Shown: one piece after another, positions 1 through 64,000 of the stretch
Layout: every line of letters begins with the position of its first letter
Position numbering within the stretch: position 1 is the stretch's first letter
Source of the DNA: Stigmatella aurantiaca
Lineage (GTDB): Bacteria; Myxococcota; Myxococcia; Myxococcales; Myxococcaceae
Length of the DNA stretch: 64,000 nt
Direction: 5' to 3'
Assembly (NCBI RefSeq): GCF_900109545.1
Contig: NZ_FOAP01000009.1
Coordinates: 186,001-250,000, forward strand
Position numbers and translations under genes: made by a program
The notes under the pieces: model-generated
The model's input: the letters and a program-made list of their open reading frames with translations, nothing else
Database searches by the model: none
Told to the model about the DNA's origin: nothing

Positions 1-389
1 TTGCCCGCCAGCGACTGGTCGATCTCCGCGTCGGTGGGCTTGGGCTTCGCGGCGAGCAGCGCCGCCGCGGTCATGATCTGCCCCGCCTGGCAGAAGCCAC
101 ACTGGGGGACGCCCAGGTCCACCCAGGCGCGCTGCAGCGGGTGGCTGCCGTCCTGGGAGAGCCCTTCGATGGTGGTGACCGAGCGGCCCTCCGCGCGGCG
201 CGCGGGCGTCACGCAGGCGCGCACCACCTGGCCGTCCAGGTGGATGGTGCACGCGCCGCACAGCGCCTGGCCGCAGCCGTACTTCGTGCCGGTGAGGCCC
301 AGCACATCGCGCAGGGCCCAGAGCAGGGGCATCTCGGGATCGACGTCCAGTTCCTTCTCGACACCGTTGATACGGACTCGAATGCTCAT
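1..389 (-). CDS. [2Fe-2S]-binding subunit of a molybdenum hydroxylase (partial, 3' end outside window)
   Basis: This is the small electron-transfer subunit of the xanthine oxidase / isoquinoline 1-oxidoreductase family, which passes electrons from a molybdopterin subunit to an acceptor. The plant-type [2Fe-2S] site is visible as C39-x4-C44-x2-C47 followed by C59. The start of the second, four-helix [2Fe-2S] domain is visible as CGFC (C97, C100). About 129 residues are present; the family usually has about 150, so only the C-terminus is missing. Its ATG overlaps the stop of the upstream cytochrome gene in an ATGA, which implies translational coupling. The molybdopterin subunit probably lies beyond the left edge of the window. 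The family assignment is firm; the substrate cannot be told from this fragment. Confidence 0.9.
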
Positions 390-1060
390 GGCCTCGCCTC
401 TTCGCTCGGGCACTCCGCGCCCGTGTTGACCCACGCCTCGATGATGGCCCCGAAACGCTCCTGGGTGCCCGGGGCGGGCTCGCGCCCCGAGCCCGGGCGC
501 CAGCCCCAGCCCACGAGCTCGTCGTGCTTGTTGTGCTCGATGAGTTGCGCGAGCGTCTTGCCGCCGTTGCGGTCCTTGTCCTTCATCTGCTCGCAGATGG
601 CGTGCGGGCTGCGGCCCACCCACGCCATCTCCTTGGGCGCCACGTGCCAGTTGGGCGCGCCGGGCACCCGCGAGAACTCCAGGTTCCGGTCCTGGTGGCA
701 CCCGGTGCACTGCAGGCCCACCACGCCCTTGTCCTCCGGGCCCCGCGTGACGGGCGGGTAGTGCGGCTGGCCCTGCATGCCCTGCAGGGGCGTGTCCCCG
801 GCGGGGTGGCAGTTGGCGCACCGGGGGTGGAGCAGCACGCGGCTCGCCTCCAGGAAGAGCGCCCGGGAGCGCTCCTTCTCGTCCGCGATGACGCCGAACG
901 CCTCGGGGGCCCGCAGCTCGCTGGGCGCCACCGGCGGAAGGGCATCGGTGGGGCGGGTGCCCGCCTCGGGTTGGCGCCGGCCACACCCGGCCGCCAGCAG
1001 CACCAGGACGGCCGTCCGCAGGGGGGCCGTGAACAGATGATGGGATGTCCAACGAACCAT
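386..1060 (-). CDS. Diheme c-type cytochrome lipoprotein
   Basis: The predicted 224-residue protein has a lipoprotein signal ending in LAAGC (Cys26), so it should sit on the periplasmic side of a membrane. Two covalent heme motifs are present, CANCH (81-85) and CTGCH (118-122). The ATG was chosen because an AGGGGGA ribosome-binding site lies a few bases upstream; the same frame stays open much further but without a comparable start. The stop overlaps the start of the [2Fe-2S] subunit gene by four bases. The pairing suggests that this cytochrome is the electron acceptor of the molybdenum hydroxylase, feeding substrate-derived electrons to the respiratory chain. That role is inferred from position. 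I cannot assign it to a named cytochrome family. Confidence 0.82.
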
Positions 1061-1238
1061 GGTTCCCCCTATACGCCGTCCGCCGGGGGCGTGGGGGCCT
1101 TCCCAGAGGCGCTGCCCAGAAGTGGACCGATGGGGGCGAGAGGAATTTTTCCAACGCTTCCGGGGGTTTGAGAGGACCAGGGGAAAGCCCCCCTGCTTGC
1201 CCTTGGGGGGCGAGAGGCCGCATGCGAGAACCCCGGAC

Positions 1239-2048
1239 ATGAGCAAGGTGTTGCTGTGGATGATGCTGACCGCCTTCACGGGAAGGCCGCTGCTGTCGCT
1301 GGGGCTGCTCGTGGTGGGCATCTGGGTGCTGGACCGGTTCACCCTCCGGTTCCTGCCGAGCCCCGCGCGGTGGCTGGCCCGCTGGCACCGGGGCGGCGAG
1401 CTGGCGCGCACCATCCTCGTCAACCCGCATGACCGGCGCGCGCGCGCGGAGCTGGCCGAGATGCGGATCAGCCAGGGGCGCCACGCGGAGGCGGTGGACC
1501 TGCTCACGCCCAACCTGGAGGCGGGAGACGAGGACGTGGACACGCTCTTCCTGCTGGGCGTGGCGTACCTGGGCATGGGGGAGCGGGCCAAGGGAGAGCT
1601 GCTCCTGGACGAGGCGGCGAAGCTCGACGAGGACTTCCGCATGGGCGCCATCGACCTGGAGCGCGGGCGGCTGCGGCTGAAGCACGGGGATGCGAAGGGC
1701 GCGCTGGCGCCGCTGGAGCGCTTCGTGAAGGGCCGGCACGGCACGGTGGAGGGGCGGGTGCTGCTGGCCCGGGCGCTGCGCCAGTCTGGCCGGGACGCGG
1801 ACGCGGCGCTGATGCGCGACGAGGCCTGGGCGGAGTACGTGTCGGCGCCGCGGTTCCAGCGCCGGCGTGAGCGGATGTGGGCCTGGCGGGCCCGGCCCAG
1901 CCGCCCGCTGGCCTACGCGGCGATCGCGCTGGTGGCCATGGCGCTCGGCTTCCAGGTGATGCGCCAGTTGCCCGGGGCGCTGGGCGGCCCCGAGCACATG
2001 TATCCCCCCGATGCGTACACCGCGGGCGAGGACGAGACGTTCGAGTAG
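1239..2048 (+). CDS. Membrane-anchored tetratricopeptide repeat protein
   Basis: The 269-residue product starts with a hydrophobic segment (about 8-30), then a soluble region of helical pairs resembling TPR units (about 60-190), then a second hydrophobic segment near residue 230 and an acidic tail ending DETFE. TPR regions are protein-interaction scaffolds; nothing here is catalytic. The ATG giving MSKVLLW was chosen because the hydrophobic segment follows directly. The frame is open for 60 more codons upstream, but these look like non-coding, arginine- and proline-rich sequence. It is divergent from the cytochrome gene and 87 bases ahead of the DUF4388 gene, which also ends in TPR-like repeats. 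The specific function is unknown. Confidence 0.75.
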
Positions 2049-2135
2049 AAGCCTCGGATTTCGCGCCTCGCGGATTGTTTCACTCCAGTCAGGTTTCATA
2101 CACTCCTGGTCTCCATCCCCGACGAGGCCCCTGCG

Positions 2136-3662
2136 ATGTTCCCCGCCCCATCCCACGTGCTGCGTCAGCGAGAGGGAACACTGGCCGACGTGCCGTTTCC
2201 GCTGCTCTTGAATGCGCTGGCGGCGGAGGAGCGCACGTGCACGCTGGAGCTGAAGGTGCGCCAGCGCGAGAAGCGCATCACGTTCGAGGATGGGGCCCCG
2301 GTGGCCTGTGTCTCGAACCTGCTGCACGAGACGCTGGGCAAGTTCCTCGTGGAGAAGGGCAAGCTTGGCGAGGCGGACTACCAGAAGGCGCTCTCCGAGA
2401 GCATCCAGACGGGGCAGGCCATCGGGACGTTGCTGGTGCAGAAGGGGCTGCTGAGCCCCTTCGACTTGTACAAGCAGCTCCAGGCGAACCTGGGGCTGAG
2501 CCTGCTGGACTGCTTCCGGTGGACGGACGCGCGCTACCGGCTCATCGCCGACGCGGAGCCGCCGGACACCAGCGTGCGGACGAACACCGCGCAGCTCATC
2601 CTCACCGGGGTGGCCAGCGTGATGCCCTCCGAGTCCGTGGCCACGCACTTCAAGTTCACGGAGGCGCAGCGCTTCGCCCAGGTGCCCGGCGGCGAGGGGC
2701 CCAAGCTGTCGGCGAAGGACGCGCGGCTGCTGCAGGCACTGCGGCTGCGGCCCACGTTCCCGGAGCTGGTGGAGCGCACGGGCCTGGACATGGACTCGGC
2801 GATGCGCCGGCTCTTCGCGCTGTGTGTCATCGGCGTGGCGGACTTCGCGGAGGCGGTGGATTCGCGGCCCGCCCCCGCCGTGGCCGTGGCGCCGGTGGTG
2901 GTGGAGCCCGAGCCGGTGGTGCCCGCGGGCCCCACGGGCACGCCCTTCTCGGATGAGGACGAGGCGGTGCGCGACGGGCTGATCAGCGCCTTCCTGGCGC
3001 ACCGCAGCCAGGATCCGTTCACGCTCCTGGGGGTGCCCGAGGACGCGCAGCCGCTGACGCTGCGCAAGGCGTTCCTGACGCTGGCGGACCGCTTCAACCC
3101 GCTGCGCTTCCAGACGGTGGAGCTGAAGGAGAAGGCGGAGGTGCTGCTGGCGGCCTACGCCCGGGCCTTCGGCGTGCTGTCGGAGCCGGACCTGGCGGCG
3201 CTGTGGCGCAAGCGCCGGGCGGCCTCGCGCGAGAAGGAGCGGGCCTCGGCGCGGCCGACGACGGCGGAGCAGTTCCGCATCAAGACGGACATGCTGGATG
3301 GGCGCACGCAGTTCGCCCAGGGCAAGGCGCGGCTGGAGGCGCAGAACTTCCCCGGGGCCTTCGAGTACTTCGAGTATGCGTGTGACATCGAGCCCCGGCC
3401 GCTGCACCTGGCCTACCGGGCCTGGGCGCGCTACCTGATGAAGCCGGAGGCCCACGGCGCGCAGGTGCTGCAGGAGCTCCGGGACGTGCTGCGCCAGGAG
3501 CCAGGGCTGGAGGAGGCCTGGTACTTCCTGGGCGAGGTGAGCCGGGGCGAGGCCCAGTGGGAGCAGGCGGAGGATGCCTACCGCAAGGCCTTCAAGCTCA
3601 ACCCGAAGAACCGGCGCTATGCGGACCTCGTGCAGGAGACCATGAAGCGCACGAAGCGCTGA
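2136..3662 (+). CDS. DUF4388 protein with degenerate J-like domain and C-terminal TPR repeats
   Basis: The 508-residue protein opens with a DUF4388/PatA-type N-terminal domain (about 12-130; note [13 protein letters not shown] and FEDGAPVA). This is followed by a winged-helix-like stretch, a Pro/Val-rich linker (about 245-275), a J-domain-like helical region (about 292-365) and TPR-like repeats to the end. DUF4388 proteins are abundant in myxobacteria and often belong to signalling or social-motility networks. In the J-like region the HPD tripeptide needed to stimulate DnaK is missing: DRFNPL stands where it would be expected. It is therefore more likely a protein-binding module than a co-chaperone. 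A GAGG ribosome-binding site lies 8 bases before the ATG. It is convergent with the M23 peptidase gene. Confidence 0.8.
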
Positions 3663-3683
3663 GTGGGAGCCCCGCCCCCGCGC

Positions 3684-3714
3684 CCTGCCGGCGCGAGGAC
3701 GGGCCCCTGGCAGG
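3684..3714. terminator. Candidate bidirectional terminator hairpin
   Basis: An inverted repeat CCTGCC / GGCAGG with a 19-base GC-rich loop fills much of the 54-base gap between two convergent genes. No clear T-run follows on either strand. It could be a simple barrier hairpin or just GC-rich spacer. Confidence 0.3.
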
Positions 3715-3716
3715 CT

Positions 3717-4241
3717 TTAGCCGACGTAGCCGACGAGCTCGTCGCGATCGAGGAACTCGCCCTTGGAGGTGTAGGGCGAGTACCACGAGGTGTTCTTGGT
3801 GCCGGACTTGTCGTACTGCATGTGGGTGTGCGCGCCCGTGGCGTTGCCCGTGCCGCCCTCGTTGCCCACCTGGCAGCGGTTACAGGTCCGGTCGTACGAG
3901 TCGCTGGTCTTGATGAAGTGCCACTGCCGGAACGTGTAGCCGTTGGAGAAGGTGTGCTTGGCCTCGTTCTGGTTGCCGCTGCCGTTGCCGTTGCAGACGA
4001 TGCCCGTGGTGTTGATGGTCACGTTCCAGGACAGCGAGGCCTGGACGGCCGTCTCGACGCCCCAGTAGTTGCACCGGCCGCTGGAGATGTCCACCGCGCC
4101 GTGGAACGTGCCGCTCGAGTAGTTGGTGGTGGCCGTCACCGTGCCGGGGAAGGGCGAGCCGACCGTGTATGCGGCCGCGGCCGCGGGGATGAGCGCCAGG
4201 GACGCCAGCGCCGTCAGGGTGGTCTTCAGGGGGGTACGCAT
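3717..4241 (-). CDS. Small secreted M23-family metallopeptidase
   Basis: The 174-residue product has a clear signal peptide (cleavage near AAAAA-Y25) and no other domain, so it is predicted to be secreted. M23 enzymes are zinc endopeptidases that cut peptidoglycan cross-bridges or elastin. The zinc and catalytic signatures are visible: H47-G-A-V-D51 for the HxxxD motif, and H138-T-H140 for the HxH motif. H108 could be the additional catalytic histidine. Four cysteines (57, 83, 120, 123) may form disulfides. GAGG lies about 7 bases before the ATG. A stand-alone secreted M23 enzyme suits a predatory bacterium that lyses prey walls, but that role is inferred. Confidence 0.82.
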   Translation of the reverse strand: MRTPLKTTLTALASLALIPAAAAAYTVGSPFPGTVTATTNYSSGTFHGAVDISSGRCNYWGVETAVQASLSWNVTINTTGIVCNGNGSGNQNEAKHTFSNGYTFRQWHFIKTSDSYDRTCNRCQVGNEGGTGNATGAHTHMQYDKSGTKNTSWYSPYTSKGEFLDRDELVGYVG

Positions 4242-4298
4242 CGTTGTTCCTCGTTGTTCGTGTCGGACCGGTGAACCGGCCTCCGGGTGAACCGCTTC

Positions 4299-5303
4299 TC
4301 ATCGAGCCTGCTGCAGCCGCTGCTTCTCCCTCAGGATCAGGCTCCACTCCTGGTGGTCCATGCCGAGCACGTGAATCCACGCGTCGATTTCGGGAGCGAG
4401 GCTGGGGTCCACGCCTCGCAACCGCTGGAGTTCGGGCACCGCGCTGGAGAAACCCAGCCGGGCGATGCTCTGGAGGATGGCCTTGCGCACGGTGGGCTCC
4501 GGCTCACCGCGGTACATGCCGAGCAGGGCCTCGCGCGCGCTGCCCATCTCCGCGGCGGGGACACCGCCCAGGGCCTTGGCCGCCGCCCCGCGCACCTCGG
4601 AGGTGTCATGGCGCAAGAGCTGCTCCATCGAGCGCGCGGAGCCGGCGCTGATCGCCTGGGTCTCCAGCTGGCCCAGGATGTGCGCGGCCACCTTGGGGTC
4701 CGAGGTGGTGGAGGCCGCCGTCACCGCGGCATCCGCCGCCCGGCCGTCCCGTCCCCCGTACACCGCGTGGTTGTCCTCCACGAGGTTACGCGCGGCCTCC
4801 AGGCGGACCTCGGGGGCGCCGTCCCGGACCAGGCGCTCGTACATGTCTCCGGTCCGCTCCAGCGCGCCGGTGCGCCGCAGGGCCCGCACCGTGGCGGCGC
4901 GCACCTCCGGGTTCGCATCTCCCAGGGCCCGCCGCGTCACCGCCTCCATCGCGGAGGGCTCCAGCCCCCGCTCGGTCCGCGCCACGAGCGCCGCAGCCAG
5001 GTGCTCGGCCATGACGGGGTTCGTCTCCCGCTCGAAGGCTGCCTGGAGCTCGGCCGCGGGCAGGAGTACGGCGGACTCGCGCAGGAGCTCGCGCAGGTAG
5101 CTCTTGTACGCCTCGGACGTCGAGCCGAGGCCGCGGCGGATCTGCGTCATCAATCCTTCCACCGAGCAGCTCTCGCCCAGGAGCCGGGGGGCGGCGCCCG
5201 GTGCCGAGGGCCCTGCCACGGCCGGTACCGCCGGTCCGAGGAGGCACAGGGTGAGCAGCCAGGAGGAGAACGGTTTCATTCGCGGGAAGCGGGTGCGGTT
5301 CAT
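4299..5303 (-). CDS. Exported HEAT-repeat protein
   Basis: The 334-residue protein has an N-terminal signal (FSSWLLTLCLLGPAVPAVA) and then alpha-helical repeats of the HEAT type, for example the segment containing DANPEVRAATVRALRR and the one with DTSEVRGAAAKALG. HEAT repeats form curved protein-binding scaffolds. The ATG starting MNRTRF is 15 bases after the stop of the upstream HEAT gene; a second in-frame ATG eight codons later (MKPFSS) would also keep the signal peptide. The two genes clearly form an operon encoding two exported repeat proteins, perhaps partners. No enzyme motif is present and the function is unknown. Confidence 0.78.
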   Translation of the reverse strand: MNRTRFPRMKPFSSWLLTLCLLGPAVPAVAGPSAPGAAPRLLGESCSVEGLMTQIRRGLGSTSEAYKSYLRELLRESAVLLPAAELQAAFERETNPVMAEHLAAALVARTERGLEPSAMEAVTRRALGDANPEVRAATVRALRRTGALERTGDMYERLVRDGAPEVRLEAARNLVEDNHAVYGGRDGRAADAAVTAASTTSDPKVAAHILGQLETQAISAGSARSMEQLLRHDTSEVRGAAAKALGGVPAAEMGSAREALLGMYRGEPEPTVRKAILQSIARLGFSSAVPELQRLRGVDPSLAPEIDAWIHVLGMDHQEWSLILREKQRLQQAR

Positions 5304-5318
5304 GGAGGGCTCCGGGCT

Positions 5319-6545
5319 TCAGTCCGTGTGCTCGAGACAGCCGTGGGGATTGTCGGTAGGCAGGCTGGACCAGATCCGCTCGAAGTCGACGATGCCGCTG
5401 GCGTAGAGGCGCTCGAAGTCGCGGTAGTCCGCGAGGAAGCGGGAGTCCTGCTGGGCCATGTGCGCCATGACGGGCAGTGCGTTGCGGCCCGCGGTGCGCG
5501 CGGCGAAGCGGAAGAGGGCCCAGCGCACGCATAGCTCCGTCTCGGTGGTGAACGCCTGGGCGTAGATGTCGAGCGCCCGCGTCTTGTCCTCGGCCAGGGA
5601 CAGCTCGTGGGCGGCGATCTGCCGCACATCCCCACTGCCCTCGGTGGCGAGGATCTTCTCCAGCCGGGCGGTGGCCTGGGCGTCGATCGGGGCGTCGGCG
5701 TGCATCCCCATCTCCAGGGCGAGGTAGCGCACGGGCATCTCCAGCGACTCGGCGCTCACGGAGAGGAGGCGGTCGACGTAGGGCTTGGCGTTGCCGGTCC
5801 GGGAGAGGTCCTCCTTCATCACTCGGCCCAGGGTCCGGGTGGCGATCCATCCGGCCTCGCCCGAGGCGGGGTCCTGGGCGAAGCGGGCGAGCCGGTCCAT
5901 CGCGGCGGGCTCGAACCGGTGCTGCGTCTCCAGCGCGGCCAGCAGGCCCGCGCGCCGCCCGAGCTCCAGCTCCCCGTCGAGCCCCATCTCCAGGAGCTGC
6001 GCGGCGACCTGGGGCCGGTGGAGGGCCTGCGAACCCTTGAGCCCGCCCATGAAGACCTTGAACTCCTTGGCGGGGGCTCCGCGCACCCAGCCGAGCACCT
6101 CGCTGGCCCGCGCGGGGTCATCCCCGATGAGCTCGGCCAGCCGGCCCCGGAGGTAATCCAGGACGAGCGGATCTCCCGAGGCCAGCAGCGGGGCCGCCCA
6201 GTCCCGGAAGGTCTCGAAGGTCACCGCCTCGTTGAAGCGCTCCAGGTCCTGCCAGCAGGTGGTGCCCTCGAAGTGGCGCTGGCCCGGGGAGGCCTCCTCG
6301 GGCGGGGCCGGTTGGGCGGGGCCGGTTGGGCCTCCTCGCCGCACGGAGCCGCCTGGGGCGCTCCCGGCGTGGGCGTGCGCGTGCCCGGACGAAGCCTCTT
6401 CCTCGGCGTGTCCCTGGGCGAGAGAGCCCCGCGCGAGCAGGGCGAGCAGGGTCAGGACGCCAAGGGCGGCGGCCACCTGGGCCACGCGGCGGCGGGGGGA
6501 CGGGGGCGGGGGAGCAGCGGGGCGCGGAGCAGGATCAGAGGTCAT
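5319..6545 (-). CDS. Membrane-anchored HEAT-like repeat protein with His-rich linker
   Basis: The 408-residue product begins with a Pro/Arg-rich cytosolic tip, a single hydrophobic segment (about 20-40: VAQVAAALGVLTLLALLA), then a His-rich stretch (GHAEEEASSGHAHAHAG) and a long helical repeat region like that of the following gene. The topology suggests that most of the protein lies outside the inner membrane. The clustered histidines and glutamates could bind metal. The ATG was chosen because it directly precedes the transmembrane segment; there is no strong ribosome-binding site. It is first in the two-gene HEAT operon and divergent from the Ser/Thr kinase gene, with 150 bases between them. 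Function unknown. Confidence 0.75.
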   Translation of the reverse strand: MTSDPAPRPAAPPPPSPRRRVAQVAAALGVLTLLALLARGSLAQGHAEEEASSGHAHAHAGSAPGGSVRRGGPTGPAQPAPPEEASPGQRHFEGTTCWQDLERFNEAVTFETFRDWAAPLLASGDPLVLDYLRGRLAELIGDDPARASEVLGWVRGAPAKEFKVFMGGLKGSQALHRPQVAAQLLEMGLDGELELGRRAGLLAALETQHRFEPAAMDRLARFAQDPASGEAGWIATRTLGRVMKEDLSRTGNAKPYVDRLLSVSAESLEMPVRYLALEMGMHADAPIDAQATARLEKILATEGSGDVRQIAAHELSLAEDKTRALDIYAQAFTTETELCVRWALFRFAARTAGRNALPVMAHMAQQDSRFLADYRDFERLYASGIVDFERIWSSLPTDNPHGCLEHTD

Positions 6546-6695
6546 GTCGGGTGGCACCAGGCGGAGGTCCCACTGAGAAGAGGGCTCGGGCGCGCCGCCA
6601 TCCCAAAAAAATCTGCGGGACGCGTAACCCCTGGAAATCACGAAGCTCTCCTGGGGGTTCCTGCTGGATTCTCCAAATTGTGATAAAGCTGTAAA

Positions 6696-9784
<3,089 letters not shown>

Positions 9785-9788
<4 letters not shown>

Positions 9789-10681
9789 GCGAGGCAAGCA
9801 ACGTGGGATCTTTCTCGGCGCTGTTGATGGCGCATGCGGTGCCGCAGCGGCGCGCCGCGCTGGCGCAGGTGCCCGCGCTGGAGGCGCTGCTGGCGCCGCA
9901 CTGCGCGGCGGCACGGGCCCAGTGGCCCGGCTTCTCCTGGAGCGCGGAGCGCTTCCTGCGCCACCTGGCCCGCCATCTGCCGGAGCAGCCCGGCGAGATG
10001 CTGCGCCAGCTCCACGCGGCGGACCTGTACCTGGCATGCGCGTGCGCGGAAGGGGAGCGGCTGGCGCTCCACGCCTTCGAGCAGCACGTCCTCCAGCGGG
10101 TGCCCTCGCGGCTGGGCGCGCTGCCGGCGGCCACCGTGGATGAGGTGTTGCAGGTGCTCCGGGCGCGGCTGCTGCTGGGGCGAGGGGAAGCCCCGGCCCG
10201 CATCGCCGACTACTCGGGACGGGGGCCGCTCCTGGCGTGGGTGCGCATCATCGCCACCCGCGTGGCCGCCGAGCTGGTGAGCCAGCAGGGCCGCCAGGAG
10301 CTCTTCGATGAGCCGCCCGAGACGCTGGCCCGGATGCTGGCGGCGGATGATCCGGAGCGCGCGTTGCTCCGGGAGGACTCGCGCCGGGTGCTCCTGGAGG
10401 CCCTGCGGCAGGCCCTGGGGGCCCTGCCCGAGCGCGAGCGGACCCTGCTGCGCTTGCACCACCTGCATGGCCTCACCATGGACCGGCTCTCGGCAATGTA
10501 TGGCGAGTCCCGCTCGGGCGTGGCCCGCCGCGTGGCCCATGCGCGGGAGCGGCTGTTGGCCCTCACGCACGCGGAGCTGGCGGGGCGGTTGAAATTGGCG
10601 GGTTCCGAACTGCAGAGCCTGCTGGGCCTGGTGCGGAGCCGGTTGGACTTCAACCTGCACCACCTGATGGAAGGGGTCTGA
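9785..10681 (+). CDS. Sigma-70-like factor, Myxococcales type (TIGR03001-like)
   Basis: The 298-residue protein resembles the Myxococcales sigma-70-like family. A region-2-like helical stretch (about 125-165, with YSGRGPLLAWVRIIATRVA) is followed by a region-4-like helix-turn-helix (about 205-265, with LPERERTLLRLHHLHGLTMDRLSAMY and SRSGVARRVAHARERLL). These would bind RNA polymerase core and a -35 element. Region 2 is divergent, so activity as a true sigma factor is likely but not certain. It starts at GTG overlapping the kinase stop by four bases. The kinase carries an anti-sigma-like zinc finger, so it may control this protein by binding or phosphorylation. That link is inference from gene order. 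Confidence 0.82.
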
Positions 10682-10789
10682 AGCGAGGGCGGGGTGTCTT
10701 TCAGCGGATAGCCCCCCGGCGCTCCGGGAGGATGGTCCGTGTCTCCTCCCGCCGGCTACGTGCTGCGCCTCTTCAATGGGGGAGACGCC

Positions 10790-11563
10790 ATGGCAGTACC
10801 CGGAACGCAAGGCCGCCGCATCCGTCGGACGCACACTTCGCAAACCTTCATCCAGCCCGGACCGGACCCTTTGGACGGGGTCCGAGGGCTTTGCTTCCTG
10901 CTGCTGATAGGCCTGACGCCGGTCCCTGCCTGGGCACAGGACTCGGCCGGGGGGGCCCCGCCTCCCGCGGAGCCCGAGGAGCAACTGGTCTTTCTGGTTC
11001 CGGTGGAGCCTGCGGCGGTGCCAGCAGAGCCCGCGGCCGTGCCGGCCGAAGCCCCGGTCATGCCCGCGGAACCTCCGGCTCCGGCCGTGGAGCCGCAGCC
11101 TCCCGTCCTGGCCCGGGGCACCCCGCTCCTGACGTGTGAGGCGGGCAGTCAGCAGGGGGTCTACAACCCGCCCCTGAAGCTGTCGCCTCAGGAGACTGTC
11201 CTCAGCGCGACAGGCCAGTTCCCGTCCTGTGTGTCATGGGACGCGGGCGGACCGGTCTCGGGCCAGTACACCGTGAGCGGCACGGGCCCGGCGAGTTGTT
11301 TGAGTTCCAGCCTTGCCACCCGGTCCCACATCACCTGGAGCGATGGGAGCACCAGCACGCTCGAGTTTGGCAAGGGCATGGATGCGAAGCAGGGCGGCGA
11401 GGCCGTCACCGTCCTCGTTGGCCTCGTCATCGAGGGCCGCTACGCGGGCTCCCTGGCGGTGGGAGGCTTTGTGCTGGAGGCGGCCCCGAGCGCGCTGCAC
11501 TGCCTGAGCGAAGGGGTCGCCAGCGCCAGCGGACTGTCCTTCCTCAAGCTCATCCAGCAGTGA
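10790..11563 (+). CDS. Secreted protein with Pro/Ala/Val linker and actinobacterial-type extracellular domain
   Basis: The predicted 257-residue protein has a hydrophobic export signal about 30 residues in (LCFLLLIGLTPVPAWA), a Pro/Ala/Val/Glu-rich linker, and a C-terminal domain of about 140 residues. That domain has four well-spaced cysteines and the pattern ITWSDGSTSTLEF. It resembles, to my eye, small secreted beta-rich proteins common in Streptomyces (TCxG... TWxxGxTST). Their function is not known to me. The ATG was chosen for its GGGGGAG ribosome-binding site. A GTG 17 codons upstream also has a good site (GGGAGGA) and cannot be excluded. No neighbour clarifies its role. Confidence 0.65.
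   Translation: MAVPGTQGRRIRRTHTSQTFIQPGPDPLDGVRGLCFLLLIGLTPVPAWAQDSAGGAPPPAEPEEQLVFLVPVEPAAVPAEPAAVPAEAPVMPAEPPAPAVEPQPPVLARGTPLLTCEAGSQQGVYNPPLKLSPQETVLSATGQFPSCVSWDAGGPVSGQYTVSGTGPASCLSSSLATRSHITWSDGSTSTLEFGKGMDAKQGGEAVTVLVGLVIEGRYAGSLAVGGFVLEAAPSALHCLSEGVASASGLSFLKLIQQ
10997..11107 (+). repeat. Pro/Ala/Val/Glu-rich linker repeats inside the secreted protein
   Basis: About 37 codons encode near-repeats of VPAEPAA, VPAEAPV and MPAEPPA. This is a flexible, probably rigid-rod-like linker between the export signal and the cysteine-containing domain. Confidence 0.6.
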
Positions 11564-11654
11564 GGAGGGACGGAGGGCGGAGTCCCTCACGTCTGGAGAA
11601 TGGGGGTGGCCTGTGGTTCTCTGCGCCGCCATGTTCACTCGATCCCTGAGACAC

Positions 11655-13082
11655 ATGGAATCCGCCCGGCGGTTTGGACTTCTGGGCGTGCTGGCCCTTC
11701 TGCTCGCGTGCCTAGGCTGGCCCTCCGAGGCCCAGGCGCAGGCCTGGTCGCTGAGCCAGGACCAGCGCCGGGCCTTTCTCCATTACTACGCTCCAATTGT
11801 CTTCAAGCGGGCCAACGGCAACAAGGACCGTCATGGCTACGATTGGATCACGAACTTCAACTTCGATCAGGACAACGACTTCTCGAACAACAAGCTCAAC
11901 TGGAAGAACATCCACCAGTATGTGAACGCGGCGGCCAGCGGCTCGGGCGCCTACAGCCATTGGCGCATCCGTCCCACCCTCTACACCTCGCTCATCGAGT
12001 TCATGGACGGTGGGAAGAACCTCGTCCTGATCTATCACATCTATCACGCGCTCGATAAGAACGCCGCGGGCGACTACCAGCTCCATGACTGGGAGCGCGT
12101 GGAGATGCTCGTCAAGAACGTGACGGGCTCGCCCGGGGGCGGTGAGTACGTCGCGTATGCCGTGGTGACCCAGCACAAGCGCAACGTGGTCCGGCAGTAC
12201 GGCAGCCCGGATCTCAACTTCATGCCCACCGCCACCGGCCAGCACCTGATGATCTGGCAGGCGGAGTGGTCCGACAAGCTGCTGGCGGCCCACGGCCAGG
12301 AGCTGCGGTTCGTGACGAATCCGGCCTCGTGGGTCTCGGGCCAGATGGGCGCTGGGAGCGCCAAGGCCGAGGTGGGGGTGAACAACGACGGCAAGAAGAA
12401 CGTGCACTACGCGTTCGTGCCCGAGGGCTCGCCCGGCGCGGTGTCCCAGTTCGCCGCTCAGTCCCTCTTCTACTCGACGGCCTCCCAGCTCGCGAGCCGC
12501 TCCGACAACGGCAGCTCTGTCACCTGGCCCTCCGTCAAGCGCGTGACGTACGAGCTTCAGGACATCGCGGACATCTGGCCGACGCACTGGCAATACGGCG
12601 GCTATCAGACGCACTGGCTGAGCGAGTCACCCCGTGACTTCCTGCTGGAGAGCCCCATCGTCAACGAGGCCGGCCAGGCCGAGGTCAGCACGGGCTTGCA
12701 GCGCTTCTATGCGAAGACCCGGGACCTCGAGAACGAGGATGACCGCGACGGGTACCCCACGAAGAAGTGGCTCCTCGGCACCTACGAGCTGAACGCCAGC
12801 GCCTCGGACACGGGGGGCGGGGGCTCCAGCGAGTTCCACGACAACGCCTGGGCCAGCACGGGGGTGGACTCCCGGGGCAGGACGCGCGCCAGCGCGAGCG
12901 GTGACACCGGCTCGCCCAACGCCTACTGGTGGCAGCACGACTACTTCGTCCACGCGGGCTCCACCGATTCGAGCGATGGGGTGGAGGCGGGCTTCTGGCT
13001 GCCGGGGCCCTGGTACCTGGAAGCGAACGGTGGCTTCGACGGACGGTGGGTGCAGCTGTTCGACGACAAGCCGGGGCAGTAA
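11655..13082 (+). CDS. Secreted protein of unknown function with HDWE motif
   Basis: The 475-residue product has a typical signal peptide (MESARRFGLLGVLALLLACLG... cleaved near AQA). It has no further membrane segment, so it is probably secreted. An early YYAPIVF segment, many Asp/Trp/Tyr residues and a central HDWERVEML motif recall the HxxDWE/GDWE motifs of NPP1 and Vps62-like proteins, but the match is too short for assignment. The start giving the most regular signal peptide was chosen; an ATG eight codons upstream and a GTG fourteen codons upstream are alternatives. It stands alone, followed 10 bases later by the convergent helicase gene. Function unknown. Confidence 0.65.
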   Translation: MESARRFGLLGVLALLLACLGWPSEAQAQAWSLSQDQRRAFLHYYAPIVFKRANGNKDRHGYDWITNFNFDQDNDFSNNKLNWKNIHQYVNAAASGSGAYSHWRIRPTLYTSLIEFMDGGKNLVLIYHIYHALDKNAAGDYQLHDWERVEMLVKNVTGSPGGGEYVAYAVVTQHKRNVVRQYGSPDLNFMPTATGQHLMIWQAEWSDKLLAAHGQELRFVTNPASWVSGQMGAGSAKAEVGVNNDGKKNVHYAFVPEGSPGAVSQFAAQSLFYSTASQLASRSDNGSSVTWPSVKRVTYELQDIADIWPTHWQYGGYQTHWLSESPRDFLLESPIVNEAGQAEVSTGLQRFYAKTRDLENEDDRDGYPTKKWLLGTYELNASASDTGGGGSSEFHDNAWASTGVDSRGRTRASASGDTGSPNAYWWQHDYFVHAGSTDSSDGVEAGFWLPGPWYLEANGGFDGRWVQLFDDKPGQ

Positions 13083-13091
13083 GCCGGCCGC

Positions 13092-16088
<2,997 letters not shown>

Positions 16089-16202
16089 GCGCGGCCCACC
16101 CCTAGCCCCGCGGCGGCTGCCGCGCAACCACACCGCTGGGTTTTGAACGGGAAGTCATGGTTGAAAATGCCCGCCCGTGTGACCCGTGGTAGACCGCGCC
16201 GC

Positions 16203-17207
16203 ATGCACTTCCGTCACCTGGGCAGCAGTGGTCTGATGGTCAGTGAAATCTCCTACGGCAACTGGTTGACCCATGGGTCCCAGGTCGAGGAGGCCGCGGC
16301 GGTGGCCTGTGTCCGGGCCGCGCTGGATGAAGGCATCACCACCTTCGACACCGCGGACGTCTACGCCAACACCCGCGCCGAGGAGGTGCTCGGCCGCGCC
16401 CTCCAAGGCCAGCGCCGGGAGGGGCTGGAGATCTTCACCAAGGTGTACTGGCCCACGGGGCCAGGCCCCAATGACCGCGGCCTGTCGCGCAAGCACATCC
16501 TGGAGTCCATCCACGGCTCGCTGCGGCGGCTGAAGACGGACTACGTGGACCTCTACCAGGCGCACCGCTACGACACGGAGACGCCGCTGGAGGAGACGAT
16601 GCAGGCGTTCGCCGATGTGGTGCGGCAGGGCAAGGCCCACTACATCGGGGTGTCGGAGTGGACGGCGGCCCAGATCCGGGAGGGCGTGAAGCTGGCCCGG
16701 CAACTGGGCTTCCAGCTCGTCTCCAGCCAGCCGCAGTACTCCATGTTGTGGCGGATCATCGAGGCCGAGGTGGTGCCCACCTCCCAGGAACTGGGCGTGG
16801 GGCAGATCGTCTGGTCTCCCATCGCGCAGGGCGTGCTCACCGGCAAGTACCGTCCGGGGCAGAAGCCGCCCGAGGGCAGCCGCGCCACGGACGAGAAGGG
16901 CGGGGCCAACTTCATCCAGCGCTTTCTCAACGACGATGTGCTCACGCGCGTGCAGCAGCTCACCCCCGTGGCCCAGGAGGCCGGGCTGTCGCTGGCCCAG
17001 CTCGCCGTGGCGTGGGTGCTGCAGAACCCCAATGTTTCCTCGGCCATCATCGGCGCCTCGCGGCCCGAGCAGGTCAAGGAGAACGTCAAGGCCGCGGGCG
17101 TGAAGCTGAGCCAGGATGCGATGCGCCGCATCGACTCCATCCTCGGCCCTGTCGTCGAGCGCGACCCGAAGAAGACCCTGGAGAACAGCCCCAAGAAGCG
17201 GCCGTGA
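16203..17207 (+). CDS. Aldo/keto reductase (Kv-beta / YghZ-like)
   Basis: This 334-residue TIM-barrel oxidoreductase should reduce aldehydes or ketones with NADPH. The catalytic tetrad is visible as D49, Y54, K80 and H121, within FDTADVY, FTKVYW and YQAHR. A GVSEW strand and a C-terminal SAIIGASRPEQ motif complete the cofactor-binding pattern. The length is normal for the family. The ATG giving MHFRHLGSSGL is the canonical beginning of this subfamily. The gene is monocistronic and ends one base before the convergent methyltransferase stop. The natural substrate cannot be deduced. Confidence 0.92.
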   Translation: MHFRHLGSSGLMVSEISYGNWLTHGSQVEEAAAVACVRAALDEGITTFDTADVYANTRAEEVLGRALQGQRREGLEIFTKVYWPTGPGPNDRGLSRKHILESIHGSLRRLKTDYVDLYQAHRYDTETPLEETMQAFADVVRQGKAHYIGVSEWTAAQIREGVKLARQLGFQLVSSQPQYSMLWRIIEAEVVPTSQELGVGQIVWSPIAQGVLTGKYRPGQKPPEGSRATDEKGGANFIQRFLNDDVLTRVQQLTPVAQEAGLSLAQLAVAWVLQNPNVSSAIIGASRPEQVKENVKAAGVKLSQDAMRRIDSILGPVVERDPKKTLENSPKKRP

Positions 17208-17208
17208 G

Positions 17209-17937
17209 TCACTTCCAGCCGCTGAGGGCTACCAGCAGCGGGTTGTCCTGGTAGTCCTTCCAGAAGTCCGCGCCGAACTTCGTGAGCGCTTCGGGAGGAA
17301 TCTCGAAGTGCCGCCATTCCAGCCGCTGGAAACCGGCTTGCTTCATTGCCTCCTCGTAGGTGGCGGCGGACCAGCGGAAGTATTCGAGTGCCGCGGGCGG
17401 GTCCGTGAGGAAGCGCGCCTGGGCCACGTGGCGCCCATCCTCGAAGCGCTCGCTCACCACCTCGAAGCCGTATTTCGCCCAGTTCGACTTCGCCAGCTCG
17501 AAGCCCGGCTCGATGGTGAAGGCAATGAAGCGTCCGCCCGCCACCAGGTTGCGGTGGGCGCTCTGGCACATGCTCGTGAGTTCCTCCCGGGTCCGCGCGT
17601 AGTTGAGCAGGTAGATGGCCGTGACCAGGTCGAACGCCCCCAGCTCGGGCAGGTGCGTGGCGTCGGACACCTGATAGCGGATGCCCCGGGGCTGCTCCTG
17701 CTCGCGCTTCTGGGCCACGGCCACCATCTCCGGGGAGATGTCCACGCCCAGCACCTCGCTGGCGCCCTGCTGCTTCAGCAGCCGCGAGTAGTGGCCTCCG
17801 CCGCACGCCAGGTCCAGAACCCGCTTGCCCTGCAAGGCGCCCACCATCTTCAAGAACGTGTGCTGCTCCGGGACGGGCAGGGCTGCCGTGTTCTTGAATT
17901 GCTCGTACTTGCCGCCGATGTTGTCGTACTGCGCCAT
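17209..17937 (-). CDS. Class I SAM-dependent methyltransferase
   Basis: The 242-residue protein carries the AdoMet-binding motif I VLDLACGGGHYS, followed by the acidic GVDIS at the end of strand 2 and FDLVTAIYLLNYA for the later motifs. It belongs to the broad Methyltransf_11/25 group acting on small molecules. The start MAQYDNIGGKYEQF is preceded by GGGAGAG at suitable distance; the frame is open ten codons further upstream. It is convergent with the aldo/keto reductase gene. Nothing nearby defines a substrate. Confidence 0.87.
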   Translation of the reverse strand: MAQYDNIGGKYEQFKNTAALPVPEQHTFLKMVGALQGKRVLDLACGGGHYSRLLKQQGASEVLGVDISPEMVAVAQKREQEQPRGIRYQVSDATHLPELGAFDLVTAIYLLNYARTREELTSMCQSAHRNLVAGGRFIAFTIEPGFELAKSNWAKYGFEVVSERFEDGRHVAQARFLTDPPAALEYFRWSAATYEEAMKQAGFQRLEWRHFEIPPEALTKFGADFWKDYQDNPLLVALSGWK

Positions 17938-18092
17938 GGCTCGCTCTCCCAGGGAGCACCCCGGCAAGGGGCGTCTCCGTGGGCGGCATTGTGCGCTGGA
18001 AACGCCCGGCCTGGGGGGGGCATGTCACAGCCTTTTCCGGTGATTCGTCTGGAGGGGGAAGTCTTTCCCGATGCCCCGAATGGAGCCCCGCC

Positions 18093-18554
18093 ATGAAGCC
18101 CAGACTCGACCCCTTCGCCGCCGCACCGCAAGTCCTCCAGGCCATGCTCGAACTGAGCAAGAAGGTCCATGACAGTGGTCTCGAAGCGAGCCTGATGGAG
18201 CTGGTGAAGATTCGCGCCTCGCAGCTCAACGGCTGTGCCTTCTGCCTCCACATGCACACACGGGAGGCCCGTGCGCAGGGGGAGACCGAGGAGCGCCTCT
18301 ACCTGCTGAGTGCCTGGAACGAGTCGCCGCTCTACACCGGCCGGGAGCGCGCGGCGCTGGCGTGGACCGAGGCGCTGACGCTCGTGGCCCAGACACGTGC
18401 GCCGGATGCGGACTACGCTGTGCTACGGGAGCACTTCTCCGAGGAGGAATGCGTGAACCTGACGTTGCTCATTGGGGTGATCAACACCTGGAACCGGATC
18501 GCCGTGGGCTTCCGGTCCGTCCATCCGGTGGCGCAGCGCCGTGATGCCGCCTGA
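18093..18554 (+). CDS. AhpD-like carboxymuconolactone decarboxylase family protein
   Basis: The 153-residue protein has the AhpD active-site layout E36...C48-A-F-C51-x3-H55, which acts as a peroxidase/disulfide reductase in characterised members. The length fits. A GGAG ribosome-binding site lies 8 bases upstream of the ATG. Its last 11 bases overlap the ECF41 sigma gene. CMD/AhpD genes are the standard genomic partner of ECF41 sigma factors and are thought to be their regulatory target, so the pair probably forms a redox-responsive unit. The physiological substrate is unknown. Confidence 0.92.
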   Translation: MKPRLDPFAAAPQVLQAMLELSKKVHDSGLEASLMELVKIRASQLNGCAFCLHMHTREARAQGETEERLYLLSAWNESPLYTGRERAALAWTEALTLVAQTRAPDADYAVLREHFSEEECVNLTLLIGVINTWNRIAVGFRSVHPVAQRRDAA

Positions 18555-19407
18555 GGGCTCCCCCGAGGACGTGTTCAACCTCCTCCGCCCGCGCTTGCTC
18601 CGCATCGCCTACCGGATGCTGGGCACGATGGCGGAGGCGGAGGACGTGGTGCAGGAGGCTTATCTGCGCTGGCACCAGACGGACCCCGCCACCGTGCGCA
18701 ATGCCGAGGCCCTGCTCGTGAGCACGGTGACGCGGCTGTGCCTGGATGTCCTCAAGTCCGCCCGGGTCCAGCGCGTGGAGTACGTGGGGACTTGGCTGCC
18801 GGAGCCCATCGTCGAGCAGGTGGAGGGAGACGACTTGACGCTGACCCTGATGATGGCCCTGGAGCGCCTGTCCCCTCTGGAGCGGGCCGCGTTCCTGCTG
18901 CATGACGTGTTCGGCATGGACTTCGACGAGGTGGCCAAAGCCATCGGCCGGGAGCCCGCCGCGTGCCGGCAGCTCGCCAGCCGGGCGCGGGTCCACGTGC
19001 GCGAGGCCCGGCCCCGCTTCCCGGTGCCGGAGGAGCAGGGGCGCGAGCTCGCCTCCGCGTTCTATGCGGCGTCCCGCAGTGGGGACATGCACGCGCTCCA
19101 GGAACTGCTCGCTCAGGACGTCGTCACGTACTCCGATGGTGGCGGCCGGGTTCTCGCGGCCCTCAACCCTATCCAGGGCCGGGAGAAGACCGTGCGCTTC
19201 TTCGACGGCATGCACCGGCGCGGGTGGATGGAGAGGGCCCAGCAGGTGTACGCGGGGCTCATCGACGGGCTGCCGGCGTTCGTCACCATCGAGGCGGACG
19301 GCACGTGGCAGACCATGTCGTTCGCCCTGGAGGCGGGCCGCATCGTGGCCATCTACATCACGCGCAATCCCGACAAGCTGCACACCCTCCGCCAGAAGCT
19401 GAGCTAG
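18544..19407 (+). CDS. ECF41-family RNA polymerase sigma factor (SigJ-like)
   Basis: The 287-residue protein has sigma regions 2 (about 10-75) and 4 (about 100-155) followed by a SnoaL/NTF2-like C-terminal domain (about 165-287). All three ECF41 hallmarks are present: WLPEP in the linker (84-88), DGGGR (198-202) and NPDKL at the C-terminus (275-279). In this family the C-terminal extension acts as a built-in modulator, and there is no separate anti-sigma factor; none is seen here. The ATG directly follows a possible GTG one codon upstream. It overlaps the AhpD-like gene and is expected to act on that gene's promoter. Confidence 0.95.
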   Translation: MPPEGSPEDVFNLLRPRLLRIAYRMLGTMAEAEDVVQEAYLRWHQTDPATVRNAEALLVSTVTRLCLDVLKSARVQRVEYVGTWLPEPIVEQVEGDDLTLTLMMALERLSPLERAAFLLHDVFGMDFDEVAKAIGREPAACRQLASRARVHVREARPRFPVPEEQGRELASAFYAASRSGDMHALQELLAQDVVTYSDGGGRVLAALNPIQGREKTVRFFDGMHRRGWMERAQQVYAGLIDGLPAFVTIEADGTWQTMSFALEAGRIVAIYITRNPDKLHTLRQKLS

Positions 19408-19456
19408 GAGAATCTCCGGATGCCCCGGGCCGGGCGCACTCCAGAGCGCAAGGGCT

Positions 19457-20434
19457 TCATGGGCGCGAAGCCCGTTCGATTCCGTTCGCGGCCCGGGCCA
19501 GGCGCTCGGACAGGCGGCGCAGGTGCTCGGCGAGCTCCTTCGGCTCATGCACCTCGAAGTCGAACCCCATCCACCCCAGGTGGAAGGCGAGGGTCTCCAG
19601 GCTGTCGCCGCCGGTGTGGACAAGGCAGCGCTCGCCCTCTACGGGCTCGATGCGGGCGGCCACACCCGACAACTGCTCGGAGACGGTGTGGGCGGGGGCG
19701 TGCACCGTCACGCGGGCGCGGAACCGGTAGGCTTCCGTCGAGACGGCTTGCGAGACATAGGCGGCCACGTCCTCGGCGGGCAGCGGCCGGGCTTTGAAGG
19801 CGCGTCCCGTCTCCAGCCCCTCGCGGATGCGGTCAATGCGGAACGTGCGCCATCCTTCCCGTTCCACGTCATACGCCAAGAGGTACCACCGGTGGCTGGT
19901 GTGTACGAGGCGGTAGGGCTCGACCGAGCGTTGGCTGGCCGTTCCATCGCGGCTGCCGTAGCCGAACCGGAGCAACTCACCGTCGCGGCAGGCATTCGCG
20001 ATCGACGCCAACAGTCCCGCATCGACCGTGGGCCCCGCATCCCCGAGCCGTACGCTCACGGCCTGGAGCGCGTTTACCCTGCGCCGCAGCCGCTTCGGGA
20101 GCACCTGCTCCAGCTTGCCAAGGGCACGCACCGCGGCCTCCTCCAGGCCCTTCACCGGTCCGGCCGCCGCCGTGCGCAAGCCCACCGCGACGGCCACCGC
20201 CTCGTCGTCTTCCAGGGGCAGCGGGGGCAGCTCCTTTTCGGCACCGAGCTGGTAGCCGCCCCCGACGCCCGCCGTCGCGTGGACCGGATAGCCAAGGGTC
20301 CTCAGCCGGTCCATGTCCCGGCGGACGCTGCGCTCGGTGACGCCCAATTCCTGCGCCAGGTCTCCGCCCGCCCAGAAGCGCCGGGACTGCAACAGGGACA
20401 GCACCCGGAGCAGCCGGGCCGAGGTCTGGACCAT
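19457..20434 (-). CDS. YafY-family HTH and WYL domain transcriptional regulator
   Basis: The 325-residue protein starts with a DeoR/HTH_11-type helix-turn-helix (about 5-60, with AQELGVTERSVRRDMDRLR). This is followed by the WYL domain (about 140-225, with RWYLLAYDVEREGWRTFRIDRI) and the WCX extension. WYL domains sense small ligands or nucleic acids. It lies 24 bases downstream of a methyltransferase gene on the same strand, so the two are probably co-transcribed and the regulator may control that operon. The ligand is unknown. No nearby defence, CRISPR or nuclease genes are present, so the defence-associated WYL roles do not obviously apply. Confidence 0.92.
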   Translation of the reverse strand: MVQTSARLLRVLSLLQSRRFWAGGDLAQELGVTERSVRRDMDRLRTLGYPVHATAGVGGGYQLGAEKELPPLPLEDDEAVAVAVGLRTAAAGPVKGLEEAAVRALGKLEQVLPKRLRRRVNALQAVSVRLGDAGPTVDAGLLASIANACRDGELLRFGYGSRDGTASQRSVEPYRLVHTSHRWYLLAYDVEREGWRTFRIDRIREGLETGRAFKARPLPAEDVAAYVSQAVSTEAYRFRARVTVHAPAHTVSEQLSGVAARIEPVEGERCLVHTGGDSLETLAFHLGWMGFDFEVHEPKELAEHLRRLSERLARAANGIERASRP

Positions 20435-20458
20435 GGGAAGGTGCCTCTCGCTCGCCGG

Positions 20459-21211
20459 TCAGACGGCCTTCCGGGCCCAGGCCCCGAACACCATCTCCCA
20501 GAGGCAGGTGCCGTTCGTCTCCCGCCGCTCCGTGGTGAGCCGCTCGTCGAGCGTGCCGGCTGCGAGTTCTTCCACCGTCGCGACCCCCTTCTCGACGATG
20601 CGGCCCTGCATCGCGCGGACAATCATGCCGATGTGGTGCGTCTGGTCCGGCGTCAGCACGGTCGCCTCGGCGCGGACCCGCTCCACCGTGAACCCGGCCT
20701 GCACCAGCGCCGGGGCGAGGTGAAGGCCCATGTGGATGTCGGCGCCCTCGCGCGCGACCGTCTTCCACATCCAGCCACTCACCTGCTCGTGCAGCGGCAT
20801 CGCGGGCTGGCAGATGGGCATCGCGGTCGAGTCGTGCTCCTGAAGGACGATCAGGCCGCCGGGGACCAGCAGGCTGGCAAGACGCCTGAGGCAGGCGACG
20901 GCATCCGGCTGGTACATCAGCACGCGCCGGCAGGTGATGGCGTCGAAGGGGCCCAGCTCCGCGGGCGGTGAGGCGAGATCGGCTTGCACGAAGCGGACAT
21001 TCGCCAGGCCGAGCTCGCGGGCGCGCTCACGTCCGGCCTGGAGCGGCGCTTCCTCCCGGTCGACGCCTGTGACGTGTCCCTGTGTGCCCACGAGCTGGGC
21101 CGCCAGGAAGGCCACATCGCCGCGCCCACAGCCGATGTCGAGCACGCGCATGCCCTCGCGCACGCCTGCGTCGGTGAGCAGCCGCCGCGTCCATTCTTCC
21201 GGATGGTTCAT
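20459..21211 (-). CDS. Class I SAM-dependent methyltransferase
   Basis: The 250-residue protein has motif I VLDIGCGRGDVAFLA, an acidic GVDRE after strand 2, and FVQADLASPP for the adenine-binding loop. It looks like a small-molecule methyltransferase of the UbiE/Methyltransf_25 group. An AGGA ribosome-binding site lies 7 bases before the ATG. It is first in a two-gene operon with the WYL regulator and divergent from the GFA gene across a 110-base region holding two strong inverted repeats. Confidence 0.88.
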   Translation of the reverse strand: MNHPEEWTRRLLTDAGVREGMRVLDIGCGRGDVAFLAAQLVGTQGHVTGVDREEAPLQAGRERARELGLANVRFVQADLASPPAELGPFDAITCRRVLMYQPDAVACLRRLASLLVPGGLIVLQEHDSTAMPICQPAMPLHEQVSGWMWKTVAREGADIHMGLHLAPALVQAGFTVERVRAEATVLTPDQTHHIGMIVRAMQGRIVEKGVATVEELAAGTLDERLTTERRETNGTCLWEMVFGAWARKAV

Positions 21212-21261
21212 AGGGTGTCCTGCTCTTTATCGAGGACCGAACCTGTCCGCAATCGCTCCTA

Positions 21262-21302
21262 CGGTGGCTGCATCCACCGGGCGGGCCCTCCAGGGGCCGC
21301 CC
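21262..21302. promoter_or_regulatory. Two adjacent inverted repeats in a divergent intergenic region
   Basis: The first repeat is CGGTGG-CTGCAT-CCACCG (21262-21279), an 18-base palindrome-like element. The second is GGGCGG / CCGCCC (21279-21302), with an inner CCC/GGG pair that would form a strong hairpin. Together they sit between the methyltransferase/WYL operon and the GFA gene, just ahead of the GFA ribosome-binding site. The first could be an operator, for example for the WYL protein. The second could be a leader hairpin of the GFA transcript. Both roles are inferred. Confidence 0.4.
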
Positions 21303-21321
21303 TCACCCTGGAGTGCTCACC

Positions 21322-21756
21322 ATGAACGCCTCTTCCTCTCCTCGCGCGGGTCTTCAGACGTACAAGGGCAGTTGTCACTGCGGGGCCGTGCGTCTGGAGG
21401 TCACCTTCGATGTGAGCGCCGGGACGAGCCGGTGCAACTGCACCTTCTGCACCAAGGGCGCGTGGTGGGGCATCCACGTGAAGCCGGACGCCTTCCGCTT
21501 GCTGTCAGGTCAGGAGGTGTTGCGTACCTACTCGCGCTCGGCGCAAGGGGTGAGCCCCCGGTTCTGCGGGGTCTGCGGCAACGGGCTCTTCGGGTACGGC
21601 GACGTTCCGGAGCTGGGAGGGGCGTTCTGCGCGGTGAACCTCCACTGTCTGGACGACGTGGATCTCACCGGCATCCAGGTGACGTACCTGGACGGACGCC
21701 ATGACACCTGGGCGACGCTCGCCGTGGCGCCCTACGTGAGCCCATTCTCCGCATGA
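21322..21756 (+). CDS. GFA family (Mss4-like zinc-binding) protein
   Basis: The 144-residue protein shows the zinc-binding pattern of the glutathione-dependent formaldehyde-activating enzyme family: GSCHCGAV near residue 18, CNCTFC (about 39-44) and FCGVCGN (about 81-87). Few family members have proven activity; they are predicted to handle glutathione adducts or other small electrophiles. The ATG has GGAG 8 bases upstream and was preferred to an in-frame GTG three codons earlier. It is convergent with the diheme oxidoreductase gene. Confidence 0.9.
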   Translation: MNASSSPRAGLQTYKGSCHCGAVRLEVTFDVSAGTSRCNCTFCTKGAWWGIHVKPDAFRLLSGQEVLRTYSRSAQGVSPRFCGVCGNGLFGYGDVPELGGAFCAVNLHCLDDVDLTGIQVTYLDGRHDTWATLAVAPYVSPFSA

Positions 21757-21769
21757 AAAGCAGGGGGCT

Positions 21770-21793
21770 CCCCCGGGAAGAGTGGCCCGGGGG
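21770..21793. terminator. Perfect 8-bp hairpin between convergent genes
   Basis: CCCCCGGG and CCCGGGGG flank an 8-base loop in the 53-base gap between the GFA gene and the diheme oxidoreductase gene. There is no T-run, so it is not a classical intrinsic terminator, but position and stability suggest a bidirectional transcription barrier. Confidence 0.5.
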
Positions 21794-21809
21794 ACGCCAC
21801 CGTCCGGAA

Positions 21810-23837
21810 TCAGAGATCCCAGAGATACGCTTCGAGCGCCTTGCGGTCGGCCAGGGACAGGCCCTTGTAGAGGTTCACTGCGGTTTGTGCCTCCCCGCCG
21901 TGCCAGAGGATGGCCTCGGCCAGGCTCTCGGCGCGCCCATCGTGCAGGAGCTGAATGCGGTTCTGATCCGCCGCGGCATGAGCGTTCTGCCAGAGCAGGT
22001 TGATGTTGCCGGGAGGGAAGTCGCGGACGTGCGAGTCCGTCGCATGCTTCACGTTCTTCAAGCCCCAGAGCGCGGGGGTCCGCCACTTCTGGCCAAAGCC
22101 GTCCGGCGAACCATCCGAGAGCCCCGTGCCCATGTCATGCAGCAGCAGGTCCGTGAACGGCTGGATGGTCTGCTGCGCCAGCTCGGGGAACGGCGCGGTT
22201 CCGGTGACCATGCTCTTCACGTGGCAGCGCTGGCAGCCGAGCCGGTCGAACACGGCCTCGCCCTTGACCACCTCCGGGCCCTTCGTTCCGGACGCGCTCG
22301 TGGGGTACATGCGCGGAGGGACGCCGAGCAGCGAGAGGTACGCTTCCATGTCCGCGATGGCCTGAGCGGACAGCTGGCCCTTGCCGGACGTGCAGCGCCC
22401 GCCGCAGTCGTTCGACGGGAAGCGCGAGCTGAGGACGCCCAGGTCGTTGTTGAGCGCGGCCTGAATCTGATGGGAGAGGGTCGCCTGGTCGGCCTTCCAG
22501 CCGAAGCGGCCCATCTTCCCGTCGATGGTCCGGTAGGTGCCGCCGTTCTGCTGCGCGAACTGCTTGAGGGTCGCCTCGGGAACGGCCGCGAGCAGGCCGA
22601 GCCCGATCATCGCCTGGGGACGGCGAGGGGAAAGGCCCAGGTAGCTCTGGGAGAGGGAAGAGTTCACGGCGAAGCGCGGCTTCTTCAGCACCACCTCGGT
22701 TCCGTCGGCCAGGCGCTCCACGCGGGTCTCATACGAGGCGACGGTGAGGGTGCCCTCGGAGTGGGCGCCCTGGGTCTGGAGCTGCTTGCCAAAGACTCCG
22801 TGGGAACTGCCGCTGCGGGTGTCGAAGGTCCGCGCGACGGTGGTGTGGACGGGCGTATTGGTGCCGGGAAGCAGGCTCGTGCCGTTGTTGATGTGGCAGG
22901 CGCTGCAGCTCCGGACGTTGTAGGCGCTCGATGCGTGGTTGCTGCGGCTCACGCGGTCCGCATCGAAGAAGATGGTGGGCTTGTCATCCGCCTCGTCGGT
23001 CGCGTGCTCGCCCGAGACAAAGTCGGTGTGGAACCAGGTTCGGCCCGTCATGAACCGTTGCGAGTTCGAGGGCAGTATGTTGTTCGCTTGTTGCTGGAGG
23101 GCCCGCCAGGGCTCCACGCGGGTGGTGGGCGTCGTCGTCCAGCCACCGGCGTAACGCTGGGTCGTGGGAACCGCGTTGGGGGTGAGCGGGTCATCGATGA
23201 AGAGCCCCCCCTGGCCGATGCGGATCCGGAGGAACTCTGAGTAGTAGGCCGAGATGTTGTGCGGGTTCTTGGCCTTTTGCGCCGCCCACCCGCTGAAGCT
23301 CTCGCTCAGGAAGAAGCGGAACTCGAAGGTGAGGATCTGCCCGGGTTGCATCTGGTTCGCGAACGCCGCGAACTCGCCGGGGCCCAGGGTGGCCTCGAAG
23401 ACGCGGGCATCCCGCACATGGGTCATGCGGATGTTGAGCGCGAACTTGCTGCGCTCCGTCTCGGAGGACGCGCTGGGGTTGCCGATGTAGATGGCGGAGA
23501 AGTCAGGGCCGCGCGTGGGGATGTAGTCCTGCGGCCACTCGGTGGTGAGCGTGAACTTGATGCGCTTCTCGCCGGTAGGCGTGAAGTCCTCCACCTTGAA
23601 GCTCGACTGGCGGCCTTCCCAATAGAAGGGATTGTACTTGGAAAAGTCCTGATCGTTTTCGTGGCGGCGGCGAGGGCGGCTCGACCCTTCCGTGACGATG
23701 ACGGAGCCGAGCGCCTGGGTATTCGCGCGGACGCCCACTTCATCGAACTCCGCGTCCGTGGAGTCCTGGGGGAAGGGGGCGTCCGAACACGCCAGAAGGC
23801 CAGACGCGAAGAAACACAGGGCATACGTCCGAAGCAA
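21810..23837 (-). CDS. Di-heme oxidoreductase (DUF1111-type) lipoprotein
   Basis: The roughly 675-residue protein is a periplasmic diheme cytochrome of the di-heme oxidoreductase / thiol oxidoreductase family, distantly related to MauG and cytochrome c peroxidase. Heme motifs CSACH (near 310) and CQRCH (near 535) are present, and the last third is the typical domain containing FPSNDCGGRC. A lipoprotein signal ends in GLLAC. The start was chosen at a TTG preceded by GGAGG at 5 bases, giving MLRTYALCFF; a more upstream TTG lacks a site. No ATG fits. The natural substrate is unknown. A pseudopilin-like gene lies upstream on the same strand. Confidence 0.85.
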   Translation of the reverse strand: MLRTYALCFFASGLLACSDAPFPQDSTDAEFDEVGVRANTQALGSVIVTEGSSRPRRRHENDQDFSKYNPFYWEGRQSSFKVEDFTPTGEKRIKFTLTTEWPQDYIPTRGPDFSAIYIGNPSASSETERSKFALNIRMTHVRDARVFEATLGPGEFAAFANQMQPGQILTFEFRFFLSESFSGWAAQKAKNPHNISAYYSEFLRIRIGQGGLFIDDPLTPNAVPTTQRYAGGWTTTPTTRVEPWRALQQQANNILPSNSQRFMTGRTWFHTDFVSGEHATDEADDKPTIFFDADRVSRSNHASSAYNVRSCSACHINNGTSLLPGTNTPVHTTVARTFDTRSGSSHGVFGKQLQTQGAHSEGTLTVASYETRVERLADGTEVVLKKPRFAVNSSLSQSYLGLSPRRPQAMIGLGLLAAVPEATLKQFAQQNGGTYRTIDGKMGRFGWKADQATLSHQIQAALNNDLGVLSSRFPSNDCGGRCTSGKGQLSAQAIADMEAYLSLLGVPPRMYPTSASGTKGPEVVKGEAVFDRLGCQRCHVKSMVTGTAPFPELAQQTIQPFTDLLLHDMGTGLSDGSPDGFGQKWRTPALWGLKNVKHATDSHVRDFPPGNINLLWQNAHAAADQNRIQLLHDGRAESLAEAILWHGGEAQTAVNLYKGLSLADRKALEAYLWDL

Positions 23838-23907
23838 AGCCACCTCCAGGGGATGGGAAGGCGGCAAGCTTAGGTAAGGACGTATTTATTGCAATCCGGG
23901 GCAGATA

Positions 23908-23927
23908 ATAAAAACCGTCGAAACGTT
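23908..23927 (-). terminator. Small hairpin followed by T-run
   Basis: Reading the minus strand, directly after the stop of the pseudopilin-like gene a short stem with a TTCG tetraloop and one bulged base is followed by TTTTT. It looks like a weak intrinsic terminator. The surrounding 80 bases are unusually AT-rich for this window and may also hold the promoter of the diheme oxidoreductase gene. Confidence 0.35.
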
Positions 23928-24354
23928 ACTTCTGCTGTGCGTCAAAGAGATCCGCGTCCGGGCCCTCACCGCCCGGGAGTCCGTCGGCACCCCGGCTCCA
24001 GACCACGGGACGTTCTCCGCGGAGCTCATACTCGTAGGGGTTGCCCCAGGGGTCGTGCGGAAGCTGCTCCAGGTGCTGGGTGTCCACCAGTGTGCGGAGG
24101 CTCTCCTCCGTGGAAGGAAAGCGCTGATGCGCCGCGTGATAGGTCCTCAAGGCCCGGTGGATGGCCTCCAGGTCCAGGCGTGCGACGTCTGGCTTCCGTC
24201 CGGCCTCTTGCCTGTGCGCGCTCAGGAACTGGCAGCCAGCGGCCAGCAGGCCCGAGCCCAGGACGATGCCCAGGCAGGTCAAGGCCCACAGCAGCAAATC
24301 GCGCAGCCAAGCCTTGGCGTTCAGCTTCGGATGCGGCGGGGAAGGAGTGGACAT
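23926..24354 (-). CDS. GspG-like pseudopilin-related membrane protein
   Basis: The 142-residue protein has one membrane segment (about 20-42) and a C-terminal region matching the major pseudopilin GspG: helical stalk with LEAIHRALRTYHAAHQRFPSTEESLRTLV, then LPHDPWGNPYEY and SRGADGLPGG. True pseudopilins begin with a prepilin peptidase site (G followed by FTLIE); here the membrane segment is preceded by an ordinary soluble tip and no such site. It may be a GspG-derived protein held in the inner membrane. The ATG giving MSTPSPPHPK has only a weak ribosome-binding site. No other type II secretion genes are nearby. Confidence 0.75.
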   Translation of the reverse strand: MSTPSPPHPKLNAKAWLRDLLLWALTCLGIVLGSGLLAAGCQFLSAHRQEAGRKPDVARLDLEAIHRALRTYHAAHQRFPSTEESLRTLVDTQHLEQLPHDPWGNPYEYELRGERPVVWSRGADGLPGGEGPDADLFDAQQK

Positions 24355-24610
24355 GCGCGGGGACCTTTCAATCCGCGGGCCTGCTCCGATCGCCGGGTAA
24401 GTCCTCATCTCCACAGGCTCGGGCCAGCGCTGCTCGTCCCATCTGTCCGCAGGGCCTTGTGCCCAAGAGACATTCTGACAGCGCTTCGGTCACGGTCCAG
24501 GGAGTCGAACTCCATCGAGGAATCGTCTACGCTGTCGCCACGTGCTGTAGCGGCTCTGGGGGGAGCAGCCGGGTAGTCAAGAGTCTCCCGAGGCCCAGGA
24601 GATTTCCGCC

Positions 24611-26398
24611 ATGCAACCTGTCTCGTGGACATGCGTTGTTCTCGCTGTGCTGCTCCTGGCTCTTCCTGCCTTGGCACAACGGCCACCGCCGTTGCCCTGG
24701 GTGGATCTTGGCAACGAAGAACTTCGGTACGGGCTCAAGCTCATCTCCAAGCGAACGGACGAAGACGTGTGGGCTCTCGGAGGTAGTGGAGCCTCGATGA
24801 AGGTCTTGCGGAGCGCCGATGCCGGCCGTTCCTGGCGAGTGGACGCACAGGTTTCGAAGGCCCTGGCAGATGTGCTCGACACCCGCGGGTGGAATGACCC
24901 ATCGATTCTGGTGTGGTTCTCTCCCCAGATTGGCCTTGCCGCCGGTAGCCTCGGCAGCAGGGTGCTTCGAACGGCAGATGGAGGAATGTCCTGGCGGTCC
25001 ATTCCGCTCGCGGAGGACCTCTTTGTATACGACGTGGAGCGTCTGGGCTCGCGCGCCTGGCTCTGTGGTTCGTCCGGACACATCTTCCGCAGTGACGATG
25101 CAGGAGCGAGTTGGAGGCGGCTGAAGGGCTCGCCCTTCGATGGCGACGACCGTTGCATGGACATGTCCTTTCTCAATCCGGAGAAGGGATGGGCCGTGGG
25201 CATGAACGGATCTGTTTGGGCGACGGAGGATGGCGGAGAGAACTGGCAGCGTCTGTCCTCGCCTGAGTTGTCACCCTTCACGGACCTGGGAGGAGAGCAT
25301 CCTGGAGAGCTTCGCCATGTGGTTCGTCTCGCACCTCAAGTCGCTTGGGTACAGGGCTCGGGCGGGCGTTTCCTCACGGAAGATGGAGGAAGATCCTGGA
25401 CGGCCAAGCCGAAGGCGGCGGGCGAAGACAGCGCAGCTCTGTCTGTCGCGCGCACAGAGGACGGGAGGCGCGTCGTGTCCGTGGGTCCTTTGGAGGAAAA
25501 GGCTCCGGAGGGGCTCTGGATTCCTCTCATGGCGAACGACGGAGACGTGGTTTCGGTGGGGGAGGACACCGCCGTGGTCTTGCGCGAGAGCGAGTTGTTC
25601 ACCTACGCCTTGGGCCAACTGGTGCGCGCAGGGCCCCCTGTCCGCAAGGGCGCTGGCGCCCTCACTCCACTTGAGGGCATTGCCCGGAAGAACCCCAGGG
25701 CTTGGTTGGGATGGGCTGGGACACAAGTGGTCTCTTCCCATGATGAAGGGCAGACGTGGTTCCGGGTCGGCCGCGTTCCCGAGCAAACGCTGCGCGCATT
25801 CGTCTTCTTGAAGGGGAACGCCGTGCTTGCCGAGAGCGGTCAGGGGTCCTTGCTGCGCTCCAATGACTTCGGACGTTCCTGGGCCCCGACGGCCGAGCCC
25901 GTGGATGGCTATGACTTCGCCGTGCTTTCAGGCCGTCGCCCTGTTCCGGCATCACCCTTCGCGTGTGTCCTCACCACGTCGCCTGCCTCGCTGACGGTTC
26001 ATTTTGGGATCCTGGGCTGCTTCAGTCCTCCCATGGGCATGCTCTCCGTGAGCATGTCTCCGGACGGCGCCGAGTTCTCGGGAACGCTTCCGTCACGGCG
26101 GCCAGGCGTGCCCGAAACCTTGACGTTCGGGCCGAGGGGGTATTCGCGCGAGGAGGGCGAGCGCCTCATCCGTGCGCTCTGGGAGGATGCCATCTTTCAG
26201 GAGACGCAGATCGATTGCGGCTCCACGGCGGCACACACGGTCATCATCGAGTGGTCCTGTCCTTCGGGGCCCATCCAAGAGGGAAAGATGAGCCTGCTGT
26301 CATCTGTCTGTTCGCCGTTCGGGCACGAGGGCTACGCGCGTGCCCGGGGCGTCCATGACACTGCCTTGGAGGCGCTCAAGGCTACGGCGTCACCGTAG
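24611..26398 (+). CDS. Exported Ycf48/BNR-like repeat protein
   Basis: The 595-residue product has a signal peptide (cleavage after ALPALAQ) and at least five Asp-box-like turns such as SADAGRSWR, TADGGMSW, SDDAGASW, TEDGGENW and SHDEGQTW. These are typical of seven-bladed beta-propellers of the Ycf48/sialidase-like group. Such propellers usually bind partners; the sialidase catalytic Arg triad is not evident. AGGAGA lies 7 bases before the ATG. The last 17 bases overlap the convergent LivK-type gene. Third-position GC looks somewhat lower than in neighbouring genes. The 256 bases upstream contain no gene that I can support. Confidence 0.8.
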   Translation: MQPVSWTCVVLAVLLLALPALAQRPPPLPWVDLGNEELRYGLKLISKRTDEDVWALGGSGASMKVLRSADAGRSWRVDAQVSKALADVLDTRGWNDPSILVWFSPQIGLAAGSLGSRVLRTADGGMSWRSIPLAEDLFVYDVERLGSRAWLCGSSGHIFRSDDAGASWRRLKGSPFDGDDRCMDMSFLNPEKGWAVGMNGSVWATEDGGENWQRLSSPELSPFTDLGGEHPGELRHVVRLAPQVAWVQGSGGRFLTEDGGRSWTAKPKAAGEDSAALSVARTEDGRRVVSVGPLEEKAPEGLWIPLMANDGDVVSVGEDTAVVLRESELFTYALGQLVRAGPPVRKGAGALTPLEGIARKNPRAWLGWAGTQVVSSHDEGQTWFRVGRVPEQTLRAFVFLKGNAVLAESGQGSLLRSNDFGRSWAPTAEPVDGYDFAVLSGRRPVPASPFACVLTTSPASLTVHFGILGCFSPPMGMLSVSMSPDGAEFSGTLPSRRPGVPETLTFGPRGYSREEGERLIRALWEDAIFQETQIDCGSTAAHTVIIEWSCPSGPIQEGKMSLLSSVCSPFGHEGYARARGVHDTALEALKATASP

Positions 26399-27581
26399 TG
26401 ACGAACTTCGTCTTGCCGCCCTCGACCTTGAGCACCACCGCCTGCTTCTCCGCGTCGCGCTGGGCATTGAGGGTGATTTTGCCGGCCACGCCCGGGAAGT
26501 CCTTCGTCGCGGCGATGGCATCGCGCAGCGCTGGGCCGGACAGGTCCGGTGCCCGCTTCATCGCATCCACCGCCACCAGGGTCGCGTCGTAGGCCAGCGC
26601 CGCCACGGTGTCCGGAACGGAGCCATAGGCCTTCTGGTACTTCTCGATGAACACCTTGAGCACCGGGTCCGGGTTGTCCGCCGCGTAGTGGTTGGAGAAG
26701 TAGCTGCCCTCCACCGCCGAGCCGCCCAGCTCGAAGAGCTTGTCGGAATCCCAGCCATCTCCGCCCAGCAGCGGCACCTTCATGCCCAGCTCCCGCGCCT
26801 GGCGCGCGATGATGCCCACGTCCGTGTAGTACCCCGGCACGAACACCGCGTCGGGCTTGCTGCGCTTCATGGCCGTGAGCTGCGCCCGGAAGTCCGTGTC
26901 CCCCTTCGAGTAGCTCTCCGTGCCGGTAATCTCGCCGCCCATCTCCTTGAACTTCGCGGAGAACACATCGGCCAGACCCAGCGAGTACGCGCTCTTGTTG
27001 TCCGTGAGGATGGCCACCTTGGACACCTTCAGGTTCTCCTTCGCGAACTTCGCCATCACCAGGCCCTGGAACGGATCGATGAAGCACACGCGGAAGATGT
27101 AGTCGCCCTTCTGCGTCACCTCGGGCGCCGTGGAGGAGTAGGAGATCATCGGCACCTTGGCCGGCTGGGCCTTCTCCGCCATGGCCAGCGACACGGAGGA
27201 CGCCGCCTCGCCAATGATGACCGCCACCTTGTCCTGCGCGATGAGCCGGGTGACGGCCTGGGCGGCCTCCTCGGGCTTGCCCTGGCTGTCATACACCCGC
27301 ACCGCCAGCTTCTTGCCCTTCACCCCACCCGCGGCGTTCGCCTCCTGGATGGCCATCTCGATGCCGCTGCGGGCAGAAATGCCGAAGGTGGCCTCGTTGC
27401 CGGTGAGGCTGCCCACCCCGCCGATGAGAATGGTGTCGGACGTGGACGGGGGAGCCTCCGGGGCCTTGGCCGCCGCGCCGCCTTCTGTGGGGGCGGGGGA
27501 GGGCGGGGGCTGGCTCTTCTTCTCGCACGCGATGAACGCGAGGGCGAGGGTTGCGAGGAGCAGCGGGAGTTGCCTGCGCAT
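26382..27581 (-). CDS. Branched-chain amino acid-type ABC transporter substrate-binding lipoprotein
   Basis: The 399-residue protein is a periplasmic-binding-fold protein of the LivJ/LivK class (peripla_BP_6), with ILIGGVGSLTGNEATFG at the start of the mature domain. It has a lipoprotein signal ending LAFIAC and a Pro/Ala-rich linker. Such proteins bind amino acids, amides or other small ligands for ABC uptake, or serve as sensors. A GGAGGA ribosome-binding site precedes the ATG. No permease or ATPase gene is nearby, so it is an orphan. Its 5' end is divergent from the suf operon. The ligand is unknown. Confidence 0.9.
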   Translation of the reverse strand: MRRQLPLLLATLALAFIACEKKSQPPPSPAPTEGGAAAKAPEAPPSTSDTILIGGVGSLTGNEATFGISARSGIEMAIQEANAAGGVKGKKLAVRVYDSQGKPEEAAQAVTRLIAQDKVAVIIGEAASSVSLAMAEKAQPAKVPMISYSSTAPEVTQKGDYIFRVCFIDPFQGLVMAKFAKENLKVSKVAILTDNKSAYSLGLADVFSAKFKEMGGEITGTESYSKGDTDFRAQLTAMKRSKPDAVFVPGYYTDVGIIARQARELGMKVPLLGGDGWDSDKLFELGGSAVEGSYFSNHYAADNPDPVLKVFIEKYQKAYGSVPDTVAALAYDATLVAVDAMKRAPDLSGPALRDAIAATKDFPGVAGKITLNAQRDAEKQAVVLKVEGGKTKFVTTVTP

Positions 27582-27686
27582 GGTCGGTCTTCCTCCAAGG
27601 GGAAGCCCCCTCTTCACCACGTCACCCGGACAGCTTCAACCCTGGACTCCTTGGAGAGGGAGCCAGCAGACAGGGGATGTTGGCGA

Positions 27687-27709
27687 TATAATGTGGACCG
27701 TTTTGGTCC
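27687..27709 (+). promoter_or_regulatory. Probable suf operon -10 box with overlapping operator palindrome
   Basis: A perfect TATAAT (27687-27692) is followed two bases later by the perfect inverted repeat GGACC-GTTTT-GGTCC (27695-27709), in an AT-rich island about 36 bases ahead of the suf regulator gene. I see no good -35 element at 17 bases. A palindrome over the likely transcription start is the expected place for an Rrf2-family repressor site, and GGAC...GTCC half-sites are reminiscent of known Rrf2/IscR-type operators. Binding by the adjacent regulator is inferred. Confidence 0.6.
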
Positions 27710-27744
27710 TGTTTAGATAAAGAGTCCCCCCAGCGAGGGAACCG

Positions 27745-28214
27745 ATGTTTCGAATGAGCAAGATGACCGATTACGGCTTGGTGTTGCTGACGGAGCTGGC
27801 GCGCGAGGCCGGCACGTGCACGGCACGCGAGCTGGCCGAGCGCACGCGCGTGCCGCTGCCGTCGGTGAGCAAGGTGCTCAAGGGGTTGCAGAGCGCCGGC
27901 GTGCTGGTGTCTCACCGGGGCGCCATGGGCGGCTACGGTCTGGCGCGGCCCGCGGCGGCCATCCCGCTGACGCAGGTCATCTCCGCGCTGGAGGGACCGG
28001 TGGCCGTCACCGCGTGCGTGCAGCACACGGATGGGGAGCCCTCGTGCGAGCTGGAGTCGGTGTGCCGCATCCGCGGCCACTGGCGCGTCATCAACCAGGC
28101 CATCCAGGAGGCGCTCGGGCGGTTGACGCTCGCGGACCTGTGCGCCCCGGAACTGCGCGTCGAGCGGCTGGTGGGGCTGAACCTGCCGGTGCGCACGGAC
28201 GCGGGAGGAGCGTC

Positions 28215-28218
<4 letters not shown>
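27745..28218 (+). CDS. sufR: Rrf2-family regulator of the SUF iron-sulfur assembly operon
   Basis: The 157-residue winged-helix protein ([21 protein letters not shown] as recognition region) has three cysteines, C91, C101 and C107, placed like the [Fe-S]-binding cysteines of IscR. It should sense iron-sulfur status and repress or activate the suf genes. It is the first gene of the operon, and its stop overlaps the sufB start in an ATGA. The palindrome just upstream is a likely autoregulatory site. The name sufR is used here for its role; it belongs to the Rrf2 proteobacterial SUF-regulator group, not the cyanobacterial DeoR-type SufR. Confidence 0.88.
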
Positions 28219-29651
<1,433 letters not shown>

Positions 29652-29653
29652 TC

Positions 29654-30430
29654 ATGTTGCTGAGCGTCCGGAACCTTCACGCCCGCATCGGGGACAAGGA
29701 AATCCTCAAGGGCATCGACCTGGAGCTGCGGCCCGGTGAGGTGCACGCCATCATGGGCCCGAACGGCTCGGGCAAGAGCACGCTCTCGCAGGTGCTGGCG
29801 GGGCGCCAGACGTACCAGGTGACGCAGGGCGAGGTGCACTTCGACGGCAAGGACCTGCTCGCCCTGTCCCCGGAGGACCGCGCCACCGCGGGGGTGTTCC
29901 TCGGCTTCCAGTACCCGGTGGAGATTCCGGGCGTGGGCAACCTGCACTTCCTGCGCACCGCGCTCAACGCCCAGCGGCGCGCCCGGGGGCTGGAGGAGCT
30001 GGATGCCATGGACTTCCTGTCGCTCGCCAAGGAGCGCATGAAGCTCGTGCAGATGGACGCAAGCTTCCTCAACCGCTCGGTGAACGAGGGGTTCTCCGGC
30101 GGCGAGAAGAAGCGCAACGAGGTGTTCCAGATGGCGGTGCTCCAGCCGCGCCTGGCCATCCTCGACGAGACGGACTCCGGCCTGGACATCGACGCGCTGC
30201 GCATCGTCGCGGGCGGAGTGAACGCGCTGCGCTCGAAGGAGCGGGGCCTGCTCGTCATCACCCACTACCAGCGGCTGCTCGACTACATCGTTCCGGACCA
30301 TGTGCACGTCATGTCGGCGGGGCGCATCGTCCTGTCGGGGGACAAGGACCTGGCGCTGGAGCTGGAGAGCAAGGGCTACGCGTGGGTGGACAAGCTCGGC
30401 GCCCCGGCGGCGCGGCAGGTGCGCCCATGA
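29654..30430 (+). CDS. sufC: Fe-S cluster assembly ATPase SufC
   Basis: The 258-residue ABC-type ATPase drives conformational changes of the SufBCD scaffold. Walker A GPNGSGKST (35-43), the signature FSGGEKKRNEV and Walker B LAILDETDSGLDID are intact. It lies two bases after sufB and overlaps sufD in an ATGA. Unlike transporter ABC proteins it works as a soluble complex in the cytosol. Confidence 0.97.
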   Translation: MLLSVRNLHARIGDKEILKGIDLELRPGEVHAIMGPNGSGKSTLSQVLAGRQTYQVTQGEVHFDGKDLLALSPEDRATAGVFLGFQYPVEIPGVGNLHFLRTALNAQRRARGLEELDAMDFLSLAKERMKLVQMDASFLNRSVNEGFSGGEKKRNEVFQMAVLQPRLAILDETDSGLDIDALRIVAGGVNALRSKERGLLVITHYQRLLDYIVPDHVHVMSAGRIVLSGDKDLALELESKGYAWVDKLGAPAARQVRP

Positions 30431-31752
30431 GCGGAGGGCTCCAGCACTACCTGGACGTGGCCCAGCGCTTCCAGGCGGAGCGGGGCGCGGATCCGGTGTG
30501 GCTGCGGACGCTCCGGCACGAGGGGCTCGCGCAACTCTCCCAGGCGGGCTTTCCGACGACGCGCCATGAGGCGTGGAAGTACACGGACGTGGCGCCCATC
30601 GTGTCGCGGCCGTTCGTGCCGGCGTGGCCCGGCAAGCGCGTCCACCTGGAGGCGTGGGTCGAGCAGCTCGCGCTGCCGGGACCCCGGTTCGTCTTCGTGG
30701 ACGGCCGGTTCGCGCCCGAGCTGTCCTCGCTGGAGGGACTGCCCGCCGGGGTGCGGGTGAAGTCCCTGCGGGAGGCCATCCAGGAGGATGGCGAGGCGCT
30801 GGAGGCCGTGCTGGGGCAGCATGCCCGCGCGGAGGCCCATCCTTTCGTCGCGCTCAACGCGGCGCTCCTGGAGGAAGGTGTCTTCCTGCGCGTGGCGCCG
30901 GGCACGGTGGCGGCCCTGCCCGTGCAACTGCTCTTCCTGGTGTCCGGGGACGGGGTGGCGCAGGTGCTCGCCGCCCCGCGCATCGTGGTGAACGTGGGGG
31001 CCAACGCCGAGGCGGCGCTGGTGGAGTGCTACGGCGGGGAGGAGGGGGGCGGCTCGTTCACCAACGCGGTGACGGAGGTGGTGCTCGGGGAGAATGCCCG
31101 CCTGCACCACTACAAGCTTCAGGCGGAGACGGAAGGTGCGTTCCATCTGGCGAGCCTCCACGCCCGGCAGGCGCGCGACAGCCGCCTGGCCTCGCATGCT
31201 TTTTCGCTGGGCGGCGCCCTGGCGCGCAACGAGATATCCTCGGTGTTCGGAGGCGAGGGCGGGGAGTGTGTCCTGAATGGCCTGTACGTGGGCCGGGGCA
31301 CCCAGCACCTGGACCACCGCACGGACCTGGACCACGCGGTGCCGCGCTGCACGAGCCGGGAGCTGTACAAGGGCGTGCTGGATGGGCGCTCGCGGGGCAC
31401 CTTCCATGGGCGGGTGCTGGTGCGGCCCGATGCGCAGCGCACGGATGCCACCCAGTCCAACCGCAACCTCCTGCTCTCGGAGGAGGCGCTGGTGGACACG
31501 CGCCCCCAGCTGGAGATTCTCGCGGATGACGTGAAGTGCGCGCACGGCGCCGTGGTGGGGCGCCTGGACGAGCAGGCCCTCTTCTACCTCCGGTCGCGGG
31601 GCATTCCGCGGCCCGAGGCGGAGCAGCTGCTCACGTATGCCTTCGCCAGCGAGGTGATTGGCGCGGTGTCCCTGGAGCCCCTGCGGGCCCGGGTGGAGCG
31701 GCTCGTGGCGGAGCGATTGCTGGGGGTAGCCCGGCGGGAGGCAGACGCATGA
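30427..31752 (+). CDS. sufD: Fe-S cluster assembly protein SufD
   Basis: The 441-residue protein is the SufB paralogue that completes the SufBC2D scaffold and helps iron entry. The N-terminal helical domain contains RHEAWKYTDVAPI. The beta-helix core ends with the conserved segment running from DRRTDLDHAVP-like residues through QSNRNLLLSEEALVDTRPQLEI to DDVKCAHGA. Four-base overlaps link it to sufC and sufS. Confidence 0.95.
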   Translation: MSGGLQHYLDVAQRFQAERGADPVWLRTLRHEGLAQLSQAGFPTTRHEAWKYTDVAPIVSRPFVPAWPGKRVHLEAWVEQLALPGPRFVFVDGRFAPELSSLEGLPAGVRVKSLREAIQEDGEALEAVLGQHARAEAHPFVALNAALLEEGVFLRVAPGTVAALPVQLLFLVSGDGVAQVLAAPRIVVNVGANAEAALVECYGGEEGGGSFTNAVTEVVLGENARLHHYKLQAETEGAFHLASLHARQARDSRLASHAFSLGGALARNEISSVFGGEGGECVLNGLYVGRGTQHLDHRTDLDHAVPRCTSRELYKGVLDGRSRGTFHGRVLVRPDAQRTDATQSNRNLLLSEEALVDTRPQLEILADDVKCAHGAVVGRLDEQALFYLRSRGIPRPEAEQLLTYAFASEVIGAVSLEPLRARVERLVAERLLGVARREADA

Positions 31753-32978
31753 GCCAGCATGGATTGGATGTGGCCCGGGTCCGGGCGGACTTTCCCATCC
31801 TCCTCCAGGAGGTCCGGGGCCGGCCGCTGGTGTACCTGGACAGTGCCGCCTCGGCGCAGAAGCCTCAGGCGGTCATCGACGCGCTGGTGCGCTTCTACAC
31901 GCACGACAACGCCAACGTGCACCGGGGCGTGCACCTGCTGTCCGAGCGCGCCACGGAGGCCTTCGAGGACGCGCGCGAGAAGGTGCGGCGGTTCCTCAAG
32001 GCCCGGGAGTCGAAGGAGATCGTCTTCGTGCGCGGCACCACCGAGGCCATCAACCTCGTGGCGCAGACGTTTGGCCGCAAGCATGTGGGCCCCGGCGACG
32101 AGGTGCTCATCACCGGGCTGGAGCACCACGCGAACATCGTCCCCTGGCAGCTCCTGTGCGAGCAGCAGGGGGCCACGCTGAAGTCCGTGCCGGTGAACGA
32201 GCACGGGGAGCTGGTGCTGGAGGCGCTGGACGGGCTGCTCACCCCGCGCACGCGCATCCTCGCCCTCACGCACGTCTCCAACGCCCTGGGCACGGTGGTG
32301 CCGGTGAAGGAGCTGATTCGCCGGGCGCACGCGAAGGGGGTGCCGGTGCTGGTGGATGGGGCGCAGGCGGTGACGCACTTCCCGGTGGACGTGCAGGACC
32401 TGGACTGTGACTTCTACGCCTTCTCCGGCCACAAGCTCTTCGGGCCCATGGGCATTGGCGTGCTGTACGGGAAGAAGGAGCTGCTGGAGGCGATGCCGCC
32501 GTACCAGGGCGGCGGGGACATGATCCTCTCGGTCACCCTGGAGAAGACGGTCTACAACCGCATTCCCTACCGCTTCGAGGCGGGCACCCCGGACGTGGCG
32601 GGCGCGGTGGGGCTGGGGGCGGCCATCGACTACCTGGAGGCGCTGGGGCTGGAGGCCATCGCGGCGCACGACCGGGAGCTGCTGGCCTATGCCGAAGAGG
32701 TGCTGGGCGCCGTGCCCGGCATCCGCATCCTGGGGCGCGCCCAGGAGCGCTCGGGCGTGGTGTCCTTCGTGATGCAGGACATCCACCCGCATGACATTGG
32801 CACCATCCTGGACCGCGAGGGCGTGGCCATCCGGACGGGGCACCACTGCGCGCAGCCGTTGATGAAGTGCTTCGGGGTGGCGGCCACCGCGCGGGCCTCG
32901 CTGGCGCTCTACAACACCCGGGCGGACGTGGATGCGCTCGTCCGGGGGCTCCACAAGGTACGGGAGGTGTTCGCATGA
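31749..32978 (+). CDS. sufS: Cysteine desulfurase SufS
   Basis: The 409-residue PLP enzyme removes sulfur from cysteine as an enzyme-bound persulfide. The PLP lysine is K229 in AFSGHK, and the catalytic persulfide cysteine is C367 in RTGHHCAQP, the group II (SufS) context. The length matches the family. It overlaps sufD and sufU by four bases each, which fits direct sulfur hand-over to SufU. Confidence 0.96.
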   Translation: MSQHGLDVARVRADFPILLQEVRGRPLVYLDSAASAQKPQAVIDALVRFYTHDNANVHRGVHLLSERATEAFEDAREKVRRFLKARESKEIVFVRGTTEAINLVAQTFGRKHVGPGDEVLITGLEHHANIVPWQLLCEQQGATLKSVPVNEHGELVLEALDGLLTPRTRILALTHVSNALGTVVPVKELIRRAHAKGVPVLVDGAQAVTHFPVDVQDLDCDFYAFSGHKLFGPMGIGVLYGKKELLEAMPPYQGGGDMILSVTLEKTVYNRIPYRFEAGTPDVAGAVGLGAAIDYLEALGLEAIAAHDRELLAYAEEVLGAVPGIRILGRAQERSGVVSFVMQDIHPHDIGTILDREGVAIRTGHHCAQPLMKCFGVAATARASLALYNTRADVDALVRGLHKVREVFA

Positions 32979-33427
32979 GCTCGGAACTGAGAGACCTCTA
33001 CCAGGAGGTGGTGCTCGACCATGGCAAGCGGCCCCGCAACTTCCGCGACGTGGAGGGGGCCAACCACCGGGCGGAGGGCTTCAACCCACTGTGTGGGGAC
33101 CAGCTCACCGTGGCGCTGAAGCTCGAAGGGGACGTCATCCAGGACATCGGCTTCCAGGGGCAGGGGTGCGCCATCTCCCGCGCCTCGGCGTCGCTGATGA
33201 CGGGGGCGGTGAAGGACAAGACGCGCGAGGAGGCCGAGCAGCTCTTCGCGCAGGTGCACCGGCTGGTGACGGAAGGGCCCGAAGGGGTGGACATGGAGGC
33301 GCTGGGCAAGCTCACGGTGCTCTCCGGGGTGAGCGAGTTTCCGGCGCGGGTGAAGTGCGCGAGCCTCGCCTGGCACACGCTGCGCGCGGCGCTTCACGGG
33401 CAGGCCGAGCCCGTCTCGACGGAGTAG
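32975..33427 (+). CDS. sufU: SUF system sulfurtransferase/scaffold SufU
   Basis: The 150-residue IscU-like protein keeps the zinc/sulfur-binding set C40, D42, C65 and C128. The spacer between C65 and C128 carries the insertion that distinguishes SufU from IscU. In Firmicutes SufU is a zinc-dependent sulfur acceptor for SufS. Here it replaces SufE, which I do not find in the operon. It overlaps sufS by four bases and is followed 9 bases later by sufT. Confidence 0.94.
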   Translation: MSSELRDLYQEVVLDHGKRPRNFRDVEGANHRAEGFNPLCGDQLTVALKLEGDVIQDIGFQGQGCAISRASASLMTGAVKDKTREEAEQLFAQVHRLVTEGPEGVDMEALGKLTVLSGVSEFPARVKCASLAWHTLRAALHGQAEPVSTE

Positions 33428-33436
33428 GAGGAGCGC

Positions 33437-33997
33437 ATGCGAGGGTTGGTGGTGCTGGAGCGCGAGTGCGAGGCGACGCTGATTCCCAGCGGCGAGCGGG
33501 TGAAGGTGCCCGAGGGCACCGACTTGCGCGTGGTGCAGACGCTGGGCGGCAACGTCACCGTGCAGTCCATCTCGGACGGTCAGCTGCTGCGCATCGACGC
33601 GAAGGACGCGGCCCTGCTGGGCGAGGAGTTCGCCGCGAAGTCCGAGGCACCGCCGGCCGGGGAGGGCGCCTCCCCCGAGGGGCCTTTCGACGAGGCGAAC
33701 GTCTGGGAGCAGCTGCGCACGGTGTATGACCCGGAGATTCCCGTGAACATCGTGGAGCTGGGGCTGGTGTACCAGTGCCAGGCCGCGCCGTTGCCGGAAG
33801 GGGGGCAGCGGGTGGACATCCAGATGACGGTGACGGCGCCCGGTTGTGGCATGGGGCCGGTGCTTCAGGAGGACGTGCGGCGCAAGGTGCTCAGTGTGCC
33901 GGGGGTGAAGGAGGCCCACGTGGACCTGGTCTTCGAGCCGCCCTGGGACCAGAGCCGCATGTCGGAGGTGGCGCGGCTGGAGCTGGGGTGGATGTAA
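33437..33997 (+). CDS. sufT: SufT-family Fe-S assembly factor (long form, MIP18/DUF59 domain)
   Basis: The 186-residue protein joins an N-terminal region of about 90 residues to a C-terminal DUF59/MIP18 domain. That domain contains the typical LRTVYDPEIPVNIVELGLVY, TAPGCGMG (conserved Cys) and FEPPWDQSRMS. SufT proteins aid maturation of certain [4Fe-4S] enzymes and this long form is common in proteobacterial suf operons. An AGGAG ribosome-binding site lies upstream. It is the last gene of the operon, ending 7 bases before a convergent kinase gene. Confidence 0.92.
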   Translation: MRGLVVLERECEATLIPSGERVKVPEGTDLRVVQTLGGNVTVQSISDGQLLRIDAKDAALLGEEFAAKSEAPPAGEGASPEGPFDEANVWEQLRTVYDPEIPVNIVELGLVYQCQAAPLPEGGQRVDIQMTVTAPGCGMGPVLQEDVRRKVLSVPGVKEAHVDLVFEPPWDQSRMSEVARLELGWM

Positions 33998-34004
33998 GGC
34001 CGCC

Positions 34005-35327
34005 TCAGTGGCCGGTGCCGCGCGAGTCCGGGCTCAGCTCGAAGTCCCCGAGCCCCCGGGGGAGCTGCACCCGGAACGTGGTGCCCTGGCCCAGGGTGCT
34101 CTCCACGGTGATGTCCCCGCCCAGTCCGGCCACGATGCCGTAGCAGACCGACAGGCCCAGCCCCGCGCTCTTGCCCACCCGCTTCGTGGTGAAGAACGGC
34201 TCGAAGATGCGGCTCAGGTGCTCTGGCGCGATGCCCTGCCCGTTGTCCTGGACCTCCACCACCACCCGGCCATCCTCCTGGAGCCGCGTGGCCACCCGGA
34301 GCACGGGCTCCGGCCCGGCGTCCTTCAGCGCGTAGGCGGCGTTCACCAGCAGCCCGAAGAACACCTGCTGCAGGCCCGTCTCGCTGGCGGACACCATGGG
34401 CACCGTCTCCAGCTCCCGCACCAGCCGGGTGCCGGGCTCCAGGAGCTCCCGCACCTCGGCGAGCGCCTGCTCCAGGACTTCGTGCAGATCCACCTGCGTC
34501 CTCGGCGCCTGGTCCAGGCGCGAGAAGAGCTTGATGTTCTGGATGATGCGCCGGATGCGCTCGGCCCCCTCGAGCGACTCGTCACACGCTTCCCGCAGCT
34601 CCTGCACCTCCGCCTGCTGCAACTGCGCGGGGTCCGTCTCCAGCGTGGAGCGCAGGTGCCCCAGGTTGGCCAGGATGAAGCTCAGCGGATTGTTGATTTC
34701 ATGCGCGAGCCCCGCGGACAGCCGTCCGAGCGCCTCCAGCCGCTGCGCCTGCGCCAGCCGCGTGTTGGCCGCCTCCAACTGCCGCGTCCGCTCCTCGATG
34801 GCGCGCGCCAGGTCCTCCATGCGCAGCCGGCTGCGCAGGAGCAGCTCCCACTTCTCGGTGAGCGAGTACGCCAGCTGGCGCACCTCGATGCCATCGAAGG
34901 GCTTGCGCAGGATGAGCAGCCGCTGGCTGAGCCCCAGCCGCTGCATCATTTCTTCCCACGAGTAGTCCGCGTAGGCCGAGCAGATGACGACCTGCAGATC
35001 ATTGTCCTCCGCCCACAGCCGGTACGTCGTCTCCACCCCGTCAATGCCCGGCGGCATGCGGATGTCCACGAAGGCCACCGCGTACGGGCGGTGCTGCTCG
35101 CGCGCGGCGCGCGCCATCCGGATGCCCTCCTCGCCCTGCGTGGCGGTGTCCACCTCGAAGCCGGGCAACGGCGTGGGGCGCTCGTCGGCGCCGAACAGCT
35201 CCGTCTCCATCGCGTTCAGCGAGCCGTCCTCCGAAGGAGGACACAGAATCTTGCGGAAGTCCTCGTGGATGGTCCGGTTGTCATCGATCACCAGGATGCG
35301 GCGATTGGTGGATGCGGATGTGCTCAA
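34005..35327 (-). CDS. Hybrid receiver-histidine kinase (orphan)
   Basis: The 440-residue protein has an N-terminal receiver (acid pair D15/D16, phospho-acceptor D88 in FVDIRMPP, K142) with an unusual loop of about 28 residues after the first helix. A coiled coil (about 165-198), a HisKA domain with H209 in LAHEINNPL, and an ATPase domain with N, G1 (DNGQGI) and G2 (SAGLGL) boxes follow. There is no membrane segment, so it is cytosolic and its input is probably phosphorylation of the receiver. The start is a TTG with AGGAGA 7 bases upstream, giving MSTSASTNRR; more upstream starts lack a site. No cognate regulator is adjacent. The 252 bases upstream of it contain no gene I can support. Confidence 0.9.
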   Translation of the reverse strand: MSTSASTNRRILVIDDNRTIHEDFRKILCPPSEDGSLNAMETELFGADERPTPLPGFEVDTATQGEEGIRMARAAREQHRPYAVAFVDIRMPPGIDGVETTYRLWAEDNDLQVVICSAYADYSWEEMMQRLGLSQRLLILRKPFDGIEVRQLAYSLTEKWELLLRSRLRMEDLARAIEERTRQLEAANTRLAQAQRLEALGRLSAGLAHEINNPLSFILANLGHLRSTLETDPAQLQQAEVQELREACDESLEGAERIRRIIQNIKLFSRLDQAPRTQVDLHEVLEQALAEVRELLEPGTRLVRELETVPMVSASETGLQQVFFGLLVNAAYALKDAGPEPVLRVATRLQEDGRVVVEVQDNGQGIAPEHLSRIFEPFFTTKRVGKSAGLGLSVCYGIVAGLGGDITVESTLGQGTTFRVQLPRGLGDFELSPDSRGTGH

Positions 35328-35543
35328 GACCGGCTCTCCTAGCCCACCCTCATGGAGTCTTCGTAGGGGGGGACGGCGGTTGCCAGGGGGCGCCTGGTCG
35401 GCTTCCGCACGTCGGGGAGTATTGTGTTCAGATGTTGGCGCTTTGTTCAAAGCACTTGAATGCAGGGTGTAGACCTACCCAGGCGGTAAGACACCCCGGT
35501 TGCCCTGCACGCCCGCTGTGAGCGAGCGCACACCGCGCAGAAA

Positions 35544-35566
35544 CCCCGCGCCCATTGGACGCGGGG
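35544..35566 (-). terminator. Intrinsic terminator after the PfpI-like gene
   Basis: A perfect 7-bp stem CCCCGCG / CGCGGGG with a 9-base loop lies 14 bases beyond the PfpI-like stop. On the minus strand the stem is followed by TTT. This is a reasonable intrinsic terminator for a GC-rich genome. Confidence 0.55.
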
Positions 35567-35579
35567 CGTCAGCCCGGGC

Positions 35580-36254
35580 TCAGAGGGCCAGGAGCGGGCG
35601 CTCCCGGAGCCCCTCGCGCAGGCCGAAGCCCAGCGCGGCGAGTGCCAGCCCTCCCAGCACCCAGCGCGGCCAGCGCCGGGACTGCTTCGCCGCCTGCGGC
35701 TGGCGCAGGGCCAGGTGCTCGGCGAAGAGGGCTGTCATGGCCGCATCGAAGGCGGGCAGGTCCTGCGGCCCCCGGCTGGAGACCCAGGTGCCGTCGCGCA
35801 CCACGGGTGCGTCCTCCCAGATGCCGCCCGCGTTGCGGACGTCGTCCTGGATGCCGGGCCACGAGGTGAGGCGGCGGCCGCTGACGAGGCCCGCGGAGAT
35901 GAGCAGCCAGGGGCCGTGGCAGATGACGGCCACCGGGCGGTCCAGCCGGTCGAAGTCGGTGACGAACTCCCGGGCCAGCTCGCTCTGGCGCAGGGTGTCG
36001 GGGTTCGCCAGCCCGCCCGGCAGCAGCAGGGCGTCATAGTCGGCGGCCTTCACCTTCTTGAGCACGGTGTCCACGGACACCTTCTTCCCGGGGAGCAGGT
36101 GGTTCATGCCCCGGATGGAACCCGGGTGCAGCGAGAGAATCTCCACGCACGCACCCTGTTGACGGAGCTTCTTGACGGGCTGGGTCAGCTCCACCTGCTC
36201 GAACCCATCCACCGCCAACACGGCGACCCTTAGCCCCTTGAGCTTCTTTCCCAT
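35580..36254 (-). CDS. DJ-1/PfpI family protein with C-terminal membrane anchor
   Basis: The 224-residue protein has the class I glutamine amidotransferase-like fold of PfpI/YhbO: GFEQVEL near residue 18 (putative catalytic Glu19), LLPGGLANPD, and the nucleophile elbow with C112-H113 in AVICHGPW. Such proteins have been described as proteases, glyoxalases or deglycases, and the real substrate is often uncertain. After the normal end of the domain there is a basic stretch, a hydrophobic segment (about 195-212: WPRWVLGGLALAALGFGL) and a short tail. A membrane-tail anchor is unusual for this family. The second of two adjacent ATGs was chosen for better spacing from GGGAG. Confidence 0.88.
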   Translation of the reverse strand: MGKKLKGLRVAVLAVDGFEQVELTQPVKKLRQQGACVEILSLHPGSIRGMNHLLPGKKVSVDTVLKKVKAADYDALLLPGGLANPDTLRQSELAREFVTDFDRLDRPVAVICHGPWLLISAGLVSGRRLTSWPGIQDDVRNAGGIWEDAPVVRDGTWVSSRGPQDLPAFDAAMTALFAEHLALRQPQAAKQSRRWPRWVLGGLALAALGFGLREGLRERPLLAL

Positions 36255-36404
36255 CATCTCTCCCAGTGGTTTGGCTCCGCTCACGCTGGAGTCTCTCCGC
36301 ACGGTGTGTACGCTTCCCCGTGAGGTGAATGGCCTGAAGAGGCCAGGCAGCCAGGCGGATGCCGCGCTGCCGTCTGGGCGCTCCAGCAGCGCGCGAGGTT
36401 CTCC

Positions 36405-37514
36405 ATGCACCGCAGAAGCCCCTTGTTCCCCCTGTCCTCCCCCTGGCGCGGCACCTTGGCCGCCGCCACCGCGCTCCCCGGGCTGCTGCTCTTGCCGCTG
36501 GGCTGCGCCTCCTCTCCGGGCGCGGCCCCCCGGGAGGAGGCCGGCCCCCCCCCGCTCCAGGCCCGGCGCAAGTGGGGCCTCGTCATTCACGGCGGCGCGG
36601 GCGTCATGTCCCGGGACACCCTCACCCCGGAGCGGGAGGCGGAAGTGCGGGCCCGGCTCACCGAGTCCCTCCAGGCGGGCCATGCCATTCTGGCCAAGGG
36701 GGGCACGAGCCTGGATGCCGTGGGGGCGGCGATCCGCGTCCTGGAGGACTCGCCCCTGTTCAACGCGGGCAAAGGGGCGGTGTTCACCCACGATGGGCGC
36801 AACGAGCTGGATGCCTCCCTCATGGATGGGCGGACGCTGGCGGCGGGGGCCGTGGCGGGGCTGCGCCACGTGAAGAACCCCATTGACCTGGCGCGGCGGG
36901 TGATGGAGCGCTCGCCGCACGTGATGATGGTGGGCGAGGGGGCCGAGGCGTTCGCGCGCGAGCAGGGCCTGGAGCTGGTGTCCCCGGAGTACTTCCGCAC
37001 CGAGGAGCGCTGGGAGCAGCTCCAGCGGGCCCTGGAGAAGGAGAAGGCCGCGGGGGGAAAGGCACCCGCCACGGGCGTGTCCCCCCGGCCGGAGGATGGG
37101 AAGTTCGGCACCGTGGGCGCCGTGGCGCTCGACCAAGCGGGGAACCTGGCGGCGGGCACCTCCACGGGGGGCATGACGAACAAGCGGTACGGGCGCGTGG
37201 GGGACTCGCCCATCATCGGCGCGGGCACCTACGCCAACGCGCACTGCGCCGTGTCGGGCACGGGCCATGGGGAGTTCTTCATCCGCCACACCGTGGCCCG
37301 GGACATCTGCGCCCGCGTGGAGTACCTGAGGGTGCCCCTCCAGGAGGCCGCGGACACCGTCGTGCGCGACGTGCTGGTGAAGGCCGGGGGCGAGGGGGGC
37401 GTCATCGCCCTGGATGCGCAGGGGGCGGTGGCCATGCCCTTCAACTCCCCCGGCATGTACCGTGGCTACATGAGGGAAGATGGCCAGCCCTTCGTGGCCA
37501 TCTTCCAGGAGTGA
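36405..37514 (+). CDS. Isoaspartyl peptidase / L-asparaginase family lipoprotein
   Basis: The 369-residue Ntn-hydrolase should self-cleave before T236 (in DGKFGTVGAVAL) to free the nucleophilic threonine, producing alpha and beta subunits. The GTSTGGMTNKRYGRVGDSP stretch lines the substrate pocket. It removes isoaspartyl residues from peptides or hydrolyses asparagine. An N-terminal lipoprotein signal ends PLGC34, so it is predicted to be exported and lipid-anchored, whereas the E. coli IaaA enzyme is cytosolic. GAGG lies before the ATG. It is divergent from the PfpI-like gene. Confidence 0.92.
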   Translation: MHRRSPLFPLSSPWRGTLAAATALPGLLLLPLGCASSPGAAPREEAGPPPLQARRKWGLVIHGGAGVMSRDTLTPEREAEVRARLTESLQAGHAILAKGGTSLDAVGAAIRVLEDSPLFNAGKGAVFTHDGRNELDASLMDGRTLAAGAVAGLRHVKNPIDLARRVMERSPHVMMVGEGAEAFAREQGLELVSPEYFRTEERWEQLQRALEKEKAAGGKAPATGVSPRPEDGKFGTVGAVALDQAGNLAAGTSTGGMTNKRYGRVGDSPIIGAGTYANAHCAVSGTGHGEFFIRHTVARDICARVEYLRVPLQEAADTVVRDVLVKAGGEGGVIALDAQGAVAMPFNSPGMYRGYMREDGQPFVAIFQE

Positions 37515-37524
37515 GGCGCCGCGC

Positions 37525-40500
37525 CTATTTGACGAGGACGAGATCCCTCGTCTGGAGCAGGTCCACGTCCCCGGCGAACTGCGAGAAGGCCTCGTAGCCC
37601 TTCACGGGGATGCGGTTGCGCGGCAGGCGCAGGGACTCGGTGATGGTGAGCACGCGCCCCTCCTGCTTCTCCGAGCGGGTGAGCTGGCCAAAGGCGCTCT
37701 CCACCTTCAGCGCCGCCTGAGGGTCCGACAGCCGCCAGCCCTCGGGCAGGGTCGTCTTCACCTCGGTGTCGCTCGCCTCGGAGGCGTCGATGAACAGCGG
37801 GGTGTCGCGGGAGCTGAGCTGCACGAAGCGCCGGCCGAGCAGCGCCGGGAAGCTCACGGGCCCCATCACGAGCCGGTTGGGGCCCTCGGCTCGGGCGAAG
37901 CGCGGCACCTTGAACTCGTAGCGCAGGGTGAGCGGCGCGCCCACCTCCTCGGCGTGCTCCAGCTTCACGGAGGTGAGCTCCGCGCCGCCGAAGTAGCGCG
38001 CCACGGCGCCCTGGAGCGCCTGCTGGCGGTTCTCCGCCGACAGCGCCTCGAAGGCATCGGCGAGCTGGGCCGCCTCGAAGTCCGAGTACACCTCCTCGCC
38101 CCGGCCGGTGAGCAGGCCATCCTCCTTCACCTCCAGCCACAGCTTCACTTGCTTGGAGGGCGTCTGGCGCAGGGGCGGCGTCTTCACCTTCTCCGCGGCG
38201 CGGCCGGGCTCGGGCAGCAGGTACGCCTCGCGCTCGCCCATGGAAGGCTCGGGCAGGGCGCCAAAGGGGCCGAAGCGCACCGAGGTGTCCAGCCACACCG
38301 GGGCCTCCCCGGGCAGGTCCACCCGCAGGGCCACGAAGGTGAGCAGCGCGTCGGCGGGGAAGAGGTAGGGCGCCGGGTCCGTATAGAAGGTGCGCACCAT
38401 GGCCAGCCGCACGGGGATGCCCAGCACGTCCAGGCTCGCCTTGAGGAGCATCAGCCGGCTGCCCCGGTCCTGCGCCACCGTGGTGGCCGCCGACTGCGCC
38501 AGGCCCGTGTCCCGTCCCGGAATCTGCTTCATCACCGCCGCGTGCAGCGCCTTCACCGCCTCCAGGCCCGTCTTCTTTCCGGCCACCCGGCGGGCAAATG
38601 CCTCCACCTCCGAGTTGCGCGCGGCCCGGTCGAGGAAGTTGTCCGCGTAGTTGGCCGCGGTGCTCTCGCTGCCCAGGGTGCCCGCGCCCACCATCACGAA
38701 GGGCAGGTACTCGTTGGCCGACTGGGGCGCGTCCGGCTCGGGGATGAAGGGCGGCACGCGCCGGGCCTCGTAGGTGAAGATTTCCCGGTCCCCCTTCACC
38801 TCGGGGGCGGGCGCCTTCATGCCGTGCGCGTCCACGCGCATGCCCGTGCCCTTGGGCGCCACCACCGTGTACGTGGCCCAGTTGTTCGGCATGCCGGAAA
38901 TCTGGAAGTAGAAGGCCGAGGCGGTGAAGCCCGGCTGCGCGGGGCCGCGCGAGGGCTCCGCGAGCAGGTACTCCACCTCGATGTAATCGCCCACCTGCAC
39001 GCCGGGGAGGCTGATGGCGTCCTTGCCCGCGATGGCCTCGGGCTCCAGCACCGTGCCGTCCGCCTTGAGCGTGCGCAGCGCCAGCACCTGGGCGCCCTGG
39101 GGAATGTTCACCTCGGCGATCTCCTGGATGCCGCTCTGCTCCAGCGCCTTCTGGATGATGTGGATGCGGTTGATGAGCGTGCCGTCGGGGAACACCTGGA
39201 CGGCGGCGGCATCCAGCACGTACGCGGCGGCGCTGTCCTCCGTGCCGCGGGAGGCCTCGTACGCCGCGATGGCCTGCTTGCCGTCGATGGCGAACTCCTG
39301 GAGCAGCTCCTTGCCCGTCTTCGCCCGGGCCACGGCGCGGTGCAGGGACAAGTCATTGCCGTCCAGCGCCAGGGCCTGCTCGCGCAGGGCCAGGGCCTCG
39401 GTGGCCGCCCCCGCGTACTCGCGCACATCCGCCAGCTGCTTCAGGATGAAGGCGCTCCGGGGCCACTGCGCGGACAGCGCCCGCAGGGTGGCGGTGGCCT
39501 CGTCGTAGCGGCGCTGGGACACGTACAGGTGCGCCAGCGTGACGCCGAGGCTCGGGTTGCCCGGGTCCCGCGTCAGCAGCTCCGTGTAGCCCTGGATGGC
39601 GCGGGCGGTGTCCCCGCGCAGGCGCGCGTGCTCGGCGGCGCGGCTCAGGGCGCCCGAGCAGCCCGCGGAGTCCGCGACGAGCTTCTCCATCAGCTCCACC
39701 GCGTCCCGGCGCCGGGCCAGGGTGTAGCGCAGCCCCAGCGCGTCACACAGGTTCGGCCAGGCCGTGAGCGCCGCGGCGAGGGACTCCTCGGCCTGCGCCT
39801 CCACGCCCAGCGCGAGCGCGGCCCGGGCGCGGAGCAGGTGCACGGGGAAGGCGGTGGGGCCCGCGGCCTCCCGCGCGCGCTGGAGCGTCTCGAGCGCCAC
39901 GGCGGGCTGCTCGTCCCCGAGCGACAGCTCCGCGCGCAGCAGCAGCGCGGCCACGTCCTTGGGGTCCTTCGCGAGCGCCGTCTCCAGCTCCCGCGTGGCA
40001 CGCCCGCGCGACACCTTGGTAGGCACCGTGCGGTCCTGCGCGGCCAGCTCCGCGCGCAGCGTGAGCAGCGCGGGCGTGGCCGCCTCGGCCGCCATCCCCT
40101 GCATCAGCACCCGGGCGCCATCGGCGTCCCGGCCCATGCCGTCGCGCACCGCGAGGAAGGTGGACAAGAGCCCTCCGGCCTCCTTCTCCAGCGCCGCGGC
40201 GAACTGCCGCGCGCCCGGGTAGAACAGGGGCGCCTCGGTGAAGGCGGGAGGGGTGGCGCTCCACGCGGGCGCGGGGCCGGTGGCCGCCGTGAGCCGCGCG
40301 GTGGAGGGGCGGCCATCGGCACGCGGCAGGGTGAAGGAGAAGTTACCGGTGGTGTTGTTCCGGGTGAGCGTCGCCACGAAGCGGTAGCGCCCCGGGGAGA
40401 GCGTCATGGCGCGGCCCAGCACGGTGGGCTCGGCGCGGGCAAAGGGCCGCCGCTCGAAGAGCAGCGTGCCGTTCATCCACAGCTTGTGCGCGGAGGACGA

Positions 40501-41301
40501 GACGGTGCGGGCCAGGTACACGCCGCCCTCGGTCACCTCCGCGTCGAAGGCCAGCACGTACACATCCCCCTCGTTGGGCTCCCCATCCAGGCGGTGCCGT
40601 CCATCCGGGGCGTGCAGGGGGCGCGGGGTGAGGGGGCCCCGGAGGCCCTGGAAGGGGCCCGCGAGCGAGCCGTCCTTCTCGGGCGGGGTGAGCGTGTCGA
40701 AGCCCAGCAGGCGGTGGGGCGAGAAGGGGCCCACCGCCGTCACGTGGGTGGCCGAGCCCGCCTCCCGCAGCGCGGCCTCGGTGGCCTTCAGGTCCCCGCG
40801 GATGTAGGCGATGGCCATCTGCGCGCCGCGCAGAATCTGGGCGGCCTCGCCGAGGGCACCCGCCTCGAGCGCCTGGCGCGCCCCCTGGAGGATGCGCTCA
40901 TCGGACTCGGGCGAGGTGCCCGTCTGGTCCAGCACGTAGCGGGCGGCGGCCGTCGCGAGCGGATGGGTGGGCGCGCGCACGCACAGCTGCAGCGCGGTCT
41001 CCAGGGCCCGGTCCACCGCGGCAGTGCGGCGCGCCAGCAGGTGCTGGCCCATGAGGGCGTAGGGCTCGGCGGGCGCCTTGGCGGCCGCGGCGTCGAAGTG
41101 GCCCTGCGCGGCGGCCACATCCCCCTTCACGAGGTAGGCGTGAAAGCCCGCGAGCGCGAGCGTGCGCGCCTCGCCGGTGCCCTTCTGGGCCTGCTGGGCG
41201 GCATTCTCCAGCAGCTGGGCGGACGGAACGGAGGAGTGAGCGCAGCCGGACAGGCCGGCGGCGAGGGCGAGCAGCGCGAGAAGACCGCGAAAGGTTCCCA
41301 T
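37525..41301 (-). CDS. Large lipoprotein with TPR-like repeats, DUF3857 and transglutaminase-like domains
   Basis: The 1258-residue protein has a lipoprotein signal ending LSGC. TPR-like helical repeats cover roughly residues 25-640 (for example AYALMGQHLLARR and LGVTLAHLYVSQRRYDEATATL). A DUF3857 domain (about 650-830) is followed by a transglutaminase-like domain around 870-960 with DRGSRLMLLKASLDVLGI, and a beta-rich C-terminal domain. DUF3857/transglutaminase proteins are common in Gram-negative envelopes, but their chemistry is mostly uncharacterised. In the typical core the Cys is replaced or not obvious here: SAATTVAQDRGSRL stands where a Cys-containing helix would be, so activity is doubtful. 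It is 75 bases downstream of a kinase gene on the same strand. Confidence 0.82.
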   Translation of the reverse strand: MGTFRGLLALLALAAGLSGCAHSSVPSAQLLENAAQQAQKGTGEARTLALAGFHAYLVKGDVAAAQGHFDAAAAKAPAEPYALMGQHLLARRTAAVDRALETALQLCVRAPTHPLATAAARYVLDQTGTSPESDERILQGARQALEAGALGEAAQILRGAQMAIAYIRGDLKATEAALREAGSATHVTAVGPFSPHRLLGFDTLTPPEKDGSLAGPFQGLRGPLTPRPLHAPDGRHRLDGEPNEGDVYVLAFDAEVTEGGVYLARTVSSSAHKLWMNGTLLFERRPFARAEPTVLGRAMTLSPGRYRFVATLTRNNTTGNFSFTLPRADGRPSTARLTAATGPAPAWSATPPAFTEAPLFYPGARQFAAALEKEAGGLLSTFLAVRDGMGRDADGARVLMQGMAAEAATPALLTLRAELAAQDRTVPTKVSRGRATRELETALAKDPKDVAALLLRAELSLGDEQPAVALETLQRAREAAGPTAFPVHLLRARAALALGVEAQAEESLAAALTAWPNLCDALGLRYTLARRRDAVELMEKLVADSAGCSGALSRAAEHARLRGDTARAIQGYTELLTRDPGNPSLGVTLAHLYVSQRRYDEATATLRALSAQWPRSAFILKQLADVREYAGAATEALALREQALALDGNDLSLHRAVARAKTGKELLQEFAIDGKQAIAAYEASRGTEDSAAAYVLDAAAVQVFPDGTLINRIHIIQKALEQSGIQEIAEVNIPQGAQVLALRTLKADGTVLEPEAIAGKDAISLPGVQVGDYIEVEYLLAEPSRGPAQPGFTASAFYFQISGMPNNWATYTVVAPKGTGMRVDAHGMKAPAPEVKGDREIFTYEARRVPPFIPEPDAPQSANEYLPFVMVGAGTLGSESTAANYADNFLDRAARNSEVEAFARRVAGKKTGLEAVKALHAAVMKQIPGRDTGLAQSAATTVAQDRGSRLMLLKASLDVLGIPVRLAMVRTFYTDPAPYLFPADALLTFVALRVDLPGEAPVWLDTSVRFGPFGALPEPSMGEREAYLLPEPGRAAEKVKTPPLRQTPSKQVKLWLEVKEDGLLTGRGEEVYSDFEAAQLADAFEALSAENRQQALQGAVARYFGGAELTSVKLEHAEEVGAPLTLRYEFKVPRFARAEGPNRLVMGPVSFPALLGRRFVQLSSRDTPLFIDASEASDTEVKTTLPEGWRLSDPQAALKVESAFGQLTRSEKQEGRVLTITESLRLPRNRIPVKGYEAFSQFAGDVDLLQTRDLVLVK

Positions 41302-41376
41302 AAGGCCCGAAGGGATAATGCAATCCCCGGGGCAGGGCTACATCCGCATGCAACCCATGTCGGCCGGTGGCCGCTG

Positions 41377-43179
41377 TTACCTCCGCTTGCCGCCCTTGGG
41401 AGGGGGCGCCTTGGGGGCGGGCCGCTTCACCGGCGCGGGCTTGGCCACCGGTTTGACGGCGACCGGGGCGGGCCGGGGCACCGGCGCCGGGGTGGCCACG
41501 GGGGCAGGGGGGGCCTGGCGCAGGCTGTAGCTGAGCGCCTCGATGCGGCAGGTGCCCTCGATGCAGCCGGCGGCCGGCCGGGGCACCTCTCCCAGTTGCT
41601 TCTGCCAGGCCGGGCCAATGATGAGCGGCTCGGCGATGGCCCGGCGGTCCTTGCCGGTGCCCACGAAGGCGCGCAGCACGCCCTCGGCGTCGATCTCCAT
41701 CTCCAGGTGGGCTTTGCCCGAGGGGGAGAACAGCCCCAGCATGGTGCCGCGGCGCTCGCCCAGGGCCCACTCCAGCGCCAGCGGCGCGCCGGCCCCGTGC
41801 TGGATGAGGGCGACGTAGCGCCCCGTGGAGCCCACCAGCATGAGCGCGGCCTGGGCATCGGGCGGCGGTCCGTAGAGCACCGAGCGCAGGCGCGCCGACG
41901 GGGTGCTGGGGGGCGGCTCGGCGAGCACGTCCGCCTTGAGCACGGCGATGTCCCCGTCCAGATCCACCACGTCCACCACGGCCCGGCCCACGCGCGACTG
42001 GCCCTCCACCGCGGGGAACACCAGCGCCTTGGGCTCGGACACCACGGGCCTGCCCGCGGTGAGCAGCGACAGGGCGTCGGGGCCCTCGCCGGCCACCACC
42101 AGGCGCTCGGCGCCCTTCGTCAGCCGCCCGGGCAGCGAGCGGGTGGAGTGGGGGCCCAGGTCCGCGGTGAGCGCGGCGCCGGGCATGATGCGGGGGCGCT
42201 TCTCGCCGCTGCGCAGCCACGCCACCCCCAGCACGCCCACCGCCGAGAGCACCAGCAGCACGGCCACCCCCTGGGCGGCCACCCGCGCCGCGCGCCGCGC
42301 CCCGCGCTTCACCCGCCCCCAGAACGTGAGCGGCTTGGAAATCTGCGACAGGGTGAGGGGCGCCAGCGGCTCCAGGTCCGCCATGAGCGCGCTCACCGTG
42401 GGGTAGCGCTCCTCGGGGTCCGGCTTCAGGCACCGGGTGACGATGCCATCCAGCCGCCCGTCGATCTCCGGCTTGTGCTTGGAGGGCGGATCGAACGTGC
42501 CCAGGGGCACCTCGCCCGTGAGCAGCTCATAGAGGATGACGCCCAGCGAGAAGATGTCCGCGCGCGCGTCCGCCGTCTTCGCGTCCACGCGCTGCTCGGG
42601 CGCCATGTAGGACAACGTGCCCATGGAGACATGGGTGCTGGTGAGGTTGAAGCGGGTGTTGGCGTCGTCCACGAAGGAGGCCAGCCCGAAGTCCGTCACC
42701 TTGGCGATGTTGCCGGCCTGCTGATCGAAGAGGATGTTCTCCGGCTTCAGGTCCCGGTGGATGACGTTGCGGGTGTGCGCGTACTGCACCCCCCGGCAGA
42801 TCTCCATCATCATCCGCAGGGACTCGGGGATGGTGAGCAGCGGCGAGCGCATCAGCTCGCGCAGCGACGGCCCATCCACGAACTCCATGACCAGGTAGTA
42901 CGTGTTGTCCGTCTTCCCCTTGTCGACGATGTCGACGATGTTGGGGTGGGACAAGGTGGCCAGCGCGGCGGCTTCCTTCTGGAAGCGCGCGACGAAGTCG
43001 GCCTCCTTGGCCAGCTCCGGGTTCAACAGCTTCACCGCCACGGTGCGGTTGAGGGACAGCTGGGTGGCCTTGTGCACCTCGCCCATGCCCCCCATGCCCA
43101 CGAGCTTCTCGAGGCGGTAACCGGGGAGGGAGTCAGCGTTGCGCGGCCGGCTGATCGCCGTGGTGTCCAAAGAAGGCAT
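41377..43179 (-). CDS. Ser/Thr protein kinase with single membrane segment
   Basis: The 600-residue Hanks kinase has all catalytic elements: glycine loop GMGGMGEV (28-35), K50 in VAVK, HRDLKPEN (141-148, D143), DFG (163-165) and APE (193-195). The kinase domain ends near 275. A transmembrane segment follows (about 303-321), then a predicted extracytoplasmic domain of about 230 residues. A very basic Pro/Ala/Lys tail ends KPAPKAPPPKGGKRR. The architecture is like PknB-type receptors but without PASTA repeats. The neighbouring GAF gene upstream and the large transglutaminase-like lipoprotein downstream share its strand, and either could be a partner or substrate. Confidence 0.93.
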   Translation of the reverse strand: MPSLDTTAISRPRNADSLPGYRLEKLVGMGGMGEVHKATQLSLNRTVAVKLLNPELAKEADFVARFQKEAAALATLSHPNIVDIVDKGKTDNTYYLVMEFVDGPSLRELMRSPLLTIPESLRMMMEICRGVQYAHTRNVIHRDLKPENILFDQQAGNIAKVTDFGLASFVDDANTRFNLTSTHVSMGTLSYMAPEQRVDAKTADARADIFSLGVILYELLTGEVPLGTFDPPSKHKPEIDGRLDGIVTRCLKPDPEERYPTVSALMADLEPLAPLTLSQISKPLTFWGRVKRGARRAARVAAQGVAVLLVLSAVGVLGVAWLRSGEKRPRIMPGAALTADLGPHSTRSLPGRLTKGAERLVVAGEGPDALSLLTAGRPVVSEPKALVFPAVEGQSRVGRAVVDVVDLDGDIAVLKADVLAEPPPSTPSARLRSVLYGPPPDAQAALMLVGSTGRYVALIQHGAGAPLALEWALGERRGTMLGLFSPSGKAHLEMEIDAEGVLRAFVGTGKDRRAIAEPLIIGPAWQKQLGEVPRPAAGCIEGTCRIEALSYSLRQAPPAPVATPAPVPRPAPVAVKPVAKPAPVKRPAPKAPPPKGGKRR

Positions 43180-43269
43180 GTGCAGAGGGCGGAGGCTAGC
43201 AGACCTGGGGATTTTGAGGATCCCCTTGGTGAGAAGCCCAGCTTCGCTCTCTTCCGGCCTAGGCCGGGG

Positions 43270-43908
43270 TTACCGGTTCACGCTCAGCGCCATCATCTCG
43301 CGCAGTTGCGAGCGCGTCTGGGACAGCGAGGAGCGCATCTGCCGGTGGCGCAGCGCCGAGCTCAGCCCGCTCGCCAGGGACTTGAGCAGGATGACTTCCT
43401 CGGCGCTCCACACCCGGCCCTGCTGGCAGTCATCGAAGCCCACGAAGCCCCACCACTCCTTGGAAGGCCGCAGGGGCGCCAGCATCAGCGAGCGCGTCTT
43501 GTGGTCATCCAGGAGGAACTTCATGCGCGGGGGGGCGTCCTTGGCCAGGCAGTTGACCAGGTGGCCCTGGGAGAGCAGCTCCGACCACTGCGGCGCCAGC
43601 TCGCGCAGGCACAGGCTCTGAAGCGTGGAGGACTCCAGCGGCGAGGTGAGCCCGGGCACCGTCCACGCGTAGCGCGCATCCGTCAACATCCGCCCGCGGA
43701 TGGGGTAGGGCTGGTTCTCGTAGATGTAGACGCGGTCCACCTTCAGCGCGCTTCCCACCATGGACAGCGCCGAGCTGGCGTGGAGCGGCGTGAAGCCCTT
43801 CTCCAGGAGCAGCTTCGTCGCATCGGAAATCTTCGTGAAGAGTTCGATCATGGGGGCGTCGCTCCGGTGGGGAAGGGAAGGAGGTCCAGACCGGCTGGGG
43901 AACCTCAT
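43270..43908 (-). CDS. GAF-domain protein
   Basis: The 212-residue protein is a single GAF domain (about 35-185) with a helical C-terminal tail. Recognisable segments are the ALKVDRVYIYEN strand, RSLMLAPLRPSKEWWGFVGFDD and the closing helix LLKSLASGLSSALRHRQ. GAF domains sense small ligands or mediate interactions in signalling proteins; there is no output domain, so it may act as an adaptor. The start is supported by AAGGGAT just upstream and by a strong promoter placed at the right distance. An ATG 19 codons later (MIELFTK) is an alternative. It precedes a Ser/Thr kinase gene on the same strand by 90 bases. Confidence 0.8.
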   Translation of the reverse strand: MRFPSRSGPPSLPHRSDAPMIELFTKISDATKLLLEKGFTPLHASSALSMVGSALKVDRVYIYENQPYPIRGRMLTDARYAWTVPGLTSPLESSTLQSLCLRELAPQWSELLSQGHLVNCLAKDAPPRMKFLLDDHKTRSLMLAPLRPSKEWWGFVGFDDCQQGRVWSAEEVILLKSLASGLSSALRHRQMRSSLSQTRSQLREMMALSVNR

Positions 43909-43925
43909 GTATCCCTTGAGACCAG

Positions 43926-43954
43926 AATAAACCTGATTTCGCTCATCCTGTCAA
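43926..43954 (-). promoter_or_regulatory. Strong sigma-70-like promoter for the GAF gene
   Basis: On the minus strand a perfect TTGACA (43954-43949) is followed after exactly 17 bases by TTTATT (43931-43926). Transcription would begin about 11 bases before the GAF gene's AAGGGAT site and ATG. The remaining roughly 250 bases to the next gene on the plus strand are GC-rich and contain nothing else I can support. Confidence 0.65.
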
Positions 43955-44206
43955 ATAGCATTTATGCTGTAAGAGGCAGGTGCTGGAGCTGGGGTTTCCC
44001 TGGAAAGGCGGCCCAGACATCTCCGGAGAGGTGGGACGGCGCCTGGGAGAGACCTTCACGCACCCTCCTTCTTGCCGGGGCAACCGGCCTGGGAGGACAG
44101 GGCTTGCGAAAGGCATTCACAACTTGGGGCGCCAATGGTGTGGAAGGCTTCCCCGGCGGGGGGCAGGGGCTTTGACGACTCGCCCTGTCTTCTGCAATCT
44201 GCGGGC

Positions 44207-44674
44207 ATGCGGTTCCTCTTCATCGGCGCGGTGGCCTGGGGCGTAGTGGGATGTGCCCAGGGCATCCCCCCCGCGCGCCTTCAGGCCCACATGGTGGCCG
44301 CGGAGCAATGGCAGCGCCGTTACCAGGAGGAGCGGGCCCACACGGACGCGCTGGCGGAGCGGCTGGCGGCGGCCGAGGCGGCCCTGGAGCGCGTGGCGTC
44401 GGAGCTGGCGGAGGCGGATCAGGCCCGGCTGGTGCTCAACGAGGCGCTGGAGCGCTCCGAGGTGGAGCGGCACACGCTGGAGGACTTCGTCACCCACCTG
44501 CAGGCCCAGAAGCGCGAGCTGTCCGTGATGCACGAGGAGCTCTCCGAGATGCACGAGGAGGTGACCGACGTGTGGTACGAGTCGGCGCTCTCCCGGGCGC
44601 GGCGCTACAGCCCGCCCCCGCCTCCGCCCCCGGCGGCCCCCACCGTCGAGGGGACGCGGGAGACGCTGCCCTGA
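44207..44674 (+). CDS. Small coiled-coil lipoprotein
   Basis: The 155-residue product has a lipoprotein signal ending VVGC16, then about 95 residues of strongly charged heptad-like sequence (for example LAERLAAAEAALERVASELAEA and LSVMHEELSEMHEEV) expected to form a coiled coil, and a proline-rich tail with eight consecutive prolines. It starts at ATG giving MRFLFIGAV. It lies 7 bases ahead of a histidine kinase gene, so it is probably the first gene of a lipoprotein-kinase-regulator operon and might serve as a periplasmic or outer-membrane input for the kinase. That role is inferred from position. Confidence 0.75.
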   Translation: MRFLFIGAVAWGVVGCAQGIPPARLQAHMVAAEQWQRRYQEERAHTDALAERLAAAEAALERVASELAEADQARLVLNEALERSEVERHTLEDFVTHLQAQKRELSVMHEELSEMHEEVTDVWYESALSRARRYSPPPPPPPAAPTVEGTRETLP

Positions 44675-44681
44675 GCGCGCT

Positions 44682-46091
44682 GTGAGCGTTCGCGTTCCCC
44701 TGCGAGGCTACAGGGCGGGGTTTCTGTTCGCGGTGGCGCTCCTGTCCGCCGTGGCGGCCTTCTCCCTGTGGACCGAGGTGCGCACCGGCCAGCAGGTGGA
44801 CCACCTGGTGAAGGAGGCGCTGGAGCGGGCCAGCCTCATCGGGCGGATCCGCGTGGAGACGTTCTCGCTGGAGAGCGCCATCGAGGCCCACGTGCGCGCC
44901 ATGGACGACCGGCAGCGCCAGGCGGCCAACGCGGTGATGGAGGACATCCTGGGCGGCATCCGCCGCTCCACCGAGGCGTACACCAAGGACTTGCCGCCCG
45001 GGGAGACCGTCACCTGGCAGCGCTTCAACGCGGCCTGCCAGGCGCTGGCGGACCAGGTGCGCGCCACCGCCGTCTTCTCCCACCGCCGCGAGGCGGAGCG
45101 CGCCCGGGTGCACCTGACGGAGCGCATCCGCCCGCTGGTGCTGGAGGTGGACGGGCTGGCCACGCAGCTGGCGCGGGAGAACGCGGAGGAGGCGCGTGAG
45201 CTGGCCGCCCACACCGCCTCGCTGCGCATGCGCAACACGGCGCTGGGGGCGGGGGCCACGCTGGTGGCGGTGCTCATCTCGCTGCTGGTGGGCTGGCACA
45301 TCACCTCCGTGCTGCGGCGCCAGGAGACGACGATTCAGCGGCAGCTGGAGGACCTGGGGCGCGCCAACGCCGAGCTGGACTCCTTCACCCACCGGGTGGC
45401 GCACGACCTGATGGGACCACTGGCGCCGCTCAAGGGCTACCTGACGCTCATCCGACGCACGGGCGGGGTGGTGGACCCCGGGGCGCTGGAGATGCTGTCC
45501 CAGTGCGAGTCGAGCGCGGGGCGCATGGGCGAGCTCATTGAAGCGCTCTTGCGCTTCTGCCGGGCCGGGCGCCGGGGGGAGCACACGGCCAGCGAGCTGG
45601 ACACGGCGGTGAGCACGGTGCTGCTGGAGCTGTCGCAGACGGCCACGGCGCTGGGCGTCACGCTGGAGCGGGAGCTGGCGCCGGGCCTCGCGGTGGACTG
45701 CCCCAACCAGCTGCTCCAGGTGGTGGCGCGCAACCTGGTGTCCAACGCGGTGAAGTACACGGCGGGCCAGCCGCAGCCCCGTGTCACCGTGCGGGTCTTC
45801 GCGCACGGGGACGCGGCGGTGCTGGAGGTGGGGGACAACGGCATGGGGATGAGCGCGGAGACGCGGGCCTCGCTCTTCCAGCCATTCTTCCGCGCGCCCG
45901 AGGCGCGGGACCTGCCGGGCCACGGCCTGGGCCTGGCCACCGTGAAGCGGCTGGTGGAGGCGCATGGGGGGCAGCTCTCCGTGAAGTCCGAGCCGGGCGT
46001 GGGCACCACGATGGAAGCCCGCCTGCCCCGGGTGAAGCCGCCCTTGCCGGATGCTGAACCCCTTCCTTCCCGCCGCCAGGTTTCCTCATGA
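44682..46091 (+). CDS. Membrane sensor histidine kinase
   Basis: The 469-residue protein has two membrane segments (about 11-30 and 187-205) enclosing a helical periplasmic sensor of about 155 residues. It continues with a coiled-coil linker, a HisKA domain with H241 in VAHDLMGPL, and a HATPase domain with N-box VSNAVKY, DNGMGM and GHGLGLATV. It should autophosphorylate on H241 and pass the phosphate to the NtrC-type regulator whose gene overlaps it in an ATGA. The start is GTG. The signal is unknown; a lipoprotein gene immediately upstream may take part. Confidence 0.93.
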   Translation: MSVRVPLRGYRAGFLFAVALLSAVAAFSLWTEVRTGQQVDHLVKEALERASLIGRIRVETFSLESAIEAHVRAMDDRQRQAANAVMEDILGGIRRSTEAYTKDLPPGETVTWQRFNAACQALADQVRATAVFSHRREAERARVHLTERIRPLVLEVDGLATQLARENAEEARELAAHTASLRMRNTALGAGATLVAVLISLLVGWHITSVLRRQETTIQRQLEDLGRANAELDSFTHRVAHDLMGPLAPLKGYLTLIRRTGGVVDPGALEMLSQCESSAGRMGELIEALLRFCRAGRRGEHTASELDTAVSTVLLELSQTATALGVTLERELAPGLAVDCPNQLLQVVARNLVSNAVKYTAGQPQPRVTVRVFAHGDAAVLEVGDNGMGMSAETRASLFQPFFRAPEARDLPGHGLGLATVKRLVEAHGGQLSVKSEPGVGTTMEARLPRVKPPLPDAEPLPSRRQVSS

Positions 46092-47428
46092 GCCCCGCCC
46101 GCATTCTCGCCGTCGATGATGATCCGCATGCGCGGGACCTGCTGCGGCGGCTGCTCGGCACGCTGGGCGAGGTGCTGCAGGCCGCGCACCCCGAGGGCGC
46201 CATCGAGCGGCTGACGGAGGACGGGCCGTTCGACCTGGTGCTCACGGACATGGCGATGCCCAACCCGGGCGATGGCCTCCGGGTGCTGAAAGAGGTGAAG
46301 ACGAGGCTGCCAGACACGCCGGTCATCGTGGTGACGGCGTTCGGCAACGTGGAGGGGGCGCTGGACAGCATCCAGCAGGGGGCGTTCGACTACCTGGCGA
46401 AGCCCTTCGACGTGGACGCCATCATGCGGGTGGCGCGGCGGGCGCTGGAGCAGAAGCGGCTGGTGGAGGAGAACCGCTCGCTGCGCAAGCAGGTGGAGCG
46501 CAGCACGCTGGTGGGCCGCAGCCCCGCGCTGCTGGAGGTGTACAAGCAGGTGGCGCGGGCGGCCACGAGCAACGTGCCGGTGCTGATTACGGGCGAGACG
46601 GGGACGGGCAAGGAGATGGTGGCGCGCTCGCTGCACAAGCGCTCGCCGCGCGCCTCGGGGCCCTTCATCCCGGTGGACTGTGGCGCCATCGCCGAGTCGC
46701 TGATGGAGAGCGAGCTGTTCGGCCACTCGCGCGGGGCCTTCACGGGGGCGACGGGGGCGCGGCGCGGGCTGTTCGAGGAGGCCAGCGGCGGCACGCTGTT
46801 CCTGGACGAGATTGGCGACGTGGGGCTGAAGGTGCAGTCGCAGCTCTTGCGCGTGCTCCAGGAGGGGGAAATCCGCCGCGTGGGGGAGAGCGCGCCGGTG
46901 AAGGTAGACGTGCGGGTGGTGGCGGCGACGAACAAGGAGCTGCAAGCGCGGGTAGCGGAGGGGCTGTTCCGGGAGGACTTGCTGTACCGGCTGGACGTGG
47001 TGCACCTGCGGCTGCCGCCGCTGCGCGAGCGGCGGGAGGACATCACCGCGATGGTGGAGCACTTCGCGGCGCTGCACGCGCGGGGCGGGGTGCGGCCGGT
47101 GGTGACGCCAGAGGCGGTGGCGCGGCTGACGGCGTACGAGTGGCCGGGCAACGTGCGGCAGCTGGAGAACGTGGTGGCGCGGGCGCTGGCGCTCAACGTG
47201 ACGGGGGTGCTGGGGCCCCAGGACTTCCCTGAGCCCATTGGCGACGCGCCCAAGAAGCTGACGGGGCTGGCGGAAGACATGCCGAGCCTGGCGGAGCTCT
47301 CGCGGCGGTACGCGGCGCAAGTGCTCCAGCACGTGGGCGGCAACAAGAGTGAGGCGGCGCGGTTGCTGGGCGTGGACCGCAAGACGCTCTACAAGCTACT
47401 GGAAGCGGCCGAGCCCGAGGCGACCTGA
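46088..47428 (+). CDS. Sigma-54-dependent NtrC-family response regulator
   Basis: The 446-residue activator has a receiver (acidic residues 10-12, phospho-acceptor D54, K105), a AAA+ sigma-54 interaction domain (Walker A GETGTGKE 169-176, GAFTGA loop 216-221, Walker B TLFLDE 236-241) and a C-terminal Fis-type helix-turn-helix (NKSEAARLLGVDRKTLYKLL). The GAFTGA loop is intact, so it should activate sigma-54 RNA polymerase. The overlap with the kinase gene makes the pair cognate. Myxobacteria have many such enhancer-binding proteins controlling development and surface behaviour; the target genes here are unknown. I found no convincing -24/-12 promoter within the window. Confidence 0.95.
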   Translation: MSPARILAVDDDPHARDLLRRLLGTLGEVLQAAHPEGAIERLTEDGPFDLVLTDMAMPNPGDGLRVLKEVKTRLPDTPVIVVTAFGNVEGALDSIQQGAFDYLAKPFDVDAIMRVARRALEQKRLVEENRSLRKQVERSTLVGRSPALLEVYKQVARAATSNVPVLITGETGTGKEMVARSLHKRSPRASGPFIPVDCGAIAESLMESELFGHSRGAFTGATGARRGLFEEASGGTLFLDEIGDVGLKVQSQLLRVLQEGEIRRVGESAPVKVDVRVVAATNKELQARVAEGLFREDLLYRLDVVHLRLPPLRERREDITAMVEHFAALHARGGVRPVVTPEAVARLTAYEWPGNVRQLENVVARALALNVTGVLGPQDFPEPIGDAPKKLTGLAEDMPSLAELSRRYAAQVLQHVGGNKSEAARLLGVDRKTLYKLLEAAEPEAT

Positions 47429-47446
47429 GGGCCCGGCCGCAGTGGC

Positions 47447-49426
47447 TCACTCGGCGAAGTGAACCACGAGGCCATTGTCGCCCACGGCCCAGATGTCATT
47501 CATCGTCTTGGCTGCGATGTCCCGGAGGGGCTGGGGGCCGTCATAGATTGGGTCAGGGGCCCATCCACTCGATTTGAGAAGACGGATGCGCCCATCCATG
47601 TCGGTGACGTAGACGGAAGCTGGGTCCAGGGCCACTACACTCGTGTAGTCGGCAACGGGAGTACCGTTCGGAAGGTTCACGCGAGACCAAGTTTTATTTC
47701 CATCCCACTTCAGGATGAGCCCTTTGTCTCCCACGGCATAGGCAACGTTGGAGGACACCATCCACACCGCGGTCAGATAGCCTCCGTAACCGGCGATAGT
47801 GGGCAGCGTGTGGAGGGTGAGCGCGGTCTCATTGCCCGAGCCAGGATGGTCGGCGATGAGCGGCGCGGAGCGGTCCCTGTCATACTCGTTGGCGCCCCCG
47901 ACTAGCAGAAGTGGGCCCGTGCCGTCGAGTGTGTGGACACCCAAATAGGTCGGAGCCGAGTCGAAGTGCCTGCTGCTTGAGGTGCTTCCTTGCGTCCACG
48001 AGTAAAGCTCTCCCCATGCATTCACGGCGTAGACCTGCGTTACATTGTTTTGGGCGCGTCCAATCACACTGGTCAGAGGGCTCCCGCCCCTGACGGACTG
48101 CTGATCATGGCAATTGGTGCCGTCATGCCATGCGACTTGGCCGTTGTCTCCTGCCAGGACGACAATGCCGTTCACCGTGGTCCACGTGGCTTTCCAGGCA
48201 GTGTTGCCGCACGCTCCGTCCAGGCTTGAGAAGGCCACGCCATCGTTTTTACGAACCGCGAGCTTGCCGCCATCGCCCGCCACCCATACCCAGCCATTGG
48301 GGGCAATCGAGACGCTCTTCCATTGGCGGTCCTTGATGGCCGCATCATCGGAGAAGCTCTTCCAACCCTTCCCCATGCAGGCATTGTCCTCGTCCACGGT
48401 GGTGTTGCAGTTGTTGTCCCGGGCGTCACAGGACTCGAAGTTCCCCCGTGCGTTGAGGGGATCCTGGTCATCACAGTCGGTCTTGTTGGCGACGGTTCCC
48501 TGGGGAAAAGGAGCCTTGGGGCATTTCAAGCTCGGGCCTGTGCTGTGTTCGTCACCTTCCCCGTCTCCATCGGCGTCCGGGTAGTAGGGCTCCTTGGGCG
48601 GCGCCCCCTGGCAGGCCAGTCCATTCTTGTTGCTGTTGCAGACCCATGTCCCGCTGGGACACGGATCCTCGCAGGCCGTTTCTTTCAGAGGAAAGGTATC
48701 GTCCACGGTGCCATTGCAGTCGTCATCCACCTCGTCGCATGTCGTCTCGGTGAAGTCCTTGCGGGGATAGGCATTCGCGTTCGAATCTAGGCAGTCCGAG
48801 TGGTCCTGGACGTGCTTCGCTGGCTGGGTGCACCGGACAAGGGGGGCTGCTTTCAGGTCCCCAAAGCCGTCGCCATCCTGGTCGGGGTACCAGCTCGTGC
48901 CCACGCCTTCATCGGTGTTGCCATCGCAGTTGTTGTCCTGGTCGTCACAAACCTCGGAAGCGCTGGGATGGACATTCGCGGCCGCGTCATCGCAGTCCGT
49001 GCCACCCTCGGAATCGGCAATGTATCCGTCCTCGTCCCCGTCCGGCCCCGCCAGGTCGAGGGTCTGCTCGATGACCTGGGTCTCCGGAAGCTCCACGGTG
49101 AGCGCCCTCTCCACCAGGGCGGGCCCCTTGCACAAAGGGCTCTCGTAAGCGGTGGCCGTGAGGTTCAACGTTCGGCTCCAGCCGTCCTTGCGGAACACCG
49201 CGAGGACCGCAGTCTGGGAACCCTGTGCGAAGTCTTTCAGGTTATCCGTGAGTGCTTCGGTCGTTTCACCGCTGCCGTTTCTGTCCCGCGCGGTGACCAC
49301 AAGGCACTTGGCCTTGAAGTTGTACGTCACCGTCAGCTTGACGGCGGCCTCACGGGCCCCAGGTGAGCGGCTGCAGCCGCTCAGGAGCACCGTGGTCATC
49401 AACGAAAACAGGGCGAACCGGAACAT
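47447..49426 (-). CDS. Lipoprotein with MopE-like putative metal-binding motifs and a beta-propeller-like domain
   Basis: The 659-residue product has a lipoprotein signal ending LLSGC. Around residues 125-320 there are three to four copies of the MopE-type putative metal-binding motif: DCDD...HPSASEVCDDQDNNCDG, DCLDSN...CDEVDDDCNG and DCDDQDPLN...CDARDNNCN. They alternate with DxDxDGxGD calcium-loop-like segments. The C-terminal half has repeats such as VWVAGDGGKLAV, VVLAGDNGQVAW, AYAVGDKGLI and IWAVGDNGLVV, as in propellers. MopE-like motifs bind calcium or copper on cell surfaces. The second ATG (MFRFALF) was chosen because GTAGG lies 9 bases upstream. Lower GC than its neighbours is apparent. 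Function unknown. Confidence 0.82.
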   Translation of the reverse strand: MFRFALFSLMTTVLLSGCSRSPGAREAAVKLTVTYNFKAKCLVVTARDRNGSGETTEALTDNLKDFAQGSQTAVLAVFRKDGWSRTLNLTATAYESPLCKGPALVERALTVELPETQVIEQTLDLAGPDGDEDGYIADSEGGTDCDDAAANVHPSASEVCDDQDNNCDGNTDEGVGTSWYPDQDGDGFGDLKAAPLVRCTQPAKHVQDHSDCLDSNANAYPRKDFTETTCDEVDDDCNGTVDDTFPLKETACEDPCPSGTWVCNSNKNGLACQGAPPKEPYYPDADGDGEGDEHSTGPSLKCPKAPFPQGTVANKTDCDDQDPLNARGNFESCDARDNNCNTTVDEDNACMGKGWKSFSDDAAIKDRQWKSVSIAPNGWVWVAGDGGKLAVRKNDGVAFSSLDGACGNTAWKATWTTVNGIVVLAGDNGQVAWHDGTNCHDQQSVRGGSPLTSVIGRAQNNVTQVYAVNAWGELYSWTQGSTSSSRHFDSAPTYLGVHTLDGTGPLLLVGGANEYDRDRSAPLIADHPGSGNETALTLHTLPTIAGYGGYLTAVWMVSSNVAYAVGDKGLILKWDGNKTWSRVNLPNGTPVADYTSVVALDPASVYVTDMDGRIRLLKSSGWAPDPIYDGPQPLRDIAAKTMNDIWAVGDNGLVVHFAE

Positions 49427-49576
49427 GGGGCGCATCCTACCCCGTGCCCGCCATGAGGCGAGCGCGCACGCACTTGTCGCGTGCGAACGGTCCGGCACGG
49501 CTCCCGGTGCCCGCCGCGCCGGGCTGCCGGTAAGGTGGTCGCCCCATGTCTCCATGCCTGGAACGAGGAAGCCCGC

Positions 49577-50938
49577 ATGCCCCAGTATGACTTCGATCTG
49601 CTGACGATCGGCGGTGGCTCGGGCGGCACGGCTGCGAGCCGCCGGGCGGGTACCCTGGGCGCGCGGGTGGCCCTCTGCGAGGAGGACCGGGTGGGCGGCA
49701 CCTGCGTGCTTCGGGGCTGCGTCCCCAAGAAGCTGCTCGTCTACGGCTCCCACTTCCGCGAGGAGTTCGAGGATGCGGCGGGCTACGGCTGGTCCGTGCC
49801 GGAGCCCACGCTGGACTGGAAGAAGCTCCAGGCGGCCAAGGACCGGGAGATGGACCGGCTCCACCATGTGTACCAGCGGCTGCTCCGGGACGCCGGCGTG
49901 CGGCTTATCGACGGGCGTGCCCGCATCCTGGATGCCCACACCGTGGAGGCCGGGGGCCACCGCTACACGGCGGCCCACCTGCTCATCGCCACGGGCTCAC
50001 GCCCCTCCATCCCCCGCATGCCGGGCAAAGAGCACGTGCTCTCCTCGGACGGCGTGCTGAGCCTGCCGGAGCTGCCGCGCCGGATGATCATCGTCGGAGG
50101 GGGCTACATCGGCGTGGAGTTCGCCAGCATCTTCAATGGCCTGGGCGTGCAGGTGACGCTGCTCGTCCGGGAGGACACCGTGCTGAAGGGCTTCGACGAG
50201 GACGTGCGCTCGGTGCTCTCCCAGGAGCTGCGCAAGAAGGGCGTCGACCTGCAGTGTGGCGTCTCCGTGCGGGATGTGGAGAAGAGCCCGGACGGCACCC
50301 GGAGCGTGCTGACGAAGACGGGGGAGACGCTGGAGGCGGAGGTGGTGCTGTTCGCCACGGGCCGCGTTCCTAACACGCGGGGGCTTGGCCTGGAGGAGGT
50401 GGGGGTGAAGCTGGACGAGCAGGGGGCCGTGGTGGTGGATGAGTGGTCCCACTCCTCGGTGAAGCACATCCACGCGGTGGGCGATGTGACGAACCGGCTC
50501 AACCTCACCCCGGTGGCCATCGCGGAGGGGCGGGCGCTGGCGGAGACGCTCTTCCACGGCAACCCCTCGCGGGTGGATTACGGGGCCATTCCCTCGGCGG
50601 TGTTCACCCAGCCTCCCGTGGGCACGGTGGGGCTCACCGAGAAGGAAGCCCGCGAGAAGCACGGCGCGGTGGACGTGTACGTCTCCAGCTTCCGGCCCAT
50701 GAAACACACCCTGAGTGGGCGCAACGAGGGCGCGATGATGAAGGTGATTGCCGAGCGGGACACCGGCCGGGTGCTGGGCTTCCACATGGTGGGGATGGAC
50801 GCCCCGGAGATTCTCCAGGGGCTGGCGGTGGCGTTTCACTGTGGGGTCACCAAGAAACAGCTCGATGCGACGGTGGGCATCCACCCCACGGCGGCCGAGG
50901 AGTTCGTCACCCTGAGCGACAAGCGCTCCGAGCCGTAG
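49577..50938 (+). CDS. gor: Glutathione reductase-type FAD/NAD(P)H disulfide oxidoreductase
   Basis: The 453-residue flavoprotein matches glutathione-disulfide reductase: FAD-binding GGGSGG near residue 12, redox disulfide C43-x4-C48 in GGTCVLRGCVPKK, NAD(P)-binding VGGGYIGVEFA, GDV for the FAD ribityl site, and the catalytic H436/E441 pair in HPTAAEE. It should keep a low-molecular-weight thiol reduced using NAD(P)H; glutathione is the likely substrate by family, though trypanothione-like or other thiols are possible. The ATG giving MPQYDFDLL is the family start. It is followed 12 bases later by a hybrid histidine kinase gene, possibly in the same transcript. Confidence 0.9.
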   Translation: MPQYDFDLLTIGGGSGGTAASRRAGTLGARVALCEEDRVGGTCVLRGCVPKKLLVYGSHFREEFEDAAGYGWSVPEPTLDWKKLQAAKDREMDRLHHVYQRLLRDAGVRLIDGRARILDAHTVEAGGHRYTAAHLLIATGSRPSIPRMPGKEHVLSSDGVLSLPELPRRMIIVGGGYIGVEFASIFNGLGVQVTLLVREDTVLKGFDEDVRSVLSQELRKKGVDLQCGVSVRDVEKSPDGTRSVLTKTGETLEAEVVLFATGRVPNTRGLGLEEVGVKLDEQGAVVVDEWSHSSVKHIHAVGDVTNRLNLTPVAIAEGRALAETLFHGNPSRVDYGAIPSAVFTQPPVGTVGLTEKEAREKHGAVDVYVSSFRPMKHTLSGRNEGAMMKVIAERDTGRVLGFHMVGMDAPEILQGLAVAFHCGVTKKQLDATVGIHPTAAEEFVTLSDKRSEP

Positions 50939-50950
50939 GGGAGCGCCACG

Positions 50951-52972
50951 TTGTGGAGCTGGGCCGTCACGTCTATTTTGCACGCCTCGAAGCGCAACCC
51001 GAGTACCGCCGCATCCTTCCGCGTGAGCAAGAGAGCAGCCTCCCTCCCAGACCTGAAGGCTGCCCCGCCGCGCGCCGCGCCTTCAGCAAGCGTGTGGCTG
51101 GTCGATGACAGCCCCGCGCAACTGGCGCGGGCCAGCGAGGTGCTCTCGAAGCACCACGTGCTCGAGACCTTCAGCGACGCCGAGCAGATGCTGGAGCGGC
51201 TTGCCCTGGGGCAGCCCCCCGATGTGCTCCTGCTGGACTGGCAGTTGCCGGGCATTTCGGGCCTGGAAACGTGCCGCTACGTGCGCGAGCAATACGACGA
51301 TGTCACCCTCCCCATCCTGATGCTCTCCACCCGGGGAACCCACGATGACTTCACCGAAGGGTTGCAGGCGGGAGCCAACGACTACGTCGCCAAGCCCTTC
51401 CACGACGCGGAGTTGCTCGCCCGGGTGGCCAGCCTCCTGCGCGTCCGTGCCCAGGGCGAGCGGCTGAGGGAACGCGAAGCGTACCTGGCCACGACGCTCT
51501 CCAGCATCAGCGATGCCATCGTCACCACGGACCGCGCTGGACGCGTCGTCTTCCTCAACCCCGTGGCCGAGCGCATCACCGGCTGGAGCACCACGGAGGC
51601 CCAGCAGCGGCCCGTGGCAGAGGTCCTTCGCATCATCGACGCTGTCACGCGAGAGCCCGTCGAGAACCCTGTCGAGCGAGCGCTCGCGATGGGAACGGTT
51701 CAGGGACTCGCGGGGCCGACGCTGCTCATCCGCCAGGACGGGACGGAAGTCCCCATCGAGGACAGCGCCGCGCCAATTCGCACGGGGCCGCATGACCTCG
51801 CTGGCGCCGTGCTCATCTTCCGCGATGTCACCGAACAGACCCAGGTGCGTCAGCACCACGAAGCCCTGGCGGAGCGGCTGCGAGCCAGTGAGGCGGAGCA
51901 AGCCACGCTGCTCGACGCGATTCCCGTCCTCGTCTCGTTCGTTGACGCGGACGAGCGTTACGGCCGCGTCAACAAGGCGTATGAGGACTGGTTCGGGATT
52001 TCGGGGGAACACCTCCGGGGCCAGAAGGTCCGGGACGTCATCGGGGAGGCGGCCTACCGCGTGCTGGGCCCCTTCGTGAAGCGAGGGTTGGCGGGAGAGA
52101 GCTTCTCCTTCGAGCAGCATGACGTGCCCTATCGCCTGGGAGGCAAGCGGGACGTGAAGGTGTCCTTCATCGCGCACCGCGAGCAGGGGCAGTCCGTGGC
52201 TGGCTACGTGGCGCTCCTCCAGGACATCACGGTGCAAAGGAAACTGGAGCAGGAGCGTGAGCTGCACGGGCGAAGGCTCCAGCAGCAGGCGGAGTTCGAG
52301 CAGCAGCTCATCGGCATCGTGAGCCACGACCTGCGCAACCCCCTGGCCGCCATCCTCCTGGGGACGGAACGGCTGAAGCGCCAGGAAGCACTGGGTCCAA
52401 ACGCCGCCCGGACCGTGGACCGAATCCACGCATCGGCCTCCCGTGCGGTGCGGCTGGTGAATGAACTCCTCGACTTCACCCAGGCCCGCCTGGGCGGCGG
52501 CATCCGGATCGAGCGCACCCCCATGGACATCCATGTGCTCACCCGGACCGTCGTGGAGGAAGTGGAAGAAGCCCATCCTTCCGCCCAGCTGACGGTGGTG
52601 ACGAGCGGCAATGGGCAGGGCTCGTGGGACGCGGACCGGCTCTCCCAGGTGATTCAGAACCTGGTGACGAACGCCGTGAAGTACGGCCAGCCTGGGGCAC
52701 CGATCCAGGTGTCGCTCCACGGCGACGGCAACCAGGTGACGCTGCGTGTCCACAACGAAGGCGCCCCCATTCCACCCGAGCGCCTTCCGGGCCTCTTCCA
52801 GCCCCTGGAGCGGGGCACCGATGCGGTGGACGTCGCGAGCCGCAGCGTGGGGCTTGGCCTCTTCATCGTGAAGGCGATCGTCGACGCGCACCAGGGACAC
52901 ATCGAAGTGACGTCCGAGACGGGAGCGGGCACCACCTTCACGGTGACCCTGCCGCGGAGGGTGGTAGGCTAG
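50951..52972 (+). CDS. Receiver-PAS-PAS-histidine kinase hybrid
   Basis: The protein (up to 673 residues) has an N-terminal receiver (VDD pair near 50, phospho-acceptor Asp in LLLDWQLPG, Lys in VAKPF) and a PAS domain (about 175-295, SSISDAIVTTDRAGRVVFLNPVAERITGW). A second PAS-like domain (about 315-430), a HisKA domain with His in VSHDLRNPLAA and an ATPase domain (VTNAVKY, SVGLGLFIV) follow. There is no membrane segment. The start is uncertain: TTG with AGGGGAG 7 bases upstream, or an in-frame GTG 24 codons later giving a shorter N-terminus (SKRAASLPDL). PAS domains suggest redox, oxygen or ligand sensing; the adjacent disulfide reductase gene makes a redox role possible but unproven. Confidence 0.88.
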   Translation: MWSWAVTSILHASKRNPSTAASFRVSKRAASLPDLKAAPPRAAPSASVWLVDDSPAQLARASEVLSKHHVLETFSDAEQMLERLALGQPPDVLLLDWQLPGISGLETCRYVREQYDDVTLPILMLSTRGTHDDFTEGLQAGANDYVAKPFHDAELLARVASLLRVRAQGERLREREAYLATTLSSISDAIVTTDRAGRVVFLNPVAERITGWSTTEAQQRPVAEVLRIIDAVTREPVENPVERALAMGTVQGLAGPTLLIRQDGTEVPIEDSAAPIRTGPHDLAGAVLIFRDVTEQTQVRQHHEALAERLRASEAEQATLLDAIPVLVSFVDADERYGRVNKAYEDWFGISGEHLRGQKVRDVIGEAAYRVLGPFVKRGLAGESFSFEQHDVPYRLGGKRDVKVSFIAHREQGQSVAGYVALLQDITVQRKLEQERELHGRRLQQQAEFEQQLIGIVSHDLRNPLAAILLGTERLKRQEALGPNAARTVDRIHASASRAVRLVNELLDFTQARLGGGIRIERTPMDIHVLTRTVVEEVEEAHPSAQLTVVTSGNGQGSWDADRLSQVIQNLVTNAVKYGQPGAPIQVSLHGDGNQVTLRVHNEGAPIPPERLPGLFQPLERGTDAVDVASRSVGLGLFIVKAIVDAHQGHIEVTSETGAGTTFTVTLPRRVVG

Positions 52973-53006
52973 GGGCTCCCCTTCCGCCCGTTCAGAGAGC
53001 GACTTC

Positions 53007-53900
<894 letters not shown>

Positions 53901-53930
53901 GCCAGGCCTCCCGGCGGGCCGGCGCGGAGT

Positions 53931-54545
53931 TCAGCGCGGGCCCGCGTGCGTCTTCACCACCTTGGTGTCGGCGATCATGTCGTGGAGGCAGCGGCGGTTG
54001 TCCTGGAAGATGAACAGGATATCCACCAGGTTGAACAGGCCGCACGCGGTGTTGATGGCGCTGGGGATGACGTTGCGCAGGAAGAGGAGCCGGCCGAGGG
54101 AAACGGGACTGCCATCGGAGCGCACCACCCGGATGTTGCGCATCCGCTTGCCGAGGCTCTGGCCGGACTGGGAAATCAGCACGAGCTGATACGCGCTCAC
54201 GGCGAGGGTGCCTCCCACGGCGATCAGCAGGGCCAGGCCCATGGCCCAGTCCGCGGAGCCCCCGCTCGAAGCCAGGAGGACGAGCACCATGGCGGCCAGC
54301 ATGGGGAGGCCCAGGACGAAGGTGTCCACGAGATTCGCCCAGAAGCGGTCGCTGCGCTCCGCCAGGAAGTCCAGCTTGGACACGCACAGGGCGCAGTACT
54401 CCAACCCGTCCTCGCCCACGCGCTGGCACTGCCTACACGCATAACTGCCACAGCGCGAGCACACGGTGCGGGCCGTGCGCGTGGGGTGTTGGGCACACTG
54501 GGCACCCGAGGGCTGGACAGGGGGCTCGGTCCACGAAGGTTCCAT
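53931..54545 (-). CDS. RDD-family membrane protein with N-terminal zinc-binding motif
   Basis: The 204-residue protein starts with a B-box-like cysteine/histidine cluster (C-x2-H, CSRC, CRQC, CALC within residues 16-55) and continues as an RDD domain with about three to four membrane segments. RDD landmarks are RFWANLVDTFVLG, QSLGKRMRNIRVV and the charged RRCLHDMIADTKVV at the end. RDD proteins may act as ion or metabolite transporters, but most are uncharacterised. The ATG with AAGGAT upstream was preferred to a GTG seven codons earlier. It is 60 bases downstream of the YjbQ gene on the same strand and could be in that operon. Confidence 0.85.
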   Translation of the reverse strand: MEPSWTEPPVQPSGAQCAQHPTRTARTVCSRCGSYACRQCQRVGEDGLEYCALCVSKLDFLAERSDRFWANLVDTFVLGLPMLAAMVLVLLASSGGSADWAMGLALLIAVGGTLAVSAYQLVLISQSGQSLGKRMRNIRVVRSDGSPVSLGRLLFLRNVIPSAINTACGLFNLVDILFIFQDNRRCLHDMIADTKVVKTHAGPR

Positions 54546-54605
54546 GGGGACCGCATCCTTCCGCACCGCGCCGGGGGCCGTCCACCCCGCTCCGGGCGAA
54601 GGGCC

Positions 54606-55019
54606 TCAGCCCAGCACGGAGACGGTGACGCGGCGGCGGTGGGGGGCCGTGCGGTGCTCCCACACGTAGAGCCCCTGCCAGGTGCCCAGCTTCGCCTCCC
54701 CGTCCTGGATGGGGATGCTCAGTGAGTTCTGCGTGAGCACCGTGCGCACGTGCGCGGGCATGTCGTCGGGCCCCTCCGCGTCGTGCTGGAACATCGGGTC
54801 CCCGTCCTTCACCAGCCGGGCGAAGAAGGCCTCCAGGTCCTTGCGCACGTCCGGGTCCGCGTTCTCGCAGAGGATGAGCGAGGCGCTGGTGTGGTGCAGG
54901 AACACCGTGCACAGCCCCTGGCGGGCCCCGCTGGCGGCCACCGCCTGCTGCACCTCGGGGGTGATGTCGTGAAACCCTCGCCCCCGGGTGGACACCGTCA
55001 GCTCTTGCGCGTGGTACAC
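54606..55019 (-). CDS. YjbQ family protein (UPF0047)
   Basis: The 137-residue protein is a compact single-domain member of the YjbQ/UPF0047 family. Conserved elements are FLHHTSASLILCENADPDVRKD (the HHTSAS site), FQHDAEGPDDMPAH and LGTWQGLYVWEHR. Members have weak thiamine-phosphate synthase activity in vitro, and their true role is unclear. The start is GTG with AAGGAG 5 bases upstream, giving MYHAQELTV. It lies 14 bases downstream of the hydrolase gene and is probably co-transcribed with it and the cyclophilin gene. Confidence 0.93.
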   Translation of the reverse strand: MYHAQELTVSTRGRGFHDITPEVQQAVAASGARQGLCTVFLHHTSASLILCENADPDVRKDLEAFFARLVKDGDPMFQHDAEGPDDMPAHVRTVLTQNSLSIPIQDGEAKLGTWQGLYVWEHRTAPHRRRVTVSVLG

Positions 55020-55033
55020 GGCGGCTCCTTCCG

Positions 55034-55774
55034 CTAGCGGGGCGGCAGCCTCGCCACGAGGAAGTCCGCCAGCTTCTCGAGCTCCTCGGGGTCGATGGTG
55101 TGCGGCCCATCGAAAGGTAGGAACTCCACCGCCAGCCCCGCCTGGGTCAGCATGTCGCGCAGGCGCTCGGCCGCCTGGAAGGGCAGCACCGTGTCGGACC
55201 GGCCATGGGCCTGGAAGACGGGCAGACCTTTGCGGCCCGCCGCCTTGGCTTTCCACTCGCTGGTCGCGATGAGCGTCCCGGACAGGATGCACAGGCCCGC
55301 GGGGGCCTCCTCCAGCCGGAGCGTCACGTCCGTCGTCACCATGCCGCCCTGGCTGAAGCCGCCCAGGACGATGCGGCCATAGGGCAGCTTCGCCGCGGCC
55401 GACACGGCGGACACCAGCCCCATCAACGCCCGGCGGGCCGCGGGGAGCCCCTCGGGCACGGTGAGCGCGTAGGTGTCCCAGTCCCGCTGCTGGCCCATGA
55501 GCACTTCCTGGGGCAGGTGGAACCAGGCGCGGCCCGAGGGCATGCCCAGCGAGGCCAGCGACAGCGGCGCGCCGGGGAAGATGAAGCGCACGTGCTGCGC
55601 CAGCGCGGGGCGCAGGTTCATCAGCTCCGGTGCCAGGGGCACCAGGTCCGTGGCGGGCGCCCCAAACCCATGGCAGAGGATGACGGCGAGCTCCGGGGGA
55701 CTGCCCTCCGGCAGGGCCTCCACCACCTGGCAGTCCAGCTCGCCCAGACGTGTCGAGATGCGTCGCAGGGCCAT
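55034..55774 (-). CDS. Alpha/beta hydrolase (carboxylesterase/phospholipase type)
   Basis: The 246-residue enzyme belongs to the abhydrolase_2 group. The nucleophile elbow is GFSQGG (S141), D194 sits in GRSDTVLP and H225 in GPHTID, completing the triad. An oxyanion segment CHGFGAPATD is present near 34-43. Members hydrolyse short carboxyl esters or lysophospholipids. There is no signal peptide, so it is cytosolic. It is the middle gene of a compact unit, 6 bases after the cyclophilin stop and 14 bases before YjbQ. Confidence 0.92.
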   Translation of the reverse strand: MALRRISTRLGELDCQVVEALPEGSPPELAVILCHGFGAPATDLVPLAPELMNLRPALAQHVRFIFPGAPLSLASLGMPSGRAWFHLPQEVLMGQQRDWDTYALTVPEGLPAARRALMGLVSAVSAAAKLPYGRIVLGGFSQGGMVTTDVTLRLEEAPAGLCILSGTLIATSEWKAKAAGRKGLPVFQAHGRSDTVLPFQAAERLRDMLTQAGLAVEFLPFDGPHTIDPEELEKLADFLVARLPPR

Positions 55775-55780
55775 GGGGGC

Positions 55781-56530
<750 letters not shown>

Positions 56531-56573
56531 GGCGGGCGCATACTACCGCTCCCCGGCCGGGATGGGAGGTTCC

Positions 56574-57554
56574 TCACTCCAGGGCGAGCGCCACCAGGGC
56601 CTCGGTCAGGTCCCCCGGGTGGTAGGGGGTGAGGCCAGGAATGCCCAGCATCGCCGCCTGCGCGTGGTCCAGATCGTCCAGGCGCACCACCCGGGAGCCG
56701 GGAATCTCCGCGTCCACCGTGGCCACCAGCCCATCGCTGGCCAGCCCGTAGCGCTGGCGCAGGTAGTGGGCCACGGGCCACAGCGGCGAGCGCCGCGAGT
56801 CGCGCGAGGTGGCCAGGGACACCGTGGGGAGGTCCGCCGGGTACGGGTGGCGGCGCACGAAGTCCATCCGCGCGGGGTAGCACAGGTCCTCCACGCACCG
56901 GGACACGCCGTAGAAGAGCAGCGGCAGGGCGATGTCCACCACCCTGCGCATCTCGGGCGAGGCCATCAGGTCATGCGCCACGGGCGAGCCGCCATAGGGC
57001 GCTTGCAGGGCCACCACCGCGCGCACGTGGGCGCGCAGGTGCGGGTACAGGGCCATCGCCGAGAGGCTCTCCACGGCCCCCTTGCTGTGGCCCACCAGCA
57101 CCACCGAGCGCCCGAAGAAGGCCGCATCCTCCAGGGCCTTGCGCACCTGGGCGAGGTTCGCCTCCAGCGGGGCCTCCGTGTCCACGCAGACCGAGTGGGT
57201 CTCCAGCCCCCGGCGCTCCAGGCGCAGCTGGTTGGCCTCCAGGTAGCCGAACAGCTCGTCCCCGAGCATGCCCTTCACGAACAGATACAGGTGGCGGCCC
57301 GCCTCGGCCGGCAGCACGCGCTCGCCCCGGCGGACCCGGGCGTACAGCTCCCGGAAGCGGGGCGTCGCCTCGGTGGTGGGCGCGGACTCGGCGTGAAACC
57401 AGCCGGGCAGTCCCGCGCAGCCCGGCCCCCACCAGTCCTGCGCGGGGGGCAACCCCCGGAGCGAGCGCACCAGCCGGGCCACCGCGCCCGCGGGCGGGAC
57501 GGAGGGGGCCCGGGGCCCGGGGGCGGGCAGGGTGGAACGGGGAGGGGTCTCCAT
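56574..57554 (-). CDS. Lipase-like alpha/beta hydrolase
   Basis: The 326-residue protein has a GHSKGA nucleophile elbow near residue 155, preceded by VVLVGHS and by a hydrophobic strand LYLFVKGMLGDEL where the oxyanion hole is expected. LDDLDHAQAAML near the C-terminus supplies a candidate His (DLDH), and an Asp is likely in ASDGLVATVDAE. It resembles esterase/lipase or PGAP1-like proteins. The ATG was chosen because upstream sequence runs into the divergent speD gene. It is divergent from the polyamine cluster with 76 bases between them, so a regulatory link is possible but unproven. Confidence 0.78.
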   Translation of the reverse strand: METPPRSTLPAPGPRAPSVPPAGAVARLVRSLRGLPPAQDWWGPGCAGLPGWFHAESAPTTEATPRFRELYARVRRGERVLPAEAGRHLYLFVKGMLGDELFGYLEANQLRLERRGLETHSVCVDTEAPLEANLAQVRKALEDAAFFGRSVVLVGHSKGAVESLSAMALYPHLRAHVRAVVALQAPYGGSPVAHDLMASPEMRRVVDIALPLLFYGVSRCVEDLCYPARMDFVRRHPYPADLPTVSLATSRDSRRSPLWPVAHYLRQRYGLASDGLVATVDAEIPGSRVVRLDDLDHAQAAMLGIPGLTPYHPGDLTEALVALALE

Positions 57555-57601
57555 GGGCAAAGCGTACCGGCCGGGCCCCACATCCACCACCGTCCCCCCC
57601 T

Positions 57602-57619
57602 GGAAGGCATGGCCCTTCC
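57602..57619. promoter_or_regulatory. Inverted repeat upstream of speD
   Basis: GGAAGG-CATGGC-CCTTCC lies 12 bases before the chosen speD start, in the short gap to the divergent hydrolase gene. It could be an operator for the polyamine cluster. No convincing -35/-10 pair is seen here. Confidence 0.3.
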
Positions 57620-57630
57620 GGGCGGTCTCC

Positions 57631-58017
57631 GTGTTAGAAAGCAGAGGGTCAGGGGAGGACTGGACGCTGACGACGGGACAAGAATGGCTGGTGGATGTGA
57701 GCGGCTGCTCGCCCGAGCAGCTCAAGAGCCTCGCCGTGCTCGCTGCCCTCTTCGAGGAGCTCATCGTCCAGATGGAACTCAAGGTGGTGGGACAGCCGCA
57801 GTGGCACGTGTTCCCGGAGCCGGGAGGAATTACGGGATTGACCTTGCTGGCCGAGAGCCACCTGTCCATCCACACCTTCCCCGAGCATGGCTTCGCGGCG
57901 CTCAACGTCTACTGCTGCCGGATGCGGGCCAGCCCGGACTTTCCGGCGCTGCTGGCGCGGCACCTGGGGGCTCAGTCCTGCCATGTGCGTGAACTGGCGC
58001 GGGGGGTGAAGGCGTGA
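57631..58017 (+). CDS. speD: S-adenosylmethionine decarboxylase proenzyme (SpeD)
   Basis: The 128-residue proenzyme is the short bacterial class 1B type. It should self-cleave between E75 and S76 in LAESHLSIHT, turning S76 into the pyruvoyl cofactor; the processing His81 and catalytic Cys96 are also conserved. The product is decarboxylated AdoMet, the aminopropyl donor for polyamines. The start is uncertain: this GTG gives the normal family length, but its ribosome-binding site is weak, and a CTG downstream of GGGGAGG is conceivable. It overlaps the DUF4178 gene by four bases and heads a six-gene unit with a membrane aminopropyltransferase. Confidence 0.88.
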   Translation: MLESRGSGEDWTLTTGQEWLVDVSGCSPEQLKSLAVLAALFEELIVQMELKVVGQPQWHVFPEPGGITGLTLLAESHLSIHTFPEHGFAALNVYCCRMRASPDFPALLARHLGAQSCHVRELARGVKA

Positions 58018-59897
58018 CGCAAGGGCAATGTCCCTCGTGTGGGGCGCCCGTGGAGTTCACCGCGGGCTCGGCGCAGGTGCTCGTCTGCGGCTACTGCCAG
58101 ACGGTGGTGGCCAAGAAGGGCTTCAACCTCGAGGCGCACGGGAAGATCGGCGCCATCGTGGACACGGACTCGCCCCTGCGGCTGGGGCTGGAGGGCCGCT
58201 ATGACCGGGCGCCGTACCGGCTGGTGGGCCACCTCCAGAAGGACCACGGCGCGGGCCCCTGGGACGAGTGGTACGTGGAGTTCGACAACGGCCGCACCGC
58301 CTGGCTCAGCGAGGCCGAGGGGTTCTTCTACCTCCTGTTCGAGTCGGGCGTGGAGGAGGGGATCGCGCTGGACGAGCTGCATCCCGGGGAGCGCTTCTCC
58401 CTGCGCGGCCGCTCCTACGTGGTGGAGGAGCGGGGCCATGGGCGCGTGGTGGCCGCCGAGGGGCAGCTGCCCAGCGACGTGGACCCCACCGAGGACAGCT
58501 ACTACGTGGACGCCACGGGCCCCAGGGGCGCCCTCGTCACCCTGGACTTCGGCACCCGCGCGAGGGAGCCCGAGGTCTTCGTGGGCCAGCGGCTGAAGCT
58601 GGAGCAGCTGGGCATTCCCATGGACCAGGTGCGCCCCAAGGCGCGCAAGGTGTCCCTGGAGCACGCGCGGTGTCCCCAGTGCAACGGCGCCCTGGCGCTC
58701 CGGGCCCCGGACAGCACCAAGCGCGTGGCGTGCCCGTACTGCGGCGCGCTCCTGGATGCCAGCAAGGGGCGGCTGGCCTTCTTGCAGCTGCTGGAGAAGC
58801 CGGACTACCCGCCGCTGATTCCCCTGGGCGCCAAGGGCAAGCTCGACGGCGTGGAGTGGATCTGCATCGGCTTCCTCATCCGCTCGTGCACGGTGGAGGG
58901 CACGCGCTACCCGTGGGAGGAATACCTCCTGTTCAACCGGGCGCGCGGCTTCACCTGGCTGATGCAGTCCAACGGCCACTGGGTGTACTTGAAGCCGCTG
59001 GATGCCGGGGCGGTGTCCCTGGCGCCGGGCAGCTCCGCGTACCACGAGGGCCGGCGCTACAAGTCCTTCCAGACCGTCACCGCCGTCACGGAGACGGTGC
59101 TGGGCGAGTTCTACTGGGAGGTGTCGGCCGGGGAGACGGCGCAGGCCTCCGAGTACGTGGCGCCGCCCTACTCGGTGAACGTGGACGCCACGGAGTCGGA
59201 GGTGTCCTACACCTTTGGAGAGTACCTGGCGCCCGCCGTCATCCAGGAGGCCTTCCAGCTCAAGGAGCCCCTGCCCACGCGGCAGGGCATTGCCCCCAGC
59301 CAGCCCAATCCCCACAGCTCCGCGCCCACGTGGAAGTGGTCCGCTGTCTGGATGGTGGCGCTGGTCCTGCTCTACTTGGGAATCAACCTCCAGGCCGCCA
59401 ACGAGCTGGTGCTCGACACGACGGTGCGGCTGGAGCCGGAGGCGGTGTCCGGCCAGCCCAGCGCCATGCACTTCAGCGAGCCGTTCACCATCCCCAAGTG
59501 GGGCAACGTGCGCGCGGAGGTGTTCTCGTCGGTGAGCAACAACTGGATCGGCGTCCAGGGGGACCTGGTGAACCAGGAGACGGGCGAGGTGCGCAGCTTC
59601 TACCAGGAGCTGAGCTTCTACTCGGGGCAGGACTCGGAAGGGGCCTGGTCCGAAGGCAGCCGGGACAACACCGAGTACCTGTCCGCGGTCACGCCGGGCA
59701 CCTACGTGCTGCGCACCACGGCGGCCTTCCCCTCGGCGCTCCTGCCCCAGCAGCGCGCTTACAAGGTGAAGCTCACGAGCGACGTGCCGCGCGGCACCTG
59801 GTTCTGTTTCGCGCTGGTGCTGCTGCTGCTGGGGCCGGTGTTCGCGTACCTGCGCTCGTCGAGCTTCGAGTCCGCCCGCTGGGCGGACAGCAACTAG
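58014..59897 (+). CDS. Zinc-ribbon DUF4178 membrane protein
   Basis: The 627-residue protein begins with a zinc ribbon (C6-x2-C9, C25-x2-C28), then a DUF4178 domain (about 55-200). A second zinc ribbon (CPQC...CPYC, about 220-245), a second DUF4178 domain (about 275-425), a membrane segment (about 443-462), a beta-rich extracytoplasmic domain and a final membrane segment (about 596-616) follow. DUF4178 has no known biochemical role; it recurs beside SpeD, DUF350 and aminopropyltransferase genes. The GTG start overlaps the speD stop (GTGA). The duplicated ribbon-DUF4178 unit on the cytosolic side suggests a scaffold or regulator for the polyamine enzymes at the membrane. Confidence 0.9.
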   Translation: MTQGQCPSCGAPVEFTAGSAQVLVCGYCQTVVAKKGFNLEAHGKIGAIVDTDSPLRLGLEGRYDRAPYRLVGHLQKDHGAGPWDEWYVEFDNGRTAWLSEAEGFFYLLFESGVEEGIALDELHPGERFSLRGRSYVVEERGHGRVVAAEGQLPSDVDPTEDSYYVDATGPRGALVTLDFGTRAREPEVFVGQRLKLEQLGIPMDQVRPKARKVSLEHARCPQCNGALALRAPDSTKRVACPYCGALLDASKGRLAFLQLLEKPDYPPLIPLGAKGKLDGVEWICIGFLIRSCTVEGTRYPWEEYLLFNRARGFTWLMQSNGHWVYLKPLDAGAVSLAPGSSAYHEGRRYKSFQTVTAVTETVLGEFYWEVSAGETAQASEYVAPPYSVNVDATESEVSYTFGEYLAPAVIQEAFQLKEPLPTRQGIAPSQPNPHSSAPTWKWSAVWMVALVLLYLGINLQAANELVLDTTVRLEPEAVSGQPSAMHFSEPFTIPKWGNVRAEVFSSVSNNWIGVQGDLVNQETGEVRSFYQELSFYSGQDSEGAWSEGSRDNTEYLSAVTPGTYVLRTTAAFPSALLPQQRAYKVKLTSDVPRGTWFCFALVLLLLGPVFAYLRSSSFESARWADSN

Positions 59898-59927
59898 GGT
59901 GGATGCAATGCGGAGGGGCTCAAGGCG

Positions 59928-60089
59928 ATGAAATACTTCGGTGGGTTGGTGCTGCTGCTGTACGGGGCCATGGCCTTCTCGGGCTGGGAGCCCTTCACCA
60001 ACGAAGAGCGCGGCAAGGTGTCCGGAGACGTGCGGCGGGGCCCGGGTGGCGTGCTGCTGTGGACCGGCGGATTCCAGGGAGGGAAGTGA
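59928..60089 (+). CDS. 53-residue membrane/secreted protein ending in GGK
   Basis: This short gene encodes MKYFGGLVLLLYGAMAFSGW, a hydrophobic N-terminus that may be a signal or anchor, then about 30 residues with VRRGPGG and a final GFQGGK. It lies between the DUF4178 and DUF350 genes, and its stop overlaps the DUF350 start in TGATG, so it is translated as part of the cluster. GGAGGGG sits 12 bases before the ATG. Small proteins with a similar R-x-PGG...GGK ending accompany DUF4178/DUF350 clusters in other bacteria, as far as I recall. The conserved basic C-terminus could be a substrate or membrane-facing peptide of the system. Function unknown. Confidence 0.7.
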   Translation: MKYFGGLVLLLYGAMAFSGWEPFTNEERGKVSGDVRRGPGGVLLWTGGFQGGK

Positions 60090-60316
60090 TGTTGCTATTG
60101 GGTGCGGTGGTGAGCGTGCAGGGGCTGCTGGCGAGCGTCATCTACTCGCTCATCGGGCTGGCGGTGTTCGTGGCGGGCTTCTACGTCATCAAGCTCATCC
60201 TCCCGTTCGACGTGAACAAGGAGATCGAAGCGGACCAGAACACGGCGCTGGGCATCGTCATCGGCTCCTTCATCCTCGGGCTGGCCATCATCGTGGCCTC
60301 GGCCATCTCGGGGTGA
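60089..60316 (+). CDS. DUF350 membrane protein
   Basis: The 75-residue protein has two membrane helices (about 10-35 and 52-73) separated by the polar loop LPFDVNKEIEADQNTALGI, the typical DUF350 signature with conserved acidic and Asn residues. DUF350 proteins, such as E. coli YjfL, often occur in tandem or in operons with polyamine-related enzymes. Their activity is unknown; they may form small channels or membrane tethers. The start codon overlaps the stop of the 53-residue protein gene by one base. Confidence 0.92.
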   Translation: MLLLGAVVSVQGLLASVIYSLIGLAVFVAGFYVIKLILPFDVNKEIEADQNTALGIVIGSFILGLAIIVASAISG

Positions 60317-60356
60317 GCGGTGCCCCCCATGCCGTGCCGCGAAGTGACGTGAAGAC

Positions 60357-61853
60357 GTGAACAAGACGCTGCTGTTCGTCACCGTGCTGGTCATCGCCAC
60401 GTGTGGGCTCATCTACGAGCTCATCGTGGGGGCGCTGGCCAGCTATCTGCTGGGCGACTCCATCACCCAGTTCTCCACCGTCATCGGCGGCTACCTGTTC
60501 GCCATGGGCATCGGCAGCTACCTGTCGCGCTTCATCGACAAGGGGCTGGCGCAGCGCTTCGTGGAGATCGAACTGGGCGTGGCGCTGGTGGGCGGGCTGT
60601 GTGCCCCGCTGCTGTTCCTCACCTTCACGCTGACGGATGTGTTCCACGTCGCGCTGTATGGCAGCGTGCTGGTGATTGGCACGCTGGTGGGGCTGGAGAT
60701 TCCCCTGCTGCTGCGCATCCTCAAGGACCAGGTGCAGTTCAAGGACCTGGTCAGCCAGGTGCTGACGTTCGACTACCTGGGCGCGCTGGCGGCGAGCGTC
60801 TCCTTCCCGCTGCTGTTCGTGCCCAAGCTGGGGCTGGTGCGCACCTCGCTGCTCTTCGGGCTGCTCAACGCGCTGGTGGGGTTGTGGAGCACGTGGCTCC
60901 TGGCGCCAGTGCTCGGAAACCCCACGCGGCTGCGGGTGAAGGCGGTGGGGCTGTCGCTGTTCCTGGTGGTGGGGCTGGCGCTGGGCGACCGGCTGACCAC
61001 CTTCTACGAGGACCAGCTCTACGCGGACGAGGTGGTGCACGCCTCCAACTCCCCGTACCAGCGCATCATCCTCACCCGGGGCAAGCGGGGCTTCTCGCTG
61101 TTTCTCAACGGCAACCTGCAGTTCGCGAGCATCGACGAGTACCGCTACCACGAGTCCCTGGTGCACCCGGCCCTGGTGCGCGCGGGCTCGGTGGAGCGGG
61201 TGCTCATCCTGGGAGGCGGGGACGGGCTGGCGGCGCGCGAGGCGCTGCGCTACCCGGAGGTGAAGTCCGTCACGCTGGTGGACCTGGACCCGGCCATCAC
61301 CGGGCTGGCCACAGGCTACGGGGAACTGGCGGCGCTCAACGGCCACGCGCTCTCGCATCCGAAGGTACGGGTCATCAACACGGACGCGATGAAGTTCCTG
61401 GCGGAAGGCGAGGGGCTCTTCGATGCCGTCATCGTGGACTTCCCGGATCCGAACAACTTCTCGCTGGGCAAGCTGTACACCACGGGCTTCTACAAGCTCC
61501 TGAAGCGCCGGCTGGCGCCGGAAGGCGTGGCCGTCATCCAGAGCACGAGCCCGCTGTTCGCGCGCCGCTCGTTCTGGTGCGTGAACGAGACGCTGAAGGC
61601 CGCGGGCTTCTGGACGGAGCCGTACCACGCGCTGGTGCCCTCCTTTGGCGAGTGGGGGTACGTGCTGGTCTCCCATGGGCCGGTGCCGCGCCGCCGCGCG
61701 CTGCCCGAGGGGCTGTCCTTCCTCAATGACGCCACGCTGGCCTCGCTCACCCAGTTCTCCCCCGACATGGGCCCGCTGCCCGCGGAGGTGAACCGGCTGA
61801 ACAACCAGGTGCTGGTGCACTACTACGAGGAGGAGTGGAGCCGGTGGAACTGA
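60357..61853 (+). CDS. Membrane-embedded polyamine aminopropyltransferase (spermidine synthase-like)
   Basis: The 498-residue protein fuses about six to seven membrane helices (residues 1-210) to a cytosolic spermidine synthase domain (about 225-470). Catalytic-domain motifs are DEYRYHESLVHPAL (257-272), GGGDG (286-290), the acidic VDLDP (308-312) that binds the donor ribose, and DFPDP (361-365), where D361/D364 match the proton-accepting and amine-binding Asp pair. It should transfer an aminopropyl group from decarboxylated AdoMet to an amine. The membrane domain is too large for a simple anchor and may present or move the substrate. The start is GTG, and the 3' end overlaps the FAD oxidoreductase gene by 10 bases. 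Confidence 0.92.
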   Translation: MNKTLLFVTVLVIATCGLIYELIVGALASYLLGDSITQFSTVIGGYLFAMGIGSYLSRFIDKGLAQRFVEIELGVALVGGLCAPLLFLTFTLTDVFHVALYGSVLVIGTLVGLEIPLLLRILKDQVQFKDLVSQVLTFDYLGALAASVSFPLLFVPKLGLVRTSLLFGLLNALVGLWSTWLLAPVLGNPTRLRVKAVGLSLFLVVGLALGDRLTTFYEDQLYADEVVHASNSPYQRIILTRGKRGFSLFLNGNLQFASIDEYRYHESLVHPALVRAGSVERVLILGGGDGLAAREALRYPEVKSVTLVDLDPAITGLATGYGELAALNGHALSHPKVRVINTDAMKFLAEGEGLFDAVIVDFPDPNNFSLGKLYTTGFYKLLKRRLAPEGVAVIQSTSPLFARRSFWCVNETLKAAGFWTEPYHALVPSFGEWGYVLVSHGPVPRRRALPEGLSFLNDATLASLTQFSPDMGPLPAEVNRLNNQVLVHYYEEEWSRWN

Positions 61854-63478
61854 CGCGGCGGGAGCTGATTGCCGCATTCCTGGGTTCGGCGGTGGCGGCG
61901 GGCGCGTGCCAGCGCTCGCGCCCCCGGGCCTCCGTGCCCGGCGCGCTGGTGGACCGGGCGATGGAGACGGGCCACCGCCTGCGGGGCGGGCCGTTGCCGC
62001 GCGCCGAAGGGGCCGAGCCTGTCGAGGTCCTCATCGTCGGCTCGGGGATCGCGGGCCTGTCCGCGGCCTGGCGGCTCGCGGCGGCGGGCGTGAAGGACGT
62101 GCGGGTGGTGGAGCTGGAGGACGAGGCCGGGGGCACCTCTCGCTCGGGGAAGAACGCGGTGTCCGCCTTCCCGTGGGGCGCCCATTACCTGCCCGCGCCG
62201 CTGACGGAGCAGGGGGCGGTGCTGCGGCTCCTGCGGGAGCTGGGCGTCGTGTCCGGGATGGACGCGGAGGGCTACCCGGTGTTCCCGGAGGAGCTGCTCA
62301 TCCGCGAGCCGGAGGAGCGGCTCTTCTACAAGGGCGCCTGGTACGAGGGGCTGTACCTGCGCGCGGGCGCGAGCGGGGCGGACCTGGCGGAGCTGGCCCG
62401 CTTCGAGGCCCGGATGAACACGTTCGCCGCGGCGCGGGACGCGAAGGGGCGCAAGGCGTTCGCCGTGCCCACGGCGCTCAGCAGCGATGACGCGGAGTGG
62501 ACGGCGCTCGACGCGGTGACCATGGCCCAGTGGCTGGAGGCCGAGGGCTTCCGCTCGCCCCGGCTGAAGTGGCTGGTGGACTACGCGTGCCGGGATGACT
62601 ACGGCACCACGGCGGAGGGCGTGTCCGCCTGGGCGGGCATCTGGTACTTCGCCGCGCGCCAGGACGGGCGGGGGGAGCGCAGCGAGGGCTTCCTGAGCTG
62701 GCCCGAGGGCAATGGCCGGCTGGTGCGGCACCTGCTGGGGGCGGTGGCGCCGCGGCAGGTGGAGCGCCAGGTGCTGGTGCACACCGTGGAGCCGGGCGTG
62801 GACGGGTGCCGGGTGGAGGCGCTGGAGGCGGGGACAGGCAAGCCCCGGGCATTCCAGGCGCGCCAGGTGGTGTTCGCCGGGCCGCGCTTCGTGGCGGCGC
62901 ACGTGGTGGCGCCGTGGCGCCAGCGGCGCCCGGAGTGGATGGGAGCCTTCGCCTACGGGCCGTGGGTGGTGGCCAACCTCACGCTGTCGAGCCCGCCCCA
63001 GTCGCACGGCTTTCCGCTGGCCTGGGACAACGTCTTCTACGAGAGCCGCAGCCTGGGCTACGTGGCGGCCACGCACCAGATGCTGCGCCAGGACGACTCG
63101 GGGCCCACGGTGCTCACCTGGTACCTGCCGCTGGCGGGGCTGGACGTGAAGGCCGAGCGGGAGCGGGTGCTGGCGGCGGGCTATGCGGACTGGGAGGGGC
63201 TGGTGATGGCGGACATGCTCCCGGCGCACCCGGGCATTGCTGCCCAGGCGCAGCGCCTGGAGGTGATGCGCTGGGGCCACGCGATGATCCGGCCCACCCC
63301 CGGCTTCATGTGGGGGCCGACGCGCTTCGCGGCTCAGGAGAGCCTGGGCCGGACGCTTCACTTCGCGCACACGGACCTGGGAGGCATGGCCCTGTTCGAG
63401 GAGGCGAACTGGTTCGGGGTGAAGGCGGCGGAGCGCGTGCTCGCGGAGCTGGGACGCCCGCAGGCCAGCTGGCTGTAG
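61844..63478 (+). CDS. FAD-dependent amine oxidase-like oxidoreductase with Tat-type signal
   Basis: The 544-residue flavoprotein starts with a twin-arginine-like signal, T-R-R-E-L-I-A followed by AFLGSAVAAGAC, which may also be a weak lipobox. It then has the dinucleotide fold GSGIAG (66-71) with the acidic E of VVELEDEAGGTSRSG, and a long C-terminal region like NAD(P)/FAD amine oxidases. It should be folded with FAD in the cytosol and exported. GTG was chosen because GAGGAGGAG lies 8 bases upstream; an earlier GTG is too close to that site. It overlaps the aminopropyltransferase gene, so it may oxidise the polyamine-like product outside the membrane. The substrate is inferred, not shown. 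Confidence 0.85.
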   Translation: MELTRRELIAAFLGSAVAAGACQRSRPRASVPGALVDRAMETGHRLRGGPLPRAEGAEPVEVLIVGSGIAGLSAAWRLAAAGVKDVRVVELEDEAGGTSRSGKNAVSAFPWGAHYLPAPLTEQGAVLRLLRELGVVSGMDAEGYPVFPEELLIREPEERLFYKGAWYEGLYLRAGASGADLAELARFEARMNTFAAARDAKGRKAFAVPTALSSDDAEWTALDAVTMAQWLEAEGFRSPRLKWLVDYACRDDYGTTAEGVSAWAGIWYFAARQDGRGERSEGFLSWPEGNGRLVRHLLGAVAPRQVERQVLVHTVEPGVDGCRVEALEAGTGKPRAFQARQVVFAGPRFVAAHVVAPWRQRRPEWMGAFAYGPWVVANLTLSSPPQSHGFPLAWDNVFYESRSLGYVAATHQMLRQDDSGPTVLTWYLPLAGLDVKAERERVLAAGYADWEGLVMADMLPAHPGIAAQAQRLEVMRWGHAMIRPTPGFMWGPTRFAAQESLGRTLHFAHTDLGGMALFEEANWFGVKAAERVLAELGRPQASWL

Positions 63479-63481
63479 CCC

Positions 63482-63982
63482 TTACCCGCTCGCGGCCACG
63501 TGCCGCAGCTCGGCATACAGCCGCGCCAGGTCCTCCAGCCGGTAGTGGGCGTTGAGCCCGCTCGGGTTGGGGAGCACCCAGAGCCGGGCCTCTCCCAGGG
63601 GCTCGGGCTGGAGCCCCAGGACGGCCTCGGGGCGGTTGAACGCGGCCCGGTAGGCGCTCACGCCCAGCACGGCGATGAAGCGGGGCCGGTAGCGCCGCAC
63701 CTTGGCCACGAGCTGGCGGCCGCCCTGCACCAGCTCCTCGGCGGACAGCTCGGCGGCGGTGGCCGTCGCTCGGTCCACCACGTTGGTGATGCCGTAGCCG
63801 AGCCCCACCAACTCGAGCTGCTCGGCGGGCTTCAACCGGCGCGGGGTGAAGCCCGCCGCATGCAGGGTGGGCCAGAAGCGGTTGCCCGGACGGGCGAAGT
63901 GGTGGCCCACCACCACGGAGTACAGGCTGGGGTTGATGCCGCAGAAGAGGACGCGCAGCCCGGGGGCGATGATGTCCGGCAT
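63482..63982 (-). CDS. mug: G/U mismatch-specific DNA glycosylase (Mug/TDG family)
   Basis: The 166-residue repair enzyme excises uracil or ethenocytosine from mismatched DNA. Family motifs are GINPS (15-19, with catalytic Asn17) near the start and NPSGLNAHY in the DNA-intercalating loop. The start MPDIIAPGLRVLFCG matches the beginning of known Mug proteins; a GTG four codons upstream is less likely. It is convergent with the FAD oxidoreductase gene, 3 bases apart, and not part of the polyamine cluster. The family's length is about 165-170, so it is complete. Confidence 0.93.
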   Translation of the reverse strand: MPDIIAPGLRVLFCGINPSLYSVVVGHHFARPGNRFWPTLHAAGFTPRRLKPAEQLELVGLGYGITNVVDRATATAAELSAEELVQGGRQLVAKVRRYRPRFIAVLGVSAYRAAFNRPEAVLGLQPEPLGEARLWVLPNPSGLNAHYRLEDLARLYAELRHVAASG

Positions 63983-64000
63983 CGTCCGCCCCACGGCCGC

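Follow-up and report, generated by a model that had tools for sequence, protein, structure and literature searches.

Organization and recurrence of the gene cluster

The window analyzed here, a stretch of 64,000 nucleotides from Stigmatella aurantiaca, carries six genes between positions 57631 and 63478, all on the + strand and encoding, in order, SpeD, a DUF4178 protein, a tiny membrane peptide, a DUF350 protein, a membrane aminopropyltransferase (APT), and an FAD enzyme. Neighboring genes overlap at three of the five junctions (SpeD/DUF4178, peptide/DUF350, and APT/FAD enzyme), in agreement with a sequence-only reading of this DNA that had described a six-gene cluster of mostly overlapping same-strand genes. 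That cluster was borne out: all six genes were identified, SpeD, DUF4178, peptide, DUF350, and APT occur together in 15 of 16 further loci of Myxococcales (the host order), and the same gene arrangement was met again in other phyla. Because of this recurrence, the cluster is confirmed as real and not a chance association. The co-occurrence that the same reading proposed to survey also held at the genome level: SpeD is present in 19 of 59 genomes of the order, and these are exactly the ones that carry a full-length membrane APT.

Our sample of loci across phyla comprised the best 80 of a capped match list, is not unbiased, and is without actinobacterial DUF4247 clusters. Accessible parts of the Rv2599/DUF4247 paper (PMC3726780) report a signal/TM segment and host matrix protein binding. 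In plasmid records (40 of 71 records in one listing; all 41 of a second), no actinobacterial full-length membrane APT was found, and a scan of viral sequences gave 18 membrane APT loci, of which the one inspected (L156) was a lone APT. Profile searches found no PspA or band-7 gene among the six cluster genes and two flanking genes and no lipid- or glycan-handling gene among the cluster genes.

SpeD and the polyamine genes of the genome

The speD gene (57631..58017, + strand; likely GTG start at 57631, stop at 58017) encodes a class 1b S-adenosylmethionine decarboxylase. Its product matched PF02675 (E 4.9e-26) and TIGR03330 (82.2 bits, above the 75.65 cut-off), and it carries the processing motif ESHLSIHT as well as NVYCC. 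This is the sole copy in the genome, which likewise holds one SpeE-family gene, the APT; a separate soluble SpeE, which the sequence-only reading had suggested looking for, was not found across the whole S. aurantiaca genome, nor was any second SpeE-family gene. Across the order, some Spermine_synth match was present in 42 of 59 genomes, the matches other than membrane APTs scoring lower and many of them lying in long open frames. Searches of the genome gave no match for CANSDC (nspC) and no PF03738 match, hence no GSP-type peptide-spermidine ligase. The genome does carry speA, so putrescine is possible, together with two deoxyhypusine-synthase-family genes, one of them near speA, which suggests a separate polyamine route.

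A membrane aminopropyltransferase and its partner proteins

The APT (60357..61853, + strand) joins an N-terminal seven-helix membrane (7TM) domain to an aminopropyltransferase domain, the architecture of PRK03612. It scored 656.3 bits against NF002956/PRK03612 (membrane-type polyamine aminopropyltransferase), above the 472 cut-off, but only 126.5 bits against TIGR00417 (canonical speE), below the cut-off of 249.55. PF01564 matches residues 262-439, and the helices span residues 3-208, ahead of the APT domain, whereas canonical SpeE has no membrane domain. On these grounds, the earlier view that the protein is distinct from ordinary soluble SpeE stands. The AF2 model of the APT matched 1uir_A (Z 35.5, rmsd 2.2, 273 aligned); matches to the APT domain took up the whole of the fold-match lists, so that the comparison covers this domain. 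Eight residues (D289, D361, D364, Y264, H265, E266, Q255, and W433) are invariant in 80 of 80 APTs (the best 80 of the listed matches), and they align with the dcAdoMet and amine sites, as in SpdSyn. In the AF2 model, residues 128-181 form one helix. The positive-inside pattern gives an N-in protein with seven helices; with the positive N-flanks of the tail peptides and the RR signal of the oxidase-like enzyme, both described below, it suggests that the APT domain and the tail of the tiny peptide would most likely face the periplasm. K/R 97 and 162, which fall on the presumed outer side, and the dcAdoMet export that a periplasmic APT would require speak against this placement.

The DUF4178 protein (58014..59897, + strand) had been read as a duplicated zinc-ribbon/DUF4178 protein with membrane segments. 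The duplication of DUF4178 holds, with two PF13785 stretches followed by two predicted membrane segments, but the zinc-ribbon-like matches (near residues 5-31 and 217-249) fell mostly under cut-offs. DUF4178 is kept adjacent to the tail gene and is fused to the tail in Burkholderiales, and it may serve as a scaffold or tail-presenting protein. The DUF350 protein (60089..60316, + strand; PF03994, E 2.3e-14) is a 75-aa membrane protein encoded by a single-copy gene in the genome.

At the end of the cluster lies the gene for an accessory flavin amine-oxidase-like enzyme (61835..63478, + strand), which matched PF01593 (E 7.1e-11; 42.5 bits against a 19.8 cut-off). The export predicted for it earlier is upheld by its N-terminus, TRREL plus a hydrophobic stretch, since the combination of RR and a hydrophobic segment recurs in 78 of 81 homologues. 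Its fold matched monoamine and putrescine oxidases, with Z 29.4 (rmsd 3.5, 425 aligned) for 8p84_A. Flavin amine oxidases generally have a conserved lysine near the flavin; among 37 FAD-enzyme sequences, no alignment column has Lys in >60%.

A conserved C-terminal lysine in the tiny membrane peptide

The tiny gene (59928..60089, + strand) encodes a 53-aa membrane peptide that ends in GGFQGGK and matched nothing in Pfam or NCBIfam. Its position is conserved, as is its last residue: by a blind rule, the terminal residue is Lys in 79 of 84 loci (among the matches listed), and in the remaining five a Lys-ending peptide was also found, on inspection rather than by the blind rule. The background of Lys endings is 4.3% of 1983 mechanical ORFs. 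The tails come from many phyla and diverge widely, forming 23 groups at 30% identity over the last 39 residues, with entropy of 0 at position -1, 0.99 at -2, and 1.68 to 3.38 across -3 to -15. A positive N-flank was seen in 46 of 63 tail peptides. Furthermore, terminal Lys is retained in 16 loci (among the matches listed) where the tail is fused to DUF4178. An APT without a findable tail peptide occurred in 13 of 103 loci (again among the matches listed); in most of these the APT gene stood alone or the contig was short. From these patterns we infer that the tiny membrane peptide is the likely acceptor of the APT, through its C-terminal lysine. The C-terminal Gly-Gly-Lys is encoded at 60078..60086 (+ strand), with the Lys codon at 60084-60086 as the proposed modification site.

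Alternative explanations

The possibility that the terminal Lys merely reflects a Shine-Dalgarno sequence serving the DUF350 gene after it was weighed seriously, because GGA-GGG-AAG precedes the DUF350 ATG in the window, and GGA-GGN-AAR codons lie immediately before or across the DUF350 start in this cluster and many other loci. However, -HK tails use CAC/CAT-AAR codons and stop some 18 to 130 nt away from the DUF350 start that was chosen, Lys also terminates the fused tails, and Alteromonas and Ensifer tails end in Lys with no DUF350 start after them. The Lys codons themselves are mixed (AAG 44, AAA 35), as are the penultimate codons (GGC 26, CAC 22, GGA 15, GGG 9, GGT 3, CAT 3, and GTC 1). 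For the lysine, this very improbable account was rejected as largely refuted. The Gly-Gly of -GGK does overlap a ribosome-binding site in many loci, and these glycines may be such a by-product.

The lysine might instead be a recognition or anchoring element, the tail serving a DUF350/DUF4178/APT complex as a chaperone or small subunit while the APT acts on a lipid, glycan, or other protein. The constant adjacency of the tail to DUF350 and DUF4178, its fusion to the latter, and the loci whose APT has no detectable tail speak for this unlikely but far from negligible alternative; a structural subunit, however, would be expected to show conservation beyond the final one to three residues, counter to the entropy profile, and the contrast between Lys and Gly-Gly endings described below tracks the chemistry of the neighboring enzyme. 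Ordinary polyamine synthesis at the membrane, in which an anchored synthase makes spermidine or aminopropylcadaverine and an exported polyamine oxidase handles turnover, seems improbable. It would fit the family name (polyamine aminopropyltransferase), active-site residues that are those of SpdSyn, the putrescine that speA makes possible, and the putrescine/monoamine oxidase fold of the FAD enzyme, but it sits poorly with the sub-threshold TIGR00417 score, offers no explanation for the Lys tail and fixed partners, and competes with an alternative triamine route through the deoxyhypusine-synthase-family gene near speA. Aminopropylation of lipids or surface glycans, changing envelope charge, appears quite improbable: the membrane domain, the membrane partners, and the association with envelope stress that PMC11237479 gives for operons of this sort would suit it, but the cluster has no lipid- or glycan-handling gene and the conserved C-terminal Lys would be unaccounted for. 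Accordingly, the membrane-linked aminopropyl product of the sequence-only reading survives in outline, with a peptide, through its C-terminal Lys, a more likely target than a lipid.

Proposed model and relation to known systems

Our preferred reading, to which we give an even chance, is that the cluster is a dedicated system for aminopropylation of a C-terminal lysine. By family membership, SpeD would supply decarboxylated AdoMet (dcAdoMet), from which the 7TM-APT would move the aminopropyl group onto the side-chain amine of the Lys that ends the membrane-anchored tail rather than onto free putrescine. The predicted product is N6-(3-aminopropyl)lysine; since the side chain of Lys, an aminobutyl amine, resembles one half of putrescine, the tail would become spermidine-like. 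DUF350 and DUF4178 may form a membrane scaffold presenting the tail or dcAdoMet, and the putatively periplasmic RR-signal enzyme might later oxidize or remove the group. In hypusine and deoxyhypusine, too, the amine of a lysine bears a group derived from a polyamine; there, an unrelated enzyme adds an aminobutyl group from spermidine to an internal Lys, whereas here an aminopropyl group from dcAdoMet would go to a C-terminal Lys.

A counterpart may exist in E. coli-type clusters, whose peptide-spermidine ligase would attach spermidine to a Gly-Gly at the C-terminus. The E. coli ligases YgiC/YjfC, the type of system with which a 2023 paper by Pederick et al. is reportedly concerned, have as partners (RefSeq names) the DUF1190 proteins YgiB/YjfM and the DUF350 protein YjfL. 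Both cluster types thus combine DUF350, a Gly/Ser-rich exported tail protein, and an enzyme of polyamine chemistry that would act at a terminus, but one pairs an ATP-grasp ligase with a Gly-Gly tail and the other an APT with a Lys tail and no GSP_synth-family gene. DUF1190-type partners were present in 10 of 14 peptide-spermidine-ligase loci, and all 10 end in Gly-Gly; DUF350 was annotated in seven of the 14 stretches. A Tsukamurella ligase neighbor ends in Ser and two of the 14 loci are without a recognized tail protein, which leaves 10 to 11 loci as the basis of the K/GG contrast. More tentatively, and with somewhat more doubt than belief, C-terminal N6-(3-aminopropyl)lysine may be a widespread bacterial modification, made outside the membrane by 7TM-APTs with dcAdoMet and matched by spermidine-Gly-Gly chemistry in DUF1190 clusters, the two routes converging on one kind of polyamine-tipped protein.

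Li, Kurihara, Kim, Liang and Michael (2019, Biochem J 476:2579) are said to have described clusters of an MFS-SpdSyn fusion with AdoMetDC and DUF350, leaving the acceptor unnamed, and to have proposed that the fusions, which reportedly fail to rescue a speE mutant of E. coli, aminopropylate a non-putrescine substrate. A non-polyamine role for such APTs is also already in print in accessible passages of Ravi et al. 2024 (PMC11237479), which present a PSP-linked operon of six to seven genes with a 7TM-spermine synthase, DUF350, DUF4178, and a lipoprotein, with variants that include AdoMet decarboxylase and polyamine oxidase. As given in those passages, which do not mention the C-terminal residue, that operon shares 7TM-APT, DUF350, and DUF4178 with the window cluster but adds PspA with CesT/Tir or band-7, none of which is among our six genes. 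The fungal histidine methyltransferase NHMT, in available parts of PMC10349129, is a 7TM-SpdSyn-like enzyme whose target is the terminus of a secreted protein, its 7TM domain reported almost only in fungi. It resembles the window APT, with no homology claimed, in fusing 7TM to a SpdSyn-fold domain, but has Ile where dcAdoMet binders have Asp/Glu and the best 80 listed window-type APTs all have Asp289. A search largely without subscription papers found no named APT acceptor or C-terminal Lys in print, and PMC11107197, PMC10407285, and PMC12270671 gave nothing decisive; the C-terminal Lys of the neighboring membrane peptide, the DUF4178 fusion, and the Gly-Gly contrast come from the present analysis.

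In sum, this reading of the cluster offers a testable answer to a question already in print, namely the substrate of widespread membrane aminopropyltransferases. If it is true, many genes annotated as polyamine synthases would encode protein-modifying enzymes, hypusine would have a new relative among lysine modifications, and DUF350, DUF4178, and DUF1190 would share one context, that of polyamine-tipped proteins at the membrane.

Results

Profile searches bore out, in both position and family, the six plus-strand genes that the sequence-only reading had placed at 57631-63478: SpeD; a protein with a doubled DUF4178 domain plus zinc-ribbon-like segments; DUF350; an aminopropyltransferase (APT) of the NF002956/PRK03612 family, consisting of an N-terminal membrane domain and a spermidine synthase (SpdSyn) domain; a PF01593 flavin (FAD) enzyme; and, between the DUF4178 and DUF350 genes, a 53-aa peptide (the tail) for which these searches returned no family. 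A uracil-DNA-glycosylase-family gene converges on the cluster and ends at 63482, and the cluster therefore ends with the FAD gene. The upstream neighbor is an opposite-strand gene with a weak PGAP1-like match.

The association recurs within the order. A full-length APT is found in 19 of the 59 genomes searched (E 7.8e-183 or better), and the identical 19 carry SpeD (PF02675). DUF4178 occurs in 21, these 19 plus G015 and G020, two genomes whose DUF4178 genes (on G015:C120 and G020:C199) are present with both SpeD and the full-length membrane APT absent; a further genome, G024, has an APT fragment (61% identity to the APT) and is without SpeD. Corallococcus and Pyxidicoccus are among the cluster's myxobacterial carriers. 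Of the 18 loci outside the window, 16 were taken with wide flanks, and SpeD, DUF4178, tail, DUF350, and APT were together in 15 of them, the co-occurrence anticipated from the single sequence; the FAD gene was also present in 13 of the 16. At the exceptional locus, L038, the APT and FAD genes alone adjoin, and SpeD and DUF4178 sit on separate contigs. An APT 81% identical to the window's lies in L064 (BNCN01000002.1, titled Comamonas sp. KCTC 72670), a record that is probably a mislabelled myxobacterial genome.

A scan of genome contigs yielded at least 572 APT relatives. The best 80 of the 572, on which the counts rest, span Acidobacteria, Gemmatimonadota, Planctomycetes, Verrucomicrobia, Bacteroidota, beta-proteobacteria, and others, and have as neighbors DUF4178 (68 loci), DUF350 (66), FAD (64), and SpeD (46), or 44, 43, 41, and 31, respectively, of the 49 loci with sufficient flank. 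SpeD is frequently absent next to Burkholderiales clusters, as judged from local flanks. The FAD gene is accessory, since it is missing from the otherwise intact clusters L041, L042, L066, and L102. Plasmid-borne or more distant clusters were seen in Gemmatirosa, Novosphingobium, Burkholderia, Ensifer, Tritonibacter, and Alteromonas. The cluster on the Novosphingobium plasmid (L054, 2586-9435) lies between a preceding SPFH/band-7 protein gene and a following speD, in agreement with the link to membrane-organising proteins made in PMC11237479. In Solitalea agri (L133, 4443-7913), one APT is preceded by two tandem sets of DUF4178, K-ending tail, and DUF350. The variant cluster of an Alteromonas mediterranea plasmid (L058, 5944-12602) has a "toxic anion resistance protein" gene, a longer DUF350, and, as its K-ending member, a 510-aa lipoprotein-like protein ending in PSSGK. 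Full-length membrane APTs with no DUF350, DUF4178, or tail found nearby also exist (L083, L086, L088, L112, L121, L126, L139, and L156, some on short contigs); several come from Accumulibacter/Dechloromonas-like genomes and one from a viral-collection contig.

The gap from DUF4178 to DUF350 usually holds a tail, a short protein made up of a hydrophobic N-terminal segment followed by a variable part, often rich in Gly, Ser, or Tyr. When tails were picked blindly, by position and hydrophobicity only, 84 of the 103 loci tried were treatable, and 79 of these 84 tails ended in Lys (63/67 separate tails and 16/17 typed as fused), compared with 4.3% of 1983 mechanical open reading frames of at least 200 aa from the same loci. 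Inspection of the misses found a K-ending peptide in another frame of the same gap in L067, L095, L098, and L122 and, farther upstream in L068, a 95-aa peptide ending in GGYGGK. In the 19 untreatable loci, inspection found a K-ending tail in 6 (L055, L056, L058, L100, L114, and L135) and none in 13, most of the latter being solitary APT genes or contigs of short length. Position -2 of the 79 Lys-ending tails is G in 53, H in 25, and V in 1, and the remaining positions vary; these tails form 23 groups (single linkage, 30% identity over the last 39 residues). There is no separate tail gene in 16 Burkholderiales-type loci and L114; here the DUF4178 protein itself bears the hydrophobic segment and tail, ending in GGGHK or GGSHK. 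A DUF4178-HK fusion of this kind is present in a Variovorax. Where the tail has its own gene, the last residue of the adjoining DUF4178 protein is E or D in 47 of 67 cases. We read the DUF4178-tail proteins as natural gene fusions that show the tail, its last lysine included, to be one functional unit.

The terminal lysine could instead be the shadow of a Shine-Dalgarno sequence for DUF350. In the window, GGA-GGG-AAG-TGATG indeed doubles as a good ribosome-binding site for that gene. However, the penultimate codon of -HK tails is CAC or CAT, several tails stop about 18 to 130 nt upstream of the chosen DUF350 start, and the Lys codons are mixed (AAG 44, AAA 35), which together argue against such an origin. 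The DNA may partly dictate the glycines of -GGK, but not the lysine.

A different last residue is found beside a different enzyme. By RefSeq naming, E. coli clusters with the same DUF350 family (YjfL) contain a "peptide--spermidine ligase", for which Pederick et al. 2023 is cited in the literature, and a DUF1190 protein. Among 14 ligase loci compared, DUF350 is annotated next to 7 ligases, and 10 have a DUF1190-type partner, nine annotated and that of Marinovum recognized by similarity to Sulfitobacter. All 10 partners (E. coli YjfM and YgiB and those of Vibrio, Rhizobium, Sulfitobacter, Pseudomonas psychrotolerans, Marinovum, Roseomonas, P. syringae, and Falsirhodobacter) end in -GG. The Paraburkholderia ligase neighbor ends in -GGG, and that of Tsukamurella departs from the Gly-Gly rule with a final Ser; this membrane protein, alongside a ligase-DUF350 pair on a plasmid record (L143, 4924-7414), has an RGGLG motif. 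No tail protein was recognised at the Arthrobacter and Azospirillum ligase loci. In the loci examined here, the last residue thus tracks the chemistry of the neighboring enzyme, with Gly-Gly beside a ligase that joins a carboxylate to spermidine and Lys beside an enzyme that transfers aminopropyl to an amine. By our chemical reading, aminopropylated Lys after Gly-Gly would resemble spermidine amide-linked to Gly-Gly, differing by one more carbon and a carboxylate.

The AF2 model of the APT (80 sequences, mean pLDDT 88.2, pTM 0.63) is helical over residues 3-208, followed by the APT domain, which matched T. thermophilus APT 1uir_A (Z 35.5, rmsd 2.2, 273 aligned, 29% identity). D289, D361, D364, Y264, H265, E266, Q255, and W433 are invariant in 80/80 sequences and align with the decarboxylated AdoMet (dcAdoMet) and amine sites of SpdSyn. 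Lys and Arg cluster in the loops following helices 2, 4, and 6, which by the positive-inside rule suggests an N-in topology, although helix 2 is weakly hydrophobic and basic residues 97 and 162 lie on the opposite side; with seven helices, the APT domain would be periplasmic. AF2 draws residues 128-181 as a single helix, which we count as two, since a largely hydrophobic stretch of 54 residues would be too long for one crossing; Ravi et al. 2024 likewise count seven (PMC11237479). The tail end is probably outside as well, given an N-side flank that is more positive in 46 of 63 peptides (equal in 13, reversed in 4) and carriers that look lipoprotein-like by eye in L055 and L058.

The FAD enzyme has RR and then a hydrophobic stretch upstream of its dinucleotide-binding motif in 78 of 81 homologues (frames extended upstream; a few may be chance). 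Its model (pLDDT 91.6) matched 8p84_A, a monoamine oxidase (Z 29.4, rmsd 3.5, 425 aligned), as well as 2yg7_A, a putrescine oxidase (Z 29.1). Amine oxidation, suggested by fold and context, is a guess, since further superfamily members match within 1 to 3 Z and no alignment column exceeds 60% Lys (37 sequences).

Discussion

The cluster had been proposed to act apart from cytosolic spermidine synthesis, and a separate soluble SpeE was looked for: in the window's genome, the sole SpeE-family gene is the APT itself, with SpeD and DUF350 likewise single copy. That genome gave no match to nspC or GSP synthase; it has speA, a deoxyhypusine-synthase-family gene on the opposite strand at a distance of about 1.5 kb from speA (L179, G000:C10:246500-255500), and a second such gene at G000:C32. 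With this gene content, the polyamines of this cell may be made by a dcAdoMet-free route of the homospermidine type, and SpeD would supply the membrane APT.

Li et al., in 2019, reportedly claimed that the acceptor aminopropylated by the fusion enzyme is not putrescine. The cluster type has already been published (Ravi et al. 2024, PMC11237479). We found no mention of the C-terminal lysine, the DUF4178 fusion, or the K versus GG contrast in the literature searched, most subscription papers lying outside its scope. Fungal NHMT shows that a 7TM-SpdSyn-like enzyme can modify a secreted protein at its terminus (PMC10349129).

The earlier proposal of a membrane-linked aminopropyl or polyamine product, on a lipid, a peptide, or a surface molecule, is thus partly supported: the peptide option is favored and can be sharpened, on sequence grounds, to the C-terminal lysine as the likely acceptor. 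The gene content and linkage, the single-copy genes, the conserved last lysine, the K/GG contrast, and the conserved active-site residues are direct findings; from there we infer the reaction, its membrane side, and what DUF350, DUF4178, and the FAD enzyme do. dcAdoMet would have to pass outward, for which the membrane domain or DUF350 are hypothetical candidates, and the aminopropyl group would then likely be received by the last lysine of the peptide.
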